Origin: Clostridia bacterium
GTDB taxonomy: Bacteria > Bacillota > Clostridia > Oscillospirales > CAG-272
Direction of reading: 5' to 3'
DNA: 64,000 nt
Assembly (NCBI GenBank): GCA_017471825.1
Contig: JAFURQ010000011.1
Span: 62,001 to 126,000 of the forward strand
Part shown: in pieces, positions 1 to 64,000 of the stretch
How positions within the stretch are numbered: position 1 is the stretch's first letter
Layout of the letters: each line of letters starts with the position of its first letter
Notes under the pieces: generated by a model
Databases searched by the model: none
What the model was told of the DNA's origin: nothing
What the model saw: only the letters and a program-made list of their open reading frames with translations
Translations under genes and position numbers: made by a program

Positions 1-677
1 TTCAAGATATGTTCAGCATATTGGATATCCCCGGGAACGGTTATTTTGATATTTTCTTTTCCGACATCCGTACAAAAAACCTTATAACCCGCCATTTCGA
101 CGAGCATATTGTCATCGGTTACGGTGTCATCGATTTTTTCAGCACACGACAACGCTTTTTTGTATATTTCCACGCTGAAAATCTGCGGTGTCGATGCCAT
201 CATCACCAAGGCCCTTTTCGGAGTATACTCAACAAAGCCTTCGTTATCTATTATCTTAACTGTATCAACAGCTGGAGTTGCGGCGGTGGCGGCTCCGTAT
301 TTTATAGCATCAGAAAGCACGTCGGTTATCATTTCCGGCGTTATCAGACATCTTGCGGCATCGTGAATAGCTACAAAATCGGTTTTTTCCGGAATAGCGA
401 GAAATCCTATCCTCGCAGATTCTGCTCTTGTTTTTCCGCCGACAACAACGCAAACGAGCTTTTTTATTTCTGAAAGCTCACGCATAACAAACTGCCGCTC
501 ATCTTCGCGGATTACGACCACAATGCTAGAGATATCATCGCATAAATCGAAGGCAGAAACAGCCCGTTTAAGCACGCTCTCTCCTAAAAGCGACATGCAC
601 TGTTTAGTTGTTTCTGCTTTCATTCGATTACCGCTTCCCGCAGCCAAAATTACCGCCGCTGTAGTGTATTTTCTCAT
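1..677 (-). CDS. ispD: 2-C-methyl-D-erythritol 4-phosphate cytidylyltransferase (partial, 3' end outside window)
   Basis: Reading the minus strand from the ATG at 677 gives 225 codons without a stop up to the window edge, so the C-terminus is missing. The protein begins MRKYTTAAVILAAGSGNRM, the glycine-rich nucleotidyltransferase loop, followed by TTKQ in place of the usual PKQ. Further IspD-type blocks are visible: HDAAR, ATPAVDTVK, STPQIFS and a TDDN-type acidic motif. IspD transfers CMP from CTP to methylerythritol phosphate in the non-mevalonate isoprenoid pathway. The kinase of the same pathway, ispE, lies 50 kb away in this window. The gene starts 8 bases after the stop of the upstream small gene, so the two are probably co-transcribed. 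TarI-type sugar cytidylyltransferases are related and cannot be fully excluded. Confidence 0.88.
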   Translation of the reverse strand, partial: MRKYTTAAVILAAGSGNRMKAETTKQCMSLLGESVLKRAVSAFDLCDDISSIVVVIREDERQFVMRELSEIKKLVCVVVGGKTRAESARIGFLAIPEKTDFVAIHDAARCLITPEMITDVLSDAIKYGAATAATPAVDTVKIIDNEGFVEYTPKRALVMMASTPQIFSVEIYKKALSCAEKIDDTVTDDNMLVEMAGYKVFCTDVGKENIKITVPGDIQYAEHIL

Positions 678-685
678 CTCTGCAC

Positions 686-1024
686 CTATTTCCTGTAATA
701 TACAAAATGAACGGTTATCACGCGCACTTTCCCGTCCTCGAGCAAATTCGGCCCTTTAATAACTACACCGTCGCCGCTCATAAGGTTGCTCGCCTCAAGA
801 TCGCGAACCTTGCAGACGAAAAGTCTATCTCCCGATGAATCAACAATAAAATCATCTCCGTGCAAGCAAAGCGCGCCGCCCCTGCCTATTACGTCTTCAT
901 TGCCGTCACGATGCTCTGTTACATATTTAATCGCCTGACCGTGTAACGATTTTGCCCTTTCAAGCCTAAAGGCATAACTGTTCGGATTTTTATTTGTACC
1001 GAATATCTTTGAAAATATAGACAC
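686..1024 (-). CDS. hypothetical 112-residue protein upstream of ispD
   Basis: A 112-residue frame starting at a GTG codon (1024) with an AAAGGG-type ribosome binding site about 10 bases upstream. I do not recognise a family. The N-terminus (MSIFSKIFG) is amphipathic, the middle is glycine-rich and acidic with a GRGGALCLHGDDF stretch, and the C-terminal half looks like a small beta-rich fold (FVCKVRDLEA, VVIKGPNLLEDGKVRVITVHFVYY). There is no signal peptide or membrane segment. It is followed 8 bases later by ispD, so the two form a probable operon, with a promoter at 1057-1085. A role connected with IspD is only an inference from position. Confidence 0.65.
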   Translation of the reverse strand: MSIFSKIFGTNKNPNSYAFRLERAKSLHGQAIKYVTEHRDGNEDVIGRGGALCLHGDDFIVDSSGDRLFVCKVRDLEASNLMSGDGVVIKGPNLLEDGKVRVITVHFVYYRK

Positions 1025-1056
1025 GCAAGCACCGCCCTTTCATATTTACCGATTTA

Positions 1057-1085
1057 ATTTTACCATAAAACACAGAAAATTGAAA
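1057..1085 (-). promoter_or_regulatory. predicted sigma-A-type promoter for the orf112-ispD operon
   Basis: On the minus strand TTTCAA (1085-1080), a 17-base spacer and TAAAAT (1062-1057) lie about 35 bases before the GTG start at 1024. It is divergent from the mraZ promoter about 90 bases away. Assigned by eye from spacing and hexamer match. Confidence 0.45.
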
Positions 1086-1154
1086 TACTTTTTCGCAAAA
1101 TATTTGTTCTAAAAAATATTTTTTGCTTTTTTTGAACTTTTTTTATAAAAACTA

Positions 1155-1183
1155 TTGATTTTTCACAATTTGTGTATTATAAT
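1155..1183 (+). promoter_or_regulatory. predicted promoter of the dcw (mraZ) operon
   Basis: TTGATT (1155-1160), a 17-base spacer and a perfect TATAAT (1178-1183). Transcription would start near 1190, exactly where the MraZ-type repeats begin, with the mraZ start codon at 1256. Confidence 0.75.
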
Positions 1184-1189
1184 AGTAAC

Positions 1190-1217
1190 AAAGTGGGGCG
1201 AAGTGGGGCAAAAGTGT
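1190..1217 (+). promoter_or_regulatory. MraZ-binding-type direct repeats (operator)
   Basis: Three AAGTGG/AAGTGT units begin at 1191, 1201 and 1212, spaced 10 and 11 bases, about one helical turn each. The first two share AAGTGGGGC. MraZ from several bacteria is known to bind tandem TGGG- or AAAGTGG-type repeats just upstream of its own gene and repress the operon. The position over the expected transcription start, directly before mraZ, fits autorepression. Confidence 0.7.
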
Positions 1218-1255
1218 TCTATTTTCCCAAAAATTAGTGATAAGGAGGTAAGGCA

Positions 1256-1678
1256 ATGTCTTTTGTAGGTTCATACTCGCATTCCATGGATGCTAAGAAG
1301 CGAGTTTTCATCCCTTCAAAGTTTCGCGACGATCTTGGCGAAGAATTTTACATAACCAGAAAATTTGATGCTTACCTCTCAATATATACCGCGGAGGATT
1401 GGGAGGTTTACGTAGACAAAATTTCGAAGCTTCCCGAGGCTGATGCAGAGGAATTCCAAGATTTTATTCTTGGTGCCGCGCAGAAATGCACTCCCGATGC
1501 AAGCGGAAGAATAATAATTGACGAAAGATTACTTAAGCACGCTCAAATAACCAAAAACATGGTGTTTGTTGGAACAGGCAAACAAATTCGCGTTTGGTCT
1601 GAAGAAATCTGGACCGAGCGTGAGAAAAACCGCGACTACGAGAAAATGCGCGAAATCATGCGCCAATACGGACTATAA
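1256..1678 (+). CDS. mraZ: transcriptional regulator MraZ
   Basis: A 140-residue protein with two AbrB-like repeats of the MraZ family. The first has the typical opening GSYSHSMDAKKRVFIPSKFR; the second contains DASGRIIIDERL with the conserved D-x-x-GR signature. An AAGGAGGTA ribosome binding site lies at 1242-1250, 5 bases before the ATG. MraZ is a DNA-binding ring-forming protein and usually the first gene of the dcw cluster, where it represses its own promoter; matching repeats lie at 1190-1217. Length is usual for the family. rsmH follows 20 bases later. Confidence 0.96.
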   Translation: MSFVGSYSHSMDAKKRVFIPSKFRDDLGEEFYITRKFDAYLSIYTAEDWEVYVDKISKLPEADAEEFQDFILGAAQKCTPDASGRIIIDERLLKHAQITKNMVFVGTGKQIRVWSEEIWTEREKNRDYEKMREIMRQYGL

Positions 1679-1698
1679 TATAATGAAAGGAAAACGAT

Positions 1699-2640
1699 AT
1701 GGATATCCAATTTTCTCATACCTCGGTGCTTCTTAACGAATGCATTGAAGCGTTGAATATACGAAATGGATATACATACATCGACTGTACTGCCGGCGGT
1801 GGCGGTCATTCCCTTGAAATTGCAAAAAGATTAGGTCCCGATTCACGACTCATATGCTTTGACCGTGATAAAGCGGCCATAGCCGCCGCGAAAAAACGTC
1901 TCGCAGACTTTCTTGATAAGGTTACGTTCATAAATGATAACTTTTCAAGTCTTTCCGAGGTCATTGCGGATTTGAAGATAACAAATCTCGGCGGAGTTTT
2001 AGCCGATCTTGGATGCTCTTCTCACCAGTTTGATACCGCAGAGCGCGGATTTAGCTATATGCAGGATGCTAAACTGGATATGAGAATGGATACCGATGCT
2101 TCTCTTTCTGCTTATAACGTAGTCAACGAATATTCCGAAGAAGCTTTAAAAAGAATTTTATTTGAATACGGTGAAGAAAAGTTTTCGGCGAAAATTGCTT
2201 CCGCAATTTGCAAAAGACGCCAGGACAAGCCTATTGAAACTACATCCGAGCTTGCAAATATCGTGAAGGCTGCAATTCCTGCCGCAAAGAGGGTCGACGG
2301 TCCTCATCCCGCAAAGCGCACCTTTCAGGCTATACGAATTGAAGTTAACGGCGAGCTTGATGCAATAAAGCCTTTAATAGTTGCTGCAACTCAAAATCTT
2401 GTTTCAACCGGTCGTATCGCAATAATCTCATTCCATTCGTTAGAGGATAGAATTGTGAAGCTCTCATATAGAGATTATACTGGCGGTTGCACTTGTCCGC
2501 GAGATTTCCCCGTTTGCGTGTGTGGCAAAAAGCCATTACTTAAAGAAATTTCCAAAAAACCGATACTCCCCACTGAAGAAGAAATAACTGTGAATCCGCG
2601 TTCCAGAAGCGCAAAGCTCAGAATTGCGGAAAAAATCTAA
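1699..2640 (+). CDS. rsmH: 16S rRNA (cytosine(1402)-N(4))-methyltransferase
   Basis: A 313-residue enzyme of the RsmH/MraW family. Visible blocks are HTSVLLNE at the N-terminus, YIDCTAGGGGHS (SAM-binding glycine loop), GVLADLGCSSHQFD, RGFSY and a LDMRMD segment, then RTFQAIRIEVN, ISFHSLEDRIVK, and a C-terminal PRSRSAKLR. It adds the N4-methyl group to C1402 of 16S rRNA in the decoding centre, using SAM. It sits in its canonical place after mraZ with an AAAGGA ribosome binding site. Confidence 0.97.
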   Translation: MDIQFSHTSVLLNECIEALNIRNGYTYIDCTAGGGGHSLEIAKRLGPDSRLICFDRDKAAIAAAKKRLADFLDKVTFINDNFSSLSEVIADLKITNLGGVLADLGCSSHQFDTAERGFSYMQDAKLDMRMDTDASLSAYNVVNEYSEEALKRILFEYGEEKFSAKIASAICKRRQDKPIETTSELANIVKAAIPAAKRVDGPHPAKRTFQAIRIEVNGELDAIKPLIVAATQNLVSTGRIAIISFHSLEDRIVKLSYRDYTGGCTCPRDFPVCVCGKKPLLKEISKKPILPTEEEITVNPRSRSAKLRIAEKI

Positions 2641-2652
2641 AGGAGAAGAACA

Positions 2653-3078
2653 ATGACCAACATGAACGCTTACGAAACGCTTTATAATAATATGAAGAAA
2701 AAATTTACGGTTACAAGCGACAATTGCGAATATACGCTTGGCGAATATATGTTGATGAAGGCTGAGGCGCGCAAGGAAAACACTTCCCTCCCCGTTGCAC
2801 GTACCGCAGAAGCTCAAAATCATTCGGTCGCTGCTATCGTCTCTTACGTCAACGAAAAGCTTACAGTCAAAAAAGCTCCGGTAAAGGATAAAACCATACG
2901 TGCTTTTCCCTTCCGCACCTCTGCGGCTGCATTTCTGTCTGCCGTGGTCGCTTGCGCTCTGATATTCTCGTACGGCATCTTTACTCTCCGCGGAACCTCG
3001 AACACTCCCACCACTGTTGATGCAAGAGAGGATACAACCGCAAGCGAAAGCTACGATATAGAAGCTACCAGAAAATAA
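2653..3078 (+). CDS. single-pass membrane protein in the ftsL position
   Basis: A 141-residue protein starting 12 bases after rsmH, behind AAAGGAG. About 90 mostly charged cytoplasmic residues precede one hydrophobic segment (about residues 93-112, AAAFLSAVVACALIFSYGIF), followed by only about 30 acidic and polar residues outside. In dcw clusters this slot between rsmH and ftsI holds ftsL. FtsL, however, normally has a short N-terminus, a membrane anchor and then a long coiled coil. Here the proportions are inverted and no heptad pattern is visible outside the membrane. It may be a very divergent FtsL-like protein or an unrelated replacement. The gene itself is well supported by start, spacing and context; its function is not. 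Confidence 0.8.
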   Translation: MTNMNAYETLYNNMKKKFTVTSDNCEYTLGEYMLMKAEARKENTSLPVARTAEAQNHSVAAIVSYVNEKLTVKKAPVKDKTIRAFPFRTSAAAFLSAVVACALIFSYGIFTLRGTSNTPTTVDAREDTTASESYDIEATRK

Positions 3079-3108
3079 TCCGTCATATTTTAGATAACAA
3101 GCAAATAA

Positions 3109-3190
3109 AATATAGCGATGACTTTATAAGTTGTCGCTATATTCTATTTTAAAGAAAATGCGACACTGCGGTGTCGCATTTTCTTTTTCG
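3109..3190 (+). terminator. two tandem hairpins between the ftsL-position gene and the PBP gene
   Basis: Hairpin 1 pairs 3109-3122 with 3130-3143 (14 pairs including two G-U; 7-base loop) followed by CTATTTT. Hairpin 2 pairs 3151-3166 with 3171-3186 perfectly (16 bp, loop TGCG) and continues into TTTTC, immediately before the GAGG ribosome binding site of the PBP gene. Both look like intrinsic terminators. Because no new promoter is evident, they may act as a partial terminator or attenuator within the dcw operon. Confidence 0.75.
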
Positions 3191-3199
3191 AGGAAATAA

Positions 3200-5443
3200 A
3201 TGAAGAAAAATAGCTTTTACAACACAAAAAACAGGCAAACCGCAGGCAAACGAGTAGCTTTTCTTTTAACAGTATTTTTGATTTTTTTATCCTTTCTTGT
3301 CTCCAACCTATTCAAGCTTCAGGTTGGAATGCACGACTATTACACCGATAAGGTATACGATCAAATAACTACCACATCCTCGCTTCGTGCACAACGCGGC
3401 AATATTTACGATACCAATATGAATTTGTTGGCAACAACAAATACCTCATGGAGAGTTTTCATCTCGACGAAGGATATAAAAAAGGCCGAGAAGGAAAGCG
3501 GAAAAAAATACAGCAAAATCATATCAAACGGACTTGCAAGCATTTTATCTCTCGATGCATCGACTCTTCTTAAAAAAATCGAGCAATCCAACGTCCTCGA
3601 TATAACGGTTAAAAAATCCGCCACAAAAAACGAATGCCTCGCGGTAATGGATTTCGTAGTAAAAAACTCTCTTGAGAGCTTGGTTTTTACCGAAGCTCAA
3701 AGCTCCAGATACTATCCTGAAAGCACTCTTGCGGCGCACGTTTTAGGCTTCTCGGGTAGCGATAATCAGGGATTGTACGGCTTGGAATACTATTACGACA
3801 GCTTTTTGAGCGGAACCGACGGATATTACCTGTATGCAAAGGATGCAAACGGAAATGCGCTGTCGACGGAGTATGCGACTTGCGTTCCTGCGAAGGACGG
3901 GTACAGCCTCGTAACAACCATAGATACCTACGTTCAAGCAAAATTGGAGAGCCAGCTCGCACAGGCGGTTCAAAATCACAATGTTACCGGACGCGCTACG
4001 GGTATTGTTATGGACGTCAAAACCGGAGCCATACTCGCAATGGCAACCTCATCCCCCTTTGATCCCAACAATCCTTACGAGCTTGATGAGTTATCTAAGG
4101 AAAAGCTCGCATCATGCGGTTTCGCAGTCGGAAGCAGTGAATATACGGAATATAAAAAGGAGCTCCTCGAGGTTATGTGGTCTAACAAAGCCATAACCGA
4201 AACATATGAGCCTGGTTCTACCTTTAAAATCATAACCGTTGCCTCTGCTGTTGATCTTGGCGTGGTAAATATGAATGACACCTTCTCCTGCCGTGGCTAT
4301 CATACCGTTGGCGGTTGGCGAATAAAGTGCCACAAAATTAAAGGCCACGGTGCTTCATTTCCCCTTTCATACGGTCTGCAAATGTCATGCAATCCAACCA
4401 TGATGCAGGTTGCAGAGAGGGTTGGAAGCAGCAATTTTTATTCCTATATTGAAGGGTTCGGTTATTTTGAAAAGAGCGGAATCGATCTGCCGAGCGAAGC
4501 CTCGACAATATTTCACAAGGAAGAAGCAATCGGCTCAACAGAGCTTGCAACAGCTTCATTCGGTCAAAGATTTAAGGTTACCGTGATTAATCATTTAAAT
4601 GCTATTTGCGCCGTCGCCAACGGCGGAAAGCTCGTGACACCGTACGTTGTCGAGAAAATAATAGACGAAAACGGAGATTCTGTTTACGAGCACGAGGTAG
4701 AGGTAAAGCGCCAGGTCATTTCGGAGGCTGTTGCGGCCGAAGTAAGCGCAGTTCTCGAAAAGGGCGTAAGCGGTGAGGGTGGCGCAAAAAATGCCCGTGT
4801 TGAGGGATATCAGGTCGCCGCAAAGACCGGAACATCAGAAAAATTCGACGTCCTCGATGAAAACGGAAATTCATATCTCAGAATAGGTTCAACCGTTGCA
4901 TACAATATCAGCGCAGACGGCGGAATAGCCACAATTATCGTTGTCGACGAGCCGCAATCAAACGTAAAATACGGCAGTGTAGTTGCGGCACCATACGTTT
5001 CCGCGCTTTTGTCGGACGTTCTTCCCTATCTTGAATTTAAGTCTACGAGCGAAAGCAACGAAATCAGTGTCCCGAATATGGTAGGCTTGCCTGTCGAGAG
5101 CGCAACGCAAGAATTAAAGAAATTAAACTTAAAATACGAGATTATCGGCGACGGAAGTGTTGTTTTGTCGCAAACCCCCACGCTTTTTGATAAAGCGATA
5201 CCGGAATTATGCACCATCTATATTTATACGGACAAAAAGCAACAGTTGGTTTCTGTACCCTCACTCGTAGGCATGAGCGTAGCAGAAGCGACAAAAGCAG
5301 CTATCGACACGGGGTTAAATATTGAGCTTACAGGAAGCGGAGATGGCGGTACCGTAATAGAACAGTCACTTCCGTCAGGTGCTGTAGTTGAAAAAGGTAG
5401 CGTAATAAAGCTAAAAACCATGGTTACAGATTTTGAGGACTGA
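3200..5443 (+). CDS. ftsI: class B penicillin-binding protein with two PASTA domains (FtsI/SpoVD/PBP2x type)
   Basis: A 747-residue membrane-anchored peptidoglycan transpeptidase. One N-terminal membrane segment (about residues 18-38, FLLTVFLIFLSFLVSNLF) is followed by the PBP dimerisation domain (RAQRGNIYDTN) and a transpeptidase domain. The latter has the catalytic SxxK (STFK, about residue 339), SxN (SCN, about 395) and KTG (KTGTSEKF, about 542). Two PASTA repeats follow at about 620-680 and 685-745, each beginning with a VPxxVG motif. This architecture is that of SpoVD and PBP2x in Firmicutes; the septal enzyme FtsI is the functional counterpart. The position before murE supports a septal or spore-wall role. 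Which of the two it serves cannot be told here. Confidence 0.93.
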   Translation: MKKNSFYNTKNRQTAGKRVAFLLTVFLIFLSFLVSNLFKLQVGMHDYYTDKVYDQITTTSSLRAQRGNIYDTNMNLLATTNTSWRVFISTKDIKKAEKESGKKYSKIISNGLASILSLDASTLLKKIEQSNVLDITVKKSATKNECLAVMDFVVKNSLESLVFTEAQSSRYYPESTLAAHVLGFSGSDNQGLYGLEYYYDSFLSGTDGYYLYAKDANGNALSTEYATCVPAKDGYSLVTTIDTYVQAKLESQLAQAVQNHNVTGRATGIVMDVKTGAILAMATSSPFDPNNPYELDELSKEKLASCGFAVGSSEYTEYKKELLEVMWSNKAITETYEPGSTFKIITVASAVDLGVVNMNDTFSCRGYHTVGGWRIKCHKIKGHGASFPLSYGLQMSCNPTMMQVAERVGSSNFYSYIEGFGYFEKSGIDLPSEASTIFHKEEAIGSTELATASFGQRFKVTVINHLNAICAVANGGKLVTPYVVEKIIDENGDSVYEHEVEVKRQVISEAVAAEVSAVLEKGVSGEGGAKNARVEGYQVAAKTGTSEKFDVLDENGNSYLRIGSTVAYNISADGGIATIIVVDEPQSNVKYGSVVAAPYVSALLSDVLPYLEFKSTSESNEISVPNMVGLPVESATQELKKLNLKYEIIGDGSVVLSQTPTLFDKAIPELCTIYIYTDKKQQLVSVPSLVGMSVAEATKAAIDTGLNIELTGSGDGGTVIEQSLPSGAVVEKGSVIKLKTMVTDFED

Positions 5444-5459
5444 TATAAGGAGAAAAAAT

Positions 5460-6947
5460 ATGAAGCTTTCCGACGTTTTATTCAAAAATGAATATAAGTG
5501 CGATACCGATGTGTCAGATTTAGAGTTTGAAAGTATCACATCTGACATCAATCAGCTAAACGAAAATTGCTTATTTGTTTTTACACGCGGAGTCAACCAT
5601 GACAAAACCAAGCAGTTGGAATATGCAATAGAAAAACAGCCAAGAGCGATAGTATGCGATATAAGTCTTAATGTGAACGCTTCGATTCCAATAATCGTTG
5701 TCGATAACGCAAGAAAAGCGTTATCATACATGTTATCGAGGTTTTACGCTATCGACTACGAAAAAATCAGCATTATAGGTGTCACGGGAACTAACGGAAA
5801 AACCACAACCGCGACCATAATTTATGAAATATTAAAGTATGCGAATTATAAGGTAGGGTTTATAGGCACCGGAAAAATTTGCTATTGCGGCTTGGATTTT
5901 GTGGGAGAAAACTATTCGATGACTACGCCGGATCCGGAAACCCTTTATAAAACGATAAAGGAAATGCAGGAAAAAGGGTGCGAGGTGGTAGTTATGGAGG
6001 TATCAAGCCACGCATTGACGCTTGAGAAGGTTGCCCCAATTCCCTTTTCGTATTCGGTATTTACCAACCTGTCCCACGAGCACATGGATTTCCATAAAGA
6101 TATAGATAGCTATTACCGCGAAAAATTAAAGCTTTTTTCCCAAAGCAAAAACGGAGTTTTTAATGCGGATGACAAATATTCCTGCAGAGCTATGAGCGAT
6201 GCGTTTGACAAATGCAACGTGCTTAGCGTAGGGGTGCTTTGGGATGCAGAAGCAATGGCAAGAGACGTTGAGCTAAACGGCTTCGACGGAAGCACTTATA
6301 TTTATCGTGAAAGCAATCTCATTTTCAAGGTTAAGTTAAAGCTTCCCGGATATTATAATATATACAATTCATTGCTGGCTCTGAAGTGTACTATTGCTTT
6401 TGGAGTAAAGCCTTATATTGCCAAAGAAGCTGTAAGCAAGATAGAAAGGATCGACGGGCGGTTTGAAATAATCAGGGACAGTGTCACTGTAATCATAGAC
6501 TATGCGCACACGGAGGAAGCCTTTTCAAGTATACTAAAAGCTGTAAATTCATTCAAAAAAACGAGGCAGAATGTAATAACTGTATTTGGATGTGGCGGCA
6601 ATCGCGACCGTGATAAACGTCCGAAAATGGCAAGAGCCGCAGAAAAAGAATCCACCTTTTTAATAATTACACAGGACAATTCAAGAGATGAAAACGAAAT
6701 AGACATCATCAGCGATATCGTTGACGGGATCTCCGATAAATCTAAATACCGTATATGTATATCAAGAGAAGCGGCAATAACCGAAGCTATCGTTTCAGCT
6801 AATGATGATGACATAATTCTGATTTTGGGAAAAGGGCACGAAAAATATAACATAGACAAAAACGGCTACCACCCCTTTGACGAGCACAAGATCGTCAATG
6901 ATGCCCTAAAAAAACGCCGAGAGAGGATCGGAAATCAATGCGAATAA
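5460..6947 (+). CDS. murE: UDP-N-acetylmuramoyl-tripeptide synthetase (MurE)
   Basis: A 495-residue Mur ligase. The start at 5460 is chosen because ATAAGGAG lies 7-10 bases upstream; an upstream in-frame start would overlap the PBP gene. The central domain carries the P-loop GVTGTNGKTTT (about residue 109), TTPDPETLY and EVSSHAL; the C-terminal domain has RIDGRFE, VIIDYAHTEEAF and FGCGGNRDRDKRP. MurE adds the third amino acid to UDP-MurNAc-L-Ala-D-Glu in the cytoplasm. The specificity loop reads DNSRDE (about residue 405), close to the DNPR of meso-diaminopimelate-adding enzymes but with Ser for Pro. The retained Arg suggests diaminopimelate rather than lysine (inference). It overlaps murF by 10 bases. 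Confidence 0.95.
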   Translation: MKLSDVLFKNEYKCDTDVSDLEFESITSDINQLNENCLFVFTRGVNHDKTKQLEYAIEKQPRAIVCDISLNVNASIPIIVVDNARKALSYMLSRFYAIDYEKISIIGVTGTNGKTTTATIIYEILKYANYKVGFIGTGKICYCGLDFVGENYSMTTPDPETLYKTIKEMQEKGCEVVVMEVSSHALTLEKVAPIPFSYSVFTNLSHEHMDFHKDIDSYYREKLKLFSQSKNGVFNADDKYSCRAMSDAFDKCNVLSVGVLWDAEAMARDVELNGFDGSTYIYRESNLIFKVKLKLPGYYNIYNSLLALKCTIAFGVKPYIAKEAVSKIERIDGRFEIIRDSVTVIIDYAHTEEAFSSILKAVNSFKKTRQNVITVFGCGGNRDRDKRPKMARAAEKESTFLIITQDNSRDENEIDIISDIVDGISDKSKYRICISREAAITEAIVSANDDDIILILGKGHEKYNIDKNGYHPFDEHKIVNDALKKRRERIGNQCE

Positions 6948-8296
6948 AATTATCCCTTCCGCTTTCCCTTTTTGAAATCTGTTCTATTTTAGATACTGCG
7001 CGCCCCGAAGAAGACGCGACTGTTGACTACATAACTTTTGATTCAAGGACAGCCCAATCGGGTGATCTTTTTATAGCTTTAAGGGGTTCTAAATACAACG
7101 GCGCTGACTTTTCAGAGGAAGCGCTGGCAAAAAAATCGTATGTTATTGCCGAATGGGGCAACAATATTACTATGAAGGTTTCGGACGCTAAAACAGCGCT
7201 GCTTCAGCTTACGAAATATTACAAAAGCAAGCTACCTAATCTAAAGCACACGGTAGCAATAACAGGTAGTGTCGGCAAAACAACAACCAAAGAATTTGCC
7301 GCGGCTCTTCTAAGCCAAAAATACATTGTTCACGCAACGGCGAAAAATCAAAATAATTTTATCGGTGCTGCGTTTACCGTCTTTTCTGCTCCTGCCGAAA
7401 CAGAAATATTGATTCTCGAGATCGGTATGAACCATCTTGGCGAAATAAGCGAAATTTCCGGTACCGTTAATCCTGATATTGCGGTGATTACCAATATCGG
7501 TAATGCTCATATAGGGAATTTAAAAAGCAGATCCAATATCGCCAAGGCAAAAACAGAGATAACTGACGGAATGATGAACGGTACGGTTCTTGTGCCTTTT
7601 GATGAACCGTTATTATCCGGCATATCCAAAAGAATGACTGTCTCCTTAACTGACGGTCAGGCAAATTTCTTTCTTATTCCGTTGGCAATCAACGAAACCG
7701 GAAGTATATTTGATTTTTATTCCTCGAAGAAGATTTTCCTTTCCAAGCGGCTTAACGTAATAGGAAAGCATCACCTGCACTGTTTTGCGTATGCTCTTTC
7801 CGTTGCAGTCTTATTAGGTATGGACGATGCCGAATTAACGTCTGCGCTTAAACACATTGACTCAACGCTTTTAAGACAGAAAAGAATACAAATAGGACTA
7901 TATGATATTTTTGATGATACGTACAGCTCCTCACCCGAAGCAGTAATTGAAACAATGAAAATGCTTACAATATACAAAAGCATAAGAAAAAGCGCGGTGC
8001 TCGGCGATATGCTTGAGTTAGGGGACAAAAGCGAAGAAATGCACTATAAAATAGGCAAATGCGCGACTGAATGTGGGTTTAACAGACTATATCTGTACGG
8101 AAAATTTTCATCATACACTGCCCATGGTGCCGAATCAAGCGGTATGAACAAGAACAGAATTCACATTAACTCCGATATTTCCGCCCCGGAAATAACCGTA
8201 TCGCAAATAAAAGCTACATACAACGGCGAGCTTATGATCATAAAAGGATCCCACGATCTGCATATGGAAAAAATAATAACACTTTTATCTGAATAG
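6938..8296 (+). CDS. murF: UDP-MurNAc-tripeptide--D-alanyl-D-alanine ligase
   Basis: A 452-residue Mur ligase starting inside the end of murE, with GAGAGGATC as ribosome binding site. It shows the MurF N-terminal TFDSRTAQSGDLFIALRG block, the P-loop AITGSVGKTTTKE (about residue 109), a KNQNNFIGAAFT segment, EIGMNHLGEI and the late DDTYSSSPEAV and LGDMLELG blocks. It attaches D-Ala-D-Ala to the UDP-MurNAc tripeptide, completing the cytoplasmic pentapeptide precursor. Length and order after murE are usual for the dcw cluster. Confidence 0.95.
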   Translation: MRIKLSLPLSLFEICSILDTARPEEDATVDYITFDSRTAQSGDLFIALRGSKYNGADFSEEALAKKSYVIAEWGNNITMKVSDAKTALLQLTKYYKSKLPNLKHTVAITGSVGKTTTKEFAAALLSQKYIVHATAKNQNNFIGAAFTVFSAPAETEILILEIGMNHLGEISEISGTVNPDIAVITNIGNAHIGNLKSRSNIAKAKTEITDGMMNGTVLVPFDEPLLSGISKRMTVSLTDGQANFFLIPLAINETGSIFDFYSSKKIFLSKRLNVIGKHHLHCFAYALSVAVLLGMDDAELTSALKHIDSTLLRQKRIQIGLYDIFDDTYSSSPEAVIETMKMLTIYKSIRKSAVLGDMLELGDKSEEMHYKIGKCATECGFNRLYLYGKFSSYTAHGAESSGMNKNRIHINSDISAPEITVSQIKATYNGELMIIKGSHDLHMEKIITLLSE

Positions 8297-8312
8297 GACG
8301 GGAGGTGACGCC

Positions 8313-9299
8313 ATGCTTGACAATTATTTTCCGCTATACATTATTGTCTTTATTTTTTCTTTGGCTATAACGGTTATAACAATCAAAAGGCTGATTCCTG
8401 TCTTATCAAGAGCGGCTCAACAGCCGATATATGCCGATGGTCCAAAATGGCACTTAAAGAAAAGCGGAACGCCTACTATGGGTGGTGTTTCCTTCATAAT
8501 TTCCGTATCGTTGGTTATATCTCTATCGGCAATAATTCTGCTTTTACTTGGCGAATCCGAGTCTGCAACATCTTTAATTCTGTGTCAGCTGTATGCAATA
8601 CTGAATTCTATTATTGGAATAATTGATGATACTCGAAAATTAAAAAAACATCAGAACAAGGGGCTTAGTGCTAAAGGCAAGCTTATTTTACAATTTGTAG
8701 CCGCAGTATTGTTTCTTGCGGCAAGACGTCTTTTATTAAACGACACTACAAGGGTTTCTTTTTCTTTTGGAGAATTCGACCTTGGCCCCTTTTATTATCC
8801 TATTTGTCTATTTATTTTGCTCGGAATAATAAATTGCGCAAATCTGACTGATGGAATAGATGGACTTGCATCAACGGTAGCATTTTCAATAGGCACCTCT
8901 CTTCTGTATTTATCAGCCGCATTGAATAAAGAAAGCAGCATTTTAGCTTCTGCGATCATTGGGGTTACAGTCGGTTTTTTGTTTTTCAACCTTCATCCGG
9001 CAAAAATATTTATGGGAGATACGGGCTCGCTTTTTCTCGGTTCATTAATTGCCTGCAGTTGCTTCACTCTAAACAATCCCCTCATCGTAATCTTCATAGC
9101 CGGAGTTTACGTTATTGAGGGTTGCTCTGTTATATTGCAGGTCATATCGTATAAGCTATTCAAAAAAAGGATATTCAAAATGGCACCGCTACACCATCAC
9201 CTTGAACAATGCGGGTTAAGCGAAAATACAATATGCATTATAGCTATAATAGTCACATTTATATTTTCGATACCCGCGTATATTTTTTATTTACCTTGA
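8313..9299 (+). CDS. mraY: phospho-N-acetylmuramoyl-pentapeptide-transferase
   Basis: A 328-residue polytopic membrane enzyme, preceded by GGGAGGTGA. Family motifs are GTPTMGG near the N-terminus, IIGIIDDTRK, NLTDGIDGLA, FMGDTGSLFLG and the terminal PLHHHLE. About ten hydrophobic segments alternate with these loops. MraY transfers phospho-MurNAc-pentapeptide to undecaprenyl phosphate to make lipid I at the inner face of the membrane. The last codons overlap the probable TTG start of ftsW (TTGA). Confidence 0.96.
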   Translation: MLDNYFPLYIIVFIFSLAITVITIKRLIPVLSRAAQQPIYADGPKWHLKKSGTPTMGGVSFIISVSLVISLSAIILLLLGESESATSLILCQLYAILNSIIGIIDDTRKLKKHQNKGLSAKGKLILQFVAAVLFLAARRLLLNDTTRVSFSFGEFDLGPFYYPICLFILLGIINCANLTDGIDGLASTVAFSIGTSLLYLSAALNKESSILASAIIGVTVGFLFFNLHPAKIFMGDTGSLFLGSLIACSCFTLNNPLIVIFIAGVYVIEGCSVILQVISYKLFKKRIFKMAPLHHHLEQCGLSENTICIIAIIVTFIFSIPAYIFYLP

Positions 9300-10435
9300 A
9301 AAATAATATTAAAAGCTTGAAAACAAACAATCGTATTATCGACATATCATTTTTATCATTTGTCATTCTGCTCTCCTTTTTCGGTACAATTATGATATTT
9401 AGCAGCGGTTATTATTATGCCTATGCAAGATATGACGACGGCTATTATTTCATTAAGCGTCAGCTTATTTGGCTGCTTTTTGGCTTTGCCGCTATGTATT
9501 TTGCATCAAGGATTCCGCCGCAAATATACAAGAAAATAACCCCTATAGCATACTCAATTACGCTTTTTTTGCTTGTGTTGGTTCTTGTTATCGGCCTTGT
9601 TGGTAACGGTGCAAAAAGATGGATTTCCATCGGTCCGATTACAATACAGCCATCTGAAATAGCCAAGCTTACCATAATTCTGATGTTAGCCAATTATTAC
9701 TCTAAATTTGAGGAGAAAATCGGTTCAAAAAAACGTCGTGATATTTTCATTTACGGAACACTTATACCCGGGGGAATACTGCTTGTACCCATTATTCTTG
9801 TAATGCTCCAAAAGCATCTATCCTGCATTATAATCCTCGGATGTATAGGCGTTTGCATGATGGTAGCCTCAGGAAGCAACCTGCGTTACATATACGGTGC
9901 GGGTGGTGTCGGAGTTGCCGGAGTGGCTTGCCTTGCTCTTTTTACCGACTATACCAAGGAACGTATAACGGTTTGGCAGAATCCCGAGGCATATAAGCTG
10001 ACAGGAGGGTGGCAAACGCTTCAAGGACTAATGGCAATTGGCTCGGGCGGTATATTTGGCGTCGGATTCGGCAATAGCGTAATGAAGCACTGTTATGTAT
10101 CTGAACCGGCTAACGATATGATTTTTGCCATACTGTGCGAGGAGCTTGGACTCGTAGGAGCATTAACCGTTATTTTACTATTCTCTGCGCTTGTTTATTC
10201 GGGAACAAAAATTGCCCTGCGTGCAAACGATATATTTTCACGGCTTGTTGGTCTCGGAATCTGCTTCAAGATGGCAATTCAGGTATTATTAAACATTGCG
10301 GTTGTAACTAACAGTATTCCCAACACGGGAATTTCGCTTCCGTTTTTCAGCTACGGAGGTTCTTCACTTATTATGCTGTTTTTTGAAATGGGGATACTTC
10401 TGTCTATTTCCAGATTTTCTAAAATAGAAAAATAA
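9296..10435 (+). CDS. ftsW: FtsW/SpoVE-type SEDS peptidoglycan glycosyltransferase
   Basis: About 379 residues, with some ten membrane segments, of the SEDS family. Signatures are GNGAKRWISIGPITIQPSE, KLTIILMLANYYS, LQKHLSC and a C-terminal NTGISLPFFSYGGSS. The start is uncertain. A TTG at 9296 overlaps the mraY stop as TTGA, which suggests translational coupling; another TTG lies at 9317, and upstream ATGs (9209, 9233) would run deep into mraY and lack a ribosome binding site. SEDS proteins polymerise lipid II together with a class B PBP, here probably the PASTA PBP encoded upstream. The dcw position favours FtsW or SpoVE over RodA. murD, which often sits just before ftsW, is absent. Confidence 0.9.
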   Translation: MKNNIKSLKTNNRIIDISFLSFVILLSFFGTIMIFSSGYYYAYARYDDGYYFIKRQLIWLLFGFAAMYFASRIPPQIYKKITPIAYSITLFLLVLVLVIGLVGNGAKRWISIGPITIQPSEIAKLTIILMLANYYSKFEEKIGSKKRRDIFIYGTLIPGGILLVPIILVMLQKHLSCIIILGCIGVCMMVASGSNLRYIYGAGGVGVAGVACLALFTDYTKERITVWQNPEAYKLTGGWQTLQGLMAIGSGGIFGVGFGNSVMKHCYVSEPANDMIFAILCEELGLVGALTVILLFSALVYSGTKIALRANDIFSRLVGLGICFKMAIQVLLNIAVVTNSIPNTGISLPFFSYGGSSLIMLFFEMGILLSISRFSKIEK

Positions 10436-10450
10436 AAAATGGAGCTTTTT

Positions 10451-11557
10451 ATGAAAATAATTATTTCCGGCGGTGGAACGGTCGGGCACGTCACACCGGG
10501 TATTGCGATTGCCGAAACCGTGTTAGATTATGACAAGGAGTCAAAAATTCTTTTTATAGGACGCGAGGGCGGCGATGAGAACAACGTAATCGTAAGACAC
10601 GGTTTTGCTATGGAAACGCTTCCTATTCACAGCATAGAAAGAAGGATTACCTTCAAAAACATCAAAAATGCCGCCGAAATCGTCACTTCACTAAAAAAAG
10701 CAAAAAAAATCATAAAAAATTTTTCTCCTGATGTAGTTGTAGGAACGGGCGGGTACGTTTGCTGGCCCGTTATAAAGGCGGCTCAATCCCTTAATATCCC
10801 CACGGTGATGCACGAATCAAACGCTTATCCCGGACTTGCAACGCGCATGCTATCAAAAAAATGCGACAGGATGCTTTTGAATTTTGCCGCATCGGCTCAG
10901 GCATTTAAAAGAAAAGATAATCTGGTCGTTGTCGGCAATCCTCTACTAAACGATTTAATCAATCAAACCAAGGCTCAAGCGCGCCGTAGGCTGAATATTC
11001 CGCAAAGTAGCTTTCTGATTGTGTCATTTGGCGGCTCGGGAGGCGCAGACGTTTTAAACAAAAGCATAATATCACTTATGCAAAATTATAGCTCAAAGGT
11101 TCCGAGAATCACCCACATTCACGCAACAGGAAAAAAGTACTACAATCAAATCAGTAGCGAGCATCCAAAATTCGCAAAGGGTGATAACGGGTGCTATATT
11201 TATCCGTTCATCGATGATATGCCTACCTATCTGCTTGCCGCAGACGTAGCAATATGCCGTTGCGGAGCTATGACCTTATCGGAGGTTGCGAAGTCTGAGG
11301 TTGTGCCGATTTTAATTCCTTCGCCTAACGTAACAGACAATCATCAATATAAAAACGGAAAAATATTTGTCGACGCCAATGCCGCCTTAATGATTGAGGA
11401 GCACGAGCTAAACGATAGAACACTGTTAGATGCTGTGAGACATTTGGAAAGCAATCCGATGCTACGAAAAAGAATGACAAAAAATCTTTCCAAATTCACC
11501 CGAGCGAACTGCCGACAGCTTATATTGGACGAAATATGCAGTTTAATATCGAAATAA
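10451..11557 (+). CDS. murG: UDP-N-acetylglucosamine--undecaprenyl-pyrophosphoryl-MurNAc-pentapeptide GlcNAc transferase
   Basis: A 368-residue GT-B glycosyltransferase. The ATG at 10451 is preferred to the one at 10439 because the latter overlaps the GGAG that serves as ribosome binding site. The N-terminal loop reads GGGTVGHVTPGIAIAE, one residue off the usual GGTGGH. Other MurG blocks are VVGTGGYVCWPV, HESNAYPGLATR, VSFGGSGGA and the sugar-nucleotide region CRCGAMTLSEVA. MurG converts lipid I to lipid II at the inner membrane face. A terminator follows at 11590, so the gene closes the dcw transcript. Confidence 0.94.
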   Translation: MKIIISGGGTVGHVTPGIAIAETVLDYDKESKILFIGREGGDENNVIVRHGFAMETLPIHSIERRITFKNIKNAAEIVTSLKKAKKIIKNFSPDVVVGTGGYVCWPVIKAAQSLNIPTVMHESNAYPGLATRMLSKKCDRMLLNFAASAQAFKRKDNLVVVGNPLLNDLINQTKAQARRRLNIPQSSFLIVSFGGSGGADVLNKSIISLMQNYSSKVPRITHIHATGKKYYNQISSEHPKFAKGDNGCYIYPFIDDMPTYLLAADVAICRCGAMTLSEVAKSEVVPILIPSPNVTDNHQYKNGKIFVDANAALMIEEHELNDRTLLDAVRHLESNPMLRKRMTKNLSKFTRANCRQLILDEICSLISK

Positions 11558-11589
11558 TTAATTCTGCCACGTATTATATCATTTTTTAG

Positions 11590-11620
11590 GCAGGGCAAAT
11601 ATTCTGCCCTGCTTTATTTA
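11590..11620 (+). terminator. rho-independent terminator after murG
   Basis: A perfect 8-bp stem GCAGGGCA/TGCCCTGC with a 7-base loop, followed by TTTATTTA. It ends the mraZ-murG transcript before the separate ftsZ promoter. Confidence 0.85.
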
Positions 11621-11669
11621 TTGCATTTGAGCAAAACTGTGAACATTGATTGTATCGAAGAAAAACCAC

Positions 11670-11699
11670 TTGAAATTATAAATATTTATAGTATATAAT
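11670..11699 (+). promoter_or_regulatory. predicted promoter of ftsZ
   Basis: TTGAAA (11670-11675), an 18-base AT-rich spacer and TATAAT (11694-11699), about 45 bases before the ftsZ start. The presence of a terminator between murG and this site means ftsZ must have its own promoter. Confidence 0.65.
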
Positions 11700-11745
11700 A
11701 TAATTGATAAATATATAAAATTGTACATTTTAAGGAGGCATACAA

Positions 11746-12969
11746 ATGGAATTTGATTTTGAACCCGTATACGATAGCGGTGTTGATATAAAAGTAATTG
11801 GCGTAGGTGGCGGCGGAAACAATGCTGTTAACCGTATGATTTCTACAAATATTCGCGGTGTTGAGTTTATCGCCATCAACACGGATAAGCAGGCGCTTGA
11901 TTCTTCCTGCGCGTCAAAAAAGCTTGTCATCGGTGATAAGATAACACGCGGAAAGGGCGCAGGCTCTAATCCCGAAATCGGAAAAAGAAGCGCCGAGGAA
12001 TCCATAGAAGCAATTAAGGCTATACTCGAGGGTGCCGACATGGTATTCATAACCGCCGGTATGGGTGGCGGAACCGGCACAGGTGCGGCTCCCGTAATTG
12101 CAAAGGCGGCTCGCGATCTCGGCATTCTTACGGTCGGAATCGTTACAAAGCCCTTTGCTTTTGAAGGTATCAGAAGAAGCAAGCAGGCAGAGCTCGGTAT
12201 TGCGGAGCTTTCGAAATTTGTCGATTCACTCATTGTAATTCCCAATGAGCGCTTGAAGCAGGTTGAAGACAACCATATTACTCTCGCAAACGCGTTTGAA
12301 ATTGCTGACGACGTTCTCCGCAGAGGCGTATACTCGGTATCCAATCTGATAAACTCCACAGGCTTTATCAACCTCGACTTTGCCGACGTTACAACCATTA
12401 TGAAAAACGCCGGTTACGCACATATGGGCATGGGCTCTGCAAAGGGTGAAGATAAGGCTCAGATCGCAGCGCTTGCCGCTATCTCCTCCCCCCTTCTTGA
12501 AACCAGCATAGCAGGGGCTATGGGCGTTCTTGTAAGCATTACAGCATCTGAGGATATTCAGCTTGAGGAAATTGAAGCAGCATCACAAATGATTTATGAG
12601 GAAGCCCACCCCGATGCAAATATCATTTGGGGCGCAGCATTCGATCCGTCTCTCGAGGATGAAATGAGAGTTACAATTATAGCTACTGGCTTTGATCACG
12701 TTAAGAACCGCGCGTCTGCTGTTGTGTCGGAAGAAGCTGTTACCTCTCGCGCTCAAACCGAAACCGAGCTTGAGGTCGAGAGAATTGCCCACACAATTGA
12801 AGAGGAAGAGGCTCCCGAGGAAATCGTAACTGTGGAAGAGCCTGTTACTGTAAGAACCGCTCCTCGTGAGGAAACTATTATTAAAACAATTCCTGCAAGA
12901 GATTCTTCAACTGACGGTATGGAAAATTACGACGATCTTTTCAGAAGCATCAAGAAAAGAAAGCATTAA
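11746..12969 (+). CDS. ftsZ: cell division protein FtsZ
   Basis: A 407-residue tubulin-like GTPase, behind AAGGAGG. It has [17 protein letters not shown] at the N-terminus, the tubulin signature GGGTGTG (about residues 105-111), the KPFAFEG block, PNERL and the catalytic T7 loop (NLDFADV, about residue 207). FtsZ polymerises into the cytokinetic Z-ring. A long acidic linker (about 320-390) leads to a C-terminus [14 protein letters not shown], which only loosely resembles the usual DIPxFLRxR peptide that binds FtsA, SepF or ZapA. It is monocistronic here, with its own promoter and terminator; ftsA is not adjacent. Confidence 0.97.
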
Positions 12970-12984
12970 TTATATGCTCAACCA

Positions 12985-13018
12985 AAAAGCTTCCGCAAAT
13001 TGCGGAAGCTTTTATTTT
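12985..13018 (+). terminator. rho-independent terminator of ftsZ
   Basis: A 12-bp perfect stem AAAAGCTTCCGC/GCGGAAGCTTTT (12985-12996 with 13002-13013) with a 5-base loop, followed by ATTTTTT. Confidence 0.9.
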
Positions 13019-13168
13019 TTGCATTTTTCCGTTTTAGTTTTTTCGTATTTTTGATAACTACATTTTTCCGTTATCAACTTTTTTCACGCCAAAATAAATA
13101 AAATAGCGTTACATTTTTGCATATTTGTATCAACATTGTGCGGAATTATGTATTTTTTATGTTGGTGC

Positions 13169-13238
13169 TTTTCCACACTTTTTTGTTTAATTAAAAGTTT
13201 TCCACATTTTTTCACACTCAGAACAGCGGTTTTCCACA
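13169..13238 (+). promoter_or_regulatory. cluster of DnaA-box-like TTTTCCACA repeats in the ftsZ-his intergenic gap
   Basis: The gap of about 290 bases between the ftsZ terminator and the hisIE terminator holds no gene. It is AT-rich and contains three identical TTTTCCACA motifs in one orientation at 13169, 13198 and 13230 (spacings 29 and 32, near three helical turns). A weaker TTTTTCACA lies at 13208. TTATCCACA is the DnaA-box consensus, so each copy has one mismatch. They could be DnaA sites or another repeated operator; no replication genes are nearby. Confidence 0.4.
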
Positions 13239-13307
13239 TATGTCAACATCTGTTTTTCGTTCCTTCGGATTTGTGTATTTTTGGTTTTTCTGCATATTTT
13301 AATATAA

Positions 13308-13360
13308 AAAAACACCTCTGCTCTTCCCTTGCTTTTTGTGGGATGCAGAGGTGTTTTTTG
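13308..13360 (-). terminator. terminator of the leu-ilv-his operon
   Basis: A perfect 15-bp stem pairs 13308-13322 with 13346-13360 around a 23-base loop, with A/T runs on both sides. It begins one base after the hisIE stop on the minus strand, so it ends the long amino-acid operon and may also act on plus-strand read-through. Confidence 0.8.
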
Positions 13361-13361
13361 G

Positions 13362-14009
13362 TTATGTCATTTTTTCTTGTTTAACCTTGTGGTCTATTAT
13401 GTGTCTAGATGCAAGCTCGCGATGTATGTCTTCAACTGTTATTCCCATCTGAGTCATCAAAACCATTACGTGATATGCAAGATCGGCAATCTCGTAAATG
13501 CATTCCTTTTTATCGTCAGCCTTACCCGCGATAATTACTTCGGTGCATTCCTCGCCAACCTTCTTTAATATCTTGTCTGTTCCCTTTTCGAAAAGGTACG
13601 TTGTATAAGATCCATCGGGTCTTTCGACTTTACGCTGCACAAGAAGCTCGTACAATCCTTCGAGCGTGAATTGCGAAAGAGTCTCGCTTTGGTACACGGG
13701 AGTATTAAAGCAAGATTCTGTACCAAGGTGGCAGGCGGGTCCGTCCTTCTCGACTACAACCACAAGTGCATCCTTGTCGCAATCTGCGGTTATGGAAACT
13801 ATGTGCTGATAATTTCCGCTTGTTTCGCCCTTTAACCAGAGCTCCTTTCTCGAACGGCTATAAAAGCAGGTGAGCCCCTTCTGAATCGATATTTCAAGGC
13901 TCTCGCGATTCATGTATGCAACAGTCAAAACATCTTTTGTTATCGAATCAACGACAACCGCCGGAATAAGACCGTCTTTATCAAATTTCAATTCGTCTAT
14001 GTTTATCAT
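13362..14009 (-). CDS. hisIE: bifunctional phosphoribosyl-AMP cyclohydrolase / phosphoribosyl-ATP pyrophosphatase
   Basis: A 215-residue fusion. The N-terminal HisI domain (about 1-115) has AYMNRESL, the FYSRSRKELWLKGETSGN block and the metal-binding D-x-D-x-D and CHLG residues (TADCDKDAL, GPACHLG). The C-terminal HisE domain (about 120-215) shows KVGEECTEVIIAGK and a YEIADLAYHVMVLM helix typical of MazG-like pyrophosphohydrolases. Together they carry out steps 2 and 3 of histidine synthesis. It is the last gene of the minus-strand operon, 21 bases after hisF, and directly followed by a terminator. Confidence 0.96.
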   Translation of the reverse strand: MINIDELKFDKDGLIPAVVVDSITKDVLTVAYMNRESLEISIQKGLTCFYSRSRKELWLKGETSGNYQHIVSITADCDKDALVVVVEKDGPACHLGTESCFNTPVYQSETLSQFTLEGLYELLVQRKVERPDGSYTTYLFEKGTDKILKKVGEECTEVIIAGKADDKKECIYEIADLAYHVMVLMTQMGITVEDIHRELASRHIIDHKVKQEKMT

Positions 14010-14030
14010 AATTTTATCCTCTTAGGAATT

Positions 14031-14789
14031 TTAAATTCTTGCATTGATACCGTTTTGAAGCAGTACCTTTTTCAGCTTTTGTATCTCGATTTCTCCGAAG
14101 TGGAATACCGATGCCGCGAGACCGGCATCAATTGAAGGAATTTCGCGGAACAGCGTCACAAAGTCATTCATATCCCCGGCGCCACCCGAAGCGATTACAG
14201 GAACTTTTACGGCATCGCAGACCAGTTTGAGAAGTTCAATGTCAAAGCCCTGCTTTACACCGTCCGTATCTATGGAATTCACCACGACCTCTCCGGCTCC
14301 CAATTCAACGCATCGCTTGATCCAAGGAATTGCCTCCATACCGGTATTTTCGCGGCCGCCCTTTGCATACACGGTAAAAACTCCGTTTACCCTTTTGACA
14401 TCTACCGAAAGAACGACGCATTGGTTGCCATATCTCTCCGCTGCCTGTGCAATCAATTCAGGATTCTTAATCGCACCCGAGTTTACGCTTACCTTATCTG
14501 CACCGCTCTTAAGAACGCGGTCGAAATCCTCGAGAGTATTTATTCCGCCACCGACAGTTAGGGGAATAAATATGTTCCTCGCAACCTCTGTAAGTATGTC
14601 GGTGAATAGCGCTCTTCCCTCGTTAGAGGCTGTTATGTCATAAAAAACAAGCTCATCAGCGCCTGCATCAGAATAATATTTCGCAAGAGCAACAGGTGAC
14701 GCAACGTCTGCAACGCCCTCAAAATTCACTCCCTTTACCACCCTGCCGTTTTTAACGTCAAGGCACGGTATAATTCTTTTAGTTATCAT
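14031..14789 (-). CDS. hisF: imidazole glycerol phosphate synthase subunit HisF
   Basis: A 252-residue TIM barrel. It starts MITKRIIPCLDVKNGRVVKG with catalytic Asp in CLDV, followed by DAGADELVFYDITAS, PLTVGGGI, SVNSGA and a late SGGAGDMNDF phosphate-binding block. HisF is the cyclase subunit that uses ammonia passed from HisH to close the imidazole ring, releasing AICAR. The start overlaps the hisA stop as ATGA, indicating translational coupling. Confidence 0.97.
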   Translation of the reverse strand: MITKRIIPCLDVKNGRVVKGVNFEGVADVASPVALAKYYSDAGADELVFYDITASNEGRALFTDILTEVARNIFIPLTVGGGINTLEDFDRVLKSGADKVSVNSGAIKNPELIAQAAERYGNQCVVLSVDVKRVNGVFTVYAKGGRENTGMEAIPWIKRCVELGAGEVVVNSIDTDGVKQGFDIELLKLVCDAVKVPVIASGGAGDMNDFVTLFREIPSIDAGLAASVFHFGEIEIQKLKKVLLQNGINARI

Positions 14790-15499
14790 TTTGCTTCCTC
14801 TATTGCATCCTTGAGATCTATTGCGCCAATATAATATGCCTTACCGATTATAGCACCATAAATTCCCATTTTTTGCAATTCTCTGATATCGTCAATTGTT
14901 GATACACCGCCGGATGCGATAATATTCATATTGTATTTTTTTGACAAAGCCTTATACATCACAAGATTGGTTCCCATCATGGCTCCGTCCTTTGATATGT
15001 CGGTGCAAATCACCGTCTTAACTCCAACGGTCTGCATTTTGTCAAAAAAGTCTTCCAAAGAATATTCGGATTTTTCCGTCCATCCCTTGATAGCTATCAT
15101 GCCATCCTTCACATCGGCGCCAACCGCAATTTTATCACCGAATCTTCTAACAGCTTCCACAAGAAAGCCCTCGTCCGATACGGCGGCGGTGCCGATTATC
15201 GCTCTTGAAACTCCGGCATCAAAATAGCGCATAAGTACGGGCATGCTTCGGATACCTCCCCCCACCTGCACATATAGCCCTGTATTTTTGGCTATTGCTT
15301 CAACAATTTCAATATTGGGAGTAGTTCCATCCTTCGCTCCCTCAAGGTCTACAACGTGAATAAATCTTGCGCCCGATTTAATAAAATCGTAGGCAATTTC
15401 GATCGGGTTTTCGGAATATACGGTCATATTATTGTAATCGCCTTTATAAAGCCTGACCGCCTTTCCCTCATAAAGATCAATCGCAGGAAAAATATTCAT
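14786..15499 (-). CDS. hisA: phosphoribosylformimino-5-aminoimidazole carboxamide ribotide isomerase
   Basis: A 237-residue TIM-barrel isomerase paralogous to HisF. The start at 15499 (MNIFPAIDLYEGKAVRL) is preferred over an upstream TTG because GGGAGG lies just before it. Visible blocks are PAIDL with the catalytic Asp, HVVDLEGAKDG, QVGGGIRS, GTAAVSD, CTDISKDGAMMG and ASGGVSTIDD. It opens the ribose ring of ProFAR in step 4 of histidine synthesis. The start overlaps the hisH stop by 4 bases. Confidence 0.96.
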   Translation of the reverse strand: MNIFPAIDLYEGKAVRLYKGDYNNMTVYSENPIEIAYDFIKSGARFIHVVDLEGAKDGTTPNIEIVEAIAKNTGLYVQVGGGIRSMPVLMRYFDAGVSRAIIGTAAVSDEGFLVEAVRRFGDKIAVGADVKDGMIAIKGWTEKSEYSLEDFFDKMQTVGVKTVICTDISKDGAMMGTNLVMYKALSKKYNMNIIASGGVSTIDDIRELQKMGIYGAIIGKAYYIGAIDLKDAIEEAK

Positions 15500-16116
15500 A
15501 CGCCCGCCTCCCACTCGCAAAATGCTTTGAGAATCGAAAGTCCTACGTCGCCGCTCTTTTCCGGATGAAACTGAGCTCCGGCAACGTTTTTATATGCAAC
15601 AGCCGCAGTAATCTCTGCTCCGTATTCGGTGGAGGCGATAACGCTTTCATCGCAATCAATCGCGTAATACGAGTGAACAAAATATACGAAATCGTTTTCG
15701 TTCAAATACTTAAGTAGCGGATGTTTTCTTTTGATTCTTAAAGAATTCCAACCTATATGAGGTATCTTTAAATCCTTCGGGATTCTGTCTTCCATAAAAA
15801 CGACGCTTCCCTTTATCAATCCCAAGCCTTTGCTTTCACCGTACTCGTAGCTTTTTTCAAAAAGCAACTGCATACCAAGACAGATTCCAAATATCTGTTT
15901 TCCGAGTCCTGCCTGCTCGATTATTACTTTATCAAGTCCGGTTTGGCGAAGCTTTTCGGCGGCATCCGCAAATGCGCCTACACCCGGCAGGATAATTTTA
16001 TCCGACTTTTTTATAACCTCGACGTCAGATGTTACAACGCTCTCGGCGCCTATGGCATCAAGAGATGAGCGCAAGGAAAAAAGATTTCCAACACCGTAAT
16101 CAATAATAGCAATCAT
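15496..16116 (-). CDS. hisH: imidazole glycerol phosphate synthase glutaminase subunit HisH
   Basis: A 206-residue class I glutamine amidotransferase. MIAIIDYGVGNLFSLRSSL opens the protein; LPGVGAF forms the oxyanion region, GICLGMQLLFE contains the nucleophile Cys, and FHPEKSGDVG supplies the catalytic His and Glu. It makes ammonia from glutamine and channels it to HisF. Its start shares one base with the hisB stop (TAATG). Confidence 0.97.
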   Translation of the reverse strand: MIAIIDYGVGNLFSLRSSLDAIGAESVVTSDVEVIKKSDKIILPGVGAFADAAEKLRQTGLDKVIIEQAGLGKQIFGICLGMQLLFEKSYEYGESKGLGLIKGSVVFMEDRIPKDLKIPHIGWNSLRIKRKHPLLKYLNENDFVYFVHSYYAIDCDESVIASTEYGAEITAAVAYKNVAGAQFHPEKSGDVGLSILKAFCEWEAGV

Positions 16117-16703
16117 TAAATAACACCCTTTGTTGAAGGAATTTCATCAGAAAAACAAGGATCAATCTTTACCGCTTCAGCGAGAGTCCGTCCAAACGCC
16201 TTAAATGCCCCTTCGATAATGTGGTGGGAATTTGTTCCGGAAAATTGTCTTATATGCAGTGTAAGCTTTGCTTCTCTTACGAATGCTTTGAAAAACTCCT
16301 CGCAAAGCTCGGTATCAAAATCCCCAACTCTGTACGAAGGAATATCGAGAGCATATCCAAGGTGATCTCTTCCCGAAATATCTACCGCAACAAGTATGAG
16401 CGCCTCATCCATGGGGATTATCTTGTCTGCATAGCGAGCAATGCCGCGCTTGTCACCGAGAGAATCGGAAAACGCCTTTCCAAGACAAATCGCAACATCC
16501 TCAACCGTGTGGTGATAATCAACGTGCGTATCTCCGTGACATACGATTGACAGATCAAAATGAGCGTGCTTGGTAAAAAGCTCAAGCATATGATCAAGAA
16601 AGCCGCAGGCTGTAGATATTTGAGCCTCGCCTTTTCCGTCGAGATTTAAAGAAAGCGTGATTTCGGTTTCATTCGTCTTGCGACATATTTCCGCAATTCT
16701 CAT
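16116..16703 (-). CDS. hisB: imidazoleglycerol-phosphate dehydratase
   Basis: A 195-residue monofunctional HisB, without the histidinol phosphatase domain found in enteric bacteria. It shows RKTNETEI, the metal-binding FLDHMLELFTKHAHFD and DYHHTVEDVAICLG repeats, MDEALILVAVDISGR and the second-half HHIIEGAFKAFGR. It dehydrates imidazoleglycerol phosphate to imidazole acetol phosphate, using manganese. The separate phosphatase for histidinol phosphate is not seen in this operon. Confidence 0.96.
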   Translation of the reverse strand: MRIAEICRKTNETEITLSLNLDGKGEAQISTACGFLDHMLELFTKHAHFDLSIVCHGDTHVDYHHTVEDVAICLGKAFSDSLGDKRGIARYADKIIPMDEALILVAVDISGRDHLGYALDIPSYRVGDFDTELCEEFFKAFVREAKLTLHIRQFSGTNSHHIIEGAFKAFGRTLAEAVKIDPCFSDEIPSTKGVI

Positions 16704-16707
16704 AAAT

Positions 16708-17769
16708 TTATGTCTCCTTAAGGATTTCTTTTACTTTCGAGATAAAAATCTCCATCTGCTGTAAGGTTCCTATGGTAATTCTGTTATAATCCTTTATTCT
16801 GTCAGATGAAAAATGACGGATCAAGACTCCGCGCTGCTTTAGCTTTTTATAAAGCTCCTCGCCGGATATCCTATCCGATTTGACAAACAGAAAATTTGCC
16901 TTAGAATCGGGAACAGTGAACCCAAGAGCTAAAAGTTCATTTTTGGTCCATTCCCTGTTTACAATAATGCGCTTACAGTTGTCCATATAATATTCATTAT
17001 CCTTAATGGCATTATAGCCCGCCGCCATAGTCATACGGTTAACGTTATATGGATTGGTAGAGTATTTAATTTTATTAAGATCGCTGATCAGAGCACTGTT
17101 AGCAATTCCAAATCCGAGGCGCGCTCCCGCTAGGGAGCGTGATTTTGAAAAAGTGCCCGTAACAAGAAGATTATCATATTTTTTGACAAAATTAATAGCG
17201 CTTTCCGCGCCAAAATCAACGTAAGCCTCATCGATAATAACAACGTTGTCGGGATTGGTGCGTACTATTCTCTCCACTTGGTGCAAGGACAGCGCAATTC
17301 CTGTTGGGGCATTAGGATTTGCGATAACGATGTTTTTGTTAATTCCGCAATAATCGTCAACGTCGATTGTAAAATCTTCTTTTAAAGGAATTTGCTCATA
17401 CGGCACAGAATTGAGCTGCGCAAACACAGAATAGAATCCGTACGTAATGTCAGGAAAAACAATAGGATGCTCACTGTCGCAAAACGCCATAAAAGCAAAA
17501 TTCAGAATTTCGTCCGAACCGTTTGTCATCAAAATTTCGTCGGTTTTCACACCAAAAAGTGCGGCAGACGCAGAAACTAAATCCGTGCATTCGGGATCGG
17601 AATAAAGCTGAAGTCGCGAAGCCTCATTTGTGACTGCCGTGATAACGGACGGTGACGGAGGAAAGGGCGACTCATTTGTATTAAGTTTAACATATTTCAT
17701 TTCCTTGGGTTGTTCACCCGGAGTATATGCAACCAAGGACTCGTATTTACGGCTTAAAAATCTACTCAT
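16708..17769 (-). CDS. hisC: histidinol-phosphate aminotransferase
   Basis: A 353-residue fold-type I PLP aminotransferase. Evidence: KLNTNESPFPPSP near the N-terminus, MTNGSDEILNFAF, NPNAPTGIA, VIIDEAYVDFG and TGTFSKSRSLAGARLGFG, where the Lys of FSKSRSLAG is the PLP Schiff-base residue. The C-terminal RHFSSDRIKDYNRITIGT contains the substrate-binding Arg. It converts imidazole acetol phosphate and glutamate to histidinol phosphate. It overlaps hisD by 4 bases. Confidence 0.95.
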   Translation of the reverse strand: MSRFLSRKYESLVAYTPGEQPKEMKYVKLNTNESPFPPSPSVITAVTNEASRLQLYSDPECTDLVSASAALFGVKTDEILMTNGSDEILNFAFMAFCDSEHPIVFPDITYGFYSVFAQLNSVPYEQIPLKEDFTIDVDDYCGINKNIVIANPNAPTGIALSLHQVERIVRTNPDNVVIIDEAYVDFGAESAINFVKKYDNLLVTGTFSKSRSLAGARLGFGIANSALISDLNKIKYSTNPYNVNRMTMAAGYNAIKDNEYYMDNCKRIIVNREWTKNELLALGFTVPDSKANFLFVKSDRISGEELYKKLKQRGVLIRHFSSDRIKDYNRITIGTLQQMEIFISKVKEILKET

Positions 17770-19049
17770 TGCTCGTCCTCGAATCGTATCGTAGCACTTT
17801 TTGCATGCGCACCCAAGCCTTCTTTTTCGGCAAAATACGCCACCTTATCTGCAACACTTCTTAATGCATCCTTGGTGTAATAAGTGAATTGAGTTTTCCT
17901 CACAAAATCATCAACGCTGAGCGGCGAGGAGAAGCGTGCAGTTCCGCTTGTTGGAAGCGTGTGATTCGGACCTGCGAAATAATCGCCCAAGGATTCGGGA
18001 CAGTATTTCCCCATAAATACCGAGCCTGCGTGCTGAATTTTATCGAGATAATCGAAAGGATTATCAACACAAAGCTCAAGGTGCTCGGGTGCAATTTCAT
18101 TCGCTATTTCTATAGCTAAAAACAGATTGTTTTCCGCTACTATAATTTTTCCGTTATTATCAATCGAGCATCTTGCAATATCCGCTCTTTCAAGGCTTGG
18201 AATTTGTACTTCAAGCTCCTCCCTAACCGCTATTGCAAAATCAAAGCTATCTGTTACGAGAACAGCGCTTGCCATTCTGTCATGCTCTGCCTGCGAAAGA
18301 AGATCTGCGGCGACAAATTTGGGGTTCGCGGTTGAATCGGCAACTACCAATATTTCTGAGGGGCCCGCGATCATATCAATGGACACCTTGCCGAAAACCT
18401 GCTTTTTCGCCTCAGCCACATACGCATTTCCGGGGCCCACTATCTTGTCAACCTTAGGAACTGTTGCTGTTCCGTATGCGAGCGCTGCGATTGCCTGTGC
18501 CCCGCCAACCTTGAAAATTCTATCGACTCCTGCGATTTTTGCGGCAGCAAGAATAACCGGATTTACCTTTCCGCTTTTTAGCGGAGGCGTCACCATAACA
18601 ATTTCCTTACAGCCGGCAATTTTTGCAGGAATGGAATCCATCAGAACTGTTGAAGGATATGCAGCTGTTCCACCGGGGACATAAAGTCCGACCTTTTCAA
18701 TTGGGATAACCTTCTGACCCGTTATAACTCCATCCTTTTCCGCAATGACGAAGCTATTACGTACCTGACGCTGATGAAATCCTTTAATATTTTCGGCGGC
18801 TTCTCTTATTATTGAGATAAATTCAGGATCAACCGAGGAATATGCCTCCTCAATTTCAGCCTCGCTTACCTCAAGCGAGTCCAAGCCTACCTTATCAAAT
18901 CTGTCTGTGTAATAGCGGAGCGCATCGTCACCATCTCTAATTACATTAGAAATGATTTCGGAAACGCTTGCTTCTACTCCTGAATCAATATTATCTCTGG
19001 CGAATATCTCATCATTTGACACCTCGCCATACCTGTAAATCTTAATCAT
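17766..19049 (-). CDS. hisD: histidinol dehydrogenase
   Basis: A 427-residue zinc- and NAD-dependent dehydrogenase performing the last two oxidations to L-histidine. Recognisable blocks are VGLYVPGGTAAYPSTVLM, IFKVGGAQAIAALAYGT, VDKIVGPGNAYVAEAK, IDMIAGPSEILVVAD, AADLLSQAEHD and the GPNHTLPTSGTARFSSPL region near the C-terminus. Length is typical. It overlaps the 3' end of hisG by 8 bases. Confidence 0.97.
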   Translation of the reverse strand: MIKIYRYGEVSNDEIFARDNIDSGVEASVSEIISNVIRDGDDALRYYTDRFDKVGLDSLEVSEAEIEEAYSSVDPEFISIIREAAENIKGFHQRQVRNSFVIAEKDGVITGQKVIPIEKVGLYVPGGTAAYPSTVLMDSIPAKIAGCKEIVMVTPPLKSGKVNPVILAAAKIAGVDRIFKVGGAQAIAALAYGTATVPKVDKIVGPGNAYVAEAKKQVFGKVSIDMIAGPSEILVVADSTANPKFVAADLLSQAEHDRMASAVLVTDSFDFAIAVREELEVQIPSLERADIARCSIDNNGKIIVAENNLFLAIEIANEIAPEHLELCVDNPFDYLDKIQHAGSVFMGKYCPESLGDYFAGPNHTLPTSGTARFSSPLSVDDFVRKTQFTYYTKDALRSVADKVAYFAEKEGLGAHAKSATIRFEDEQ

Positions 19050-19671
19050 CGTACTTTACCTGTGCTTTTATCGCATCTACAATTTTTTCAATTTCGGTGG
19101 TTTTAAATTTAAAGGTTGCCTTGTTTGCAATAAGACGAGCGCTTATTGGCACAATATTCTTAATAACTTCCAGATCGTTTTCCTTTAAAGTTGTGCCTGT
19201 TTCCACAATGTCAACGATAACGTCTGAAAGCTTCAAAATCGGAGCTATTTCGATTGAACCGTTAAGCTTTATAATGTCAATATCACGGCAAATAGATTTA
19301 TAATATTCGGATGCGATATTGGGAAATTTCGTTGCAACCCTTAGTGTCTTCTGCGTATCATCATAAAAATCCTTAGGTGCCGCAACGGCCATTCTGCATT
19401 TACCGAGATTCAAGTCAAGAAGCTCATAAACGTTTGGTGAATATTCGAGAAGTATATCCTTACCCACAACGCCTATATCAGCCGCGCCGCGCTCAACGTA
19501 TATTGCTACGTCGGAGGGCTTGACCCAGAAATAGCGTATTCCAACGTCAGCGTTTTCGAAAATAAGCTTTCGGCTATTTTCTTTAATTGACGGGCATTCG
19601 TATCCTGCGGCCTCAAACATGGAATACACCTTTTCACCAAGGCGCCCCTTTGGAAGTGCAACACTAATCAT
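19042..19671 (-). CDS. hisG: ATP phosphoribosyltransferase, short-form catalytic subunit
   Basis: A 209-residue HisG of the short type that lacks the C-terminal regulatory domain and needs HisZ. It starts SVALPKGRLGEKVYSMFEAAGY and contains DVAIYVERGAADIGVVGKDIL and the phosphoribosyl-binding DIVETGTTLKEN block. It joins ATP and PRPP in the first committed step of histidine synthesis. The start overlaps the hisZ stop as ATGA, consistent with a stoichiometric HisG-HisZ complex. Confidence 0.97.
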   Translation of the reverse strand: MISVALPKGRLGEKVYSMFEAAGYECPSIKENSRKLIFENADVGIRYFWVKPSDVAIYVERGAADIGVVGKDILLEYSPNVYELLDLNLGKCRMAVAAPKDFYDDTQKTLRVATKFPNIASEYYKSICRDIDIIKLNGSIEIAPILKLSDVIVDIVETGTTLKENDLEVIKNIVPISARLIANKATFKFKTTEIEKIVDAIKAQVKYDD

Positions 19672-20771
19672 TTTGCCGCCTCCTTACTCAAGTCGATAAG
19701 CTCCTTATATCTTAATTTTGTCGGTATAATTCTTGACGAAAATACACTTTTTTCGGATCTTATTAATTCTTCTTTTTTAAGAATAATTGTTTCTGCCGTC
19801 GTTTTTTCATCATATATCATTAAAACATCGACATCGTAGGTGTTAGAATCACTGAGCTGAGAAAGAAGATCAACGTATACGGCAAAGCCGATTGCACTGC
19901 TGGTTCGTCCCATACGCTTCATAAGCGGATCATATTTTCCGCCCGTTAAAACATCCTCGTAAATTCCGTTTATAAATCCCTTAAAGACTATGCCATCATA
20001 ATATCGCATATCGTTTATAACAGAAAAATCAAACTTAATTTTTTCGGCAAACTCGGTATTTGCAAATAAATCCGCAAGCGTTCTAAGCTCGTTAAGTGCC
20101 GCAAGCTGTTTTTCATTTTTGCAAATTTCAAAGATAGCATCAACGCTTTCAGCAAGATTGCCGTAAAGCGAAAGCATAACTTCTATTACCGCAGATTTAT
20201 CTTTGGTAATTTGATATTTTTCGCAAAGAGCCAGGGCCTCGTGGCGATTTTTCTCTGCTATGAGCTCGGTAATTTGCTTTCTAAAGACTTTATCTGTGCT
20301 TACCTCATCAAGCATTGCCGAATACAAGCCCATGTGAGATATATCAAGTATAAACTCATCAGACATCATGCTCAAGCTTTTTGCGGCGATATAAACGACC
20401 TCAAAAACATCTGTTGAATCAATATCTCCAATACACTCAATTCCAGATTGCATAATCTCTTTGAATTGGTGTGTACTGCCTGAAAGGCGGTATACGTTTT
20501 CATTATAGTACACCTTTTGCTTGTTGCCCTCTTCATCAGCAGTATTTTTAATTATAGAAAGGGTTACGTCGGGCTTAAGTGCCAAAAGCTTTCCGTTCGT
20601 ATCTGTGAACGTAATAATAGAATCGCTTACAAGAAAATCCTTGTTGCGAACATACAAGTCATATTCTTCAAATTTGCTCATTTTGAACGGCTGATAACCG
20701 TATTGATTATACAGGCTACGAAGAGCCAACACTGCTTTCTCTTCACTTTTTAAAAGTGCCTCATTAAACAA
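19668..20771 (-). CDS. hisZ: ATP phosphoribosyltransferase regulatory subunit HisZ
   Basis: A 367-residue class II aminoacyl-tRNA-synthetase-like protein related to HisRS. It has the motif 2-like LALKPDVTLSIIKN and YYNENVYR region and the histidine-binding-type MRYYDGIVFKGF and YDPLMKRMG blocks, but no C-terminal anticodon-binding domain. The start is taken as TTG 20771, 7-8 bases after AAAGGAGG; the GTG at 20780 falls inside that ribosome binding site. HisZ binds short HisG and mediates histidine feedback inhibition. It is the first his gene of the operon. Confidence 0.93.
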   Translation of the reverse strand: MFNEALLKSEEKAVLALRSLYNQYGYQPFKMSKFEEYDLYVRNKDFLVSDSIITFTDTNGKLLALKPDVTLSIIKNTADEEGNKQKVYYNENVYRLSGSTHQFKEIMQSGIECIGDIDSTDVFEVVYIAAKSLSMMSDEFILDISHMGLYSAMLDEVSTDKVFRKQITELIAEKNRHEALALCEKYQITKDKSAVIEVMLSLYGNLAESVDAIFEICKNEKQLAALNELRTLADLFANTEFAEKIKFDFSVINDMRYYDGIVFKGFINGIYEDVLTGGKYDPLMKRMGRTSSAIGFAVYVDLLSQLSDSNTYDVDVLMIYDEKTTAETIILKKEELIRSEKSVFSSRIIPTKLRYKELIDLSKEAAK

Positions 20772-20801
20772 GCTCGACACCTCCTTTGATATTTTACAGT
20801 T

Positions 20802-21173
20802 TTATATTTCGGCTATAACTTCAACTTCAACAAGTGCGCCCTTGGGCAAATCCTTTACCGCAACACAGCTACGTGCAGGTTTGCCGATAAAATACCGGGC
20901 ATAAACCTCATTAAAAGCGGCGAAATCAGCGATATTTGAAAGGAAGCAGGTGGTCTTTATTGCCTTTTCAAACGATGTACCTGCCGCACTCAATACCTCT
21001 GCAAGATTTTTCATAACCTGCTCAGTCTGCGCGGTTATTCCCTCAGCTTCAATGCATCCTGTTGCGGGATTGATCGGAATTTGCCCCGAAGTATAAACAA
21101 ATCCGCCCGAAACAATCGCCTGCGAGTACGGCCCTATCGCCGCAGGTGCCTTGTTGGTAGAAATTATTTTCAT
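20802..21173 (-). CDS. ridA: RidA family reactive enamine/imine deaminase
   Basis: A 123-residue YjgF/RidA protein. It has AIGPYSQAI, YTSGQIPINPATG, QVMKNLAEVL and the C-terminal PARSCVAVKDLPKGALVEVEV, with the conserved Arg and Glu of the active site. RidA homotrimers hydrolyse 2-aminoacrylate and 2-aminocrotonate released by PLP-dependent dehydratases. It follows ilvA by 20 bases, the enzyme that generates these products, so the assignment is supported by context. Confidence 0.95.
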   Translation of the reverse strand: MKIISTNKAPAAIGPYSQAIVSGGFVYTSGQIPINPATGCIEAEGITAQTEQVMKNLAEVLSAAGTSFEKAIKTTCFLSNIADFAAFNEVYARYFIGKPARSCVAVKDLPKGALVEVEVIAEI

Positions 21174-21193
21174 AGTATTATCCTCACTGTTTA

Positions 21194-22387
21194 TTAGAGT
21201 AATTTAAATCCGGCTTCTTTGAGTGCTCTTTCTATCTGATGTATATGATCGTAATTTTTGGTTTCAAGAATTATTCGCAAATAGCATCCGTTGACATCCG
21301 AGCCCTCATTCGCTCTCTCGTGATGAACTGAGGTAACGTTTCCACCGAGATCTGCAATGATTCTCGAAACGTTTTTAAGCTGACCGGGCTTATCTACAAG
21401 CTCTATCATAAGCTGACAGCTTCTTCCCGACATCAGCAAGCCTCTTTTTATAACTCTTGAAAGTATTGTTACGTCTATATTTCCGCCCGAAAGAAGACAA
21501 ACGGTCTTTTTATTATCGATGTTTATTTTTCCAAACATAACCGCAGCTACCGAAACGGCACCTGCGCCCTCGGTTACGAGCTTGTGTTGCTCCATAAGTG
21601 CAAGTATGGCGGCAGAAATCTCATCATCTGTTACCGTCACTATTTCATCAACGTACTTTGAGCAAATTTCATATGTAAGATTACCCGGCTTTTTGACGGC
21701 AATTCCGTCGGCAATAGTTGATACGGCAGAAAGCTCTTCGATTTTCCCGTCGTTGACAGAATTATACATAGACGGAGCTCCCATCGCCTGTACACCGTAA
21801 ACCTTTATAGAGGGGTTTACTGCCTTAAGGGTATATGCTATTCCGGATATAAGTCCGCCACCGCCGATAGGGACAACGACAGCATCGAGATTGGGAATCT
21901 GCTCAATAAGCTCAAGCGCTATTGTTCCCTGACCTGCAATTACATCCTCGTCGTCAAACGGATGAATAAAGGTGTAACCCTCCTCATCTCTGAGCGAAAG
22001 AGCCTTACGGTATGCGTCATCGTAAACTCCTTCTACAAGACAAACCTCGGCTCCATAGCTTTTTGTCGCCTCTATTTTAGAGATAGGAGCTCCGTCAGGC
22101 AGACATATTACCGCCTTTATCCCATTCTTTTGTGCCGCGAGTGCAACACCTTGAGCATGGTTTCCTGCCGAGCAGGCAACAACGCCCCTCGCCCTTTCCT
22201 CAGGTGTAAGCTTCGACATTTTATAATACGAGCCGCGAATCTTAAACGAACCCGTTGTTTGCAGATTCTCTGTCTTTAAATAAATTTCCGCTCCTTCTTT
22301 GATTTTAGGAGCAAATATGATGTCTGTTTTTCTGACCACGTCGCGCAAAACGTTGCTTGCGCGGTAAACATTATCAAGTGTAAGCAT
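21194..22387 (-). CDS. ilvA: threonine ammonia-lyase (threonine dehydratase)
   Basis: A 397-residue fold-type II PLP enzyme. The PLP lysine lies in TTGSFKIRGSYYK, followed by SAGNHAQGVAL and the glycine-rich phosphate loop PIGGGGLISG. A single C-terminal ACT-like domain (about residues 325-397, ELVDKPGQLKNVSRIIADLGG) is present, like the shorter TdcB/ilvA hybrids rather than the 500-residue enteric IlvA with two such domains. It deaminates threonine to 2-oxobutanoate for isoleucine synthesis. The ACT domain suggests allosteric control. Placement between BCAA genes and ridA supports a biosynthetic role. Confidence 0.93.
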   Translation of the reverse strand: MLTLDNVYRASNVLRDVVRKTDIIFAPKIKEGAEIYLKTENLQTTGSFKIRGSYYKMSKLTPEERARGVVACSAGNHAQGVALAAQKNGIKAVICLPDGAPISKIEATKSYGAEVCLVEGVYDDAYRKALSLRDEEGYTFIHPFDDEDVIAGQGTIALELIEQIPNLDAVVVPIGGGGLISGIAYTLKAVNPSIKVYGVQAMGAPSMYNSVNDGKIEELSAVSTIADGIAVKKPGNLTYEICSKYVDEIVTVTDDEISAAILALMEQHKLVTEGAGAVSVAAVMFGKINIDNKKTVCLLSGGNIDVTILSRVIKRGLLMSGRSCQLMIELVDKPGQLKNVSRIIADLGGNVTSVHHERANEGSDVNGCYLRIILETKNYDHIHQIERALKEAGFKLL

Positions 22388-22411
22388 TTTTCCTCTTTTA
22401 GGCGCCCAATA

Positions 22412-23575
22412 TCACATCAGGCTATCAATAAACTGTTCCGCACATCTTGCGGAGCGCGAGCCACGACGTAATGCAAAGGCCTCTGCCCTCACATCGAGTT
22501 CGCCTATATCCATGTCGATTTTATTTCTTTTTGCAAGCTCGTGTACTATATCAAGATAAAGCTTTTTGTTTGGCTTCGTGAAAAGAACAACCAAGCCAAA
22601 GCGCTCGGATAACGACAGCGTTTCTTGAAGCGTATCATTAACATGCACATCGTTTCCTTCTCGGTCTGAGAAGGATTCCTTTATTATATGTCGGCGATTC
22701 GAGGTTGCGTAAATCACGGCATTGTCTGCCTTTGCCGAGGCACTGCCCTCGAGCGCCGCCTTGAGCATACTGAAATTATCATCACTGCGGTTAAAGGAAA
22801 GATCGTCGATAAATATGATAAATTTCAGTGGATTATCGTTTATCTTACCCATAACGTACGGCAAATGGTGAAGCTGATCCTTACGAAGCTCTATGAGCCT
22901 CAAGCCCTTGTCAAAAAATTCATTGGCAACAGCCTTTACAGTCGAGGACTTACCCGTTCCCGCGTCTCCGCATAACAGAGCGTTGGCGGCAGGGCGACAT
23001 TCCAAAAAAGCAACGGTATTCGCAACTATCTTTTCTCGTTCTTCCTCATACCCAACGAATTTATCTATTGTGGTTTTGTCCGAGCTGATTATTGGCTCTA
23101 TAGCCTTGTCATCAGAGAGCCTGAACATACAGTAGGATGAGAAAATACCGTATCCGTATTTATCAACGTTCAGAATCCTCTTTTCATATAGCTCCTGAAA
23201 ATCCCATTTTTCAGAATAAAACGGAGAAACGTAATCAACTCCGAGATCCTCTGCAAAAGCTTTGGGTGTCAATGCCGCCAACTCTTGAAAGTTAAGAATT
23301 TCGTGCCTTACCGCCTGCGAAATCTCTTCGCTTATCGGTTTTTTATGTGCTCTTGATTTTATATAAACATTCTCATCCTCGCAAACCAAGTTAAAAACAA
23401 GCTGAGTAAGAGAATTCCCGTGTGCATATATTTCCGCAACAAAGGCGGCGTATGCTTTTATCTTTTCGTCGGTCGACGTGCTTTTGGCATAATCTGCAAA
23501 GTGCTTAAGCAATGGCTTCTGCATCACCGCAGAAAAAACGCTCGACATACAAAGTCGCAAATAAAGTTCTTTCAT
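22412..23575 (-). CDS. DUF815-family AAA+ ATPase
   Basis: A 387-residue protein, taking the ATG at 23575; a TTG at 23611 overlapping the leuB end is an alternative start. The N-terminal half is helical and unrecognised. The C-terminal half is an AAA+ domain with Walker A GDAGTGKSSTVK (about residue 200), Walker B FIIFIDDLSF, sensor-1-like VIYATSNRRH and SERFGLVV. These match the DUF815 family of conserved bacterial ATPases, whose function is unknown. Its location between leuB and ilvA inside an amino-acid operon is unexpected; it may simply ride along. Spacing is 22 bases after leuB and 24 before ilvA. Confidence 0.88.
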   Translation of the reverse strand: MKELYLRLCMSSVFSAVMQKPLLKHFADYAKSTSTDEKIKAYAAFVAEIYAHGNSLTQLVFNLVCEDENVYIKSRAHKKPISEEISQAVRHEILNFQELAALTPKAFAEDLGVDYVSPFYSEKWDFQELYEKRILNVDKYGYGIFSSYCMFRLSDDKAIEPIISSDKTTIDKFVGYEEEREKIVANTVAFLECRPAANALLCGDAGTGKSSTVKAVANEFFDKGLRLIELRKDQLHHLPYVMGKINDNPLKFIIFIDDLSFNRSDDNFSMLKAALEGSASAKADNAVIYATSNRRHIIKESFSDREGNDVHVNDTLQETLSLSERFGLVVLFTKPNKKLYLDIVHELAKRNKIDMDIGELDVRAEAFALRRGSRSARCAEQFIDSLM

Positions 23576-23597
23576 AATGCTATCCGAATTACAAATA

Positions 23598-24665
23598 TCA
23601 TATAAATTCAATGATTTGGTTTGTTATTTCTTCAGTCGAAAGCGCAGGAGCTCCGTGCGCAAGGTCAGCCGTACGGTAACCGGCCTCAAGAACCTTGTCA
23701 ACAGCACTGACTATTGCTTCACTTTCTTCTGCCAGATTAAACGAATACAAAAGCATCATTGCCGCTGAAAGAATGGTTGCAATGGGGTTGGCTTTGTTTT
23801 GCCCCGTAATATCGGGAGCCGAACCGTGAATCGGCTCGTAAAGACCTCTCGTAGATTCGCAAAGCGATGCAGACGGAAGCATTCCGATAGAGCCTGTAAT
23901 CTGCGAAGCCTCATCCGAAAGAATATCACCAAACATATTCGACGTAACGATTACGTCAAACTGTGCCGGATTACGTACAAGCTGCATTGCGGCATTATCA
24001 ACAAGCATATCCGAGCACTCTACATCGGGATACTCTGCCGAGATCTCATGTACGATTTTCCTCCATAAACGAGAGGTTTCGAGAACGTTTGCCTTATCAA
24101 TGCTTGTAAGCTTTTTTCTTCTCTTCCTCGCGGTAGCAAAAGCCACTCTAACGATTCTTTCTATTTCCATACGGCTATAGCTCTCAGTATCGTAAGCCTC
24201 CTCGCCGTATTTGCCCTCGCGCATACCGCGCTCGCCAAAATAAATGCCGCCGGTAAGCTCGCGGACAATCATAATATCAAAGCCGTTTTCAACAATATCG
24301 TCACGCAACGGGCACTCGCCCTTAAGAGCGGGATAAAGCTTCGCGGGACGCAAATTGGTAAACAAATTCATAGCTGCGCGAATGCCGAGAAGAGCCTTTT
24401 CCGGTCTCATATTTCCGGGTAACGTATCCCATTTGGGACCTCCTACGGCTCCAAGCAAAACGCTATCCGAGGCAAGACATCCTTCGACCGTTTCCTGTGG
24501 CAGAGGAATACCGTGCTTATCAATTGCAACGCCGCCGATATCATACGGTGTAAAATTAAATTTATGTCCGTATTTTTCGCCAACTGCATCAAGCACCTTT
24601 ACTGCGCTATCGACGATTTCGGGACCGATTCCATCTCCTTTAAGGAGTGCAATATTGAAAACCAT
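23598..24665 (-). CDS. leuB: 3-isopropylmalate dehydrogenase
   Basis: A 355-residue NAD-dependent beta-decarboxylating dehydrogenase. The start at 24665 ([18 protein letters not shown]) is chosen because GTGAGG lies just upstream and the GTG further upstream lies inside leuD. Signatures are [29 protein letters not shown]-type block, [12 protein letters not shown] and the Mg-binding [23 protein letters not shown] plus [21 protein letters not shown]. It oxidises 3-isopropylmalate to 2-oxoisocaproate in leucine synthesis. Confidence 0.97.
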
Positions 24666-24673
24666 TTTTTGCC

Positions 24674-25168
24674 TCACTTTATATCGCCACAGCGAATTGA
24701 CTCTACAAGTCCGCCGCAGCTTATTATTTTTTGTATAAATTCAGGGAACGGATTTGTCTTGAACGATTGACCTGTTGTGATATTGTATATAATACCGTTA
24801 TCAAGATCTGCCTCGATTTTATCCCCTTCTTTTATGCTTTCAGAAGCCTCCGGGCACTCGAGAATAGCAAGACCTATATTAATCGAATTACGATAGAAAA
24901 TTCTTGCAAAGCTTTTTGCTATTACAAGGGATATACCGCTCTCCTTAATTGCAATCGGTGCGTGCTCGCGCGAGGAACCGCAACCAAAATTGCTTCCGGC
25001 GATCATTATATCGCCGACCTCGACCTTTTTGACAAAATCCTTATCTATATCCTCCATACAATGTGACGCCAATTCCTTTTTGTCAATCGTATTAAGATAT
25101 CTTGCGGGAATTATAACGTCGGTATCAACATTGTCGCCATATTTTATTGCTTTACCTGTAAATTTCAT
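24674..25168 (-). CDS. leuD: 3-isopropylmalate dehydratase small subunit
   Basis: A 164-residue aconitase-swivel domain protein. It has [34 protein letters not shown] (the swivel-domain signature) and [17 protein letters not shown]. With LeuC it isomerises 2- to 3-isopropylmalate. The short length marks the LeuD form common in Clostridia and archaea. It follows leuC by 19 bases. Confidence 0.97.
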
Positions 25169-25187
25169 CTGCTATATTTCCCTTTCG

Positions 25188-26453
25188 TTAGTCTAACATT
25201 TCTTTGGGATCGGCTATTTTTCCTGCGATAGCACTTGCGGCGGCAACCGCAGGGCTTGCAAGATAAACCTCAGATGCAACGTCGCCCATTCTACCAACGA
25301 AGTTGCGGTTCGTTGTCGCAACGGCGCGTTCACCTGCCGCGAGAATGCCCATATATCCGCCAAGACACGGACCGCAGGTTGGTGTTGAAACAACGCATCC
25401 CGCGTCAATGAATATTTTCAACAGTCCGTTTTCCATAGCCTTCAAGTAAATATCCTGCGTTGCGGGTATGATAATCGCACGAACGTTTTTCGCGACCTTT
25501 TTGCCCTTCATTATTTCTGCGGCTTCTGCGAGATCCTTGTAATGTCCGTTGGTGCAGGAGCCTATCACGACCTGATCTATCCTGATATCACCGATTTCAT
25601 CAAAGGTCTTGGTGTTTTCGGGCAGATGAGGGAAAGCGACCGTTGACTTGATGGTCGAAAGATCTATTTTGTAAATCTCGTCATATTCTGCATCATCGTC
25701 CGCCTTGAAAATTGTCATTTCGCGCTCAGAGCGTTCCTTTACATAGTTAACGGTTTGCTCGTCAACCTCAAAAATACCGTTTTTCGCGCCCGCTTCAATT
25801 GCCATATTAGCAACCGTAAGCCTATCAAAAACCGACAGCGATGCTACTCCATCACCAACAAACTCCATAGACTTGTACAGTGCTCCGTCGACACCGATCA
25901 TTCCTATGATATGAAGAATAAGATCCTTACCGGAAACATATTTATTCAGCTTTCCGGTAAGAACAAATTTAATGGCCGAAGGAACCTTAAACCAAGCCTT
26001 TCCCGTTGCCATACCGCACGCCATATCAGTTGAGCCAACTCCGGTAGAAAAGGCTCCAAGCGCACCGTACGTACAAGTATGCGAATCTGCACCGATAACA
26101 ACATCTCCGGGAACAACAAGCCCCTTTTCGGGAAGAAGCGCGTGCTCTATTCCCATTCTGCCGACGTCGTAAAAATGTACTATTTCTTCCTTCTCACAAA
26201 AATCACGGCACATTTTGCACTGAACGGCAGCCTTGATATCTTTATTAGGTGCAAAATGGTCCATTACCATGGTAACCTTTTCTTTATCAAATACACCGTC
26301 TGCACCAATTCTTTCATACTCGCGTATAGCAACAGGAGACGTTATATCGTTTCCAAGAACTCTATCAACGTTTACAAGCACAAGCTGACCTGCAGTAACA
26401 CTCTCAAGCCCAGCATGATGTGCGAGTATTTTTTGTGTCATTGTCATCGACAT
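25188..26453 (-). CDS. leuC: 3-isopropylmalate dehydratase large subunit
   Basis: A 421-residue aconitase-family subunit. Motifs include [22 protein letters not shown]-like block (Cys and surrounding Gly), [17 protein letters not shown], and [20 protein letters not shown]; the three Cys that hold the 4Fe-4S cluster sit in SCTN and CGPC. The start has AAAGGA upstream. It pairs with LeuD encoded directly downstream. This is the bacterial/archaeal shorter LeuC type. Confidence 0.97.
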
Positions 26454-26478
26454 CTTAAAATTCCTTTCGCCGCAAACA

Positions 26479-28140
26479 CTATTTGTTTATGATTGCCCCC
26501 TTGTCGGCGGAGCTAACCATAGCTGAATATCTTTTCAAATATCCTGTAATATTTTCCTTACGCTTAATGGGCATTTCTGCCTTGCGGGCAGCAAGCTCTG
26601 CGTCGGAAACCTTGAGTTCAATTTTATACTCGGGAATATTTATAGAAATAATATCCCCATTTTTTACATAAGCAATCGGTCCGCCGCTTACCGCTTCCGG
26701 AGACACGTGTCCTATGGAAGCACCGCGGGTAGCACCCGAAAATCTGCCGTCGGTTATGAGTGCCACATCCTTGTCAAGCCCCATACCTGCGATTGCAGAG
26801 GTGGGCGAAAGCATCTCTCTCATACCGGGACCGCCTGCAGGCCCCTCGTAGCGAATAACAACCACGTCGCCCTTGCAAATTTTACCCGCATATATAGCCT
26901 CTATTGCCTCTTCTTCGCTCTCATAAACCTTTGCAGGTCCCTCGTGGACGAGCATTTCGTCCGCAACTGCACTGCGCTTAACAACGCAACCGTCCGGAGC
27001 GAGATTTCCACGAAGAACAGCTATACCGCCCGTTTTACTATAAGGATTATCAACAGGTCTTATAACGCTTGTGTCAAGATTGACGGCATTCTTTATATTT
27101 TCATGCACTGTATTACCCGTGCAGGTCATCACAGAGGTATCAATCAGGCCGATGTCCTCGAGCTCCTTAAGCACGGCATAAACTCCGCCCGCTTCATTAA
27201 GATCCTCCATGTACGTAGGACCAGCAGGGGCAAGGTGACAGAGATTTGGCGTTTTTTCGCTGATTACGTTTACCTCATCTAACGAAAATTCAACTCCGCA
27301 CTCGTTAGCAATGGCAGGAAGATGCAACATACTGTTAGTAGAGCATCCAAGCGCCATATCGGCGGTTATAGCATTCTTTATAGCCGCCGCGGTCATTATA
27401 TCACGCGGACGGATATCCTTTTTTACAAGCTCCATAACCTGCATTCCTGCATGCTTGGCAAGCTGAATTCTTGCAGAATAAACCGCAGGAATTGTTCCGT
27501 TACCGCGAAGTCCCATTCCGAGAACCTCAGTCAGACAGTTCATAGAGTTTGCAGTATACATTCCCGAGCAGGAGCCGCACGTGGGACAGGTTTTTTCTTC
27601 GAACTCACAAAGCTTGCAATCGTCAATTACACCTGCCTTATATGAGCCAACCGCTTCAAACATGCTCGACAGGCTCGTTTTTTTGCCTCCTACTCTTCCT
27701 GCAAGCATAGGTCCGCCGCTCACAAAAACGGTGGGTATATTAAGTCTTGCAGCCGCCATAAGAAGTCCGGGAACGTTCTTATCGCAGTTCGGAATCATAA
27801 CGAGTCCGTCAAAGCCGTGCGCCATAACCATTGCTTCGGTAGAATCGGCAATAAGATCTCTTGTAACGAGAGAATACTTCATCCCGGTGTGTCCCATTGC
27901 TATACCGTCACAAACGGCGATAGCAGGAAATACTATGGGAGTTCCCCCTGCCATAGCAACACCAAGTCTTACCGCCTCGGTTATTTTATCGAGATTCATA
28001 TGCCCCGGAACTATTTCATTGTACGAGCTTACTATACCGATCAGAGGGCGCTCAAGCTCCTCCTTGGTTAATCCAAGCGCGTTATAAAGCGAGCGATGGG
28101 GGGCGTTATGCGCCCCATCGACTATTTTTTCTTTAATCAT
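26479..28140 (-). CDS. ilvD: dihydroxy-acid dehydratase
   Basis: A 553-residue IlvD/Edd-family dehydratase. The ATG at 28140 ([20 protein letters not shown]) has AAAGGG upstream and is preferred to the GTG 24 bases earlier. It shows [12 protein letters not shown] and [17 protein letters not shown], whose Cys residues ligate the Fe-S cluster, and the C-terminal [11 protein letters not shown] and GHVSPEA. It dehydrates dihydroxy acids to the 2-keto acid precursors of valine and isoleucine. Confidence 0.97.
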
Positions 28141-28170
28141 TTTCAAAACCCTTTCGGTTTTCACTTAAAA

Positions 28171-29712
<1,542 letters not shown>

Positions 29713-29726
<14 letters not shown>

Positions 29727-31413
29727 CGTTCTTTTCCTCTATCTTCGTAATTATGTCGTCTACTGATCCTCCCGGAGGAAGCATGGGCAGAACGAATTCG
29801 TCCTTATATATGTAAGTGTCGATTACGACGGGGCCGTTAATTGTAATGGCTTTTTTGAACGCATCCTCAAATTCTTCAATATTGGTTGCTCTGAAGCCAA
29901 CTGCCCCAAACGCCTCTGCAAGCTTTACAAAATCAGTCTTTCTATTAAGCACAGTATTTGAAAAACGCTTGCCGAAAAACAGGTTTTGCCATTGACGTAC
30001 CATTCCGAGAACGCCGTTATTTGCAATGATAATAACGAGAGGAATGTTGTACGTAACCGCCGTTGCGAGCTCATTGAGGTTCATACCGAAACTTCCGTCA
30101 CCGGTTATGAGAAGCGTTGGGTCATTTGTAGCCACTCTTGCTCCGATTGCGGCTCCAAGGCCAAAGCCCATCGTACCAAGACCGCCGCTTGATACAAAAC
30201 GTCTTGCGGTATCAAACGTAGAATACTGCGCCGCCCACATTTGATGTTGTCCGACGTCGGTAGTGGTTATTGTTCTTGGAAGCTTATGTTTGTTTATGAC
30301 GTCAAACACCATTCGAGGTGTCATTCTGTCACCGGCAAGTCTTGCCGCTCTATCGGCTATCTCCTGCTCTTTCTGCTTCAACGCCTCAATCTCGGCAATC
30401 CATTCGGGCTTTTTGTCTTCGTTAGCACCTTCTGCTATTCTGATAAACGAATCGAAAACATCTGCGACTATGCCAACGTCAACGTTTACGTTTTTGTTTA
30501 TCTCCGCAAAGTCAGGATCAAGCTGAATTATCTTTGTCCCCTTTGCAAATTTAGCGGTATTACCCGTTGCCCTATCGCTAAAACGAACGCCAACACCTAT
30601 AATCAAATCTGCGTGCTTTTGAGCTATAGACGATGCAAAATGTCCGTGCATGCCCTGCATGCCGAGAAATCTTTCGTAACCGTCATCAACTGTAGAAAGT
30701 CCCATAAAGGTACATCCGATACAAGCATCAATCTTTTCCGCAAATTCAACTATTTGCTTGCCCATACCGATGCCTGCCGCACCGCCGCCTATATAAATGT
30801 ACGGGCGCTTAGATTCATTAACGAGCTTTATCGCCTCGTCAATTTGCTCCTGATTGGCCTTAGGCAAGGGTGTTTTTTCAACTATCCCCTTCGGCTCAAA
30901 TTCATAGGTAGCAACCTGAACATCCTTGGGGACGTCGACAAGCACGGGACCCGGACGTCCGGATTTTGCTATCGCAAACGCCTCTCTTATGCTATCGGCA
31001 AGATCCTCAATTTTATTAACAAAATAGTTATGCTTGGTTATCGGCAACGTAATTCCCGTAATATCTATCTCCTGGAAGCTATCCTTGCCTATAAGAGAGC
31101 ACGGAACGTTTCCGGTTATTGCAACCATGGGAACTGAATCAAGCATAGCTGTCGCTATTCCTGTTACGAGATTCGTTGCACCGGGGCCGGAGGTTGCGAT
31201 GCATACGCCAACCTTTCCCGTTGCACGTGAATATCCGTCTGCGGCGTGTGCCGCTCCCTGCTCGTGAGCAGTCAGGATGTGATTTATTTCGTCACTGTAT
31301 TTATAGAGAGCATCATAGATATTAATTACCTGCCCTCCGGGATATCCGAAAACATCAGTAACGCCCTGCTCAATCAGGGTGCGTATGATAATTTCTGCTC
31401 CTGTTAATTTCAT
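29713..31413 (-). CDS. ilvB: acetolactate synthase large (catalytic) subunit
   Basis: A 566-residue thiamine-diphosphate enzyme. The ATG at 31413 (MKLTGAEIII) follows AAAGGAG. It has DVFGYPGGQVINIYDAL, the catalytic Glu in LTAHEQGAAHAADGYSRATGK, CIATSGPGATNLVTGIA, and the ThDP-binding GDGSFGMNLNELATA to NNGVLG stretch (GDG-N26-NN type motif). It condenses two pyruvates, or pyruvate and 2-oxobutanoate, at the start of valine/leucine and isoleucine synthesis. Confidence 0.97.
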
Positions 31414-31423
31414 ATATTCTCCT

Positions 31424-33082
31424 TTATGCAAGCATTCTGTTTACGGCACTTAATAATGCTTTTACCGAAGAGGTTCCTATGTCGCTGTCTATTCCGCAAC
31501 CCCAATAGGCTTTTCCGTTCCATACTATGCTTACGTATGATGCTGCTCTTGCGGTAGTTGTGCCCTCTAATGCATGCTGTGTGTATGTTTCAAAGGTGTA
31601 CTTTTGATCAATGACGGATTTTATGGCATTGCTAACGCAGTCAAGGCGTCCGTTTCCTACCGTATGAATTTCGGTTTCCCTTCCTAAATAAGAAATTACA
31701 ATGTCTGCGTTAATATTTCCGTCTGCCCCTTGCGTGAACGTGCTTTTTGCAACGGTAACCTTAGTGCTTATATTTACAAAATCGTTCATAAAGATATCGT
31801 GAACCTCGCGGGGCTGTAGCTCACGGTGCTCGTGGTCGGATATACTCTTGATATGATAACCGAAGGCTTCTCTCATCTTAGGGGGAAGATTCAGGTTAAA
31901 CTGCGTTTCCATAATATAGCCGATTCCGCCCTTGCCCGATTGAGAATTGATGCGAATAACGTCAGCCTCATATATGCGTCCGATATCCGTAGGATCTATG
32001 GGAAGGTACGGAACAGTCCACGGCAGGTCTGTTCCTTCGCGGAATTTCATTCCCTTTGCAATAGCATCCTGGTGTGATCCGCTGAATGCCGCAAACACAA
32101 GCTGTCCGCTATACGGCTGTCTTTCATAGACGCGCATTCTCGTTACCTTCTCATAAACCTCCGTAATGGCAGGAAGATTAGAGAAATCGAGCCCGGGATC
32201 AATGCCCTGAGAATACATATTAAGCGCAAGTGTGACTATATCGACGTTACCTGTGCGCTCACCGTTACCGAAAAGTGTTCCCTCAATTCTGTCACCGCCT
32301 GCAAGCAATCCAAGCTCGCTGTCGGCTATCGCACATCCCCTGTCGTTATGTGGATGAAGTGAGATGGTAACGTTCTCGCGGTTTATAAGATGCCTATCCA
32401 TATATTCGACCTGATTTGCATATACGTGAGGCATTGAGTGAGAGACCGTGACAGGAAGATTGATTATAACCTTATCATCGGGAGTGGGATTCCAAATTTT
32501 GAGCACCTCGTTGCAAATTTCTGCAGCAAATTCGGGTTCGGTTCCCGTAAAGCTTTCGGGAGAATATTCAAAGGTGATTTTTCCCTCTGCCTTTTCTTTG
32601 TACTTTTTGCAAAGCTCTGCTCCAAAAACGGCGATCTTGACGATATCCTCTTTAGACTTTTTGAACACCTGTTCTCTTTGAGCTACAGAAGTGGAATTGT
32701 AAAGATGCACCACCGCATGCTTCGCACCGCGTATTGCCTCGAAGGTTTTTGCAATTATATGCTCTCTCGACTGAGTAAGAACCTGTATTGTCACGTCGTC
32801 AGGAATAAGCCCCTGCTCAATTATCGTTCTGCAAAACTCATATTCGGTTTCCGAAGCGGCAGGAAAACCGACCTCTATTTCCTTGAATCCAACGTCGCAG
32901 AGAAGCTTAAAAAACTCGAGCTTTTCTTCAAGGCTCATGGGTATAATCAACGCCTGGTTTCCATCTCTGAGATCGACACTGCACCAGATCGGCGGCTTCT
33001 CTATCGAATCCTTGGTTGTCCAAGACATCTTTGCCTCAGAGGGCACGAAATACTGTTTTTTATATTTTGCAAAGCCCTTCAT
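31424..33082 (-). CDS. leuA: 2-isopropylmalate synthase (long LeuA2/yeast-like type)
   Basis: A 552-residue Claisen-condensation enzyme. The ATG at 33082 (MKGFAKYKKQYFVPSE) has GGAAGGGAG directly upstream, although the frame stays open for 44 codons further 5'. The catalytic TIM barrel shows PPIWCSVDLRDGNQAL with metal-binding Asp, EIEVGFPAAS, SLHPHNDRGCAIADSELG and GTLFGNGERTGNVD. The C-terminal allosteric LeuA dimer domain (about 430-552) is present. Leucine feedback is expected from the family. It heads the leu-ilv-his operon and is preceded by a leader with a terminator. ilvB follows after 10 bases. Confidence 0.96.
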   Translation of the reverse strand: MKGFAKYKKQYFVPSEAKMSWTTKDSIEKPPIWCSVDLRDGNQALIIPMSLEEKLEFFKLLCDVGFKEIEVGFPAASETEYEFCRTIIEQGLIPDDVTIQVLTQSREHIIAKTFEAIRGAKHAVVHLYNSTSVAQREQVFKKSKEDIVKIAVFGAELCKKYKEKAEGKITFEYSPESFTGTEPEFAAEICNEVLKIWNPTPDDKVIINLPVTVSHSMPHVYANQVEYMDRHLINRENVTISLHPHNDRGCAIADSELGLLAGGDRIEGTLFGNGERTGNVDIVTLALNMYSQGIDPGLDFSNLPAITEVYEKVTRMRVYERQPYSGQLVFAAFSGSHQDAIAKGMKFREGTDLPWTVPYLPIDPTDIGRIYEADVIRINSQSGKGGIGYIMETQFNLNLPPKMREAFGYHIKSISDHEHRELQPREVHDIFMNDFVNISTKVTVAKSTFTQGADGNINADIVISYLGRETEIHTVGNGRLDCVSNAIKSVIDQKYTFETYTQHALEGTTTARAASYVSIVWNGKAYWGCGIDSDIGTSSVKALLSAVNRMLA

Positions 33083-33110
33083 TTTTTCTCCCTTCCTGAT
33101 TATAATAATC

Positions 33111-33165
33111 CAAAAAACGCAAAAAGCCAATTTTACGCAACCAACATATGCATAAAACAGGCTTC
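33111..33165 (-). terminator. leader terminator / probable attenuator upstream of leuA
   Basis: On the minus strand a hairpin has a 5-bp outer stem (AAGCC with GGCTT, 33164-33160 with 33128-33124), a 2x2 internal loop and a 9-bp inner stem (33157-33149 with 33139-33131) around a 9-base loop. It is followed by TTTGCGTTTTTT. It lies only about 30 bases before the leuA start and about 180 bases after the predicted transcription start. An upstream GCCAAT (33188-33183) is complementary to ATTGGC in the 3' arm (33131-33126) and could form an antiterminator. This fits transcription attenuation by amino-acid supply. No T-box signature was found. Confidence 0.6.
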
Positions 33166-33349
33166 CACAATTTGTATCGGTCATTGGCGCGCAAAAATCT
33201 ATTACACACAGCATCGGAATGTCGTGTGTGGCGTTTCAAAACTCTAAACTCCGGCAATAAACCATTACCGTTAGAAAATTAAGTTTCGCGCACAAATACG
33301 AATAAGATTTTCTGCCAAAGTTAAGGATTAAAATAAAATATAAAACTAT

Positions 33350-33376
33350 ATTATAATATTTTGGCGGATTTGTCAA
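33350..33376 (-). promoter_or_regulatory. predicted promoter of the leu-ilv-his operon
   Basis: A perfect TTGACA (33376-33371) on the minus strand is followed after 15 bases by TATAAT (33355-33350), or after 17 bases by TAATAT. The leader to leuA is about 260 bases and contains no convincing gene. It holds a hairpin with CACACA/TGTGTG arms (33230-33205) and the terminator described above. Confidence 0.6.
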
Positions 33377-33400
33377 TACTAATCATAAATATTTTTTAAA

Positions 33401-33441
33401 AAAATCCCGTTTACGCGCTATATGCGCGCAAACGGGATTTT
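33401..33441 (-). terminator. rho-independent terminator of ilvE
   Basis: A perfect 12-bp outer stem (33401-33412 with 33430-33441) plus a GC-rich inner part with CGCGC/GCGCG. On the minus strand it is followed by a run of T. It lies 6 bases after the ilvE stop and separates ilvE from the leuA promoter. Confidence 0.88.
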
Positions 33442-33447
33442 CAGCAA

Positions 33448-34521
33448 TCAAAGCTTATGTATCCAGCCGTACTCATCCTCGAGCTGTCCCCACTGGATTC
33501 CTGTAAGAATATCGTAAAGCTTCTGCGTAACCTCACCTATCTGCTCGTTGTTTATAACGTACTCAACGTCCTCGTACATAAGACGTCCGATAGGAGAAAC
33601 AACGGCTGCGGTTCCGCATCCCCACGCCTCTTCAAGCGTGCCCGACTTCATTGCGGCGAGCAATTCCTCAACCGAGAAGAGTCTTTCGGACACGGAGTAG
33701 CCAAGTCTTTTAAGTACCTCTATACATGATTTGCGGGTAATTCCGGGAAGTATAGAGCCGGTAAGAGCGGGAGTGATAATCTCTCCGTTTATTTTGAACA
33801 TAACGTTCATCGCACCGACTTCTTCGATATACTTTCTCTCGACACCGTCCAACCACAAAACCTGAGAATAACCCTTTTTGTTAGCGCGTTCGCCGGCACG
33901 GGTTGAGGCAGCATAATTGCCACCGCATTTTGCATATCCGGTACCGCCTCTTACGGTTCGCACATCCTCGCTCTCAATCATTATCTTGACGGGGTTGATT
34001 CCCTCTTTGTAGTAACTGCCGCTGGGAGATGCTATTATCATAAACGTCGCTCTTTTTACAGTGTGAACACCGAGCGTTTCGTCGTTTCCGAACATATAAG
34101 GGCGGATGTAAAGAGAAGATCCCTTCGAATGAGGAACCCAATCCTTCTCGCATCTTACGAAGGTCTCGAGAATCTCAAGTGCAACGTCCTCGTCAATAGT
34201 CGGAAGGCACATACGCTCCGCCGAGGTGTTCATGCGCTTGATATTTTCCATAGGGCGAAACAGCTGAACCGTACCGTCAGCTATTCGGTATGCTTTCAAT
34301 CCCTCAAATATTTCTGCTCCGTAATGAAGAACGGTAGAGGCAGGATGTAATGAGATATATCCAAACGGAACGATTCTTGCATTTATCCATCCCTTTCCGT
34401 CCTCATATTCCATAACGAACATGTGATCGGAAAAATATTTGCCGAACCCAAGCTCCGATTCATTCGGCATCTGCTTGGGCTCTTGTGTTTTGATTATCTT
34501 TATGTCCATTTTGCTCGCCAT
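33448..34521 (-). CDS. ilvE: branched-chain amino acid aminotransferase
   Basis: A 357-residue fold-type IV PLP aminotransferase of the longer (eukaryote-like/BCAT2) class. Blocks include VLHYGAEIFEGLKAYR, RPMENIKRMNTSAERMCLP, YIRPYMFGNDETLGV, GGTGYAKCGGNYAAS (PLP Lys in YAKCGGNY), EEVGAMNVMF and LTGSILPGITRKS. It carries out the last step for Leu, Ile and Val. MASK at 34521 overlaps its AAAGG; an ATG at 34509 is an alternative start. It is not part of the main BCAA operon but sits just upstream of its promoter, with its own terminator. Confidence 0.96.
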   Translation of the reverse strand: MASKMDIKIIKTQEPKQMPNESELGFGKYFSDHMFVMEYEDGKGWINARIVPFGYISLHPASTVLHYGAEIFEGLKAYRIADGTVQLFRPMENIKRMNTSAERMCLPTIDEDVALEILETFVRCEKDWVPHSKGSSLYIRPYMFGNDETLGVHTVKRATFMIIASPSGSYYKEGINPVKIMIESEDVRTVRGGTGYAKCGGNYAASTRAGERANKKGYSQVLWLDGVERKYIEEVGAMNVMFKINGEIITPALTGSILPGITRKSCIEVLKRLGYSVSERLFSVEELLAAMKSGTLEEAWGCGTAAVVSPIGRLMYEDVEYVINNEQIGEVTQKLYDILTGIQWGQLEDEYGWIHKL

Positions 34522-34534
34522 CCTTTATCGGTTA

Positions 34535-34639
34535 TTACTGAAGAAGAAAGGCAAGACCGGCTGCCAAAACTCCGGCAGCAAGCGCTATAACCAGAATAAG
34601 CGCAATTATTCTTGTGGATGCATTTTTGCTTGATTTCAT
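34535..34639 (-). CDS. 34-residue single-pass membrane peptide
   Basis: The ATG at 34639 is preceded by AGAAAGGAAAC, a good ribosome binding site, and the frame ends with two consecutive TAA codons. The peptide has a basic, polar N-terminus (MKSSKNASTR) followed by one membrane segment (about residues 11-33, IIALILVIALAAGVLAAG and on). It lies 13 bases upstream of ilvE and about 65 bases after the MreB-like gene. I do not recognise a family. The clear topology (positive-inside), start signal and stops support a real small gene. Confidence 0.65.
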   Translation of the reverse strand: MKSSKNASTRIIALILVIALAAGVLAAGLAFLLQ

Positions 34640-34659
34640 TTATGTTTCCTTTCTGCCGC

Positions 34660-34689
34660 ATAATATGTAGCATTTTTTAACCTTTGCAA
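34660..34689 (-). promoter_or_regulatory. possible promoter for the small membrane peptide and ilvE
   Basis: On the minus strand TTGCAA (34689-34684), an 18-base spacer and TATTAT (34665-34660), about 20 bases before the peptide start at 34639. It is a weaker match than the other promoters in the window. Confidence 0.35.
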
Positions 34690-34704
34690 TGCACGGCATC
34701 TATT

Positions 34705-35790
34705 TTAATTTATATCAAATTTCACGTCATCGTCAGACGATGCGGATGTATTGGTATCTTGCTTCGAATGAGCGTTTTCATAAAATTTCGCTATTTGCGA
34801 GGTGATATTTTTACCTGTAAGCTTTTTCTTGCTTGGTAAAAAATTGTGTATTCTTGAAAGCCCCTTTGCGACAGAATCTATGGCATTATGCGGCTTTGTA
34901 ACGGATATCCCCAAAACCTTTGACATCATCGTGTCAAGACCATAGAGCTCTGCACCGCCGCCGGTAAGCACCACACCGTTTTCAAAAATCTCATTGACAT
35001 ACTCAATTGGGATTTTCTTCACAACGTTTGCAACGGAAAGTATGAGGTTTTTAAGAGGCTTTTCAAATACGCCAACTACGTCTTCCGTAGATATCGACAT
35101 TTTTACTCGGCTACCGGTCAGCGACAGAGTTCCCTCAATATCTATGCTTTCGGATTCTCTTCCCTGCCACACGGCGCCAAGGTGCTCTTTTATGGTTCTT
35201 GCCACAAGCAAAGAAACGTTCATATCTCCCTGCTCGAGTATGTGCTGCTTAATCGCCTTATCAAAATCCTCACCGCCGATTGATTCACGCACAGAGGTAA
35301 GTATCTCGCCCTTGTGGAGTACTGCTATTTCGGTTGAGGATGCTCCGATATTTACTGAAATAGCGCTTATCAGCGGAGAATATCCGGCGCCGATAAGGGC
35401 GGCTACCGAGCGCTTGACAGAGAAATACTCCGACACCCCTGCCGCGGAAAGCATAGAGAACATCTCCGCTTCCTGCTTCGGCAAAAAATCGGACGGTAAT
35501 GCTATGAGGCATCGAATTTTTTCGGCAGGCTTAACAGCGTCAATCACGTTTTTAACAATCTCGGCGGTTAAATCCGAAGAATACAAAAGACCGTTCTTAA
35601 ACGGGCGGATCATAACCCCGTTTTCAAACTCTTCACCTTCGTTTTTCAATGCGGCACGAGCACCGATAGAAAGGATACGGCGCGTATTTTTATCAACAAT
35701 CGCCACCGAAGGCTCTCGGTATATATCCGCCGATGCGTTGGAAAGCGTGATGTTTGCATATCCAAGGTCAAGGCCTATTTTCACCAGCAT
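34705..35790 (-). CDS. MreB/Mbl-like actin homologue
   Basis: A 361-residue actin-fold protein resembling MreB. It opens VKIGLDLGYANITLSN, followed by EPSVAIVDKNTRR, RPFKNGLLYSSDLTAEIV, a second phosphate loop ISVNIGASSTEIAVL, GGEDFDKAI, and VVLTGGGAELYGLD with a C-terminal VAKGLSRI helix and a charged tail. MreB filaments direct elongation of the cell wall under the membrane. The second phosphate loop is degenerate: standard MreB has D-I-G-G-G-T there, while this protein has N-I-G-A-S-S, which may weaken nucleotide hydrolysis. The neighbours mreC and mreD are absent. It has its own promoter. Confidence 0.8.
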   Translation of the reverse strand: MLVKIGLDLGYANITLSNASADIYREPSVAIVDKNTRRILSIGARAALKNEGEEFENGVMIRPFKNGLLYSSDLTAEIVKNVIDAVKPAEKIRCLIALPSDFLPKQEAEMFSMLSAAGVSEYFSVKRSVAALIGAGYSPLISAISVNIGASSTEIAVLHKGEILTSVRESIGGEDFDKAIKQHILEQGDMNVSLLVARTIKEHLGAVWQGRESESIDIEGTLSLTGSRVKMSISTEDVVGVFEKPLKNLILSVANVVKKIPIEYVNEIFENGVVLTGGGAELYGLDTMMSKVLGISVTKPHNAIDSVAKGLSRIHNFLPSKKKLTGKNITSQIAKFYENAHSKQDTNTSASSDDDVKFDIN

Positions 35791-35830
35791 AAACGCGCTC
35801 CTTTCTAAGCATAAAGTTTCTTATTTTATC

Positions 35831-35859
35831 ATTGTAGCACACTTTTGCAAGAAATTCAA
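35831..35859 (-). promoter_or_regulatory. predicted promoter of the MreB-like gene
   Basis: TTGAAT (35859-35854), a 17-base spacer and TACAAT (35836-35831) on the minus strand, about 40 bases before the start codon at 35790. Confidence 0.65.
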
Positions 35860-35886
35860 GTATCTTTTTAAATAAAAATCATCAAG

Positions 35887-37260
35887 CTACGCCAGCTGCT
35901 CCGCGATTTTATCAGCAACGAAAACACCGCTCGCCGAAGCGTGTGAAAGCGAGTGCGTTACTCCGCTTCCGTCTCCGATGACATAGAGTCCCTTATGCTT
36001 GGTTTCAAGATTTTCATCAAGGGCAACCTCCATATTATAAAATTTCACCTCAACACCGTAAAGCAATGTATCGTCGTTTGCCGTTCCGGGAGCAATTTTA
36101 TCAAGGGCGTAAATCATCTCAATGATGCCGTCGAGTATGCGCTTCGGAAGAACAAGACTTAAGTCTCCGGGAGTTGCCGAAAGCGTTGGTATAACAGTGT
36201 TTTCAAGAATTCTTTGCTTCGTGCTTCTGCGTCCTCTTTCAAGATCTCCGAAGCGTTGAACTATAACGCCGCCGCCAAGCATATTGGAGAGCCTTGCTAT
36301 ATTTTCACCGTACCCGTTACTGTCCTTGAAGGGCTCGGAGAAATGCTTTGCAACAAGAAGTGCAAAGTTGGTATTTTCGGTTTTCTTGCTTGGATCCTCA
36401 AAGCTGTGACCGTTTACCGTTACGATACCGTTTGTATTTTCATTTACTACTATTCCGTTGGGATTCATACAGAAGGTTCTGACGCGGTCCTCAAATTTTT
36501 CCGTTTTATAAACGATTTTACTTTCGTACAGCTCGTCGGTAATGTGCTTGAATATTACTGCAGGAATCTCTACACGAACTCCGATGTCAACTCGGCTTGA
36601 ATTCGTATCAATATCAAGGTCGCGGCAAACGCTTTCCATCCATTTACTACCGCTTCTTCCCACAGAAATAATACACCTTTTACACTCGAAATCACCCTTT
36701 TTGGTTGTTACTTTATAACCGTTTTCCAATATTGAAATGGCTTCAACAGTTGTATTGAAGTAAAAATCGACCTTATCCTTCAATTCGTTGTAGATGTTTT
36801 CAAGAACTATGTAGTTGATATCTGTTCCCAGATGTCTTACAGAGGCATCAAGTAGAGTAAGCTTGTTCTGTATGCACTTTGTTTTAAACGCATTACCCGA
36901 GGTGGAATACATTTTCGTGCCCGCACCGCCGTATGATACGTTTATATCGTCAACGTACTCCATAAGCTCTATGGCTTTTTTATGTCCTATATAGCGGTAA
37001 AGCGAACCGCCGAAATCGTTGGTAATATTATACTTTCCGTCTGAAAAAGCTCCGGCTCCGCCAAAGCCGTTCATAATAGCGCAGGTTTTGCACTTTATAC
37101 AGCTTTTAATTTTTTCTCCGTCTATCGGACATTTGCGCTTTGAAAGCTCGTTTCCTGTCTCAAAAACCGCCACCTTAAGCTTTGGCGCCTTCTTTGTTAA
37201 CTGGTATGCCGAAAAAATGCCTCCCGGGCCGGCACCAACTATAATTACGTCGTATTTCAT
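35887..37260 (-). CDS. FAD-dependent dehydrogenase with a cysteine cluster (COG2509-like)
   Basis: A 457-residue flavoprotein. It begins with the FAD-binding Rossmann motif VIIVGAGPGGIFSAYQL and ends with a second dinucleotide block GLYVIGDGSGVTHSLSHASASG. A Cys-rich stretch (about residues 44-65, CPIDGEKIKSCIKCKTC) precedes GFGGAGAFSDGK, the pattern of the uncharacterised FAD-dependent dehydrogenases of this family. Substrate and pathway are unknown. It follows recD2 by 18 bases and is probably co-transcribed with it. The start has AGAAAGG upstream. Confidence 0.85.
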   Translation of the reverse strand: MKYDVIIVGAGPGGIFSAYQLTKKAPKLKVAVFETGNELSKRKCPIDGEKIKSCIKCKTCAIMNGFGGAGAFSDGKYNITNDFGGSLYRYIGHKKAIELMEYVDDINVSYGGAGTKMYSTSGNAFKTKCIQNKLTLLDASVRHLGTDINYIVLENIYNELKDKVDFYFNTTVEAISILENGYKVTTKKGDFECKRCIISVGRSGSKWMESVCRDLDIDTNSSRVDIGVRVEIPAVIFKHITDELYESKIVYKTEKFEDRVRTFCMNPNGIVVNENTNGIVTVNGHSFEDPSKKTENTNFALLVAKHFSEPFKDSNGYGENIARLSNMLGGGVIVQRFGDLERGRRSTKQRILENTVIPTLSATPGDLSLVLPKRILDGIIEMIYALDKIAPGTANDDTLLYGVEVKFYNMEVALDENLETKHKGLYVIGDGSGVTHSLSHASASGVFVADKIAEQLA

Positions 37261-37278
37261 ATTTTTACCTTTCTGTAT

Positions 37279-39486
37279 TTACGCATTTTCAATGCGATCT
37301 TTGAGTGTTGTATAACGCAACACCTCCATATTATTTGACACCATTTTCTGCGGAATATCGCTACGTCCAACCACGATAACCATCCTTTTGGCACGGGTAA
37401 CCGCGGTGTAGAACAGATTTCTCGTCATCAGCATAGGCGCGCAATAGTAGGACGGAATAATTACCACAGGGTATTCACTTCCCTGGCTCTTATGTACCGT
37501 AATCGCGTATGCAAGCTCTAATTCCTCAGCCTTTTCGTAGCTGTAATCAGCAGTTTTGTCATCGAATCTTATTGTTATTTTCTCGTCTGCATGGTTGATA
37601 AATTCAATAACGCCAACGTCTCCGTTGAAAATGCCCATGCCTGTCATTCCGTTCTTTTCCCACTCAATTTCGTAATCGTTCGTAATTTGCATTACCTTAT
37701 CTCCCTCTCGGAGAGTGAGCGAATGGATTTTAATTTCTTTTTTGAACTTTGACGGCGGATTTATTTTCTCCTGAAGCTCGGAATTAAGATTGATTACACC
37801 GCCGTAGCCTTTTTTTGAGGGGGTAATAACCTGAATTTCGTCACGTATCTGCGCTCCGTACGTTCGCGGCAATCTTTGAGTTATAAGATCGGCGATTGTT
37901 TGAGATATTTCCCTCTCATTTTCTCTGCGAACAAAGAAGAAATCACTTTTGGTGTTATTGAGTATTGGGTTTTCGCCGTTGTTTATTCTATGAGCGTTGG
38001 TTACTATAAGGCTCTCCTTCGACTGACGAAAGATTTCAGTCAAGCAAACCGTTGTTATTCTGTTGGAATTTATAAAATCAGCGAAGACGTTGCCCGCTCC
38101 AACACTTGGGAGCTGATCGGCATCGCCTATCAATATAAGCCTCGTCCCCTTTCTGAGTGCAAGAAAAAGCGAGTTCATAAGGTATAGGTCTATCATTGAT
38201 GCTTCATCGATTATAACAACGTTTTCGTCAAGCGGATTTCTTGCATCGCGGAAAAATCTCGGTTCTGAATCTACGACCTTTTCCATTTCTAAAAGGCGGT
38301 GAATGGTTTTTGCTTCTTCTCCGGTTGCCTCGCTCAAGCGCTTTGCCGCTCTTCCCGTCGGTGCGGCGAGAACACATTTGTGTCCGATACTGTTGAATAT
38401 CGAGATGAGCCCCTTTACGACGGTCGTTTTTCCTGTACCCGGACCGCCTGTGAGTATCATTATACTGCCGCCGAGTGCCATATGTATTGCCTGCTTTTGA
38501 CGGTCGGCGTATTTAATTCCCAAGCGGCTCTCAAGCTGCTCAATCATAAGATAAATATCAGTCGTGCTGAAATGGCTTATGTATCTGTCCATCTCGGAAA
38601 CACGAGTCGCGATATAGGATTCACAGTCGGCTACGTCCTTTTTCATAACGTAGCACTTGCCGTCATAGGTGTATGAGGCAAGCTCGTCGTTTTGGAGAAA
38701 GCTATTAATTGCCGCTTCCACCTCTTCATTTGAAAGCGTAAGCACCTCGGAGGCTGCAAGCACCAGCTTATCCTTAGGTAAGCAGGTATGACCGTTAGTG
38801 CTTGCGTTATATATCAAAACGTGCATAACGCCTGCCAGGATGCGCGGTCTTGCGTTTGGTGCTATACCGAAATCCCTAGCTATCACGTCTGCCTTACCAA
38901 ACGATATGCCGCAATGCTCGTCGCATAAAATATACGGATTTTCCTTAATGAGTCCGACAGCGCCCACGCCGTAGTGCTTATACACCCTCGTGACCTCACC
39001 CTTATCCATATAATCCTTGCAAAACATCATCACGTTTCTGATGCCCGTTTGCTCCTTAAAGGACTCCGCTATTTTAGCGGCTTTTTTCATAGTAATGCCG
39101 GGTATGTCGGCAAGCCATTCCGGATGATTTTCTATTACATCGAAGGTATCGGCGCCAAAACGGTTTACAATTTTCAACGCTGTTACGGGACCGATGCCCT
39201 TAACCGTCTTCGAGGAAAGATACTGTAATATCCCGTCTACCTCCTTCGGCAAGTTTTTTTCAAAGGAATCGAAGCAAAACTGCTTGCCAAACTCCTTGTG
39301 ATACGTCCAATTACCTGTGAGCTCAACATTTTCGCCCTCAAATGCCATAGGCATAGTTCCGACTGCTGTTATGAGGTTGTTCTCGGAATCAACTATTTCA
39401 ATAACAGAATAATCGTTGCTTTCGTTTCTGAAAACCACGTTTTCGATAACGCCGCTTAATACTACTGCATTATTACGCTCTTCCAT
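37279..39486 (-). CDS. recD2: RecD2-type SF1B DNA helicase
   Basis: A 735-residue 5'-3' helicase. After a long N-terminal region (OB-like start and helix-hairpin-helix segments, about 1-320) it has motif I GGPGTGKTTVVKG, APTGRAAKRL, motif II VIIDEASMIDL, LIGDADQLPSVGAG and the C-terminal YAITVHKSQGSEYPVVIIP and YTAVTRAKRMVIVVG. The long N-terminus marks the RecD2/TraA form that works without RecBC, known to act in replication-fork and repair processes. The start follows AGGAGG. Confidence 0.93.
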   Translation of the reverse strand: MEERNNAVVLSGVIENVVFRNESNDYSVIEIVDSENNLITAVGTMPMAFEGENVELTGNWTYHKEFGKQFCFDSFEKNLPKEVDGILQYLSSKTVKGIGPVTALKIVNRFGADTFDVIENHPEWLADIPGITMKKAAKIAESFKEQTGIRNVMMFCKDYMDKGEVTRVYKHYGVGAVGLIKENPYILCDEHCGISFGKADVIARDFGIAPNARPRILAGVMHVLIYNASTNGHTCLPKDKLVLAASEVLTLSNEEVEAAINSFLQNDELASYTYDGKCYVMKKDVADCESYIATRVSEMDRYISHFSTTDIYLMIEQLESRLGIKYADRQKQAIHMALGGSIMILTGGPGTGKTTVVKGLISIFNSIGHKCVLAAPTGRAAKRLSEATGEEAKTIHRLLEMEKVVDSEPRFFRDARNPLDENVVIIDEASMIDLYLMNSLFLALRKGTRLILIGDADQLPSVGAGNVFADFINSNRITTVCLTEIFRQSKESLIVTNAHRINNGENPILNNTKSDFFFVRRENEREISQTIADLITQRLPRTYGAQIRDEIQVITPSKKGYGGVINLNSELQEKINPPSKFKKEIKIHSLTLREGDKVMQITNDYEIEWEKNGMTGMGIFNGDVGVIEFINHADEKITIRFDDKTADYSYEKAEELELAYAITVHKSQGSEYPVVIIPSYYCAPMLMTRNLFYTAVTRAKRMVIVVGRSDIPQKMVSNNMEVLRYTTLKDRIENA

Positions 39487-39517
39487 AACAACCTCCTAAA
39501 TATTTTCGTACACGAAT

Positions 39518-39546
39518 ATTATACCAAATACAAGCGGATTTATCAA
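39518..39546 (-). promoter_or_regulatory. predicted promoter of recD2
   Basis: TTGATA (39546-39541), a 17-base spacer and TATAAT (39523-39518) on the minus strand, about 30 bases before recD2. Confidence 0.7.
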
Positions 39547-39559
39547 TAGCAAAAAACAA

Positions 39560-39590
39560 AAAAACAGGCGAAATTCGCCTGTTTTTTGAC
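39560..39590 (-). terminator. rho-independent terminator of metK
   Basis: A stem of AAAACAGGCGAA and TTCGCCTGTTTT with a minimal loop, followed by a T run on the minus strand, 10 bases after the metK stop. Confidence 0.85.
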
Positions 39591-39599
39591 TGCAATACT

Positions 39600-40781
39600 T
39601 TATAAGCACATTTTTTTCAATTCTTCGGCTATATCGCAAAGCTCCCATTTTACGCCGAGCTCCTCACGTCCCATATGGCCGTAAGCCGCGAGGTCCTTGT
39701 AGATGGGCTTGCGAAGGTCGAATTTTTCGATAATAGCCGCGGGACGAAGGTCTACGAGCTTTTCAACCGCCTCGGAAATCTTCTCCTCACTGCATACAGC
39801 GGTTCCGAAGGTGTCAATCATAACCGAAACGGGACGTGCGATTCCTATAGCATAAGCTATCTGAACCTCACACTTGCTTGCAAGACCTGCCTTGACGATA
39901 TTTTTCGCAACGTAGCGTGCGGCGTAGGATGCACTTCTGTCAACCTTGGTCGGGTCCTTACCCGAGAATGCACCGCCGCCATGTCTTGAATATCCGCCGT
40001 ATGTATCAACTATAATTTTTCTGCCCGTTAAGCCCGTATCGCCCTGAGGACCGCCGATAACGAAGCGTCCCGTGGGGTTAACGTATATATTAACCTTGCC
40101 CTGCATAAGCTCCTTGGGAATTATGGGAAGAATTACCTGCTCTATAATATCCTTGCGGATGGTTGCGTTGTCAATTTCGGCGCTGTGCTGTGTGGATACC
40201 ACGACCGTATCGACACGGGTGGGCACACCGTCAACGTATTCAACCGTAACCTGAGTTTTACCGTCGGGGCGGAGATATGAGAGCTTACCGTTCTTTCTTA
40301 CCTCTGTAAGCCTCTTAGCGAGCTTGTGAGCCAGAGAGATGGGCAGAGGCATAAGCTCAGGAGTTTCGTCGCACGCGTAGCCGAACATCAAGCCCTGGTC
40401 GCCTGCACCCGTGTTGAGAGAATCCGACATTTCGCCGTCCTTCGCCTCAAGGCACTTATCGACGCCGAGAGCGATGTCCTCGCTCTGCTCGTGGATTGAG
40501 CTGAGCACGGCGCAGGTGTTGGCATCAAAGCCGTATTTTGCGCGGTTGTAGCCGATTTCGTTTACGGTCTCGCGCACTATCTTCTGCACGTCAATCTTTG
40601 CGTTGGTTGTAATCTCGCCCATTACCGTGATTATTCCCGTTGTTGCAAAGGTTTCACAAGCGACGCGGCTCATAGGATCCTGTGCAATTATTGCATCGAG
40701 GATAGCGTCCGAGATTTTATCGCAGATTTTATCGGGATGTCCTTCGGTAACGGATTCCGATGTAAAAAGTACTCTCTTCAT
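39600..40781 (-). CDS. metK: S-adenosylmethionine synthetase
   Basis: A 393-residue enzyme making SAM from methionine and ATP. The start at 40781 ([23 protein letters not shown]) follows GAAAGGA. Signatures are [18 protein letters not shown], the P-loop-like [19 protein letters not shown]-type block (here with SASYAARY), and [17 protein letters not shown]. It is monocistronic, with a SAM-I riboswitch in its leader and a terminator after it, giving feedback by its own product. Confidence 0.98.
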
Positions 40782-40806
40782 TGTATGTCCTTTCGGCTTA
40801 TCAAAT

Positions 40807-40841
40807 AAAAAATACCCGAAAATTGCGGCGCAACTCCCGAG
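40807..40841 (-). terminator. expression-platform terminator of the metK riboswitch
   Basis: On the minus strand CTCGGGAGTTGC pairs with GCAATTTTCGGG (12 pairs including four G-U; loop GCC), followed by TATTTTTTA. It lies between the aptamer and the metK ribosome binding site, as expected for a SAM-OFF switch. Confidence 0.75.
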
Positions 40842-40851
40842 CATACGTAAA

Positions 40852-40935
40852 CTCATCTGTCGGGAATTAGCACCTTATATTCTCATATAGGTTGCCGGGC
40901 TTCACAGGGCCAGTCCCTCCGCCACTCTTGATAAG
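40852..40935 (-). ncRNA. SAM-I (S-box) riboswitch
   Basis: The minus-strand RNA opens CTTATCAAGAGTGGCGGAGG and continues GACTGGCCCTGTGAAGCCCG, GCAACC, then GGTGCTAATTCC, the conserved S-box core. The P1 helix pairs CTTATC (40935-40930) with GATGAG (40857-40852), including one G-U. SAM-I riboswitches bind SAM and cause early termination. The location before metK is one of the classical ones in Firmicutes. Confidence 0.96.
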
Positions 40936-40956
40936 CAATATTTTGTTTTCCAATAC

Positions 40957-40985
40957 ATTATAGCACACATATCGACAAAAATCAA
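40957..40985 (-). promoter_or_regulatory. predicted promoter of the metK riboswitch transcript
   Basis: TTGATT (40985-40980), a 17-base spacer and a perfect TATAAT (40962-40957) on the minus strand, about 20 bases before the aptamer. Confidence 0.75.
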
Positions 40986-40989
40986 GGGG

Positions 40990-41039
40990 TAAATTAAAAA
41001 AGGTTGGGCGGGCAAAAATTGCCACGCGCTCAACCCTTT
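40990..41039 (-). terminator. rho-independent terminator of the phosphofructokinase gene
   Basis: A 12-pair stem with one bulge (40999-41010 with 41027-41039) and an inner GGCAAAAATTGCC hairpin, followed on the minus strand by TTTTTTAATTT. It lies about 45 bases after the stop at 41084. Confidence 0.8.
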
Positions 41040-41083
41040 GAATTTGTTATAATGTTACATTCTGCCCTGTTTTTTCTTTGTAT

Positions 41084-42316
41084 TTAGATAATAATGTGCT
41101 TTGGCAGGCCTGCCTCAAATTCTATGTCCACCTCACCGAGAATGAGGGGTGCCAAATATTTGAGGCCTGCGTCCGTTATTCCGTTCGACGCTTCGTTTAT
41201 ATATTCATCGGGGACCTGACGGACGGCGTTCGCAATCGCGGAGATTTCGGCATAGCCGACAGAGCTTACGTATTCATCGCCTGCCTCGCGGACTATGGTC
41301 ATCATAATGCCCGTTTTTCCCTCTGTGGCAAGCTTAACTGCTCCCATACCGACGGACACCGATTCGTCTATATCGGTTTTGGAGAGGATATGCGCCGCCG
41401 CCCTTTGCGGAAGGTTGAGCTCTATCGAGCGCACCTTGCAGCCTATCTCATCCTTTACAAGCCATTCAAGCACCTTGCCCGCGCCCGAAAGCTGAACGTG
41501 ACCGAATGCGTCACGGGCAGTACCGCTTGCGCCTACGTAGGTGCCGTCGGCATAGCGGATTCCCTCGGAAACCGCGACAAGCACGGCTGGATGGTCGTCG
41601 AGAGCCTCTCTGACGGACGCAAGAAATGCCTCCTTATCAAACACTCTCTCCGGCAGGTATATAAGGTCGGGAGCCATACCGCCCGAAAGCGCGGGGAGCG
41701 CTGATGCCGCTGTAAGCCAGCCTGCATCTCTGCCCATTATCTCAACTATGGTAACCGCCTTCAGCGTGTACACAGATACGTCTCTCAAAAGCTCCTTTAC
41801 CGTGGTTGCAACGTATTTTGCGGCGGAGCCGAAGCCGGGGGTGTGGTCGGTTGCCATAAGGTCGTTATCAACCGTCTTCGGAACGCCCACCACCCTTATC
41901 TCATAATCGTGATTTTTTGCGTATGCGGAGAGCTTGCTGACGGTATCCATCGAATCGTTGCCGCCGATGTAAAAGAAATAGCGAATATCATACTTTTTGA
42001 AAATTTCAAGCAATCTTTCGTACGTATCGGGGTCTGCGTCAGGGCTTTTCATCTTTTTTCTGCACGAGCCGAGCGCCGCCGCCGGAGTTGCTTCAAGAGT
42101 CTTCAGCTTTTTCTCGGATGAAAAAATCTCGGTCAAGTCAACTATTCTTTCGTCGAGAAAGCCCTCAATACCGTTTCTCATTCCGTACAGCTTGTCCACG
42201 TAGCCCTCGCCCTTTGCCCACAGAGCGCCGCGTATTACGCCCGAAAGCGTTGCGTTTATTGCCGCGGTGGGACCGCCTGACTGTCCGACCACCGCGTTGC
42301 CTTTAAGAATACCCAT
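41084..42316 (-). CDS. pfp: pyrophosphate-dependent 6-phosphofructokinase type protein
   Basis: A 410-residue PFK-family protein. N-terminal AVVGQSGGPTAAINATL is the donor-binding glycine region, followed by YIGGNDSMDTV and GVPKTVDNDLMATDHTPGFGSA, then EIMGRDAGWLTA. In ATP enzymes the second residue after GG is Gly (GGDGS) and the PKT lysine is Gly. Here the GGxDS Asp and the PKT Lys are both present, the known hallmark of PPi-dependent enzymes, so PPi is the expected donor (inference from family rules). It lies 37 bases after the SOD-like gene. Confidence 0.9.
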   Translation of the reverse strand: MGILKGNAVVGQSGGPTAAINATLSGVIRGALWAKGEGYVDKLYGMRNGIEGFLDERIVDLTEIFSSEKKLKTLEATPAAALGSCRKKMKSPDADPDTYERLLEIFKKYDIRYFFYIGGNDSMDTVSKLSAYAKNHDYEIRVVGVPKTVDNDLMATDHTPGFGSAAKYVATTVKELLRDVSVYTLKAVTIVEIMGRDAGWLTAASALPALSGGMAPDLIYLPERVFDKEAFLASVREALDDHPAVLVAVSEGIRYADGTYVGASGTARDAFGHVQLSGAGKVLEWLVKDEIGCKVRSIELNLPQRAAAHILSKTDIDESVSVGMGAVKLATEGKTGIMMTIVREAGDEYVSSVGYAEISAIANAVRQVPDEYINEASNGITDAGLKYLAPLILGEVDIEFEAGLPKHIII

Positions 42317-42353
42317 TTCAGAGACTCCTTTAATTTGCTTTTTCTATATTTTA

Positions 42354-42893
42354 TCATCTTTTTTTGATATTTGCAACAGCATTTTCGATTTTTGAAAGAT
42401 TAAGGCAGGAAAGCGCCGCCTTTAAGTACGCGGATTTATCAAATCCGTAGTCGTAAAAATACGCGTGCTCGCACAAATCGAAAGCGAGCTGAGGCATAAA
42501 ATTCGTCAAAGCTCGTGTCAGGTCGTTTTCAATACAATACTTTATCTCTCCCCTGCCGTTCAGATATATAAAAAGGAATTTAGCATCCTCTGCCTCACAG
42601 GCTCTGAAGAGCTGATACAGAAAGTTTGCCTCGCTGACGTACTGCCTTGAGAGGCTATCGCATCTCGCGCTTGATTGGTTAAAGGAATCAAAATATATTT
42701 CGTGGGCTAAAATCTCGCACTTTAATTTAAGCGCCTCCTCCCTCTCGCCCTTATTCATATTGAGCCTTGATATGCCATAACAGCTCTTGCCGCGGAGCGA
42801 GGGATAGGTTTTCTCAAAAATCGAAAGCCTAAGCTTTAAATTTCTCAAATACTCCTTGTGGAGCGATATGCTCGTTTCTGATAAAAACACCAT
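42354..42893 (-). CDS. divergent Fe/Mn superoxide dismutase-like protein
   Basis: A 179-residue protein whose regions line up with iron/manganese SODs: ISLHKEYLRNLKLRL in the first helix, ILAHEIYFDSF in the second, and FDLCEHAYFYDYGFDKSAYLKAALSCLN near the C-terminus. The last echoes the usual DVWEHAYYLDY...W..VNW. The four metal ligands (His, His, Asp, His) appear conserved in LHKEY, LAHEI and FDLCEHAY. Otherwise it is far from typical: it lacks the usual Trp residues and is shorter. It may be an active SOD or a related metal protein. The start at 42893 uses GAGAGG, which lies in a terminator-like hairpin. Confidence 0.65.
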   Translation of the reverse strand: MVFLSETSISLHKEYLRNLKLRLSIFEKTYPSLRGKSCYGISRLNMNKGEREEALKLKCEILAHEIYFDSFNQSSARCDSLSRQYVSEANFLYQLFRACEAEDAKFLFIYLNGRGEIKYCIENDLTRALTNFMPQLAFDLCEHAYFYDYGFDKSAYLKAALSCLNLSKIENAVANIKKR

Positions 42894-42942
42894 AACAAAA
42901 ACCTCTCTTACTGCTTTTATATGCAAAAGAGAGGTTTTTGTT
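42894..42942 (-). terminator. hairpin between hslO and the SOD-like gene, covering its ribosome binding site
   Basis: A 16-bp stem pairs 42894-42909 with 42927-42942. On the minus strand the 3' arm reads AAGAGAGGTTTTTGTT and ends exactly at the ATG of the SOD-like gene. It looks like a terminator 4 bases after the hslO stop. Yet the GAGAGG inside it is the only ribosome binding site for the next gene, so it may regulate both transcription and translation. Confidence 0.7.
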
Positions 42943-42946
42943 GATA

Positions 42947-43834
42947 TCAGCCCAGAAGGTCTTGTTCGGTATAGGTATATTCGCCGTTACAGAAGCGGCA
43001 GATTGCGGTGAGCTCGCGAGCCTTACCCTCTGCCTCTTGCTCGTCGAAAAGCTTTCTCAGCTCTTCTTTTCCGAGCGAGAGAAGCTTTTTACGCATACGC
43101 TTACGCGAGCAATCGCATTTGTATTCAACCTCAAGCGTATCGAATACGTCGTACGGAATATCGCGAAGGGCTATATCGGCGATTTCGGCATTAGTCATTC
43201 CGCGCTCGAAGCATCTTGAAATATTCGAAAGGTCTTGAGCATTGCGCTCAAGAATATCAACCGTTTTATCATCCGGGAACGGAAGGAGCTGAACGAGCAC
43301 TCCGCCTGCCGCAAGGCAGGTATAATCCTTGTCTACAAGGACGCCGAGCGAAAGTAGCGTCGGCACCTGCTCGCTGTTAGCAAAATACGAGGCGATATCC
43401 TCTGCAATCTCACCCGTTACTATCTCTGTCATACCGACCTGAGGCTCTCCCTCTCCGACCTGCTTGACAAAGCTCAGAGTTCCTGCACCGACTGCCGCTC
43501 CGACGTCGAGCTTTCCGTTCGGCTTTTTCGGGGGATTGGCGTTGGGGTTCTGAATATATCCCTTTACGTTGCCGTAATAGTCCGCTACTCCTATCAGCTT
43601 TCCTGCTTCGCCGTTACCTGCAAAGGTTATGGTCACGGTATCCTTGTTTTCCGGGAGCATAGTTCCTATCATAGAGGCGGCGGTAACTATTCTGCCGAGT
43701 GCCGCGGTTGCCGTGGGTGTGGTTTTATGAGTTTTTATCATCTCGTTAACCATTTCTCTTGAATTTATAACGAGGATTCGTGCCGAGCCGTCCTGTGTCA
43801 TTGCTCGCAGTATCGTTGATTTTTTTGTTTCCAC
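42947..43834 (-). CDS. hslO: redox-regulated molecular chaperone Hsp33
   Basis: A 295-residue Hsp33. The N-terminal domain includes GRIVTAASMIGTMLPENK and the GYIQNPNANPPKKPNGKLDVGAAVG-type glycine region; the C-terminal zinc domain carries CDCSRKRM and CRFC, giving the conserved CxC and CxxC set. Oxidation of these Cys releases zinc and turns the protein into a holdase chaperone. The start is a GTG at 43834. It follows the methyltransferase gene by 16 bases in the TerB-ATPase-helicase transcript. Confidence 0.96.
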   Translation of the reverse strand: METKKSTILRAMTQDGSARILVINSREMVNEMIKTHKTTPTATAALGRIVTAASMIGTMLPENKDTVTITFAGNGEAGKLIGVADYYGNVKGYIQNPNANPPKKPNGKLDVGAAVGAGTLSFVKQVGEGEPQVGMTEIVTGEIAEDIASYFANSEQVPTLLSLGVLVDKDYTCLAAGGVLVQLLPFPDDKTVDILERNAQDLSNISRCFERGMTNAEIADIALRDIPYDVFDTLEVEYKCDCSRKRMRKKLLSLGKEELRKLFDEQEAEGKARELTAICRFCNGEYTYTEQDLLG

Positions 43835-43850
43835 TTTGTTTTACCGTCCT

Positions 43851-44609
43851 TTACTTAATGCAACGGGCAACGATATATATTCTGTCGTCGCCGTCGGTGG
43901 CATTTTTAAAATTGAAATCGGAATATGCACCGAGAAATTCGAAGCCCGTCTGTGCGAGGGCATTTTTCATTGATTTAAGCGTGTACATTCGCTCACGCTG
44001 TGCCTCGTCATAGCGCTCGTAGGTTCCCTCCTCGGTTTCCGAAAAGAGCGTGATATAGAAATCGCAAAGCTTGCTTTTTGGGTTATAAAAATTCTGCCAC
44101 ACGCAGAGCGAGCCTTCCGTTTCCATCACGTAGCTACGGTCTGCATATACGTTTTCAAATTTGTGCTTGCCGTTTATATCAAAAATAAATATTCCGTTCG
44201 GGATAAGATAATTATGAACCAATGACAGACATTTTTTCAGCTGTGCGGGGGTTGTGAGGTGATTTATGCAATCGAGGCAGGACACTGTCACGTCGACGGT
44301 GCCGTAAAGCTCAAATTCGCACATATCCTGACACAGCCAGAGGATTTTACCGCCGAAGCCGAGCGCCTCTGCGCGCTCGCGCGCTATATCGAGCATCTCA
44401 ACCGAGATGTCAATACCCGTCATATCGTAGCCGCGCTTTGCAAGCTCTACGGTCATGCTTCCCGTGCCACAGCCCATATCGAGCACGAGCTCCGGCTTGC
44501 CGAGGGTGTATTCCTTGGAAATTATTTCCTCTATGAAATCCGCCCATCCGGAATAGTCTATATCCTTATTTATTTCATCGTACACGTTTGCTAACAGGTC
44601 GTACATCAT
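43851..44609 (-). CDS. class I SAM-dependent methyltransferase
   Basis: A 252-residue Rossmann methyltransferase. The SAM loop is LDMGCGTGSMTVELAKRGYD (about 42-61), followed by GIDISVEMLDIA, a LSCLDCINHL motif IV-like segment and IFDINGKHKF. A small beta-rich C-terminal part (about 150-252) resembles many uncharacterised methyltransferases; the substrate cannot be assigned. The start overlaps the helicase stop by 4 bases, which ties it to the TerB-ATPase-helicase cassette. Confidence 0.88.
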   Translation of the reverse strand: MMYDLLANVYDEINKDIDYSGWADFIEEIISKEYTLGKPELVLDMGCGTGSMTVELAKRGYDMTGIDISVEMLDIARERAEALGFGGKILWLCQDMCEFELYGTVDVTVSCLDCINHLTTPAQLKKCLSLVHNYLIPNGIFIFDINGKHKFENVYADRSYVMETEGSLCVWQNFYNPKSKLCDFYITLFSETEEGTYERYDEAQRERMYTLKSMKNALAQTGFEFLGAYSDFNFKNATDGDDRIYIVARCIK

Positions 44610-46843
44610 ATATAAATTTCCCCGCTTTCAAATCTTTCTGTTATCTCGTCGGCAAGGAGCCTATCCGTTGCATACGAGAGGCGTAAAAGCTCCGGCGGAA
44701 TAAATTCGTCGAATTTATCGAACACGGGACATTCACCGTCCGAAACGAGCGCCTCGGTATCAAGCCCGTCGCGGTCTATTATAGCGTCTATCGAGCGAAG
44801 GAGTCCTTCGCCCATATCCTTGCTTTTCGCCTTGAAGGTGATATAACAGCAGCCCTCGCTCTGTATATCGGATATACCGAGCTCCGAGGCGTACTTTTGC
44901 ATCAGGCGGCGCATTGTTCTGAACGAACGGGTGCCAAGCCACGGGAAAAATGCGTAGCTTTGACCGCCGAGGAATATCACACATTTTTCACCCATTCGGG
45001 CGTTTTCTGCCACTCTGCGCGCATTTTCAAGGCGAGAGGCGGCGTTTTCGCCGAGGTATGCATACTGCTTTGTGCCGAGGAGAGCCTCACGCATAGCCAA
45101 TAGCAGCTTGGTGTGTATCTCACCGCCGTCGCCGGGCCATGAGATTTCCATTTTTCCCTCTACCGCCTTGACGAATATAAGCCTGCGCGGCACGTCCACC
45201 TCCTTAACCTCCCACACTCTGCCTGCGAGGGCAAAGCGGTCGCCTACGGGCACGGGATTGGTTATGGTGCCTATTTCCTCGCTGTCGCAACGCACGGTAT
45301 AGTCCTCACTATCCTTGAATACGGCGTAAAATTTGTAGGAATTGGTGATTTTTTCGCCTGCGAGACCGATAATCAGTCCCTTTTGCTCGGTGAGCTCGAT
45401 GTAATCGGAGTTTATCATTGACACGAGGAGCGAGCGGTATATCTCCTTTGGCAGCTCTGAAAGAGGCGGAAGTGAGAGCACGCGCTCTGCGAGTGCCTTG
45501 GGCGAGAGCTCGCCAAGCGAGGCAATAGTGCTCAGTGTCTGGTGAAAGGCGAGGCTGAGAGGCATTTTTCTGATTTTCGGGGGCTCTATAAAGCGCTCCG
45601 AGGAATACAGCTCGATTATCGCTATGCCGCGCAGAAGCTCCCACGGAATAATCTCCGGAAGCGGTGCGTTGGGAAGCGGTGTTTCCTCTCTGTAAACCAT
45701 TATCATCTCGGGGGGGGAGCCTCGTCTGCCCGAACGGCCGAGGCGCTGAAGGAAGCCTGCTACCGTCGTGGGAGAGCCAACCTGCGCTACGCGCTCAAGC
45801 TTGCCTATATCTATACCGAGTTCCATCGTTACGGTGGCACAGGTTACAACGGCACCCGAGGTGTCGTCCTTCATTTTCAGCTCGGCATCCTCACGCAGTG
45901 AGGCAGAGAGGTTGCCGTGATGAATCAGAAAAATATCGTCGTCGCCGCGGTGGCGCGCTATCTGACGAAGGGTTGCCGTAACGTACTCGGTTTCCTCTCT
46001 TGAATTGGAGAAAACCAGCGCTTTTTTGCCATAGACGGCATCGTAGAGAAATTCATAGCCTGCATCGAGGCTTGCTCTGCCGCCTCTGTCCTTGTGTGCG
46101 CCCTCACCCTGATTTTCGTTTTGATCCTGAACGTAGAAATGCTCAAGACCGAGGCGCCATTTGAGCGGTACCCTCGGGGGCACGGGGGCGGCGGTATCGC
46201 GGCCACTGCCTGCGCCGAGCCACTCTGCCGCGAGAGAAAGGTCGCCAAGGGTGGCGCTGAGTCCAACTCTGCGAGGATTATAGCCTATAAGACGGGCGAG
46301 GCGCGAGAGCAGGCAGATTACCTGATTGCCTCGGTCGGCGCCGATGAGGGCGTGAATTTCATCAATAACTATATATCGGAGCGCACCGAAAATGCGCGGT
46401 ATGTCGTTTGAACGGTTTATTATCATCGATTCAAGCGATTCCGGGGTTATCTGAAGTATGCCCTGCGGATTTTTCAAGAGCTTGGTTTTGTGAGACTGAC
46501 CGACGTCGCCGTGCCAATGCGTGAGCGGAATGCCGACTCCGTCAAGGAGCTCGTCGAGGCGGTAAAACTGGTCGTTGATAAGCGATTTCAGAGGTGCTAT
46601 ATACAAAACGGAGACGGATGGCACCTCGGGCGGATTTTCAACAATATCCGCGATTATCGGGAAAAACGCGGCTTCGGTTTTACCCGAGGCTGTCGACGAG
46701 GAAAGGAGAAGATTCGAGTCGGTATTGAATATTACGTCCGCCGCGGCGAGCTGAATATCACGCAGCTCACTCCAGCCGTGAGAGTAGATATATTCCTTTA
46801 TAAAATCCGGGAACCGAGCAAAAACTCTATCTGCATCAGTCAT
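44606..46843 (-). CDS. Lhr-like (BrxHI-type) DEAD/DEAH-box helicase
   Basis: A 745-residue SF2 helicase. Motif I is SSTASGKTEAAFF (about residue 50), then IAPLKSLINDQ, TPESLE, motif II VIDEIHALIGADRG, GLSATLGD, and the second RecA domain with TMELGIDIG and motif VI FLQRLGRSGRRG. A C-terminal region (about 500-745) fits the winged-helix/beta-barrel extension of Lhr-type enzymes. Its size fits the BrxHI group found in some BREX loci. AAAGGAG precedes the start, 24 bases after the ATPase gene. No nuclease domain is visible. Confidence 0.9.
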   Translation of the reverse strand: MTDADRVFARFPDFIKEYIYSHGWSELRDIQLAAADVIFNTDSNLLLSSSTASGKTEAAFFPIIADIVENPPEVPSVSVLYIAPLKSLINDQFYRLDELLDGVGIPLTHWHGDVGQSHKTKLLKNPQGILQITPESLESMIINRSNDIPRIFGALRYIVIDEIHALIGADRGNQVICLLSRLARLIGYNPRRVGLSATLGDLSLAAEWLGAGSGRDTAAPVPPRVPLKWRLGLEHFYVQDQNENQGEGAHKDRGGRASLDAGYEFLYDAVYGKKALVFSNSREETEYVTATLRQIARHRGDDDIFLIHHGNLSASLREDAELKMKDDTSGAVVTCATVTMELGIDIGKLERVAQVGSPTTVAGFLQRLGRSGRRGSPPEMIMVYREETPLPNAPLPEIIPWELLRGIAIIELYSSERFIEPPKIRKMPLSLAFHQTLSTIASLGELSPKALAERVLSLPPLSELPKEIYRSLLVSMINSDYIELTEQKGLIIGLAGEKITNSYKFYAVFKDSEDYTVRCDSEEIGTITNPVPVGDRFALAGRVWEVKEVDVPRRLIFVKAVEGKMEISWPGDGGEIHTKLLLAMREALLGTKQYAYLGENAASRLENARRVAENARMGEKCVIFLGGQSYAFFPWLGTRSFRTMRRLMQKYASELGISDIQSEGCCYITFKAKSKDMGEGLLRSIDAIIDRDGLDTEALVSDGECPVFDKFDEFIPPELLRLSYATDRLLADEITERFESGEIYI

Positions 46844-46867
46844 TTAATTTCTCCTTTCTGCCTTGTT

Positions 46868-48232
46868 TTATATATCAATATCGAATAAACTTATTTTTCC
46901 TTTAGGTTGTTCTCCGAGCGGTGCGCCTGCAGGCTCCGTGGGCGCTTCGGCGCGGAGCGTGACACTGCCGAGAAGCTCGTCAAAGGTTGCGGTGGGGTTA
47001 TCTCGCAGTATGTTGAGAAGGGTCAGAAAATCTCTGATTATCTCACGCGGAGTTATCATTTCGTCCGCTCCTGCACGGGCGGTTGCGTTGCGTATGAAGC
47101 GCTCTATTTCGGCATCGGTAACGAGCGGAATATCGGTGTCATACCTCTGCATCATAAGCTTGGAGAGTCTTTTCGCGAGGGCCAAAAGCTCGTTATCCGA
47201 GAGTCGACGCAGGCGTATTACTGGGGTTGAGAGATTCTGGTAGCCGAGCTCCGAATATCTTGAATCGGTGAGTCTGCTTTTCAGGGCGTCGTAGCTGAAG
47301 AGTCCGCGACGGGTATCCTCAAGAAATTGGGGTGTACCGCCGAAGATAACGCCAAGGCTTTTTGCCTTGCCCTGAAGGGTGTCGTTGAAAATTGCGAGAA
47401 GCTTTTCATAATTTGCTTCTCTTGAGATTCTGTTCGGTATTTTATACAGGTTTACGCATTCGTCGATAAAGAGTATAAGTCCTGTGTAGCCGAGCTTTAC
47501 GGAAAGCGAGGCGAAGAGCTTGATATAGTTATACCAATTCTCGTCGTCGATTACCGTACTGACGTTAAAGCCGAGGGCGGCTCTTGCCTCTGTTTTAGTG
47601 GAAAATTCGCCGCGAAGCCAGCGCAGGCAGGCACTTTTCCTCTCTGCATCGTCACGCATAGAGGCTGAATAATATTCACCGAGGACGCCTGCAAAATCGA
47701 AGCCGCCGACGTCACCCTCAAGCTCGGAGAGTGTGATATATACCTTCTTTTTCAGCTCTGCCTCAAAGCTTGGAGAATCGGGGAGTATTCCATCTGCTAC
47801 GAGCTCGGTTTTGAGCTTGGTATAATGCCGTGAGAGAACGGTTGCGAGTGCGCCGCCGTCGGGAGATGCCTTGGTTGCGAGATTTATCATCAGCTCCTTA
47901 TAGGTTGCGAGTCCTGCACCGTTACCGCCCGTGAGCCGTCTTTCAGGCGAGAGGTCGGCATCGGCACAGATAAAGCCGCGCTCAAGGGCGTGTCCGCGTA
48001 TAAGTTGAATAAGGAAGCTTTTACCGCTTCCGTAGCGGCCTATGAGAAAGCGGGAAAACGCGCCTCCCTCGGCAACCGTGTCAAGATTGTCGAGAAGAGA
48101 GTTTATCTCCTCCTTACGTCCGATGGCGATATAAGGCGCGCCGATTCTGGGCACGACTCCTGCTGCCAGGGAGGCGAGCAGTGTATTTAATATTCGCTTC
48201 GGAACCTTTATTTCATTATTTTCAAAAGCCAT
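46868..48232 (-). CDS. BREX-type P-loop ATPase (DUF2791/BrxD-like)
   Basis: A 454-residue ATPase. Walker A is LIGRYGSGKSFLIQ (about residue 65); Walker B is LILFIDECVNLYK (about 252), followed by GVIFGGTPQFLEDTRRGLFSY. The N-terminus KVPKRILNTLLASLAAGVVPRIGAPYIAIGR matches the BREX ATP-binding family (DUF2791), called BrxD in type 2 BREX. Its C-terminal end is proline-rich before LFDIDI. It overlaps the TerB gene by 25 bases and lies just ahead of the Lhr-like helicase, the same pairing seen for BrxD with BrxHI. No pglX, pglZ or brxL is nearby. Confidence 0.88.
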   Translation of the reverse strand: MAFENNEIKVPKRILNTLLASLAAGVVPRIGAPYIAIGRKEEINSLLDNLDTVAEGGAFSRFLIGRYGSGKSFLIQLIRGHALERGFICADADLSPERRLTGGNGAGLATYKELMINLATKASPDGGALATVLSRHYTKLKTELVADGILPDSPSFEAELKKKVYITLSELEGDVGGFDFAGVLGEYYSASMRDDAERKSACLRWLRGEFSTKTEARAALGFNVSTVIDDENWYNYIKLFASLSVKLGYTGLILFIDECVNLYKIPNRISREANYEKLLAIFNDTLQGKAKSLGVIFGGTPQFLEDTRRGLFSYDALKSRLTDSRYSELGYQNLSTPVIRLRRLSDNELLALAKRLSKLMMQRYDTDIPLVTDAEIERFIRNATARAGADEMITPREIIRDFLTLLNILRDNPTATFDELLGSVTLRAEAPTEPAGAPLGEQPKGKISLFDIDI

Positions 48233-49791
48233 TTTTCAATATCCTCTCTGTAATCGTCGATTACTGTATAGCCCTCGTCGGCGGGCTCAAGTATAACGTC
48301 ACCGAAGCCGTCAGCGAAGGCTTCGTTTATTTCGTCGGCAAGCGAGTCAGCAAGCTCGCCCGTGCTTGCGGCTATTTCAGCCATTTTTGCGGTATCGGCA
48401 GTAAGGGCGGCGCGGACAAACTCGATGCGACTGCCGCTCAAGCCGTAGGTATCAACCGCGACCTCGGGCTGAGCGGTGCTATCCGCTTTTTCCTCGGGCT
48501 CTTCCGACGTATCGGGCGCATATTCCTCCACGTCCTCGACAAGACGTGCGGTGGTCAGCCACGACGAGCGCTCTATTTCATCGGCGTCCGTGGTGGAGAT
48601 ACCGTTGCTTTCCGCCTCGTAGAGCTTCTCATATTCGGGACGGGCGGCGCGCGCTCTTTCCCTATTGACCTTATCAAAAAGCTCGTTGAAATAGCCGTCT
48701 ATGAGCTCGCGGTATTCCTGCGGGAGCTCCTTTACGGCGAGGCGGCTTTTCACGCCCATGAGGGCGCGGAGCTTATTTTCCGTGTATTTGAGGGCGGCGG
48801 TGACTGTGCCGCGAAGCTCGGATTCCTCACATATCGGGCGGTATTCCACGGTTATTCTGTATTTTATAGCCGAGGTGGTGAGCATTGAGCGGAAGGCAAA
48901 GCGCTCGAGCCTTGCGGTTTCCGAATTTTCCTTCAATATTTTTCCGCCGTGCAGAAGGCGAGAAATTATGAGAGTCATAGCTCCCGTCAGGTGCTTTGCG
49001 TACGCTTCCCTGCTATCGCCGCCTGCGTATTTACCCGAGCGCCAATCGTAGTCCGAAAGATATGACACGACAGACAAAACTCCCTCCTGTCCGAGAATTT
49101 CGGCATCGGAGAGGAAAAACTCCTTAAAGCCCGAGCTACCTATTGCGGTAAATATAAAATCGCGGATTCTGTCCATAGGACAGTCAATGCCGTAGACCAG
49201 GCAATAGTCCTGTATCCAGAGCGACATATTTGCATCAATATTCGGGAGCTGCTTACGGTAGGCACACCACAGGTCAATGAGCATTTCCACACCGCGCTCG
49301 GGCGGTATGAGCTCGGGAAGATTTATAATTTCGTACACGTAAAGGTAGAAATAAGAATAGTCGGTTTTGATATATTTTTTCTTCCTTACCATCGAGCGCC
49401 AATAGAAGTAGTAGCTCTTCTGCGGCTGGGTAAGCTGAATATACTGCGGCATATAGGAATAGTAGGGTGCAAATTCGCATTCCGGAGCCTTGAAATCGTA
49501 ATACAGCGTTGCCGCCTTAACGAAGCTTGCGTAGTAATCGTACTTATCGGGGGTGCGGCGGATTATTACGCGCTTGATGAGTCCCTCGGTGCGTGTATAT
49601 ACCCTTTCCTCTGCGGTGGCGTTTCCACCGACTGCAGTGAGCCTGTTTCGTTCCGGGGGGGATGACTCGGCATCACCGGGAATCGATACGTCGGAGAGCT
49701 TTCCCTTGGTTGAAAAGGGGGCGGCGGTTGATTTTTTCTTTGGAACGAGCTTTGAGATATCCCAAAACGCATCCTTTTCGTCAACGGACAT
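48208..49791 (-). CDS. TerB-N / TerB-C domain protein
   Basis: A 527-residue protein. After a low-complexity N-terminus (about 1-85) a TerB-N-like region is recognisable by YMPQYIQLTQPQKSYYFYWRS and FYLYVYEIINL (about residues 110-200). The C-terminus (about 435-527, GLSGSRIEFVRAALTADTAK to ADEGYTVIDDYREDIEKWL) matches the TerB-C pattern. An acidic linker separates the two. TerB domains occur in tellurite/stress-response and predicted DNA-processing neighbourhoods; the biochemical activity is unknown. As the first gene after a consensus promoter, it probably acts with the ATPase and helicase downstream. Confidence 0.78.
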   Translation of the reverse strand: MSVDEKDAFWDISKLVPKKKSTAAPFSTKGKLSDVSIPGDAESSPPERNRLTAVGGNATAEERVYTRTEGLIKRVIIRRTPDKYDYYASFVKAATLYYDFKAPECEFAPYYSYMPQYIQLTQPQKSYYFYWRSMVRKKKYIKTDYSYFYLYVYEIINLPELIPPERGVEMLIDLWCAYRKQLPNIDANMSLWIQDYCLVYGIDCPMDRIRDFIFTAIGSSGFKEFFLSDAEILGQEGVLSVVSYLSDYDWRSGKYAGGDSREAYAKHLTGAMTLIISRLLHGGKILKENSETARLERFAFRSMLTTSAIKYRITVEYRPICEESELRGTVTAALKYTENKLRALMGVKSRLAVKELPQEYRELIDGYFNELFDKVNRERARAARPEYEKLYEAESNGISTTDADEIERSSWLTTARLVEDVEEYAPDTSEEPEEKADSTAQPEVAVDTYGLSGSRIEFVRAALTADTAKMAEIAASTGELADSLADEINEAFADGFGDVILEPADEGYTVIDDYREDIEKWLLKIMK

Positions 49792-49835
49792 AATTACGCT
49801 CCTCCTTTTCTTTTTTGTAAATTCCTTAATAAATG

Positions 49836-49864
49836 ATTATATCATATACACCGTTGATTGTCAA
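49836..49864 (-). promoter_or_regulatory. consensus promoter of the TerB-ATPase-helicase operon
   Basis: A perfect TTGACA (49864-49859), a 17-base spacer and a perfect TATAAT (49841-49836) on the minus strand, about 45 bases before the TerB gene. This suggests strong basal expression rather than tight repression. No operator-like repeat was seen around it. Confidence 0.85.
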
Positions 49865-49877
49865 CATTTTTGAGGAC

Positions 49878-49912
49878 AAAAAAACGCGTACCGAGCTCTT
49901 TTTCGGTACGCA
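49878..49912 (-). terminator. rho-independent terminator of ispE
   Basis: A 9-bp stem (49886-49894 with 49903-49911) around an 8-base loop, followed on the minus strand by GTTTTTTTG, 8 bases after the ispE stop. Confidence 0.87.
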
Positions 49913-49919
49913 TTTGAGG

Positions 49920-50804
49920 TTATTCGACGAGGCGTGTATAATAGGCTCTGTATTTTTCGGCGCGGAGAGCGAGGCAGGCATTTTTCGATGCTTCAAGGCT
50001 GTCGAAGATTCCGAATACCGAGGGGCCGCTTCCGCTCATCATAGCTACTCTCGCGCCGAGCTCGGCAAGGCGCCGTTTGATAGCGGTGGCACCCGGGCAG
50101 GACGGAAGGACTGCGTCCTCGAAGACGTTGAAAAAGCCGTCTGTATCAAGCTTATCCTCGGAAAGAGATGCAATAAGCCTATCAAAATGCGGCTCACCGC
50201 CCGTTAAGCGCTCACCGTTGAAATCCGAGTAAACGCTGTCGAGAGATTTATATGCGACGGGGGTTGATATGTGTTCATTTGCTATTGCGATAACCACGTA
50301 TGCCTTGGCTTTGGTTTTGATTTTGGTGAGTATCTCTCCTCTGCCCTCGCACAGAGCGCATTTGCCGTACAGACAGTAGACCACGTCACTGCCGAGCTCC
50401 GCGCCTATCGAATTCAGTGCAGATACGGAAAACAGTCTGCCGTAGAGCTTATTCATAGCCCTCAAAACCGCGGCGGCATCGGACGAGCCGCCCGCAAGTC
50501 CTGCGGCGACGGGAATACGCTTTTCAAGCTTTATTTCAACCGCGGCGTTGATTTTTGCTTTTTCGAGGAACAAAAGTGCGGCGCGGACGGCAAGATTTCT
50601 TGAATCGGTGGGGAGAAATTTATTTTCTCCGACGGTAATCTGTACCGTGGTTTTTGCCGAGGGGGAAACCGAAACGGTTATATCGTCACCAAAGGTGACG
50701 GAGTGCATAACGGTTTTTATATCGTGGAAGCCGTCGGCTCTTTTTGTAAGGACGTCGAGATAAAGATTTATCTTGGCGTTTGCTTTTTCCTTTACCGTTT
50801 TCAT
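49920..50804 (-). CDS. ispE: 4-diphosphocytidyl-2-C-methyl-D-erythritol kinase
   Basis: A 294-residue GHMP kinase. It has KANAKINLYLDVLTKRADGFHDI at the N-terminus, the ATP loop PVAAGLAGGSSDAAAVLRAMN, and a late MSGSGPSVFGIFDS block. It phosphorylates CDP-methylerythritol in the non-mevalonate isoprenoid pathway, the step after IspD. AAGGAGG lies before the start. It is monocistronic, divergent from rpsF. Confidence 0.96.
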   Translation of the reverse strand: MKTVKEKANAKINLYLDVLTKRADGFHDIKTVMHSVTFGDDITVSVSPSAKTTVQITVGENKFLPTDSRNLAVRAALLFLEKAKINAAVEIKLEKRIPVAAGLAGGSSDAAAVLRAMNKLYGRLFSVSALNSIGAELGSDVVYCLYGKCALCEGRGEILTKIKTKAKAYVVIAIANEHISTPVAYKSLDSVYSDFNGERLTGGEPHFDRLIASLSEDKLDTDGFFNVFEDAVLPSCPGATAIKRRLAELGARVAMMSGSGPSVFGIFDSLEASKNACLALRAEKYRAYYTRLVE

Positions 50805-50832
50805 TTTTCCTCCTTGCTTAAAGGTTTTTAAT

Positions 50833-50861
50833 CATTTTACCACAACGGCGGAAAAAATGCA
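50833..50861 (-). promoter_or_regulatory. predicted promoter of ispE
   Basis: TTGCAT (50861-50856), a 17-base spacer and TAAAAT (50838-50833) on the minus strand, about 30 bases before ispE. Confidence 0.5.
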
Positions 50862-50917
50862 ATACATCGTCAAAAAAACTCCTGTATTTATATATACAAA
50901 TATTTTTCGCAAATCTA

Positions 50918-50946
50918 TTGACTTTCTTCGACGGCTGTGATATAAT
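50918..50946 (+). promoter_or_regulatory. predicted promoter of rpsF-ssb-rpsR
   Basis: TTGACT (50918-50923), a 17-base spacer and TATAAT (50941-50946). The leader to rpsF is about 75 bases. Confidence 0.8.
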
Positions 50947-50981
50947 ACACTATCGGTTGGGCATTTGGCCCATACCCCCTT

Positions 50982-50997
50982 GCCGTCGGCTGACGGC
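50982..50997 (+). promoter_or_regulatory. possible S6:S18 autoregulatory leader hairpin
   Basis: A perfect 6-bp stem GCCGTC/GACGGC with loop GGCT in the rpsF leader, just before AAGGAGG. Many bacteria carry an S6:S18-binding leader RNA with a CCG element in front of rpsF-ssb-rpsR. The position and the CCG repeats fit, but only part of the structure can be seen, so this is tentative. Confidence 0.35.
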
Positions 50998-51025
50998 CCT
51001 AAAGACCATAAGGAGGTGCACAAAA

Positions 51026-51397
51026 ATGGAAAAGAAGATTTGTTCTTATGAAACTCTCTTTGCAGTAAGCGGCAATCTTGTAGAAGAAGATTGCAAGGCA
51101 CTCGTTGAGAAGTTCGTAACGCTCATCAGCGACAACGCAAGCGACGTTGTTGTTAACGAGTGGGGTAAGCGCAGACTTGCATATCCTATCGACTACATTA
51201 CCGAAGGATACTACGTTCTCGTTACCTTTAAGAGCGAACCCAGCTTTACTATCGAGCTTAACCGTGTATTCGGTATCACCGAAGGTGTTATCCGTTACAT
51301 GACCACAGCGAAGATTGAGAAGGCTGCTAAGGCTGAACCCGTTGCAGAGGATGCAGCAGAGGTTGAGGCTCCCGTTGAAGCTACGGAAGAAGCTTAA
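51026..51397 (+). CDS. rpsF: 30S ribosomal protein S6
   Basis: A 123-residue S6. It shows YETLFAVSGNL, VVVNEWGKRRLAYPIDYITEGYYVL (the central S6 signature) and RVFGITEGVIRYM, then an acidic Ala/Glu tail. ATAAGGAGGTG precedes the ATG at 51026. S6 forms a heterodimer with S18 on the 30S platform; rpsR lies two genes downstream. Length is normal for Firmicutes apart from the extended tail. Confidence 0.97.
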   Translation: MEKKICSYETLFAVSGNLVEEDCKALVEKFVTLISDNASDVVVNEWGKRRLAYPIDYITEGYYVLVTFKSEPSFTIELNRVFGITEGVIRYMTTAKIEKAAKAEPVAEDAAEVEAPVEATEEA

Positions 51398-51422
51398 TTT
51401 TGAAATATTCGGAGGCGGATAA

Positions 51423-51878
51423 ATGGCAAGCTTTAATAAAGTAATCCTTATCGGAAATATGACAGCAGACCCCGAGCTCAAGCAGACTGCTTCGGGCACA
51501 TCGGTTTGCTCCTTCTCTATCGCGGTTAACCGCAGATTTACGAAGTCCGAGCAGGGACAGCAGACTGTTGACTTCATTAACATCGTTACTTGGAGACAGC
51601 AAGCGGAATTTGTCAGCCGCTACTTCAAAAAGGGCAATCCGATTCTTGTTTGCGGTCAGCTTCAGACAAGAAACTGGACCGACAATCAGGGTCAGAAGAG
51701 ATATGCTACCGAGGTTATTGCAGACGAGGTTTCCTTCGTTACCTCTGCGGCTCAGTCTCAGGGTAACAACCCCCAGGGCGGCTCTACTTACACTCCCGAG
51801 GCGTACGGCGCTCCTGCGTATACAACGCCCGGCTCTAATTTCGAGGAAATTCCCAACGACGGTGATCTGCCCTTCTGA
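51423..51878 (+). CDS. ssb: single-stranded DNA-binding protein
   Basis: A 151-residue SSB. The OB fold (about 1-110) starts [19 protein letters not shown] and contains [52 protein letters not shown] Gly/Pro/Ser-rich linker leads to the acidic tip NDGDLPF, which normally recruits repair and replication enzymes. It sits between rpsF and rpsR, its usual place in Firmicutes. Confidence 0.97.
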
Positions 51879-51961
51879 TTTGGGCTCCGTCCTCGTCCGC
51901 GAGGCTCACAACGGACGAGCAATACAGAAAACGTGAGTCGGAAAGGTTTGGAACTATTCAA

Positions 51962-52210
51962 ATGGATAGAAACGATACACAGCGTCCCTTCCGTCCCATG
52001 CACAGAAGAAAGAAGGTTTGCATCTTCTGTCAGGATAAGGTAGACGGAATCGACTACAAGGATGTTGCAAAGCTCAGAAAGTTTATTTCCGAGAGAGCAA
52101 AGATTCTCCCCAGACGCGTATCCGGTACCTGCGCTCTTCACCAGAGAGAGCTTACCGTAGCAATCAAGAGAGCAAGACAGATGGCTCTTCTTCCCTACGT
52201 GTCCAACTAA
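51962..52210 (+). CDS. rpsR: 30S ribosomal protein S18
   Basis: An 82-residue S18 with [25 protein letters not shown] and the C-terminal [28 protein letters not shown]. The CxxC and the later C-x-x-H may form a zinc-binding set, as in the Cys-containing S18 paralogue. It binds S6 on the 30S platform. It ends the rpsF-ssb-rpsR operon; the next 1.1 kb contain no conventional gene. Confidence 0.97.
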
Positions 52211-52219
52211 TCGGGGACT

Positions 52220-52617
52220 TATGTTATAAGACAATATCAATTTAAACGAAAACAACAAAAGCTTTCGACCTAATATTTATTGTCTATAGCAACAAAAAAA
52301 ACAACTTAAAAGCATTAAAGCACTCTGCCTAAACAGCAAAGTGCTTTTTTCTTTTTCCTACGACCAATATATAGCCTAACTCTCTTCTTCCCTTGCCCCC
52401 CTGTCTTTAAATATATAAATATTTAGTACTAGCTCTCTAATACCCTACATAAAGCTAAAGAAATCTTCCTCCCCCAAGCCGTCGTCCCTGCTCTCCCTAA
52501 GCCAACGACCTACGATTCCCTCGCCTCTCCCTCGGCTATCCCTTTCTCCCCCCGTGCCCCTGCCGCCAGGTCGAAAACTTTTGTACTTTTCAGGACGATG
52601 CGGCTTGTTCGACTACA
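52220..52617 (+). repeat. approximately 400-bp direct repeat, copy 1 (possible structured RNA element)
   Basis: This segment is repeated at 52833-53232 with about 95% identity (a dozen or so substitutions and small indels by eye). It has a 5' part with GACAATA/TATTGTC and CGAAA/TTTCG pairing, then a terminator-like hairpin (52317-52355), a pyrimidine-rich middle and a 3' part with nested helices. An outer stem pairs 52475-52487 with 52593-52607 (13 bp with a 2-base bulge); an inner stem CGACCT/AGGTCG pairs 52506-52511 with 52568-52573; GAAAA/TTTTC closes a hairpin within. No good reading frame was found on either strand. It may be a non-coding RNA, a decayed element or a MITE-like repeat. Confidence 0.8.
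52317..52355 (+). terminator. terminator-like hairpin in repeat copy 1, after rpsR
   Basis: AAAGCAC (52317-52323) pairs with GTGCTTT (52341-52347), with an inner CTG/CAG pairing, followed by TTTCTTTTTCC. It probably ends the rpsF-ssb-rpsR transcript. Confidence 0.6.
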
Positions 52618-52749
52618 TAGTATTTTCATGTAAATCAATCAAAAAAGAAGATTTCAGCCTAAAAAAAGGAGCAATTAGAAATAAAAAATCAAAACATACA
52701 CATTCATAAAAAGCAAAATAAGAACTTTTTATATAGAAAAGGGGAAATT

Positions 52750-52842
52750 ATGAGAAACAGTAAAACGCATAGTAAAACACTAAAAAGACGTCTCACAAAA
52801 AGCCAGACCATCTTTTATGCCTACAACTGTACTATGTTATAA
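52750..52842 (+). CDS. possible 30-residue basic peptide between the two repeats
   Basis: An ATG preceded by AAGGGGAAA opens a 30-codon frame (MRNSKTHSKTLKRRLTKSQT and ten more residues) that ends on a TAA inside the first bases of repeat copy 2. The peptide is strongly basic at its N-terminus and has no recognised family. The ribosome binding site is the main support; chance is possible for a frame this short. Confidence 0.3.
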   Translation: MRNSKTHSKTLKRRLTKSQTIFYAYNCTML

Positions 52843-53232
52843 GACAATATCAATTTAAACGAAAACAACAAAAGCTTTCGACCTAATATTTATTGTCTAT
52901 AGCAACAAAAAAACAACTTAAAAGCATTAAAGCACTCTGCCTAAACAGCAAAGTGCTTTTTTCTTTTTCCTACGACCAATATATAGCCTAACTCTCTTCT
53001 TCCCTCGCCCCCCTGTCCTAAAATATATATAAATATTTAGTACTAGCTCTCTAACACCCTACATAAAGCTAAAGAAATCTTCCTCCCTCAAGCCGTCGTC
53101 CCTACTCTCCCGAAGCCGACGACCTACGCTTCCCTCGCCTCTCCCTCGGCTATCCCTTTCTCCCCCCGTGCCCCTGCCGCCGAGGTCGAAAACTTTTGTA
53201 CTTTTCAAGACGACGCGGCTTGTTCGACTACA
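52833..53232 (+). repeat. approximately 400-bp direct repeat, copy 2
   Basis: The second copy starts 613 bases after the first. It keeps the outer stem (53089-53100 with 53209-53222, 12 bp with a 2-base bulge), the inner CGACCT/AGGTCG pairing and the 5' hairpin. Differences fall mostly in the pyrimidine-rich middle and in unpaired positions. The 215 bases between the copies are AT-rich, unlike the repeat, and hold only the tiny open frame at 52750. Confidence 0.8.
52929..52968 (+). terminator. terminator-like hairpin in repeat copy 2
   Basis: Same sequence as in copy 1: AAAGCAC and GTGCTTT arms followed by TTTTCTTTTT. Its 5' arm shares AAAGCACTCTGCC with the perfect terminator at 53247, so the three may have a common origin. 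Confidence 0.55.
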
Positions 53233-53246
53233 ACTTATTTTAAACT

Positions 53247-53288
53247 AAAAAGCACTCTGCCAAATTCGGCAGAGTGCTTTTTCTTTTT
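53247..53288 (-). terminator. rho-independent terminator of the isomerase gene
   Basis: A long perfect stem (AAAAGCACTCTGCC with GGCAGAGTGCTTTT, 53247-53261 with 53268-53282) around AAATTC. T runs lie on both sides, so it may act in both directions between the repeat region and the convergent isomerase gene. Confidence 0.85.
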
Positions 53289-54140
53289 TTAATTTTCAGC
53301 TATTACTCTTTTAAGAAAATTGTATGCTAATATGATGTCTGCCTCGGGCGCTTTACCGACCTCGCGCTCGATCGTCAGAAATCCACGGTACCCTATTTCC
53401 TCCAGCGCTTTGAGATACGGTGGAAAATTCACACTGCCGGTGCCGAGGGGAACCTCCTCGAAGTACTTGATTTCTTCGATCCTATCGTGATCGATAACTC
53501 TATACACCTCCTCGGGATTACAGGGGATCAGCATATTTCCGTCCTTGGCGTGAGTATGTACTATATATTTTTGCAGGTTCTTTACCGCTTCAACCGAGTC
53601 GTCGCCCTTTACCATACAAAGATTTGCGGGGTCGAGGTTAACCGCAACGCCGGTGGAGCCGAGAGAATCAAGGAACCTTTTAAGAACCGCGGAGCTTTCG
53701 GGTCCTGTTTCAATAGCGAAATGAGCGCCAAGCGAATCCGCATAATTAGCGAGCTCATAGCACGCCTCTTGCATTATTTTATATCTATCGTGATTTTCGT
53801 CCTCGGGGACTACACCTATGTGAGTGGTGACTATATTGGTATTCAAATCCTTGGCAAGCTCGAGTATTCTCTTCGACTTTTCGATAAGTGCGGGATTCAA
53901 CGCCTTGTTTCCGAAGCCCTGCCCCAAATCACCGCAAAGAGCCGAAAACACAAGTCCTCTTCCCTCTACCTCGGAAAGCAGCTCGCGTCGTGCTGACGCG
54001 CTGAGATTTTCGGGAGAATTATCCCCCTTCGTTGCGTACATCTGAATGCCGTCCGCTCCTATTTCTGCGGCCTTTTTTATAGCCTCGCTCCTGGGAAGCT
54101 TAAATGACTCTAAAATCACTCCGATTGGAAAATTATACAT
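53289..54140 (-). CDS. sugar phosphate isomerase/epimerase (AP-endonuclease-2-type TIM barrel)
   Basis: A 283-residue TIM-barrel protein. It has AAEIGADGIQMYA, ALCGDLGQGF, VTTHIGVVPED, FAIETGPESSAVL, GVAVNLDPANLCM, VHTHAKDG and the terminal GYRGFLTIEREVG. The His, Glu, Asp and His residues in these strands are the divalent metal ligands typical of the family. The sugar substrate cannot be told. It starts one base after the dGTPase stop, so the two form an operon. Confidence 0.88.
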   Translation of the reverse strand: MYNFPIGVILESFKLPRSEAIKKAAEIGADGIQMYATKGDNSPENLSASARRELLSEVEGRGLVFSALCGDLGQGFGNKALNPALIEKSKRILELAKDLNTNIVTTHIGVVPEDENHDRYKIMQEACYELANYADSLGAHFAIETGPESSAVLKRFLDSLGSTGVAVNLDPANLCMVKGDDSVEAVKNLQKYIVHTHAKDGNMLIPCNPEEVYRVIDHDRIEEIKYFEEVPLGTGSVNFPPYLKALEEIGYRGFLTIEREVGKAPEADIILAYNFLKRVIAEN

Positions 54141-54141
54141 A

Positions 54142-55350
54142 TTATATCAAATCCTCAAAATATCCGTGATATTCAATGTGAAGCTTGCTGTTCGGGAAAA
54201 GGAAGTCGTAAAGCTCGGTGCAGTAATCATCTGTCATCGATGCCATATAGTCAACGACTATCTGATTAGGCTCGGTTTCGATGTAGGGCTTTGCGGCTTT
54301 ATAGTGATTTTCCGATATAAAATCTATATGATGCTTGAATATAGGCGAGGATTTGTTCCCCTCCTTGAGATCGCGAAGGAGCTTCATATACATACTCTGC
54401 ATCATAGGCTTTACAGTGGTATCGAGGACGCGCGAGATTTTCTCGGTTTTGTATATCTGCTCGTAATTATCGCGCTTTGCCTCTTTAAGACCGAGGTAGT
54501 GCTCCTCGTCGAGCATAATATAGGGCTTGCCGTAGCTATGCTCGATTATATTTACCTCAAGGTTATTGATTATTTCGGCATTTACGGTGCCTATTCCCGC
54601 ATCGCCAGAATACGAGGGGGTGAGCTTTGCCTTGATGGCATCCTGTCTGTCCTTACCGAGATAGGCTATAATGTCGCAAACGCGAACAACGCAGCCCTCG
54701 AGGGTTGAGGGTATGATTTTGAGAATATTTTGCTCGTCGACGTAGCAGCTCTCAACCATTTTGTCATAGGTTTCAAAGTCCGGCATTACCGAGGGGAAAT
54801 ACTCACTCATTTCAAACTCGCCGTTATGGCTGATTATACCGTCGAGGGTATCGAGGGTGAGGTTGTGGTCGAAGATGCCGTCGAGGACGCGGACGCTATG
54901 GACGTTGTGGTTGAAATATCTGCCGCACTCAGCCTGAAGAACCTCACTGATGTACTTCTCACCTGCGTGACCGAAGGGCGTATGTCCTATATCGTGCCCA
55001 AGTGCTATTGCTTCTATAAGGTCAAGATTGAGATTGAGGGCGGCACCGATGGATCGAGCTATGCGTGAAACAAGCTGAACGTGCAGTGCCCTTCTTGTTA
55101 TATCGTCGTTTTTATAGAAGGAAAAGACCTGAGTTTTGTCGGTATAGCGATTATAGTACGGGCTGTGCATAATTTTGTCAACGTCGCGCGCGTAGGCGGG
55201 TCGCCAAACCGATTCTCTGTCGGCATTTGGGTTACGGCGAATCGCGTTTTCGCTTTTTGCGCCAAAGCTCGGGCGAGTGCCGTTGGCGATATCTTCTCTT
55301 ATGCGTTCGGTGACTTGGGGCGAGAGCTTTTCATAAATTCGCTTTTCCAT
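54142..55350 (-). CDS. dgt: dGTPase-like HD-domain triphosphohydrolase
   Basis: A 402-residue HD hydrolase of the deoxyguanosinetriphosphatase family. Signatures are NPNADRESVWRPAYARDVDKIMHS-type N-terminus, HVQLVSRIARSIG, and the HD motif EAIALGHDIGHTPFGHAGE, with DGIISHNGEF and VVRVCDIIAYLGKDRQDA supplying further metal ligands. These enzymes cleave dNTPs to nucleosides and triphosphate. AAAGGAGG precedes the start. Confidence 0.93.
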   Translation of the reverse strand: MEKRIYEKLSPQVTERIREDIANGTRPSFGAKSENAIRRNPNADRESVWRPAYARDVDKIMHSPYYNRYTDKTQVFSFYKNDDITRRALHVQLVSRIARSIGAALNLNLDLIEAIALGHDIGHTPFGHAGEKYISEVLQAECGRYFNHNVHSVRVLDGIFDHNLTLDTLDGIISHNGEFEMSEYFPSVMPDFETYDKMVESCYVDEQNILKIIPSTLEGCVVRVCDIIAYLGKDRQDAIKAKLTPSYSGDAGIGTVNAEIINNLEVNIIEHSYGKPYIMLDEEHYLGLKEAKRDNYEQIYKTEKISRVLDTTVKPMMQSMYMKLLRDLKEGNKSSPIFKHHIDFISENHYKAAKPYIETEPNQIVVDYMASMTDDYCTELYDFLFPNSKLHIEYHGYFEDLI

Positions 55351-55387
55351 AATTCCTCCTTTATAGATAATATATTACTCTAAGATA

Positions 55388-55416
55388 ATTTTAACACATA
55401 TTATTCTTTAAGTCAA
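55388..55416 (-). promoter_or_regulatory. predicted promoter of the dgt-isomerase operon
   Basis: TTGACT (55416-55411), a 17-base spacer and TAAAAT (55393-55388) on the minus strand, about 35 bases before dgt. Confidence 0.65.
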
Positions 55417-55440
55417 GAAAAAATAATTCCGAGGAAAAAC

Positions 55441-55473
55441 AAAAGGACGGCTTGGGTTAGGAGCCGTCCTTTT
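55441..55473 (-). terminator. rho-independent terminator of rpsT
   Basis: An 11-bp stem AAAAGGACGGC/GCCGTCCTTTT (55441-55451 with 55463-55473) with an 11-base loop, followed on the minus strand by GTTTTTCC. Confidence 0.85.
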
Positions 55474-55485
55474 ATTATTGACATA

Positions 55486-55749
55486 TTATGCCATCGAGTT
55501 GTATTTGAGGGTGAACTGAGACTTCTTGTGAGCCGCGTTGTTCTTATGAAGGATACCGCGAGCAACTGCCTGGTCTACCTTCTTAACGGCAAGTCTGTAA
55601 AGTTCGGAAGCAGCAGTCTTGTCGCCTGCTTCTACAGCTGCATTAAACTTCTTAATAACAGTCTTGAGCTGGCTCTTAACCATCTGGTTCTGGAGAGCCT
55701 TGTTGCGGTTAACAAGAATACGCTTCTTTGCGGACTTGATATTAGCCAT
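55486..55749 (-). CDS. rpsT: 30S ribosomal protein S20
   Basis: An 87-residue, Lys/Ala-rich helical protein beginning MANIKSAKKRILVNRN, with KVDQAVARGILHKNNAAHKKSQ near the end, the S20 pattern. It binds 16S rRNA early in 30S assembly. It is monocistronic, behind a leader of about 110 bases from the predicted promoter at 55863. S20 synthesis is autoregulated in some bacteria, so a leader function is possible. Confidence 0.97.
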   Translation of the reverse strand: MANIKSAKKRILVNRNKALQNQMVKSQLKTVIKKFNAAVEAGDKTAASELYRLAVKKVDQAVARGILHKNNAAHKKSQFTLKYNSMA

Positions 55750-55862
55750 TTTATTTCTCCTTATTTATTAAAGGTAAGCATGTTTCCACTTTGACGTCGG
55801 CTGAGAGGGTCCGAGCATAAAAATTTGACATCAGATTACCGTTTTTTATCATACACCATTGA

Positions 55863-55891
55863 ATTGTAGCATATTTCACAAAAAAAATCAA
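55863..55891 (-). promoter_or_regulatory. predicted promoter of rpsT
   Basis: TTGATT (55891-55886), a 17-base spacer and TACAAT (55868-55863) on the minus strand, giving a leader of about 105 bases. It is divergent from the ylxM promoter 40 bases away. Confidence 0.65.
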
Positions 55892-55932
55892 GTGTTTTTT
55901 CAAAAAAAGACGAATATTTTTTTTAAAATCTA

Positions 55933-55961
55933 TTGACAAAGCAAGGAAAGTCTGTTATACT
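55933..55961 (+). promoter_or_regulatory. predicted promoter of ylxM-ffh-rpsP-khpA
   Basis: A perfect TTGACA (55933-55938), a 17-base spacer and TATACT (55956-55961), about 45 bases before ylxM. Confidence 0.8.
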
Positions 55962-56004
55962 TGTAAAGTAATTTGCTTTACACTTGCTTGAAGGGTGTGA
56001 TTTT

Positions 56005-56340
56005 TTGTTTGAAAAGAATATAAAGCTTGCATATTTGCTTGACTTTTACTACGACGTGCTTGACGAGCACGGAGCAAACATTATGAAGGCTTATTACGAG
56101 GACGACCTTTCCCTTGCGGAAATCGCGGAGGGCGAGGGCATCTCGCGCCAGGGTGTTCGCCATATTATAAAGAAATGCGAGGAACAAATACTGTTCCTTG
56201 AGGATAAGCTTGGTATGGCAAAGAGATACGCCGAATGCGAGGCGGCTATCGGCGAGCTTAGGGCTATCGCAGAGGACGCGAGCGAGCCAATTGCTAAGAG
56301 AATCGAAGAGGTTGTCAAAATTCTTGTAGAAGGAGTTTGA
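56005..56340 (+). CDS. ylxM: YlxM-family helix-turn-helix protein
   Basis: A 111-residue protein with a C-terminal coiled-coil-like helix. The TTG at 56005 (FEKNIKLAYLLDFYYDVLD) is chosen because GAAGGGTG lies 7-8 bases before it; a TTG at 55984 is possible. LAEIAEGEGISRQGVRHIIKK is a sigma-70 region-4-like helix-turn-helix (about residues 40-65). YlxM homologues are encoded next to ffh in Firmicutes and have been linked to signal recognition particle activity. It ends one base before ffh. Confidence 0.92.
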   Translation: MFEKNIKLAYLLDFYYDVLDEHGANIMKAYYEDDLSLAEIAEGEGISRQGVRHIIKKCEEQILFLEDKLGMAKRYAECEAAIGELRAIAEDASEPIAKRIEEVVKILVEGV

Positions 56341-56341
56341 G

Positions 56342-57676
56342 ATGTTCCAGAATCTTACGGAAAAGCTTTCCAACGCTTTTAAGAAATTCAAGAACAAGGG
56401 AAAACTCACCGAGGCTGACGTTAAGGAAGGTATGCGAGAGGTCAAGCTTGCCCTGCTCGAAGCCGACGTTAACTTCAAGGTTGTAAAGGACTTTATCAAG
56501 GCTGTAACGGAGCGCGCGGTCGGTGCTGAGGTGCTTGAGAGCTTGCTCCCCGCACAGCAGATAGTTAAGATAGTAAACGAGGAGCTCATTAAGCTTATGG
56601 GAAGCGAGGCTTCCAAGCTTGAGATCAGCTCAAGACCGCCGACAGTAGTTATGATGGTCGGTCTTCAGGGTGCAGGCAAGACAACGCATACGGGCAAGAT
56701 TGCCAATATGTTCAAGCACAAGGGTAAGAATCCCTTGCTTGTCGCTTGTGACGTTTACCGTCCTGCTGCTGTTGATCAGCTTAAAATTGTCGGTGAATCG
56801 GTGAATATTCCGGTATTCTCGATGGGTACGAAGATATCCCCCGTTGAGATAGCGAGAGCCGGCATTGAGCATGCCAAGAAGAACGGACACGATATGGTAT
56901 TTATAGATACCGCGGGTCGACTTCATATAGACGAGGAGCTTATGGGCGAGCTCGTCAAAATCAAGGAAGCGGTTAATCCCACGGAAATTCTGCTCGTCGT
57001 TGATGCTATGACGGGTCAGGATGCCGTTAACGTTGCAAAATCGTTTAACGATTTGCTTGACATCACGGGCGTTGTGCTTACAAAAATGGACGGCGACACC
57101 CGAGGCGGTGCGGCTCTGTCGGTTAAGTACATTACCGGAAAGCCGATAAAGTTTATCGGTACGGGAGAGAAGCTTGACGCTATTGAGCTCTTCCATCCCG
57201 ACAGAATGGCGTCGAGGATTCTTGGTATGGGAGATATTCTCTCTCTCATTGAGAAGGCGGAGGCGGCGTATGACGAAAAGAACGCCAAGGAGCTTGAGAA
57301 AAAGTTCAGAGAACAGACCTTTACTCTTGAGGATTTCCTTGAGCAGCTCCGTCAGCTGAAAAAGATGGGAAATCTCGACCAGCTGCTTGCAATGATGCCG
57401 GGTATGAACACCGGCGCGCTCAAGAATGCGCAGGTCGATGAAAAGCAGATGGTAAAAATCGAGGCAATAATCCTCTCTATGACACCCGAGGAAAGACTCA
57501 AGCCCGACCTTATAAACGGCTCGAGAAGAAGGCGCATTGCCAAGGGCTCGGGAACCACGGTTGAGGATATAAACAAGCTGTTACGTCAATTTGATCAGAT
57601 GAAGAAAATGATGAAGCAGCTGTCGGGAGGCGGAAAGCGCCGTATGTTCGGCAAGAAGCTCCCTTTCAATATGTGA
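56342..57676 (+). CDS. ffh: signal recognition particle protein Ffh
   Basis: A 444-residue SRP54-type GTPase. N-domain ([21 protein letters not shown]), G-domain with G1 [14 protein letters not shown] (about residue 107), [34 protein letters not shown] and the closing [10 protein letters not shown]. The Met-rich M-domain (about 300-444, [31 protein letters not shown]) binds 4.5S RNA and signal sequences. It targets membrane proteins to FtsY and SecYEG. Confidence 0.98.
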
Positions 57677-57728
57677 TATAATTTTATATTATAAAAAAAC
57701 AAACATCTATTTTTGGAGGAAAAGAAAA

Positions 57729-57974
57729 ATGGCAGTTAAAATCAGACTTACCAGAATGGGCAAAAAGAAGAACCCCTTCTACCGCGTTGTAGTAGCAGAC
57801 GAGAGAAGCCGTCGTGACGGTGCTCCCATCGATATCATCGGTTACTATGATCCCATGACCGAGCCTGCAGAGATCAAAATCGATGCTGAAAAGGCTACGA
57901 AGTGGCTCAACAACGGCGCACAGCCCACCGAGACTGTTAGAAGCCTTCTCAAGAAGAGCGAAATCATTAAGTAA
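57729..57974 (+). CDS. rpsP: 30S ribosomal protein S16
   Basis: An 81-residue S16 beginning [31 protein letters not shown]-type (shown by [19 protein letters not shown]) and [10 protein letters not shown]. It is an assembly protein of the 30S body. Position between ffh and khpA is the usual Firmicute order; rimM and trmD, often next, are absent here. TTTGGAGG precedes the start. Confidence 0.97.
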
Positions 57975-57997
57975 TGCTTGAGGGAGAGGAAGCGCAA

Positions 57998-58231
57998 ATG
58001 GATCTGAAGCAGATACTTACAGACATCGCGCGTGCAATCGTTGACACTCCCGACGCCGTTAACGTTACCGAAAACGTAGACGGAGATAACGTTGAGCTTA
58101 TTCTTACCGTTGCAGAGGACGACACCGGAATGGTTATCGGACGCCACGGCAAGATAGCCAAGGCTATCAGACAGATAATGAAGGCCGCAGCGAATACATG
58201 CGGTAAGCATGTTACTGTAGAGATACAGTAA
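57998..58231 (+). CDS. khpA: KH-domain RNA-binding protein KhpA (YlqC)
   Basis: A 77-residue single KH domain. The start at 57998 (MDLKQILTDIARAIVDTPD) follows GAGAGGAAG; an ATG at 57974 overlaps the rpsP stop but lacks a ribosome binding site. The KH GxxG loop is MVIGRHGKIAKAIRQIM. KhpA pairs with KhpB/Jag as a global RNA-binding protein in Gram-positives. It is the last gene of the cluster before a terminator. Confidence 0.95.
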   Translation: MDLKQILTDIARAIVDTPDAVNVTENVDGDNVELILTVAEDDTGMVIGRHGKIAKAIRQIMKAAANTCGKHVTVEIQ

Positions 58232-58236
58232 AAAGA

Positions 58237-58267
58237 ACTCCCGAGCAAAGCGCTCGGGAGTCTTTTT
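58237..58267 (+). terminator. bidirectional terminator between khpA and rsmA
   Basis: A 10-bp stem ACTCCCGAGC/GCTCGGGAGT around AAAGC, followed by CTTTTTATTTT; T runs on both strands serve both convergent genes. Confidence 0.88.
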
Positions 58268-59120
58268 ATTTTGCAAGCAGATTTGAAAGATTCACAAAAT
58301 CCTCAGTGGTTAATCTCTCGCCTCTTATGGATTCGTCAAGTCCAAGGGATTTGAGAGCTTCGGCAATTCTGCCCTTCTCTATATGTGGAAATTTAGCATT
58401 TATTGCATTTGTGAGTGTTTTTCTTCGCATCTCGAAGGCGGCTTTGATAAGGTCGCGGAAGAACGCCTCATCCTTCGGGTGATATATCGGAGTGGGATAT
58501 AAATCTATTCTCACTACCGCGCTATCCACCTTTGGTGCGGGGACAAAGGAGCCTGCTGTAACCTTAAAAAGCCTGCGTGCTGTGCCGTAGTATCCGAGGA
58601 CTGCGGTTATTGCTCCGTAGTCGCTTTTTCCTGCGGGGGCAACGAGCCTTGCGGCGACCTCATTCTGCACCATAACGGTTATCGAGGAGAACTTAACGCC
58701 CGATTCAAGAAGGCGCATAAGTATGGGGGTGGTGATGTAATACGGCAGATTTGCGCATACGGAGACCGACATTCCCTCAGAATACTCATCAACGAGTGCT
58801 TGTATATCGGTTTCCATTATATCGCCGTTGATTACGGTTACGTTGTCAAATTCTGCGAGAGTTTTGGCGAGGACGGGGATAAGGCCCTTATCTATTTCGA
58901 CTGCCACTACCCTTTTATACCGCAGTGCGAGCTCCTTGGTAAGACAGCCTATGCCGGGGCCGATTTCAAGAATCATACTGTTCTCATCGTCGGCACAAGA
59001 ATCGGCGATGTCCTCGGGGATTATTCTATTTATCAGGAAATTCTGACCGAATTCCTTGCGGAAGGTGATTCCCGCCTCTGCCATAACTTCCCTTATTACA
59101 GAAAGATTACAAAGATCCAT
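58266..59120 (-). CDS. rsmA: 16S rRNA (adenine(1518)-N(6)/adenine(1519)-N(6))-dimethyltransferase
   Basis: A 284-residue KsgA-type methyltransferase. The ATG at 59120 follows CAGGAG. It has KEFGQNFLINRIIPEDI, the SAM loop LEIGPGIGCLTKELA, VVAVEIDKGLIPVL, and the catalytic CANLPYYITTPILMRL. The C-terminal PAPKVDSAVVRID and EMRRKTLTNAI are family-typical. It dimethylates A1518/A1519 late in 30S assembly. The gene lies 22 bases after the tRNA-Thr terminator. Confidence 0.96.
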   Translation of the reverse strand: MDLCNLSVIREVMAEAGITFRKEFGQNFLINRIIPEDIADSCADDENSMILEIGPGIGCLTKELALRYKRVVAVEIDKGLIPVLAKTLAEFDNVTVINGDIMETDIQALVDEYSEGMSVSVCANLPYYITTPILMRLLESGVKFSSITVMVQNEVAARLVAPAGKSDYGAITAVLGYYGTARRLFKVTAGSFVPAPKVDSAVVRIDLYPTPIYHPKDEAFFRDLIKAAFEMRRKTLTNAINAKFPHIEKGRIAEALKSLGLDESIRGERLTTEDFVNLSNLLAK

Positions 59121-59142
59121 AGCTACTCCTGACGGTGATTTG

Positions 59143-59178
59143 AAAAAAGCAGATTTGCCGTGTGACAAATCTGCTTTT
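59143..59178 (-). terminator. terminator directly after tRNA-Thr
   Basis: A 13-bp perfect stem AAAAGCAGATTTG/CAAATCTGCTTTT around an 8-base loop, followed by TTCAAAT on the minus strand. Its first base is the last base of the tRNA CCA end. Confidence 0.85.
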
Positions 59179-59253
59179 GGAGCTGATGGCCGGACTTGAA
59201 CCGGCGACCTGCTGATTACGAATCAGCTGCTCTACCAACTGAGCCACACCAGC
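59178..59253 (-). tRNA. tRNA-Thr (CGU anticodon)
   Basis: The minus strand reads GCTGGTGTGGCTCAGTTGGT, continuing AGAGCAG with a D-loop, an anticodon stem CTGAT/ATCAG with loop TTCGTAA (anticodon CGU, decoding ACG), a GGTTCAAGTCC T-arm and an acceptor stem GCTGGTG/CATCAGC including one G-U. CCA is encoded. A TTGACA-N17-TAAAAT promoter lies upstream. It is a single tRNA, not part of a cluster. Confidence 0.95.
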
Positions 59254-59264
59254 AACTGCAAGAT

Positions 59265-59293
59265 ATTTTATCATTTTTTTTAGTATTTGTCAA
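59265..59293 (-). promoter_or_regulatory. predicted promoter of tRNA-Thr
   Basis: A perfect TTGACA (59293-59288), a 17-base spacer and TAAAAT (59270-59265) on the minus strand, about 12 bases before the mature 5' end of the tRNA. Confidence 0.75.
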
Positions 59294-59343
59294 TAGTTTT
59301 TTTGCTTTTATTTGAGTCTTTTGCGCCGTTTTTGGCAAAGCTC

Positions 59344-59372
59344 TTGAAAATTTTGTTATTTTGTGGTAAAAT
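59344..59372 (+). promoter_or_regulatory. predicted promoter of the acyltransferase-symporter pair
   Basis: TTGAAA (59344-59349), a 17-base spacer and TAAAAT (59367-59372), about 78 bases before the plsC-type start. The rest of the leader is AT-rich with no evident structure. Confidence 0.55.
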
Positions 59373-59449
59373 ATTTCAAAATGCTGTTTTTTAGTTTTGT
59401 TTTAATTTGATGATATAAAATTTACGCAGGATACCATGGGAGTGCAAAA

Positions 59450-60604
59450 ATGAAATTCAGGCACAGATTTTTTTATGCATTTTTCAGACCCCTTGTTATA
59501 CTCTTTAACAGAATAAAATTCGGATATAAATATAAAAAGGCAACCGATTTGCCCGAAAACTACATCGTTCTTTCAAATCACGCGACGGATTTCGACCCGA
59601 TTTTGGTTGCTTCAAGCTTCCCGAAGCAGATGTACTTCGTCGGAAGCGAGCATATAACCCGGTGGCCCGTGATCTATAAATTTCTTAAATTCGGCTTTGA
59701 GCCGATTATAAGGTATAAGGGTACGGTTGCGACCTCCACCGTTATGAAAATTTTGCGAAAGACTCGCGGTGGCGGAAACGTTTGTATGTTCGCCGAGGGT
59801 GTAAGAACCTGGGACGGCGTTACATCACCCATCCTTCCTTCAACAGCACAGCTTGTAAAGGCGGCGCGGTGCGGTCTTGTTACATACAAGCTGACGGGAG
59901 GATATTTTACAAGCCCGATGTGGAGCGAGGGCGGCGGAACGCGGCGCGGAGAGCTTCGCGGTGAGGTAGTCGGCGTTTACATTAAGGAACAGCTTGCCGC
60001 TATGAGCGACGACGAGGTTTTTGAAATTATCAATCGCGATCTTTACGAGGACGCATACGAGCGCCAGCTTGCAAATCCCAAGAGATACAAGGGAAAGCGG
60101 CTTGCCGAGAGGCTTGAAAACCTGCTCTTTATCTGTCCCGAGTGCAACGGTCACGGCACGATGTCATCAAGCGGTGACACGGTGAGCTGCACCTGCGGTC
60201 ATTCCTTCAGATATGACGAATATGGAATGCTTCACGGTACGAAATTTACCACGGTGCGTGATTTTGCGCGATGGCAAAAGGAAAAGGTGCGCGAGGACTG
60301 TGCCGAGGACGTAATATACACGGCGGAATCCGCATCGCTTTCTATAATTAAGAGCGGCTCCGCGATGCATATAACCGATGGTGCGATGTCGATGTCGCGC
60401 GAGGTACTGCGCGTGGGCGATGAGAGCTTTGAGCTTTCTAAGATACCAAACATGGCAATGCACGGCAAGCACGCACTTGTTTTTTCAACCAGTGACGGAT
60501 ATTTTGAAATTATTCCATCAAAAAATAGCACGACTCTGAAATTTCTTCTGCTTTTTGATGCTATCAAGGAATACAGCAATAAAAAAATAGAAACGGAGTT
60601 ATAA
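59450..60604 (+). CDS. PlsC-type 1-acyl-sn-glycerol-3-phosphate acyltransferase with a zinc-ribbon extension
   Basis: A 384-residue protein. The N-terminal acyltransferase domain (about 1-210) has SNHATDFDPILVAS (the HxxxxD motif) and MFAEGVRTWDG (the FPEGxR-like block), as in PlsC. After it lies a CPEC...CTC cysteine set (about residues 226-246, a zinc-ribbon pattern) and a beta-rich C-terminal part of unknown fold. The enzyme probably acylates lysophosphatidic acid or a similar lipid at the membrane. The zinc ribbon and long C-terminus are not usual for PlsC. GGGAGTG precedes the start. Confidence 0.82.
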   Translation: MKFRHRFFYAFFRPLVILFNRIKFGYKYKKATDLPENYIVLSNHATDFDPILVASSFPKQMYFVGSEHITRWPVIYKFLKFGFEPIIRYKGTVATSTVMKILRKTRGGGNVCMFAEGVRTWDGVTSPILPSTAQLVKAARCGLVTYKLTGGYFTSPMWSEGGGTRRGELRGEVVGVYIKEQLAAMSDDEVFEIINRDLYEDAYERQLANPKRYKGKRLAERLENLLFICPECNGHGTMSSSGDTVSCTCGHSFRYDEYGMLHGTKFTTVRDFARWQKEKVREDCAEDVIYTAESASLSIIKSGSAMHITDGAMSMSREVLRVGDESFELSKIPNMAMHGKHALVFSTSDGYFEIIPSKNSTTLKFLLLFDAIKEYSNKKIETEL

Positions 60605-60607
60605 TTT

Positions 60608-62023
60608 ATGGAACAGTTGTGGACGTCTGACGTCTGGGGCACACTTCTCCTTGTTGCAACGCTTTTAGCAAGCCTGCTTGTCGGAAATCTTCTAAAGAAG
60701 GAGATTCCCTTCCTTAACAACTCATTGATTCCAACGTCGGTGCTTGGCGGAATTATTTTGATAATTGTTGCCGCTATTTACAAGGCTATAAGCGGTGACG
60801 TAATGTTTGATACCGCCTTTTTTGGAGGAAACGGTACCGAAAAGCTCGAGGTTATTACATATCACGCCTTAGCGCTGGGATTTATCGCATCGAGCCTCAA
60901 AACAACCGAACAAAAGCTCTCTAAAAAGAGAGCCACCGAGATATTCAACACGGGAGTTACTACCGTTTCCACGTATCTCATTCAGGGAATTTTCGGTCTT
61001 GCGATTACTCTTATTGCAACGCTTTTCATTTCCGGATTTTTTGCCGCGGCCGGCGTTCTTCTTCCTTTCGGATACGGTCAGGGCACGGGACAAGCGCTCA
61101 ACTACGGTATGATTTATGAATCCGAGTTCGGCTTTGTCGGCGGAAAGTCATTCGGTCTTACCATTGCGGCGCTCGGATTTCTCAGTGCGAGCATTGGCGG
61201 TGTAATTCATCTCAATATTATGAAGCACACCGGAAAGCTTAAGAAAACCGAGGCAAATACTACCCCGCTTACCGAAAAGGAAATTGAGCACGAGAACGAG
61301 ATACCGATGCAGGAAAGCATCGACAAAATGACGGTTCAGATAGCTCTTATTGCAGTTACATATTTCCTTGCTTACGGAGTTATGTATCTTCTCGGACTTC
61401 TGCTCCCCGGAATGAAGGCGACGATATACGGCTTTAACTTCCTTATCGGTGTTCTTATGGCGACCGCTGTAAAAGGCCTTATCAAGCTTTTCAAGAAATT
61501 CAAGACTCTCAAAAAGGATTATACGAACAATTTCCTGCTGACGAGGGCAAGCAACTTCTTCTTTGACGTTATGATAGTTTCGGGAATTGCGGCTATAAGG
61601 CTTGATATTCTTGAAAATTATTGGGGCATTATTCTTATTCTGGGTGTTGTGAGCCTTGTTATTACCTACGCATACAACAGGCTTGTTGCAAAGCTTCTGT
61701 TCCCCGAATATACCGAGGAGCAGTTTATGGTTATGTACGGTATGCTGACAGGTACCGCGAGCACGGGAATTATTCTTCTGCGCGAGATTGACGGCAATTT
61801 TGAAACTCCTGCGGCGGATAATCTCGTATATCAGAACTTCCCTGCTATCGTATTCGGATTCCCTATGATGCTTTTGGCGACCTTAGCACCTGTGAAGCCT
61901 GTGCTTACGCTTATAATTTTTATAGTTTTCTTCATCGCAATGAACATTATACTTTTCAGAAGCTTTATATTCAAGCGGAGAAAAAAGAAGCCTGTAAGCG
62001 ATGAGAAAGCGAGTGAAGAATAG
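60608..62023 (+). CDS. GltS-family sodium/glutamate symporter-like protein
   Basis: A 471-residue membrane protein with about ten hydrophobic segments. The N-terminal LLVGNLLKKEIPFLNNSLIPTSVLGG and the pore-like GQGTGQALNYG and GMLTGTASTGIILLREID repeats match the ESS (glutamate:Na+ symporter) family. It probably imports a dicarboxylic amino acid with sodium, but the substrate is inferred only from family. It starts 3 bases after the acyltransferase and ends in a charged tail (KRRKKKPVSDEKASEE). Confidence 0.85.
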   Translation: MEQLWTSDVWGTLLLVATLLASLLVGNLLKKEIPFLNNSLIPTSVLGGIILIIVAAIYKAISGDVMFDTAFFGGNGTEKLEVITYHALALGFIASSLKTTEQKLSKKRATEIFNTGVTTVSTYLIQGIFGLAITLIATLFISGFFAAAGVLLPFGYGQGTGQALNYGMIYESEFGFVGGKSFGLTIAALGFLSASIGGVIHLNIMKHTGKLKKTEANTTPLTEKEIEHENEIPMQESIDKMTVQIALIAVTYFLAYGVMYLLGLLLPGMKATIYGFNFLIGVLMATAVKGLIKLFKKFKTLKKDYTNNFLLTRASNFFFDVMIVSGIAAIRLDILENYWGIILILGVVSLVITYAYNRLVAKLLFPEYTEEQFMVMYGMLTGTASTGIILLREIDGNFETPAADNLVYQNFPAIVFGFPMMLLATLAPVKPVLTLIIFIVFFIAMNIILFRSFIFKRRKKKPVSDEKASEE

Positions 62024-62029
62024 AAAATC

Positions 62030-62060
62030 AAGACCGACGTTCATACGTCGGTCTTTTTGC
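62030..62060 (+). terminator. bidirectional terminator between the symporter and P-type ATPase genes
   Basis: An 11-bp stem AAGACCGACGT/ACGTCGGTCTT with loop TCAT, followed by TTTGC on the plus strand and TGATTTTC on the minus strand. The loop contains the ATPase stop codon. Confidence 0.82.
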
Positions 62061-64000
62061 TTAGTTTTTTAAATACGCGGAGTATGAAATCAAAAGGCAA
62101 AACGGTAGCGGCAATGAGGGCGGTTTTTCCTATCATTGCGAAGGAAATCGGGACGGTGCGGAAAAGCTCGCCGCCGAAGAAAATCATAAGTATTTGTATT
62201 ACGGATATAAGAAGCATTATTATGACGAAGGGTTTATTTTTTCCGATGCTTGAAAACAGCCACATACGCTCGCTTCTCGCCGTGAAGCAATTAAATATTC
62301 CCGAGAATATAAACAGGGCGTAAAATGCCGTCAAAAATTCGGCATCGGTTCTGATACCCAAAAACGCTCTTATCGGCTCTGCTTTCAGGAATATCATACA
62401 AATAGAGAGCGTGTATGCGCCGAGGATAAAAATTCGGGCAAGCATTGAACGGGTGAGAAGCGGCTCGTCACGGCGCTTGGGCTTTTCCTTCATATAGTAT
62501 TCGAGCGCAGGCTCGCCCGAGAAGGCGAGGCCGCCAAGGGTATCCATTATGATATTGACCCAGAGCATTTGAATAATCGTTATGGGGCTCTCAATTCCGA
62601 CCAATCTGCCGAGGACGGATACGCCGCAGGCAGCAAGATTCATAATGAGCTGAAATACGATGAATTTCCGTATTGATTTGAATATTGTCCTGCCGTATAG
62701 AATGGTACGGTTGATAGAAAAAATACTGTTGTTCAATATGACGACGTCACCCGCATCCTTGGCGATGTCGCTGCCGTTACCCATTGCGAAGCCGACGTCG
62801 GCAAGCTTTAGCGAGGGGGCATCGTTTATCCCGTCGCCCGTCATACCCACTACGAGATTCAGCTCCTGGGATAGCCTTACAAGTCGCGTTTTGTCCTGCG
62901 GAAGAGCTCGGGCGAGCACTCTGAGACGAGGAATGATTTCCTTCACCTCGGCGTCACTCATTTTGGAAAGCTCGTCGGAGGTCAGAATTATATCGTTATC
63001 ACGCGAGGTAACAATGCCGCACTCCTCTGCAATTGCGGTGGCGGTATCCTTACTATCGCCCGTGAGCATAACTATCTGCACGCCTGCTCTTTTTATGCCG
63101 CGTATGGCATCGCGGCTGTCGCGCCTCAGCATATCCTTCAGCACCACCAATGCCGCAAAAACGAAGTTATCCGAGCTTTCGTCCCTATATGCGACGGCTA
63201 TTACGCGGTTGCCGCGTGAGGTTGCGTCATATAGGCGCTCCTCGATTTGAGCGGAATTGAGCTTACGTACTATACCGTCAGAGCCAAGGGCGTAATTTGA
63301 TTTTGCGATTATTATTTCGGGTGCTCCCTTTATGTAGACAGTTCCGTTATCGAGAGTTACCGATGAATACTTCCTTTCACTGCTGAAGGGCTCGCGACCT
63401 GCCGTGCGGACCGTCGGGCAGGTGTCTCTTTTGAAATATTCCGCGAGGGCTCTGTCTGTTCCGTTGCCGCCTACGGCTTTTCCGTCCGAAAATCTGACGT
63501 CGGTGTTATAAAATGAGCTTACGAGCAGGACGCGGTATATTTCCTCTGCCTTTTTCAGTGCCGATATGCTCTTGTAGGTGGCATCTATTGCTTCTATCCT
63601 TTCGACACGGGGCTCGCCTACGGTCAGAGTGCCCGTTTTGTCGGTGAAAAGTATATTCATAGAGCCGGCGGTTTCTATTCCTACGAGCTTTTTCACAAGC
63701 ACGTTGTCGGCAAACATTTTCTTCATATTTGCGGAGAGGACGACGGTAATCATCATTGGGAGCCCCTCGGGAACCGCAACAACGATGACGGTTATCATAA
63801 GAGTGAGGGCGTGAATAAGGATTGCAAAGGTGGATTTAAAATCCTTGATAGAGGTTAAAATCGCGGTACCGTCGAAATTGTTTTTAACTACTATTGCATT
63901 GAATATGTAGACAAAGGCTACGATAAACGCCATAAAATAGCCGATTTTGCTGATTTGGGCGGCGAGGCGCGCAAGACGGAGCTTCAGGGGGCTTTTTCGG
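62041..64000 (-). CDS. P-type calcium-transporting ATPase-like protein (N-terminus outside window)
   Basis: The frame runs from the stop at 62041 to the right edge, about 653 residues, so the N-terminal actuator domain is missing. Visible parts are the KLRLARLAAQISKIGYF segment before membrane helix 3, VPEGLPMMITVVLSANMKKM, the phosphorylation site FTDKTGTLTVGE, MLTGDSKDTATAIAEECGI, MTGDGINDAPSLKLADVGFAMG and C-terminal LWVNIIMDTLGGLAFSGEPAL. This is the P2-type pattern of Ca2+ pumps such as LMCA1/PMCA-like enzymes. The ion is inferred from family resemblance. Confidence 0.9.
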   Translation of the reverse strand, partial: RKSPLKLRLARLAAQISKIGYFMAFIVAFVYIFNAIVVKNNFDGTAILTSIKDFKSTFAILIHALTLMITVIVVAVPEGLPMMITVVLSANMKKMFADNVLVKKLVGIETAGSMNILFTDKTGTLTVGEPRVERIEAIDATYKSISALKKAEEIYRVLLVSSFYNTDVRFSDGKAVGGNGTDRALAEYFKRDTCPTVRTAGREPFSSERKYSSVTLDNGTVYIKGAPEIIIAKSNYALGSDGIVRKLNSAQIEERLYDATSRGNRVIAVAYRDESSDNFVFAALVVLKDMLRRDSRDAIRGIKRAGVQIVMLTGDSKDTATAIAEECGIVTSRDNDIILTSDELSKMSDAEVKEIIPRLRVLARALPQDKTRLVRLSQELNLVVGMTGDGINDAPSLKLADVGFAMGNGSDIAKDAGDVVILNNSIFSINRTILYGRTIFKSIRKFIVFQLIMNLAACGVSVLGRLVGIESPITIIQMLWVNIIMDTLGGLAFSGEPALEYYMKEKPKRRDEPLLTRSMLARIFILGAYTLSICMIFLKAEPIRAFLGIRTDAEFLTAFYALFIFSGIFNCFTARSERMWLFSSIGKNKPFVIIMLLISVIQILMIFFGGELFRTVPISFAMIGKTALIAATVLPFDFILRVFKKLSKKTDV

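Follow-up and report, generated by a model that had tools for sequence, protein, structure and literature searches.

Three adjacent genes on the minus strand of the window (the whole stretch of DNA analysed, 64,000 nucleotides), referred to here as sngA, sngB and sngC, are listed with their neighbouring features in Table 1. The original prediction had described the three genes as overlapping or lying within 25 bases of each other, and the ORF coordinates agree, with an overlap of 25 bases between sngA and sngB and a gap of 24 bases between sngB and sngC. The predicted TerB-N, TerB-C and DUF2791 domains were all recovered by Pfam search, with TerB_N (6.7e-18) and TerB_C (1.8e-11) matched in SngA, and BrxC_BrxD (PF10923, of which we take DUF2791 to be the older name) matched in SngB (3.7e-147). 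SngC was matched by DEAD (2.4e-27) and Helicase_C (7.8e-13), and in NCBIfam by large ATP-dependent helicases such as TIGR04121 and PRK09751 (the latter presumably Lhr); the label 'Lhr-like' given to this helicase is a fair one, although the NCBIfam matches behind it all fall below the cut-off. SngB holds the sequences GRYGSGKS and LILFIDE, which we take to be its Walker A and Walker B motifs, and SngC holds TASGKTE, DEIH, SAT and QRLGRSGRRG, presumably its helicase motifs. The central TerB domain (PF05099) gave no match in the window SngA up to E = 1, and no recognisable nuclease was found in any of the three proteins by Pfam domain scan. Among solved structures, SngC aligned to YprA, Brr2 and other SF2 helicases, while SngB had no match (E to 0.01) and SngA a single, meaningless one (E 0.24).

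Table 1. Coordinates of the cassette genes and neighbouring features in the window
Feature	Position	Strand	Description
sngA	48208..49791	-	527 aa; TerB_N (residues 59-201) and TerB_C (417-519) protein
sngB	46868..48232	-	454 aa; BrxC/BrxD-type AAA+ ATPase
sngC	44606..46843	-	745 aa; SF2 helicase
Promoter TTGACA-17-TATAAT	49836..49864	-	12/12 sigma-70 match, TG before -10 box
Class I methyltransferase	43851..44609	-	Downstream of sngC, 4-base overlap with sngC
hslO (Hsp33; name by eye)	42947..43834	-	Kept downstream neighbour in host genus
ispE (name by eye)	49920..50804	-	Upstream neighbour
Terminator-like hairpin	49882..49915	-	After ispE, before promoter of sng unit

Promoter and transcription unit

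The perfect TTGACA-N17-TATAAT promoter that had been predicted upstream of the cassette was confirmed in the window, and it recurs across the loci of the host family more often than expected by chance. Of 39 family loci, 37 had a promoter with at least 11 of 12 matching positions and a 17-base spacer near the start of sngA, and in 22 it was perfect; the exceptions were one locus with none (L082) and one with a 10/12 match (L083). The background in the fetched sequence, 178 sites of this kind over 2.48 Mb of strand, corresponds to approximately 0.03 expected per stretch searched. This count leaves out L070, in which no SngA was returned by the ORF filter, and 16 class loci with an SngA BLAST score below 150; in a few loci the promoter site lay inside the called sngA ORF, the start of which was probably set too early. 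No strong conserved motif beyond the promoter boxes was seen in the 39 aligned rows. That the perfect promoter might serve as a special operator was considered and rejected, because the perfect TG-extended form is common across these genomes, with 49 copies in the window's own 1.63 Mb genome and 18 to 116 copies in each of seven other genomes. The sng promoter is thus best classified, from its sequence, as an ordinary strong promoter of the lineage, and the expression level is predicted from it. As a separate observation, eight genomes (G000, G009, G032, G062, G198, G115, G107 and G082) contained 18-116 perfect TG-extended promoters each and no copy of a reversed control pattern, pointing to a lineage fond of perfect sigma-70 promoters.

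Names of neighbouring genes (ispE, hslO, pfp, metK, ssb, rpsF, rpsR and alaS) were assigned by eye. The transcription unit probably runs on past sngC through the methyltransferase and hslO towards pfp, since the gaps are short and the genes lie on the same strand. The methyltransferase was considered as a fourth gene of the system and rejected, its sole PADLOC match being weak (mad2, 75.6 bits); it was read as a host gene because it also follows ispE in congeners that lack the cassette. Between hslO and pfp (window positions 42354-42926) lies a 190-aa protein that evolves fast and is matched by Sod_Fe_C; in part of the host-genus loci no match to this protein was found. Among 20 fetched host-genus loci, the methyltransferase and hslO directly followed the cassette in 19 (L103 was without both), and ispE directly preceded it in eight. 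The chromosomal site of the cassette differs between genera of the host family, from which it follows that the cassette does move.

Assignment to the Shango system

In PADLOC, the Shango models scored 180.7 bits (2.2e-53) on SngA, 534.6 on SngB and 772.5 on SngC, whereas the BREX models scored 150.2 (BrxD on SngB) and 396.6 (BrxHI on SngC), and none of them matched SngA, which was matched by the SngA model alone. The NCBIfam BrxD model reached 152 on SngB against a cut-off of 350, and the DpdJ, DruE and HamB models reached at most 115 bits on SngC. The same trio in the same order was found on plasmids of Paenibacillus cellulositrophicus and Pseudosulfitobacter pseudonitzschiae, the proteins of which also match the Shango models best, and ATPases similar to SngB were found on 691 plasmid records (a number in which the Shango and BrxD types are not told apart). 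Because the three Shango models match best and the same trio occurs on plasmids, the cassette is classified on these matches as a complete Shango system, that is, as a member of a known system. The original prediction had argued for a separate TerB-led system instead of an incomplete BREX, in agreement with the higher scores of the Shango models. The absence of PglZ, on which it had also relied, was borne out, as a search for PF08665 at E 0.001 found nothing in the window's genome (approximately 90% complete); no PglX, PglW or BrxL was present among the proteins scanned at the locus. That the cassette is a degenerate BREX type 2 remnant (BrxD and BrxHI) to which a TerB gene was added is highly improbable and was rejected on the model scores and the lack of a PglZ match: SngB and SngC are indeed related to BrxD and BrxHI, but the Shango models score approximately 3.6 times (SngB) and 1.9 times (SngC) higher, and the trio is also the unit carried by the two named plasmids. 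The relationship to BREX type 2 is thus that of a related pair of AAA+ ATPase and SF2 helicase, here accompanied by a TerB protein.

In the part of PMC10250203 available, the Shango system of Pseudomonas aeruginosa PA14 is described as combining a TerB-like protein with an ATPase and a helicase; upon cloning into strain PAO1 it lowered plating modestly, by 10- to 100-fold, for many of the phages tried, though not for every one. The same text mentions an earlier paper that tied Ter domains to anti-phage-like domains, in line with the comparative work on Ter gene neighbourhoods to which the prediction had referred. The gene content at the window locus (TerB protein, ATPase and helicase) is that of Shango in P. 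aeruginosa PA14 and E. coli, but the window lineage differs in being near-core and mostly vertically inherited, in having housekeeping surroundings rather than a defence hotspot, and in that SngC is unlinked in part of the host family. It also differs in that PF05099 TerB is listed for Shango in the section of PMC10952713 consulted, while the window SngA has no such match. The missing central TerB was nevertheless rejected as a mark of this lineage, and PF05099 was not taken as defining Shango, because the SngA of the Paenibacillus plasmid (identified by PADLOC) is also without PF05099. In a published helicase tree (PMC12278908, seen in part), SngC groups with BrxHI, DruE and DpdJ, a likeness shared with the helicases of Druantia, Dpd and Hachiman, the partner genes of which differ from those of Shango.

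Distribution, linkage and descent

SngB was detected by protein search in 49 of 69 genomes of the host genus (20 of 22 high-quality genomes) and in 166 of 246 genomes of the host-family sample (100 of 136 high-quality), with every listed match in the family at E 2.4e-69 or better. Using the SngB model at E 1e-70, it was found in 66 of 295 genomes of the order sample (51 of 225 high-quality), including 14 of the 25 host-family members therein, in 21 of 291 genomes of the class sample (14 of 236 high-quality), and in none of 14 well-known control genomes. The prevalence in high-quality genomes is therefore 74% in the host family versus 6% in the class. Two other families of the same order carried SngB in 12 of 22 (f93; 7 of 11 high-quality) and 11 of 21 genomes (f92; only 4 of 10 high-quality), respectively. 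PglZ, included as a control defence gene, was found in 11 of 246 host-family genomes (5 of them over the cut-off), and in 7 of the 136 high-quality ones. These prevalences are somewhat underestimated, since one genome counted as lacking SngB (G066) carries SngC on a short contig. For 10 of 14 named relatives, all of them uncultured, a ruminant gut site was given. For comparison, Shango is reported from less than 20% of Clostridium perfringens isolates (PMC13251782, in the part available), and in a survey RM genes were found to prefer Shango neighbours outside defence islands (PMC10924106, likewise in part). A near-core Shango lineage was not found in print in the part of the Shango literature covered. 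The predicted location in the core rather than in an island is supported by the survey of genus and family and by the housekeeping surroundings, but must be qualified by the absence of the cassette from some congeners.

Linkage of the three genes in other genomes, by which the prediction was to be judged, was found for all three on the two plasmids and for sngA and sngB throughout: in each of the 19 host-family loci fetched outside the host genus, SngA and SngB occurred together, with SngC alongside in 11 and absent from the locus in 8 (in three of these eight the next gene reads as alaS). Most genomes of the latter kind still possess SngC. SngB and SngC lay together in 87 and on different contigs in 51 of 138 genomes (drawn from 159 with both genes, one place not being listed for the other 21), although part of the 51 can be assembly breaks. 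The state of linkage was uniform in 28 of 32 genera with at least two genomes (16 linked and 12 apart), relative to a mean of 7.9 and a maximum of 16 after permutation. In seven genomes the flanking genes were read at both places, and the two loci are truly apart, SngB in one of them (G153) lying approximately 1.7 kb from a contig end. The search for SngC loci yielded 20 fetched loci, one of which (L186) showed no SngC by the ORF filter.

Among the 136 high-quality genomes, 99 had both SngB and SngC, 33 had neither, one had SngB only and three had SngC only (Fisher 5.5e-27 with relatedness ignored, counting SngB at E 0.001 and SngC at E 1e-80). Because the unlinked genes are still kept jointly, SngB and SngC are suggested to act as one machine, for which this joint keeping is the best evidence. 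In two genomes of one genus (g21), SngC was found in the same surroundings (L234:5049-7313 and L235:4690-6948) with SngB unmatched genome-wide, and these SngC-only loci are possibly relics.

Quick single-marker trees were compared for 27 of 30 genomes searched; G072, G095 and G168 were left out, one having no Ffh at the threshold and two no usable SngB or SngC. Between the trees of SngB and Ffh, 12 of 24 splits were in common (permuted mean 0.2, maximum 2) and the patristic r was 0.74; both trees are weakly resolved, 7 of their 24 inner branches being starred in either case. SngC tracked Ffh less well than SngB did (9 of 24 splits, r 0.56), and the SngB and SngC trees had 11 of 24 splits in common (r 0.74). 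In a broader tree of 54 SngB sequences, from which G095 and three loci of family f85 were left out for want of a usable SngB ORF and which used 11 of 21 genus sequences, 30 of 32 host-family members formed one clade (support 99) that adjoins f93 and then f92. The SngB of the remaining two (G074 and G076) was placed in a 12-row class-wide clade (support 100), from which it follows that the method detects transfer. Judging from the SngB tree, most of the sampled host family did not take its SngB from the class-wide pool.

Twenty genomes of the host genus were without an SngB match; ten of these were searched for hslO, eight had it, six were fetched and five were informative, the sixth being G066 with its SngC. 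All five showed the order ispE, methyltransferase, hslO and pfp with no Shango gene between, one of them having a 95-aa gene at the ispE/methyltransferase junction. For 20 Shango-carrying genomes and 5 lacking Shango (G067 being left out), a tree built from hslO, pfp and the methyltransferase required at least four changes of state. On this tree the absences in the genus were no more clustered than labels assigned at random, since 149 of 500 shuffles gave a value as low. Either independent losses or flank-driven exchange could have produced the scattered absences, a pattern that speaks more strongly than any other result against a strictly core locus.

Relative to the nearest congener, omega was 0.054 for SngB and 0.063 for SngC (hslO 0.079, pfp 0.098 and metK 0.028), and both proteins are under purifying selection. 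The dN values were 0.30 for SngA, 0.10 for SngB and 0.27 for ispE; positive selection on SngA was considered and is not supported, dS being saturated or nearly so (0.93 for ssb in a single pair and 1.7 or more otherwise).

Proposed mechanism and competing readings

The preferred explanation, to which we assign a probability of roughly 0.65, is that the cassette is a complete Shango system which in the host family occupies a chromosomal locus that is near-core, is passed on mostly by vertical descent and lies behind a strong promoter, with a mechanism of sensor, loader and motor. SngA would be the sensor or adaptor, its TerB domains recognising either a phage product or some state of DNA as it invades or replicates. 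SngB, an ORC/Cdc6-type AAA+ ATPase, would oligomerise with ATP and load or activate SngC, and SngC, a BrxHI-like SF2 helicase, would then translocate on or unwind DNA and thereby block DNA replication. The loader role of SngB is drawn by analogy from BrxD, proposed as a possible loader for the helicase BrxHI in the part of PMC12839542 available, and this proposal, together with the grouping of SngC with BrxHI, DruE and DpdJ, is the reason why the scheme is favoured. DNA is the presumed substrate, and anti-phage activity would be expected in these hosts; of this scheme, what has been observed is the set of parts and the retention of SngB and SngC together. Evidence against the preferred explanation lies in the scattered absences within the genus, as would be seen for an accessory or exchanged locus, in the differing chromosomal sites between genera, in the weak resolution of the single-marker trees, in the looser tracking of Ffh by SngC, in the low count in f92 and in the lack of a recognisable nuclease in the operon. 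No description of the Shango mechanism was found in the literature covered, as far as the available parts of it extend.

Additional genes follow SngC in two families. In family f93, a protein of 1,453-1,679 aa with a PDC-S37 match (84 to 203 bits) directly followed SngC in all three loci read (L243:12018-17057, L244:11605-16632 and L245:1708-6069), and two of the three carried a C-terminal MTES_1575 nuclease domain, which may supply the nuclease there. In family f85, a second helicase gene directly followed SngC in all three loci read (L239:12393-14291, L238:4129-5970 and L240:3786-5627); the one scanned for domains, that of L239, contained DEAD, Helicase_C, RecQ zinc-binding, RQC and HRDC.

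A related reading, which we regard as possible but doubtful, shares the descent part of the preferred explanation and differs in function, and the odds of the two overlap. Here the genes would encode a domesticated genome-maintenance complex, acting as a housekeeping helicase loader (in fork restart, or in R-loop or damage processing), with defence secondary or lost. Near-core prevalence with largely vertical descent, conservation of the strong promoter, co-retention of the unlinked parts, and purifying selection that acts on SngB and SngC about as strongly as on the host genes nearby are what such a role would predict. Against it stands the clean absence from five congeners, because of which Shango is considered dispensable, and the dN of SngA is approximately three times that of SngB, as might be seen in a recognition part engaged in conflict, although ispE evolves nearly as fast. 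Tentatively, one Shango lineage may have been domesticated into a near-core complex for DNA surveillance or genome maintenance in a group of gut Clostridia families, selection keeping the trans-acting SngA-SngB-SngC after the helicase gene had moved.

We consider it unlikely that the cassette is an ordinary accessory Shango system, common in these hosts through frequent recombination between relatives and without special core status. The changes of presence and absence inside the genus, at least four in number and scattered on the tree, would fit such a history, as would the Shango-free ispE/methyltransferase junction in the five informative congeners, of the kind that flank-driven homologous exchange would leave, the similar ATPases (Shango or BrxD type) on plasmid records, and the two host-family members with a class-wide type of SngB. 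The tracking of Ffh by SngB across genera, the co-retention of SngB with an unlinked SngC, and the much higher prevalence in high-quality genomes of the family than of the class all argue against it.

The system itself is already known, and under the preferred explanation the new element is a near-core, mostly vertical Shango lineage with a separable helicase. That SngC is unlinked and yet kept with SngA and SngB points to joint action of the three parts in trans, with SngA and SngB as a tight unit. A near-core, mostly vertically inherited immune operon provides a test case for when defence genes cease to be mobile, and raises the testable question of whether the sng genes are needed in the absence of phage. 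If domestication has indeed taken place, Shango would illustrate how mobile immunity can become core cell machinery.
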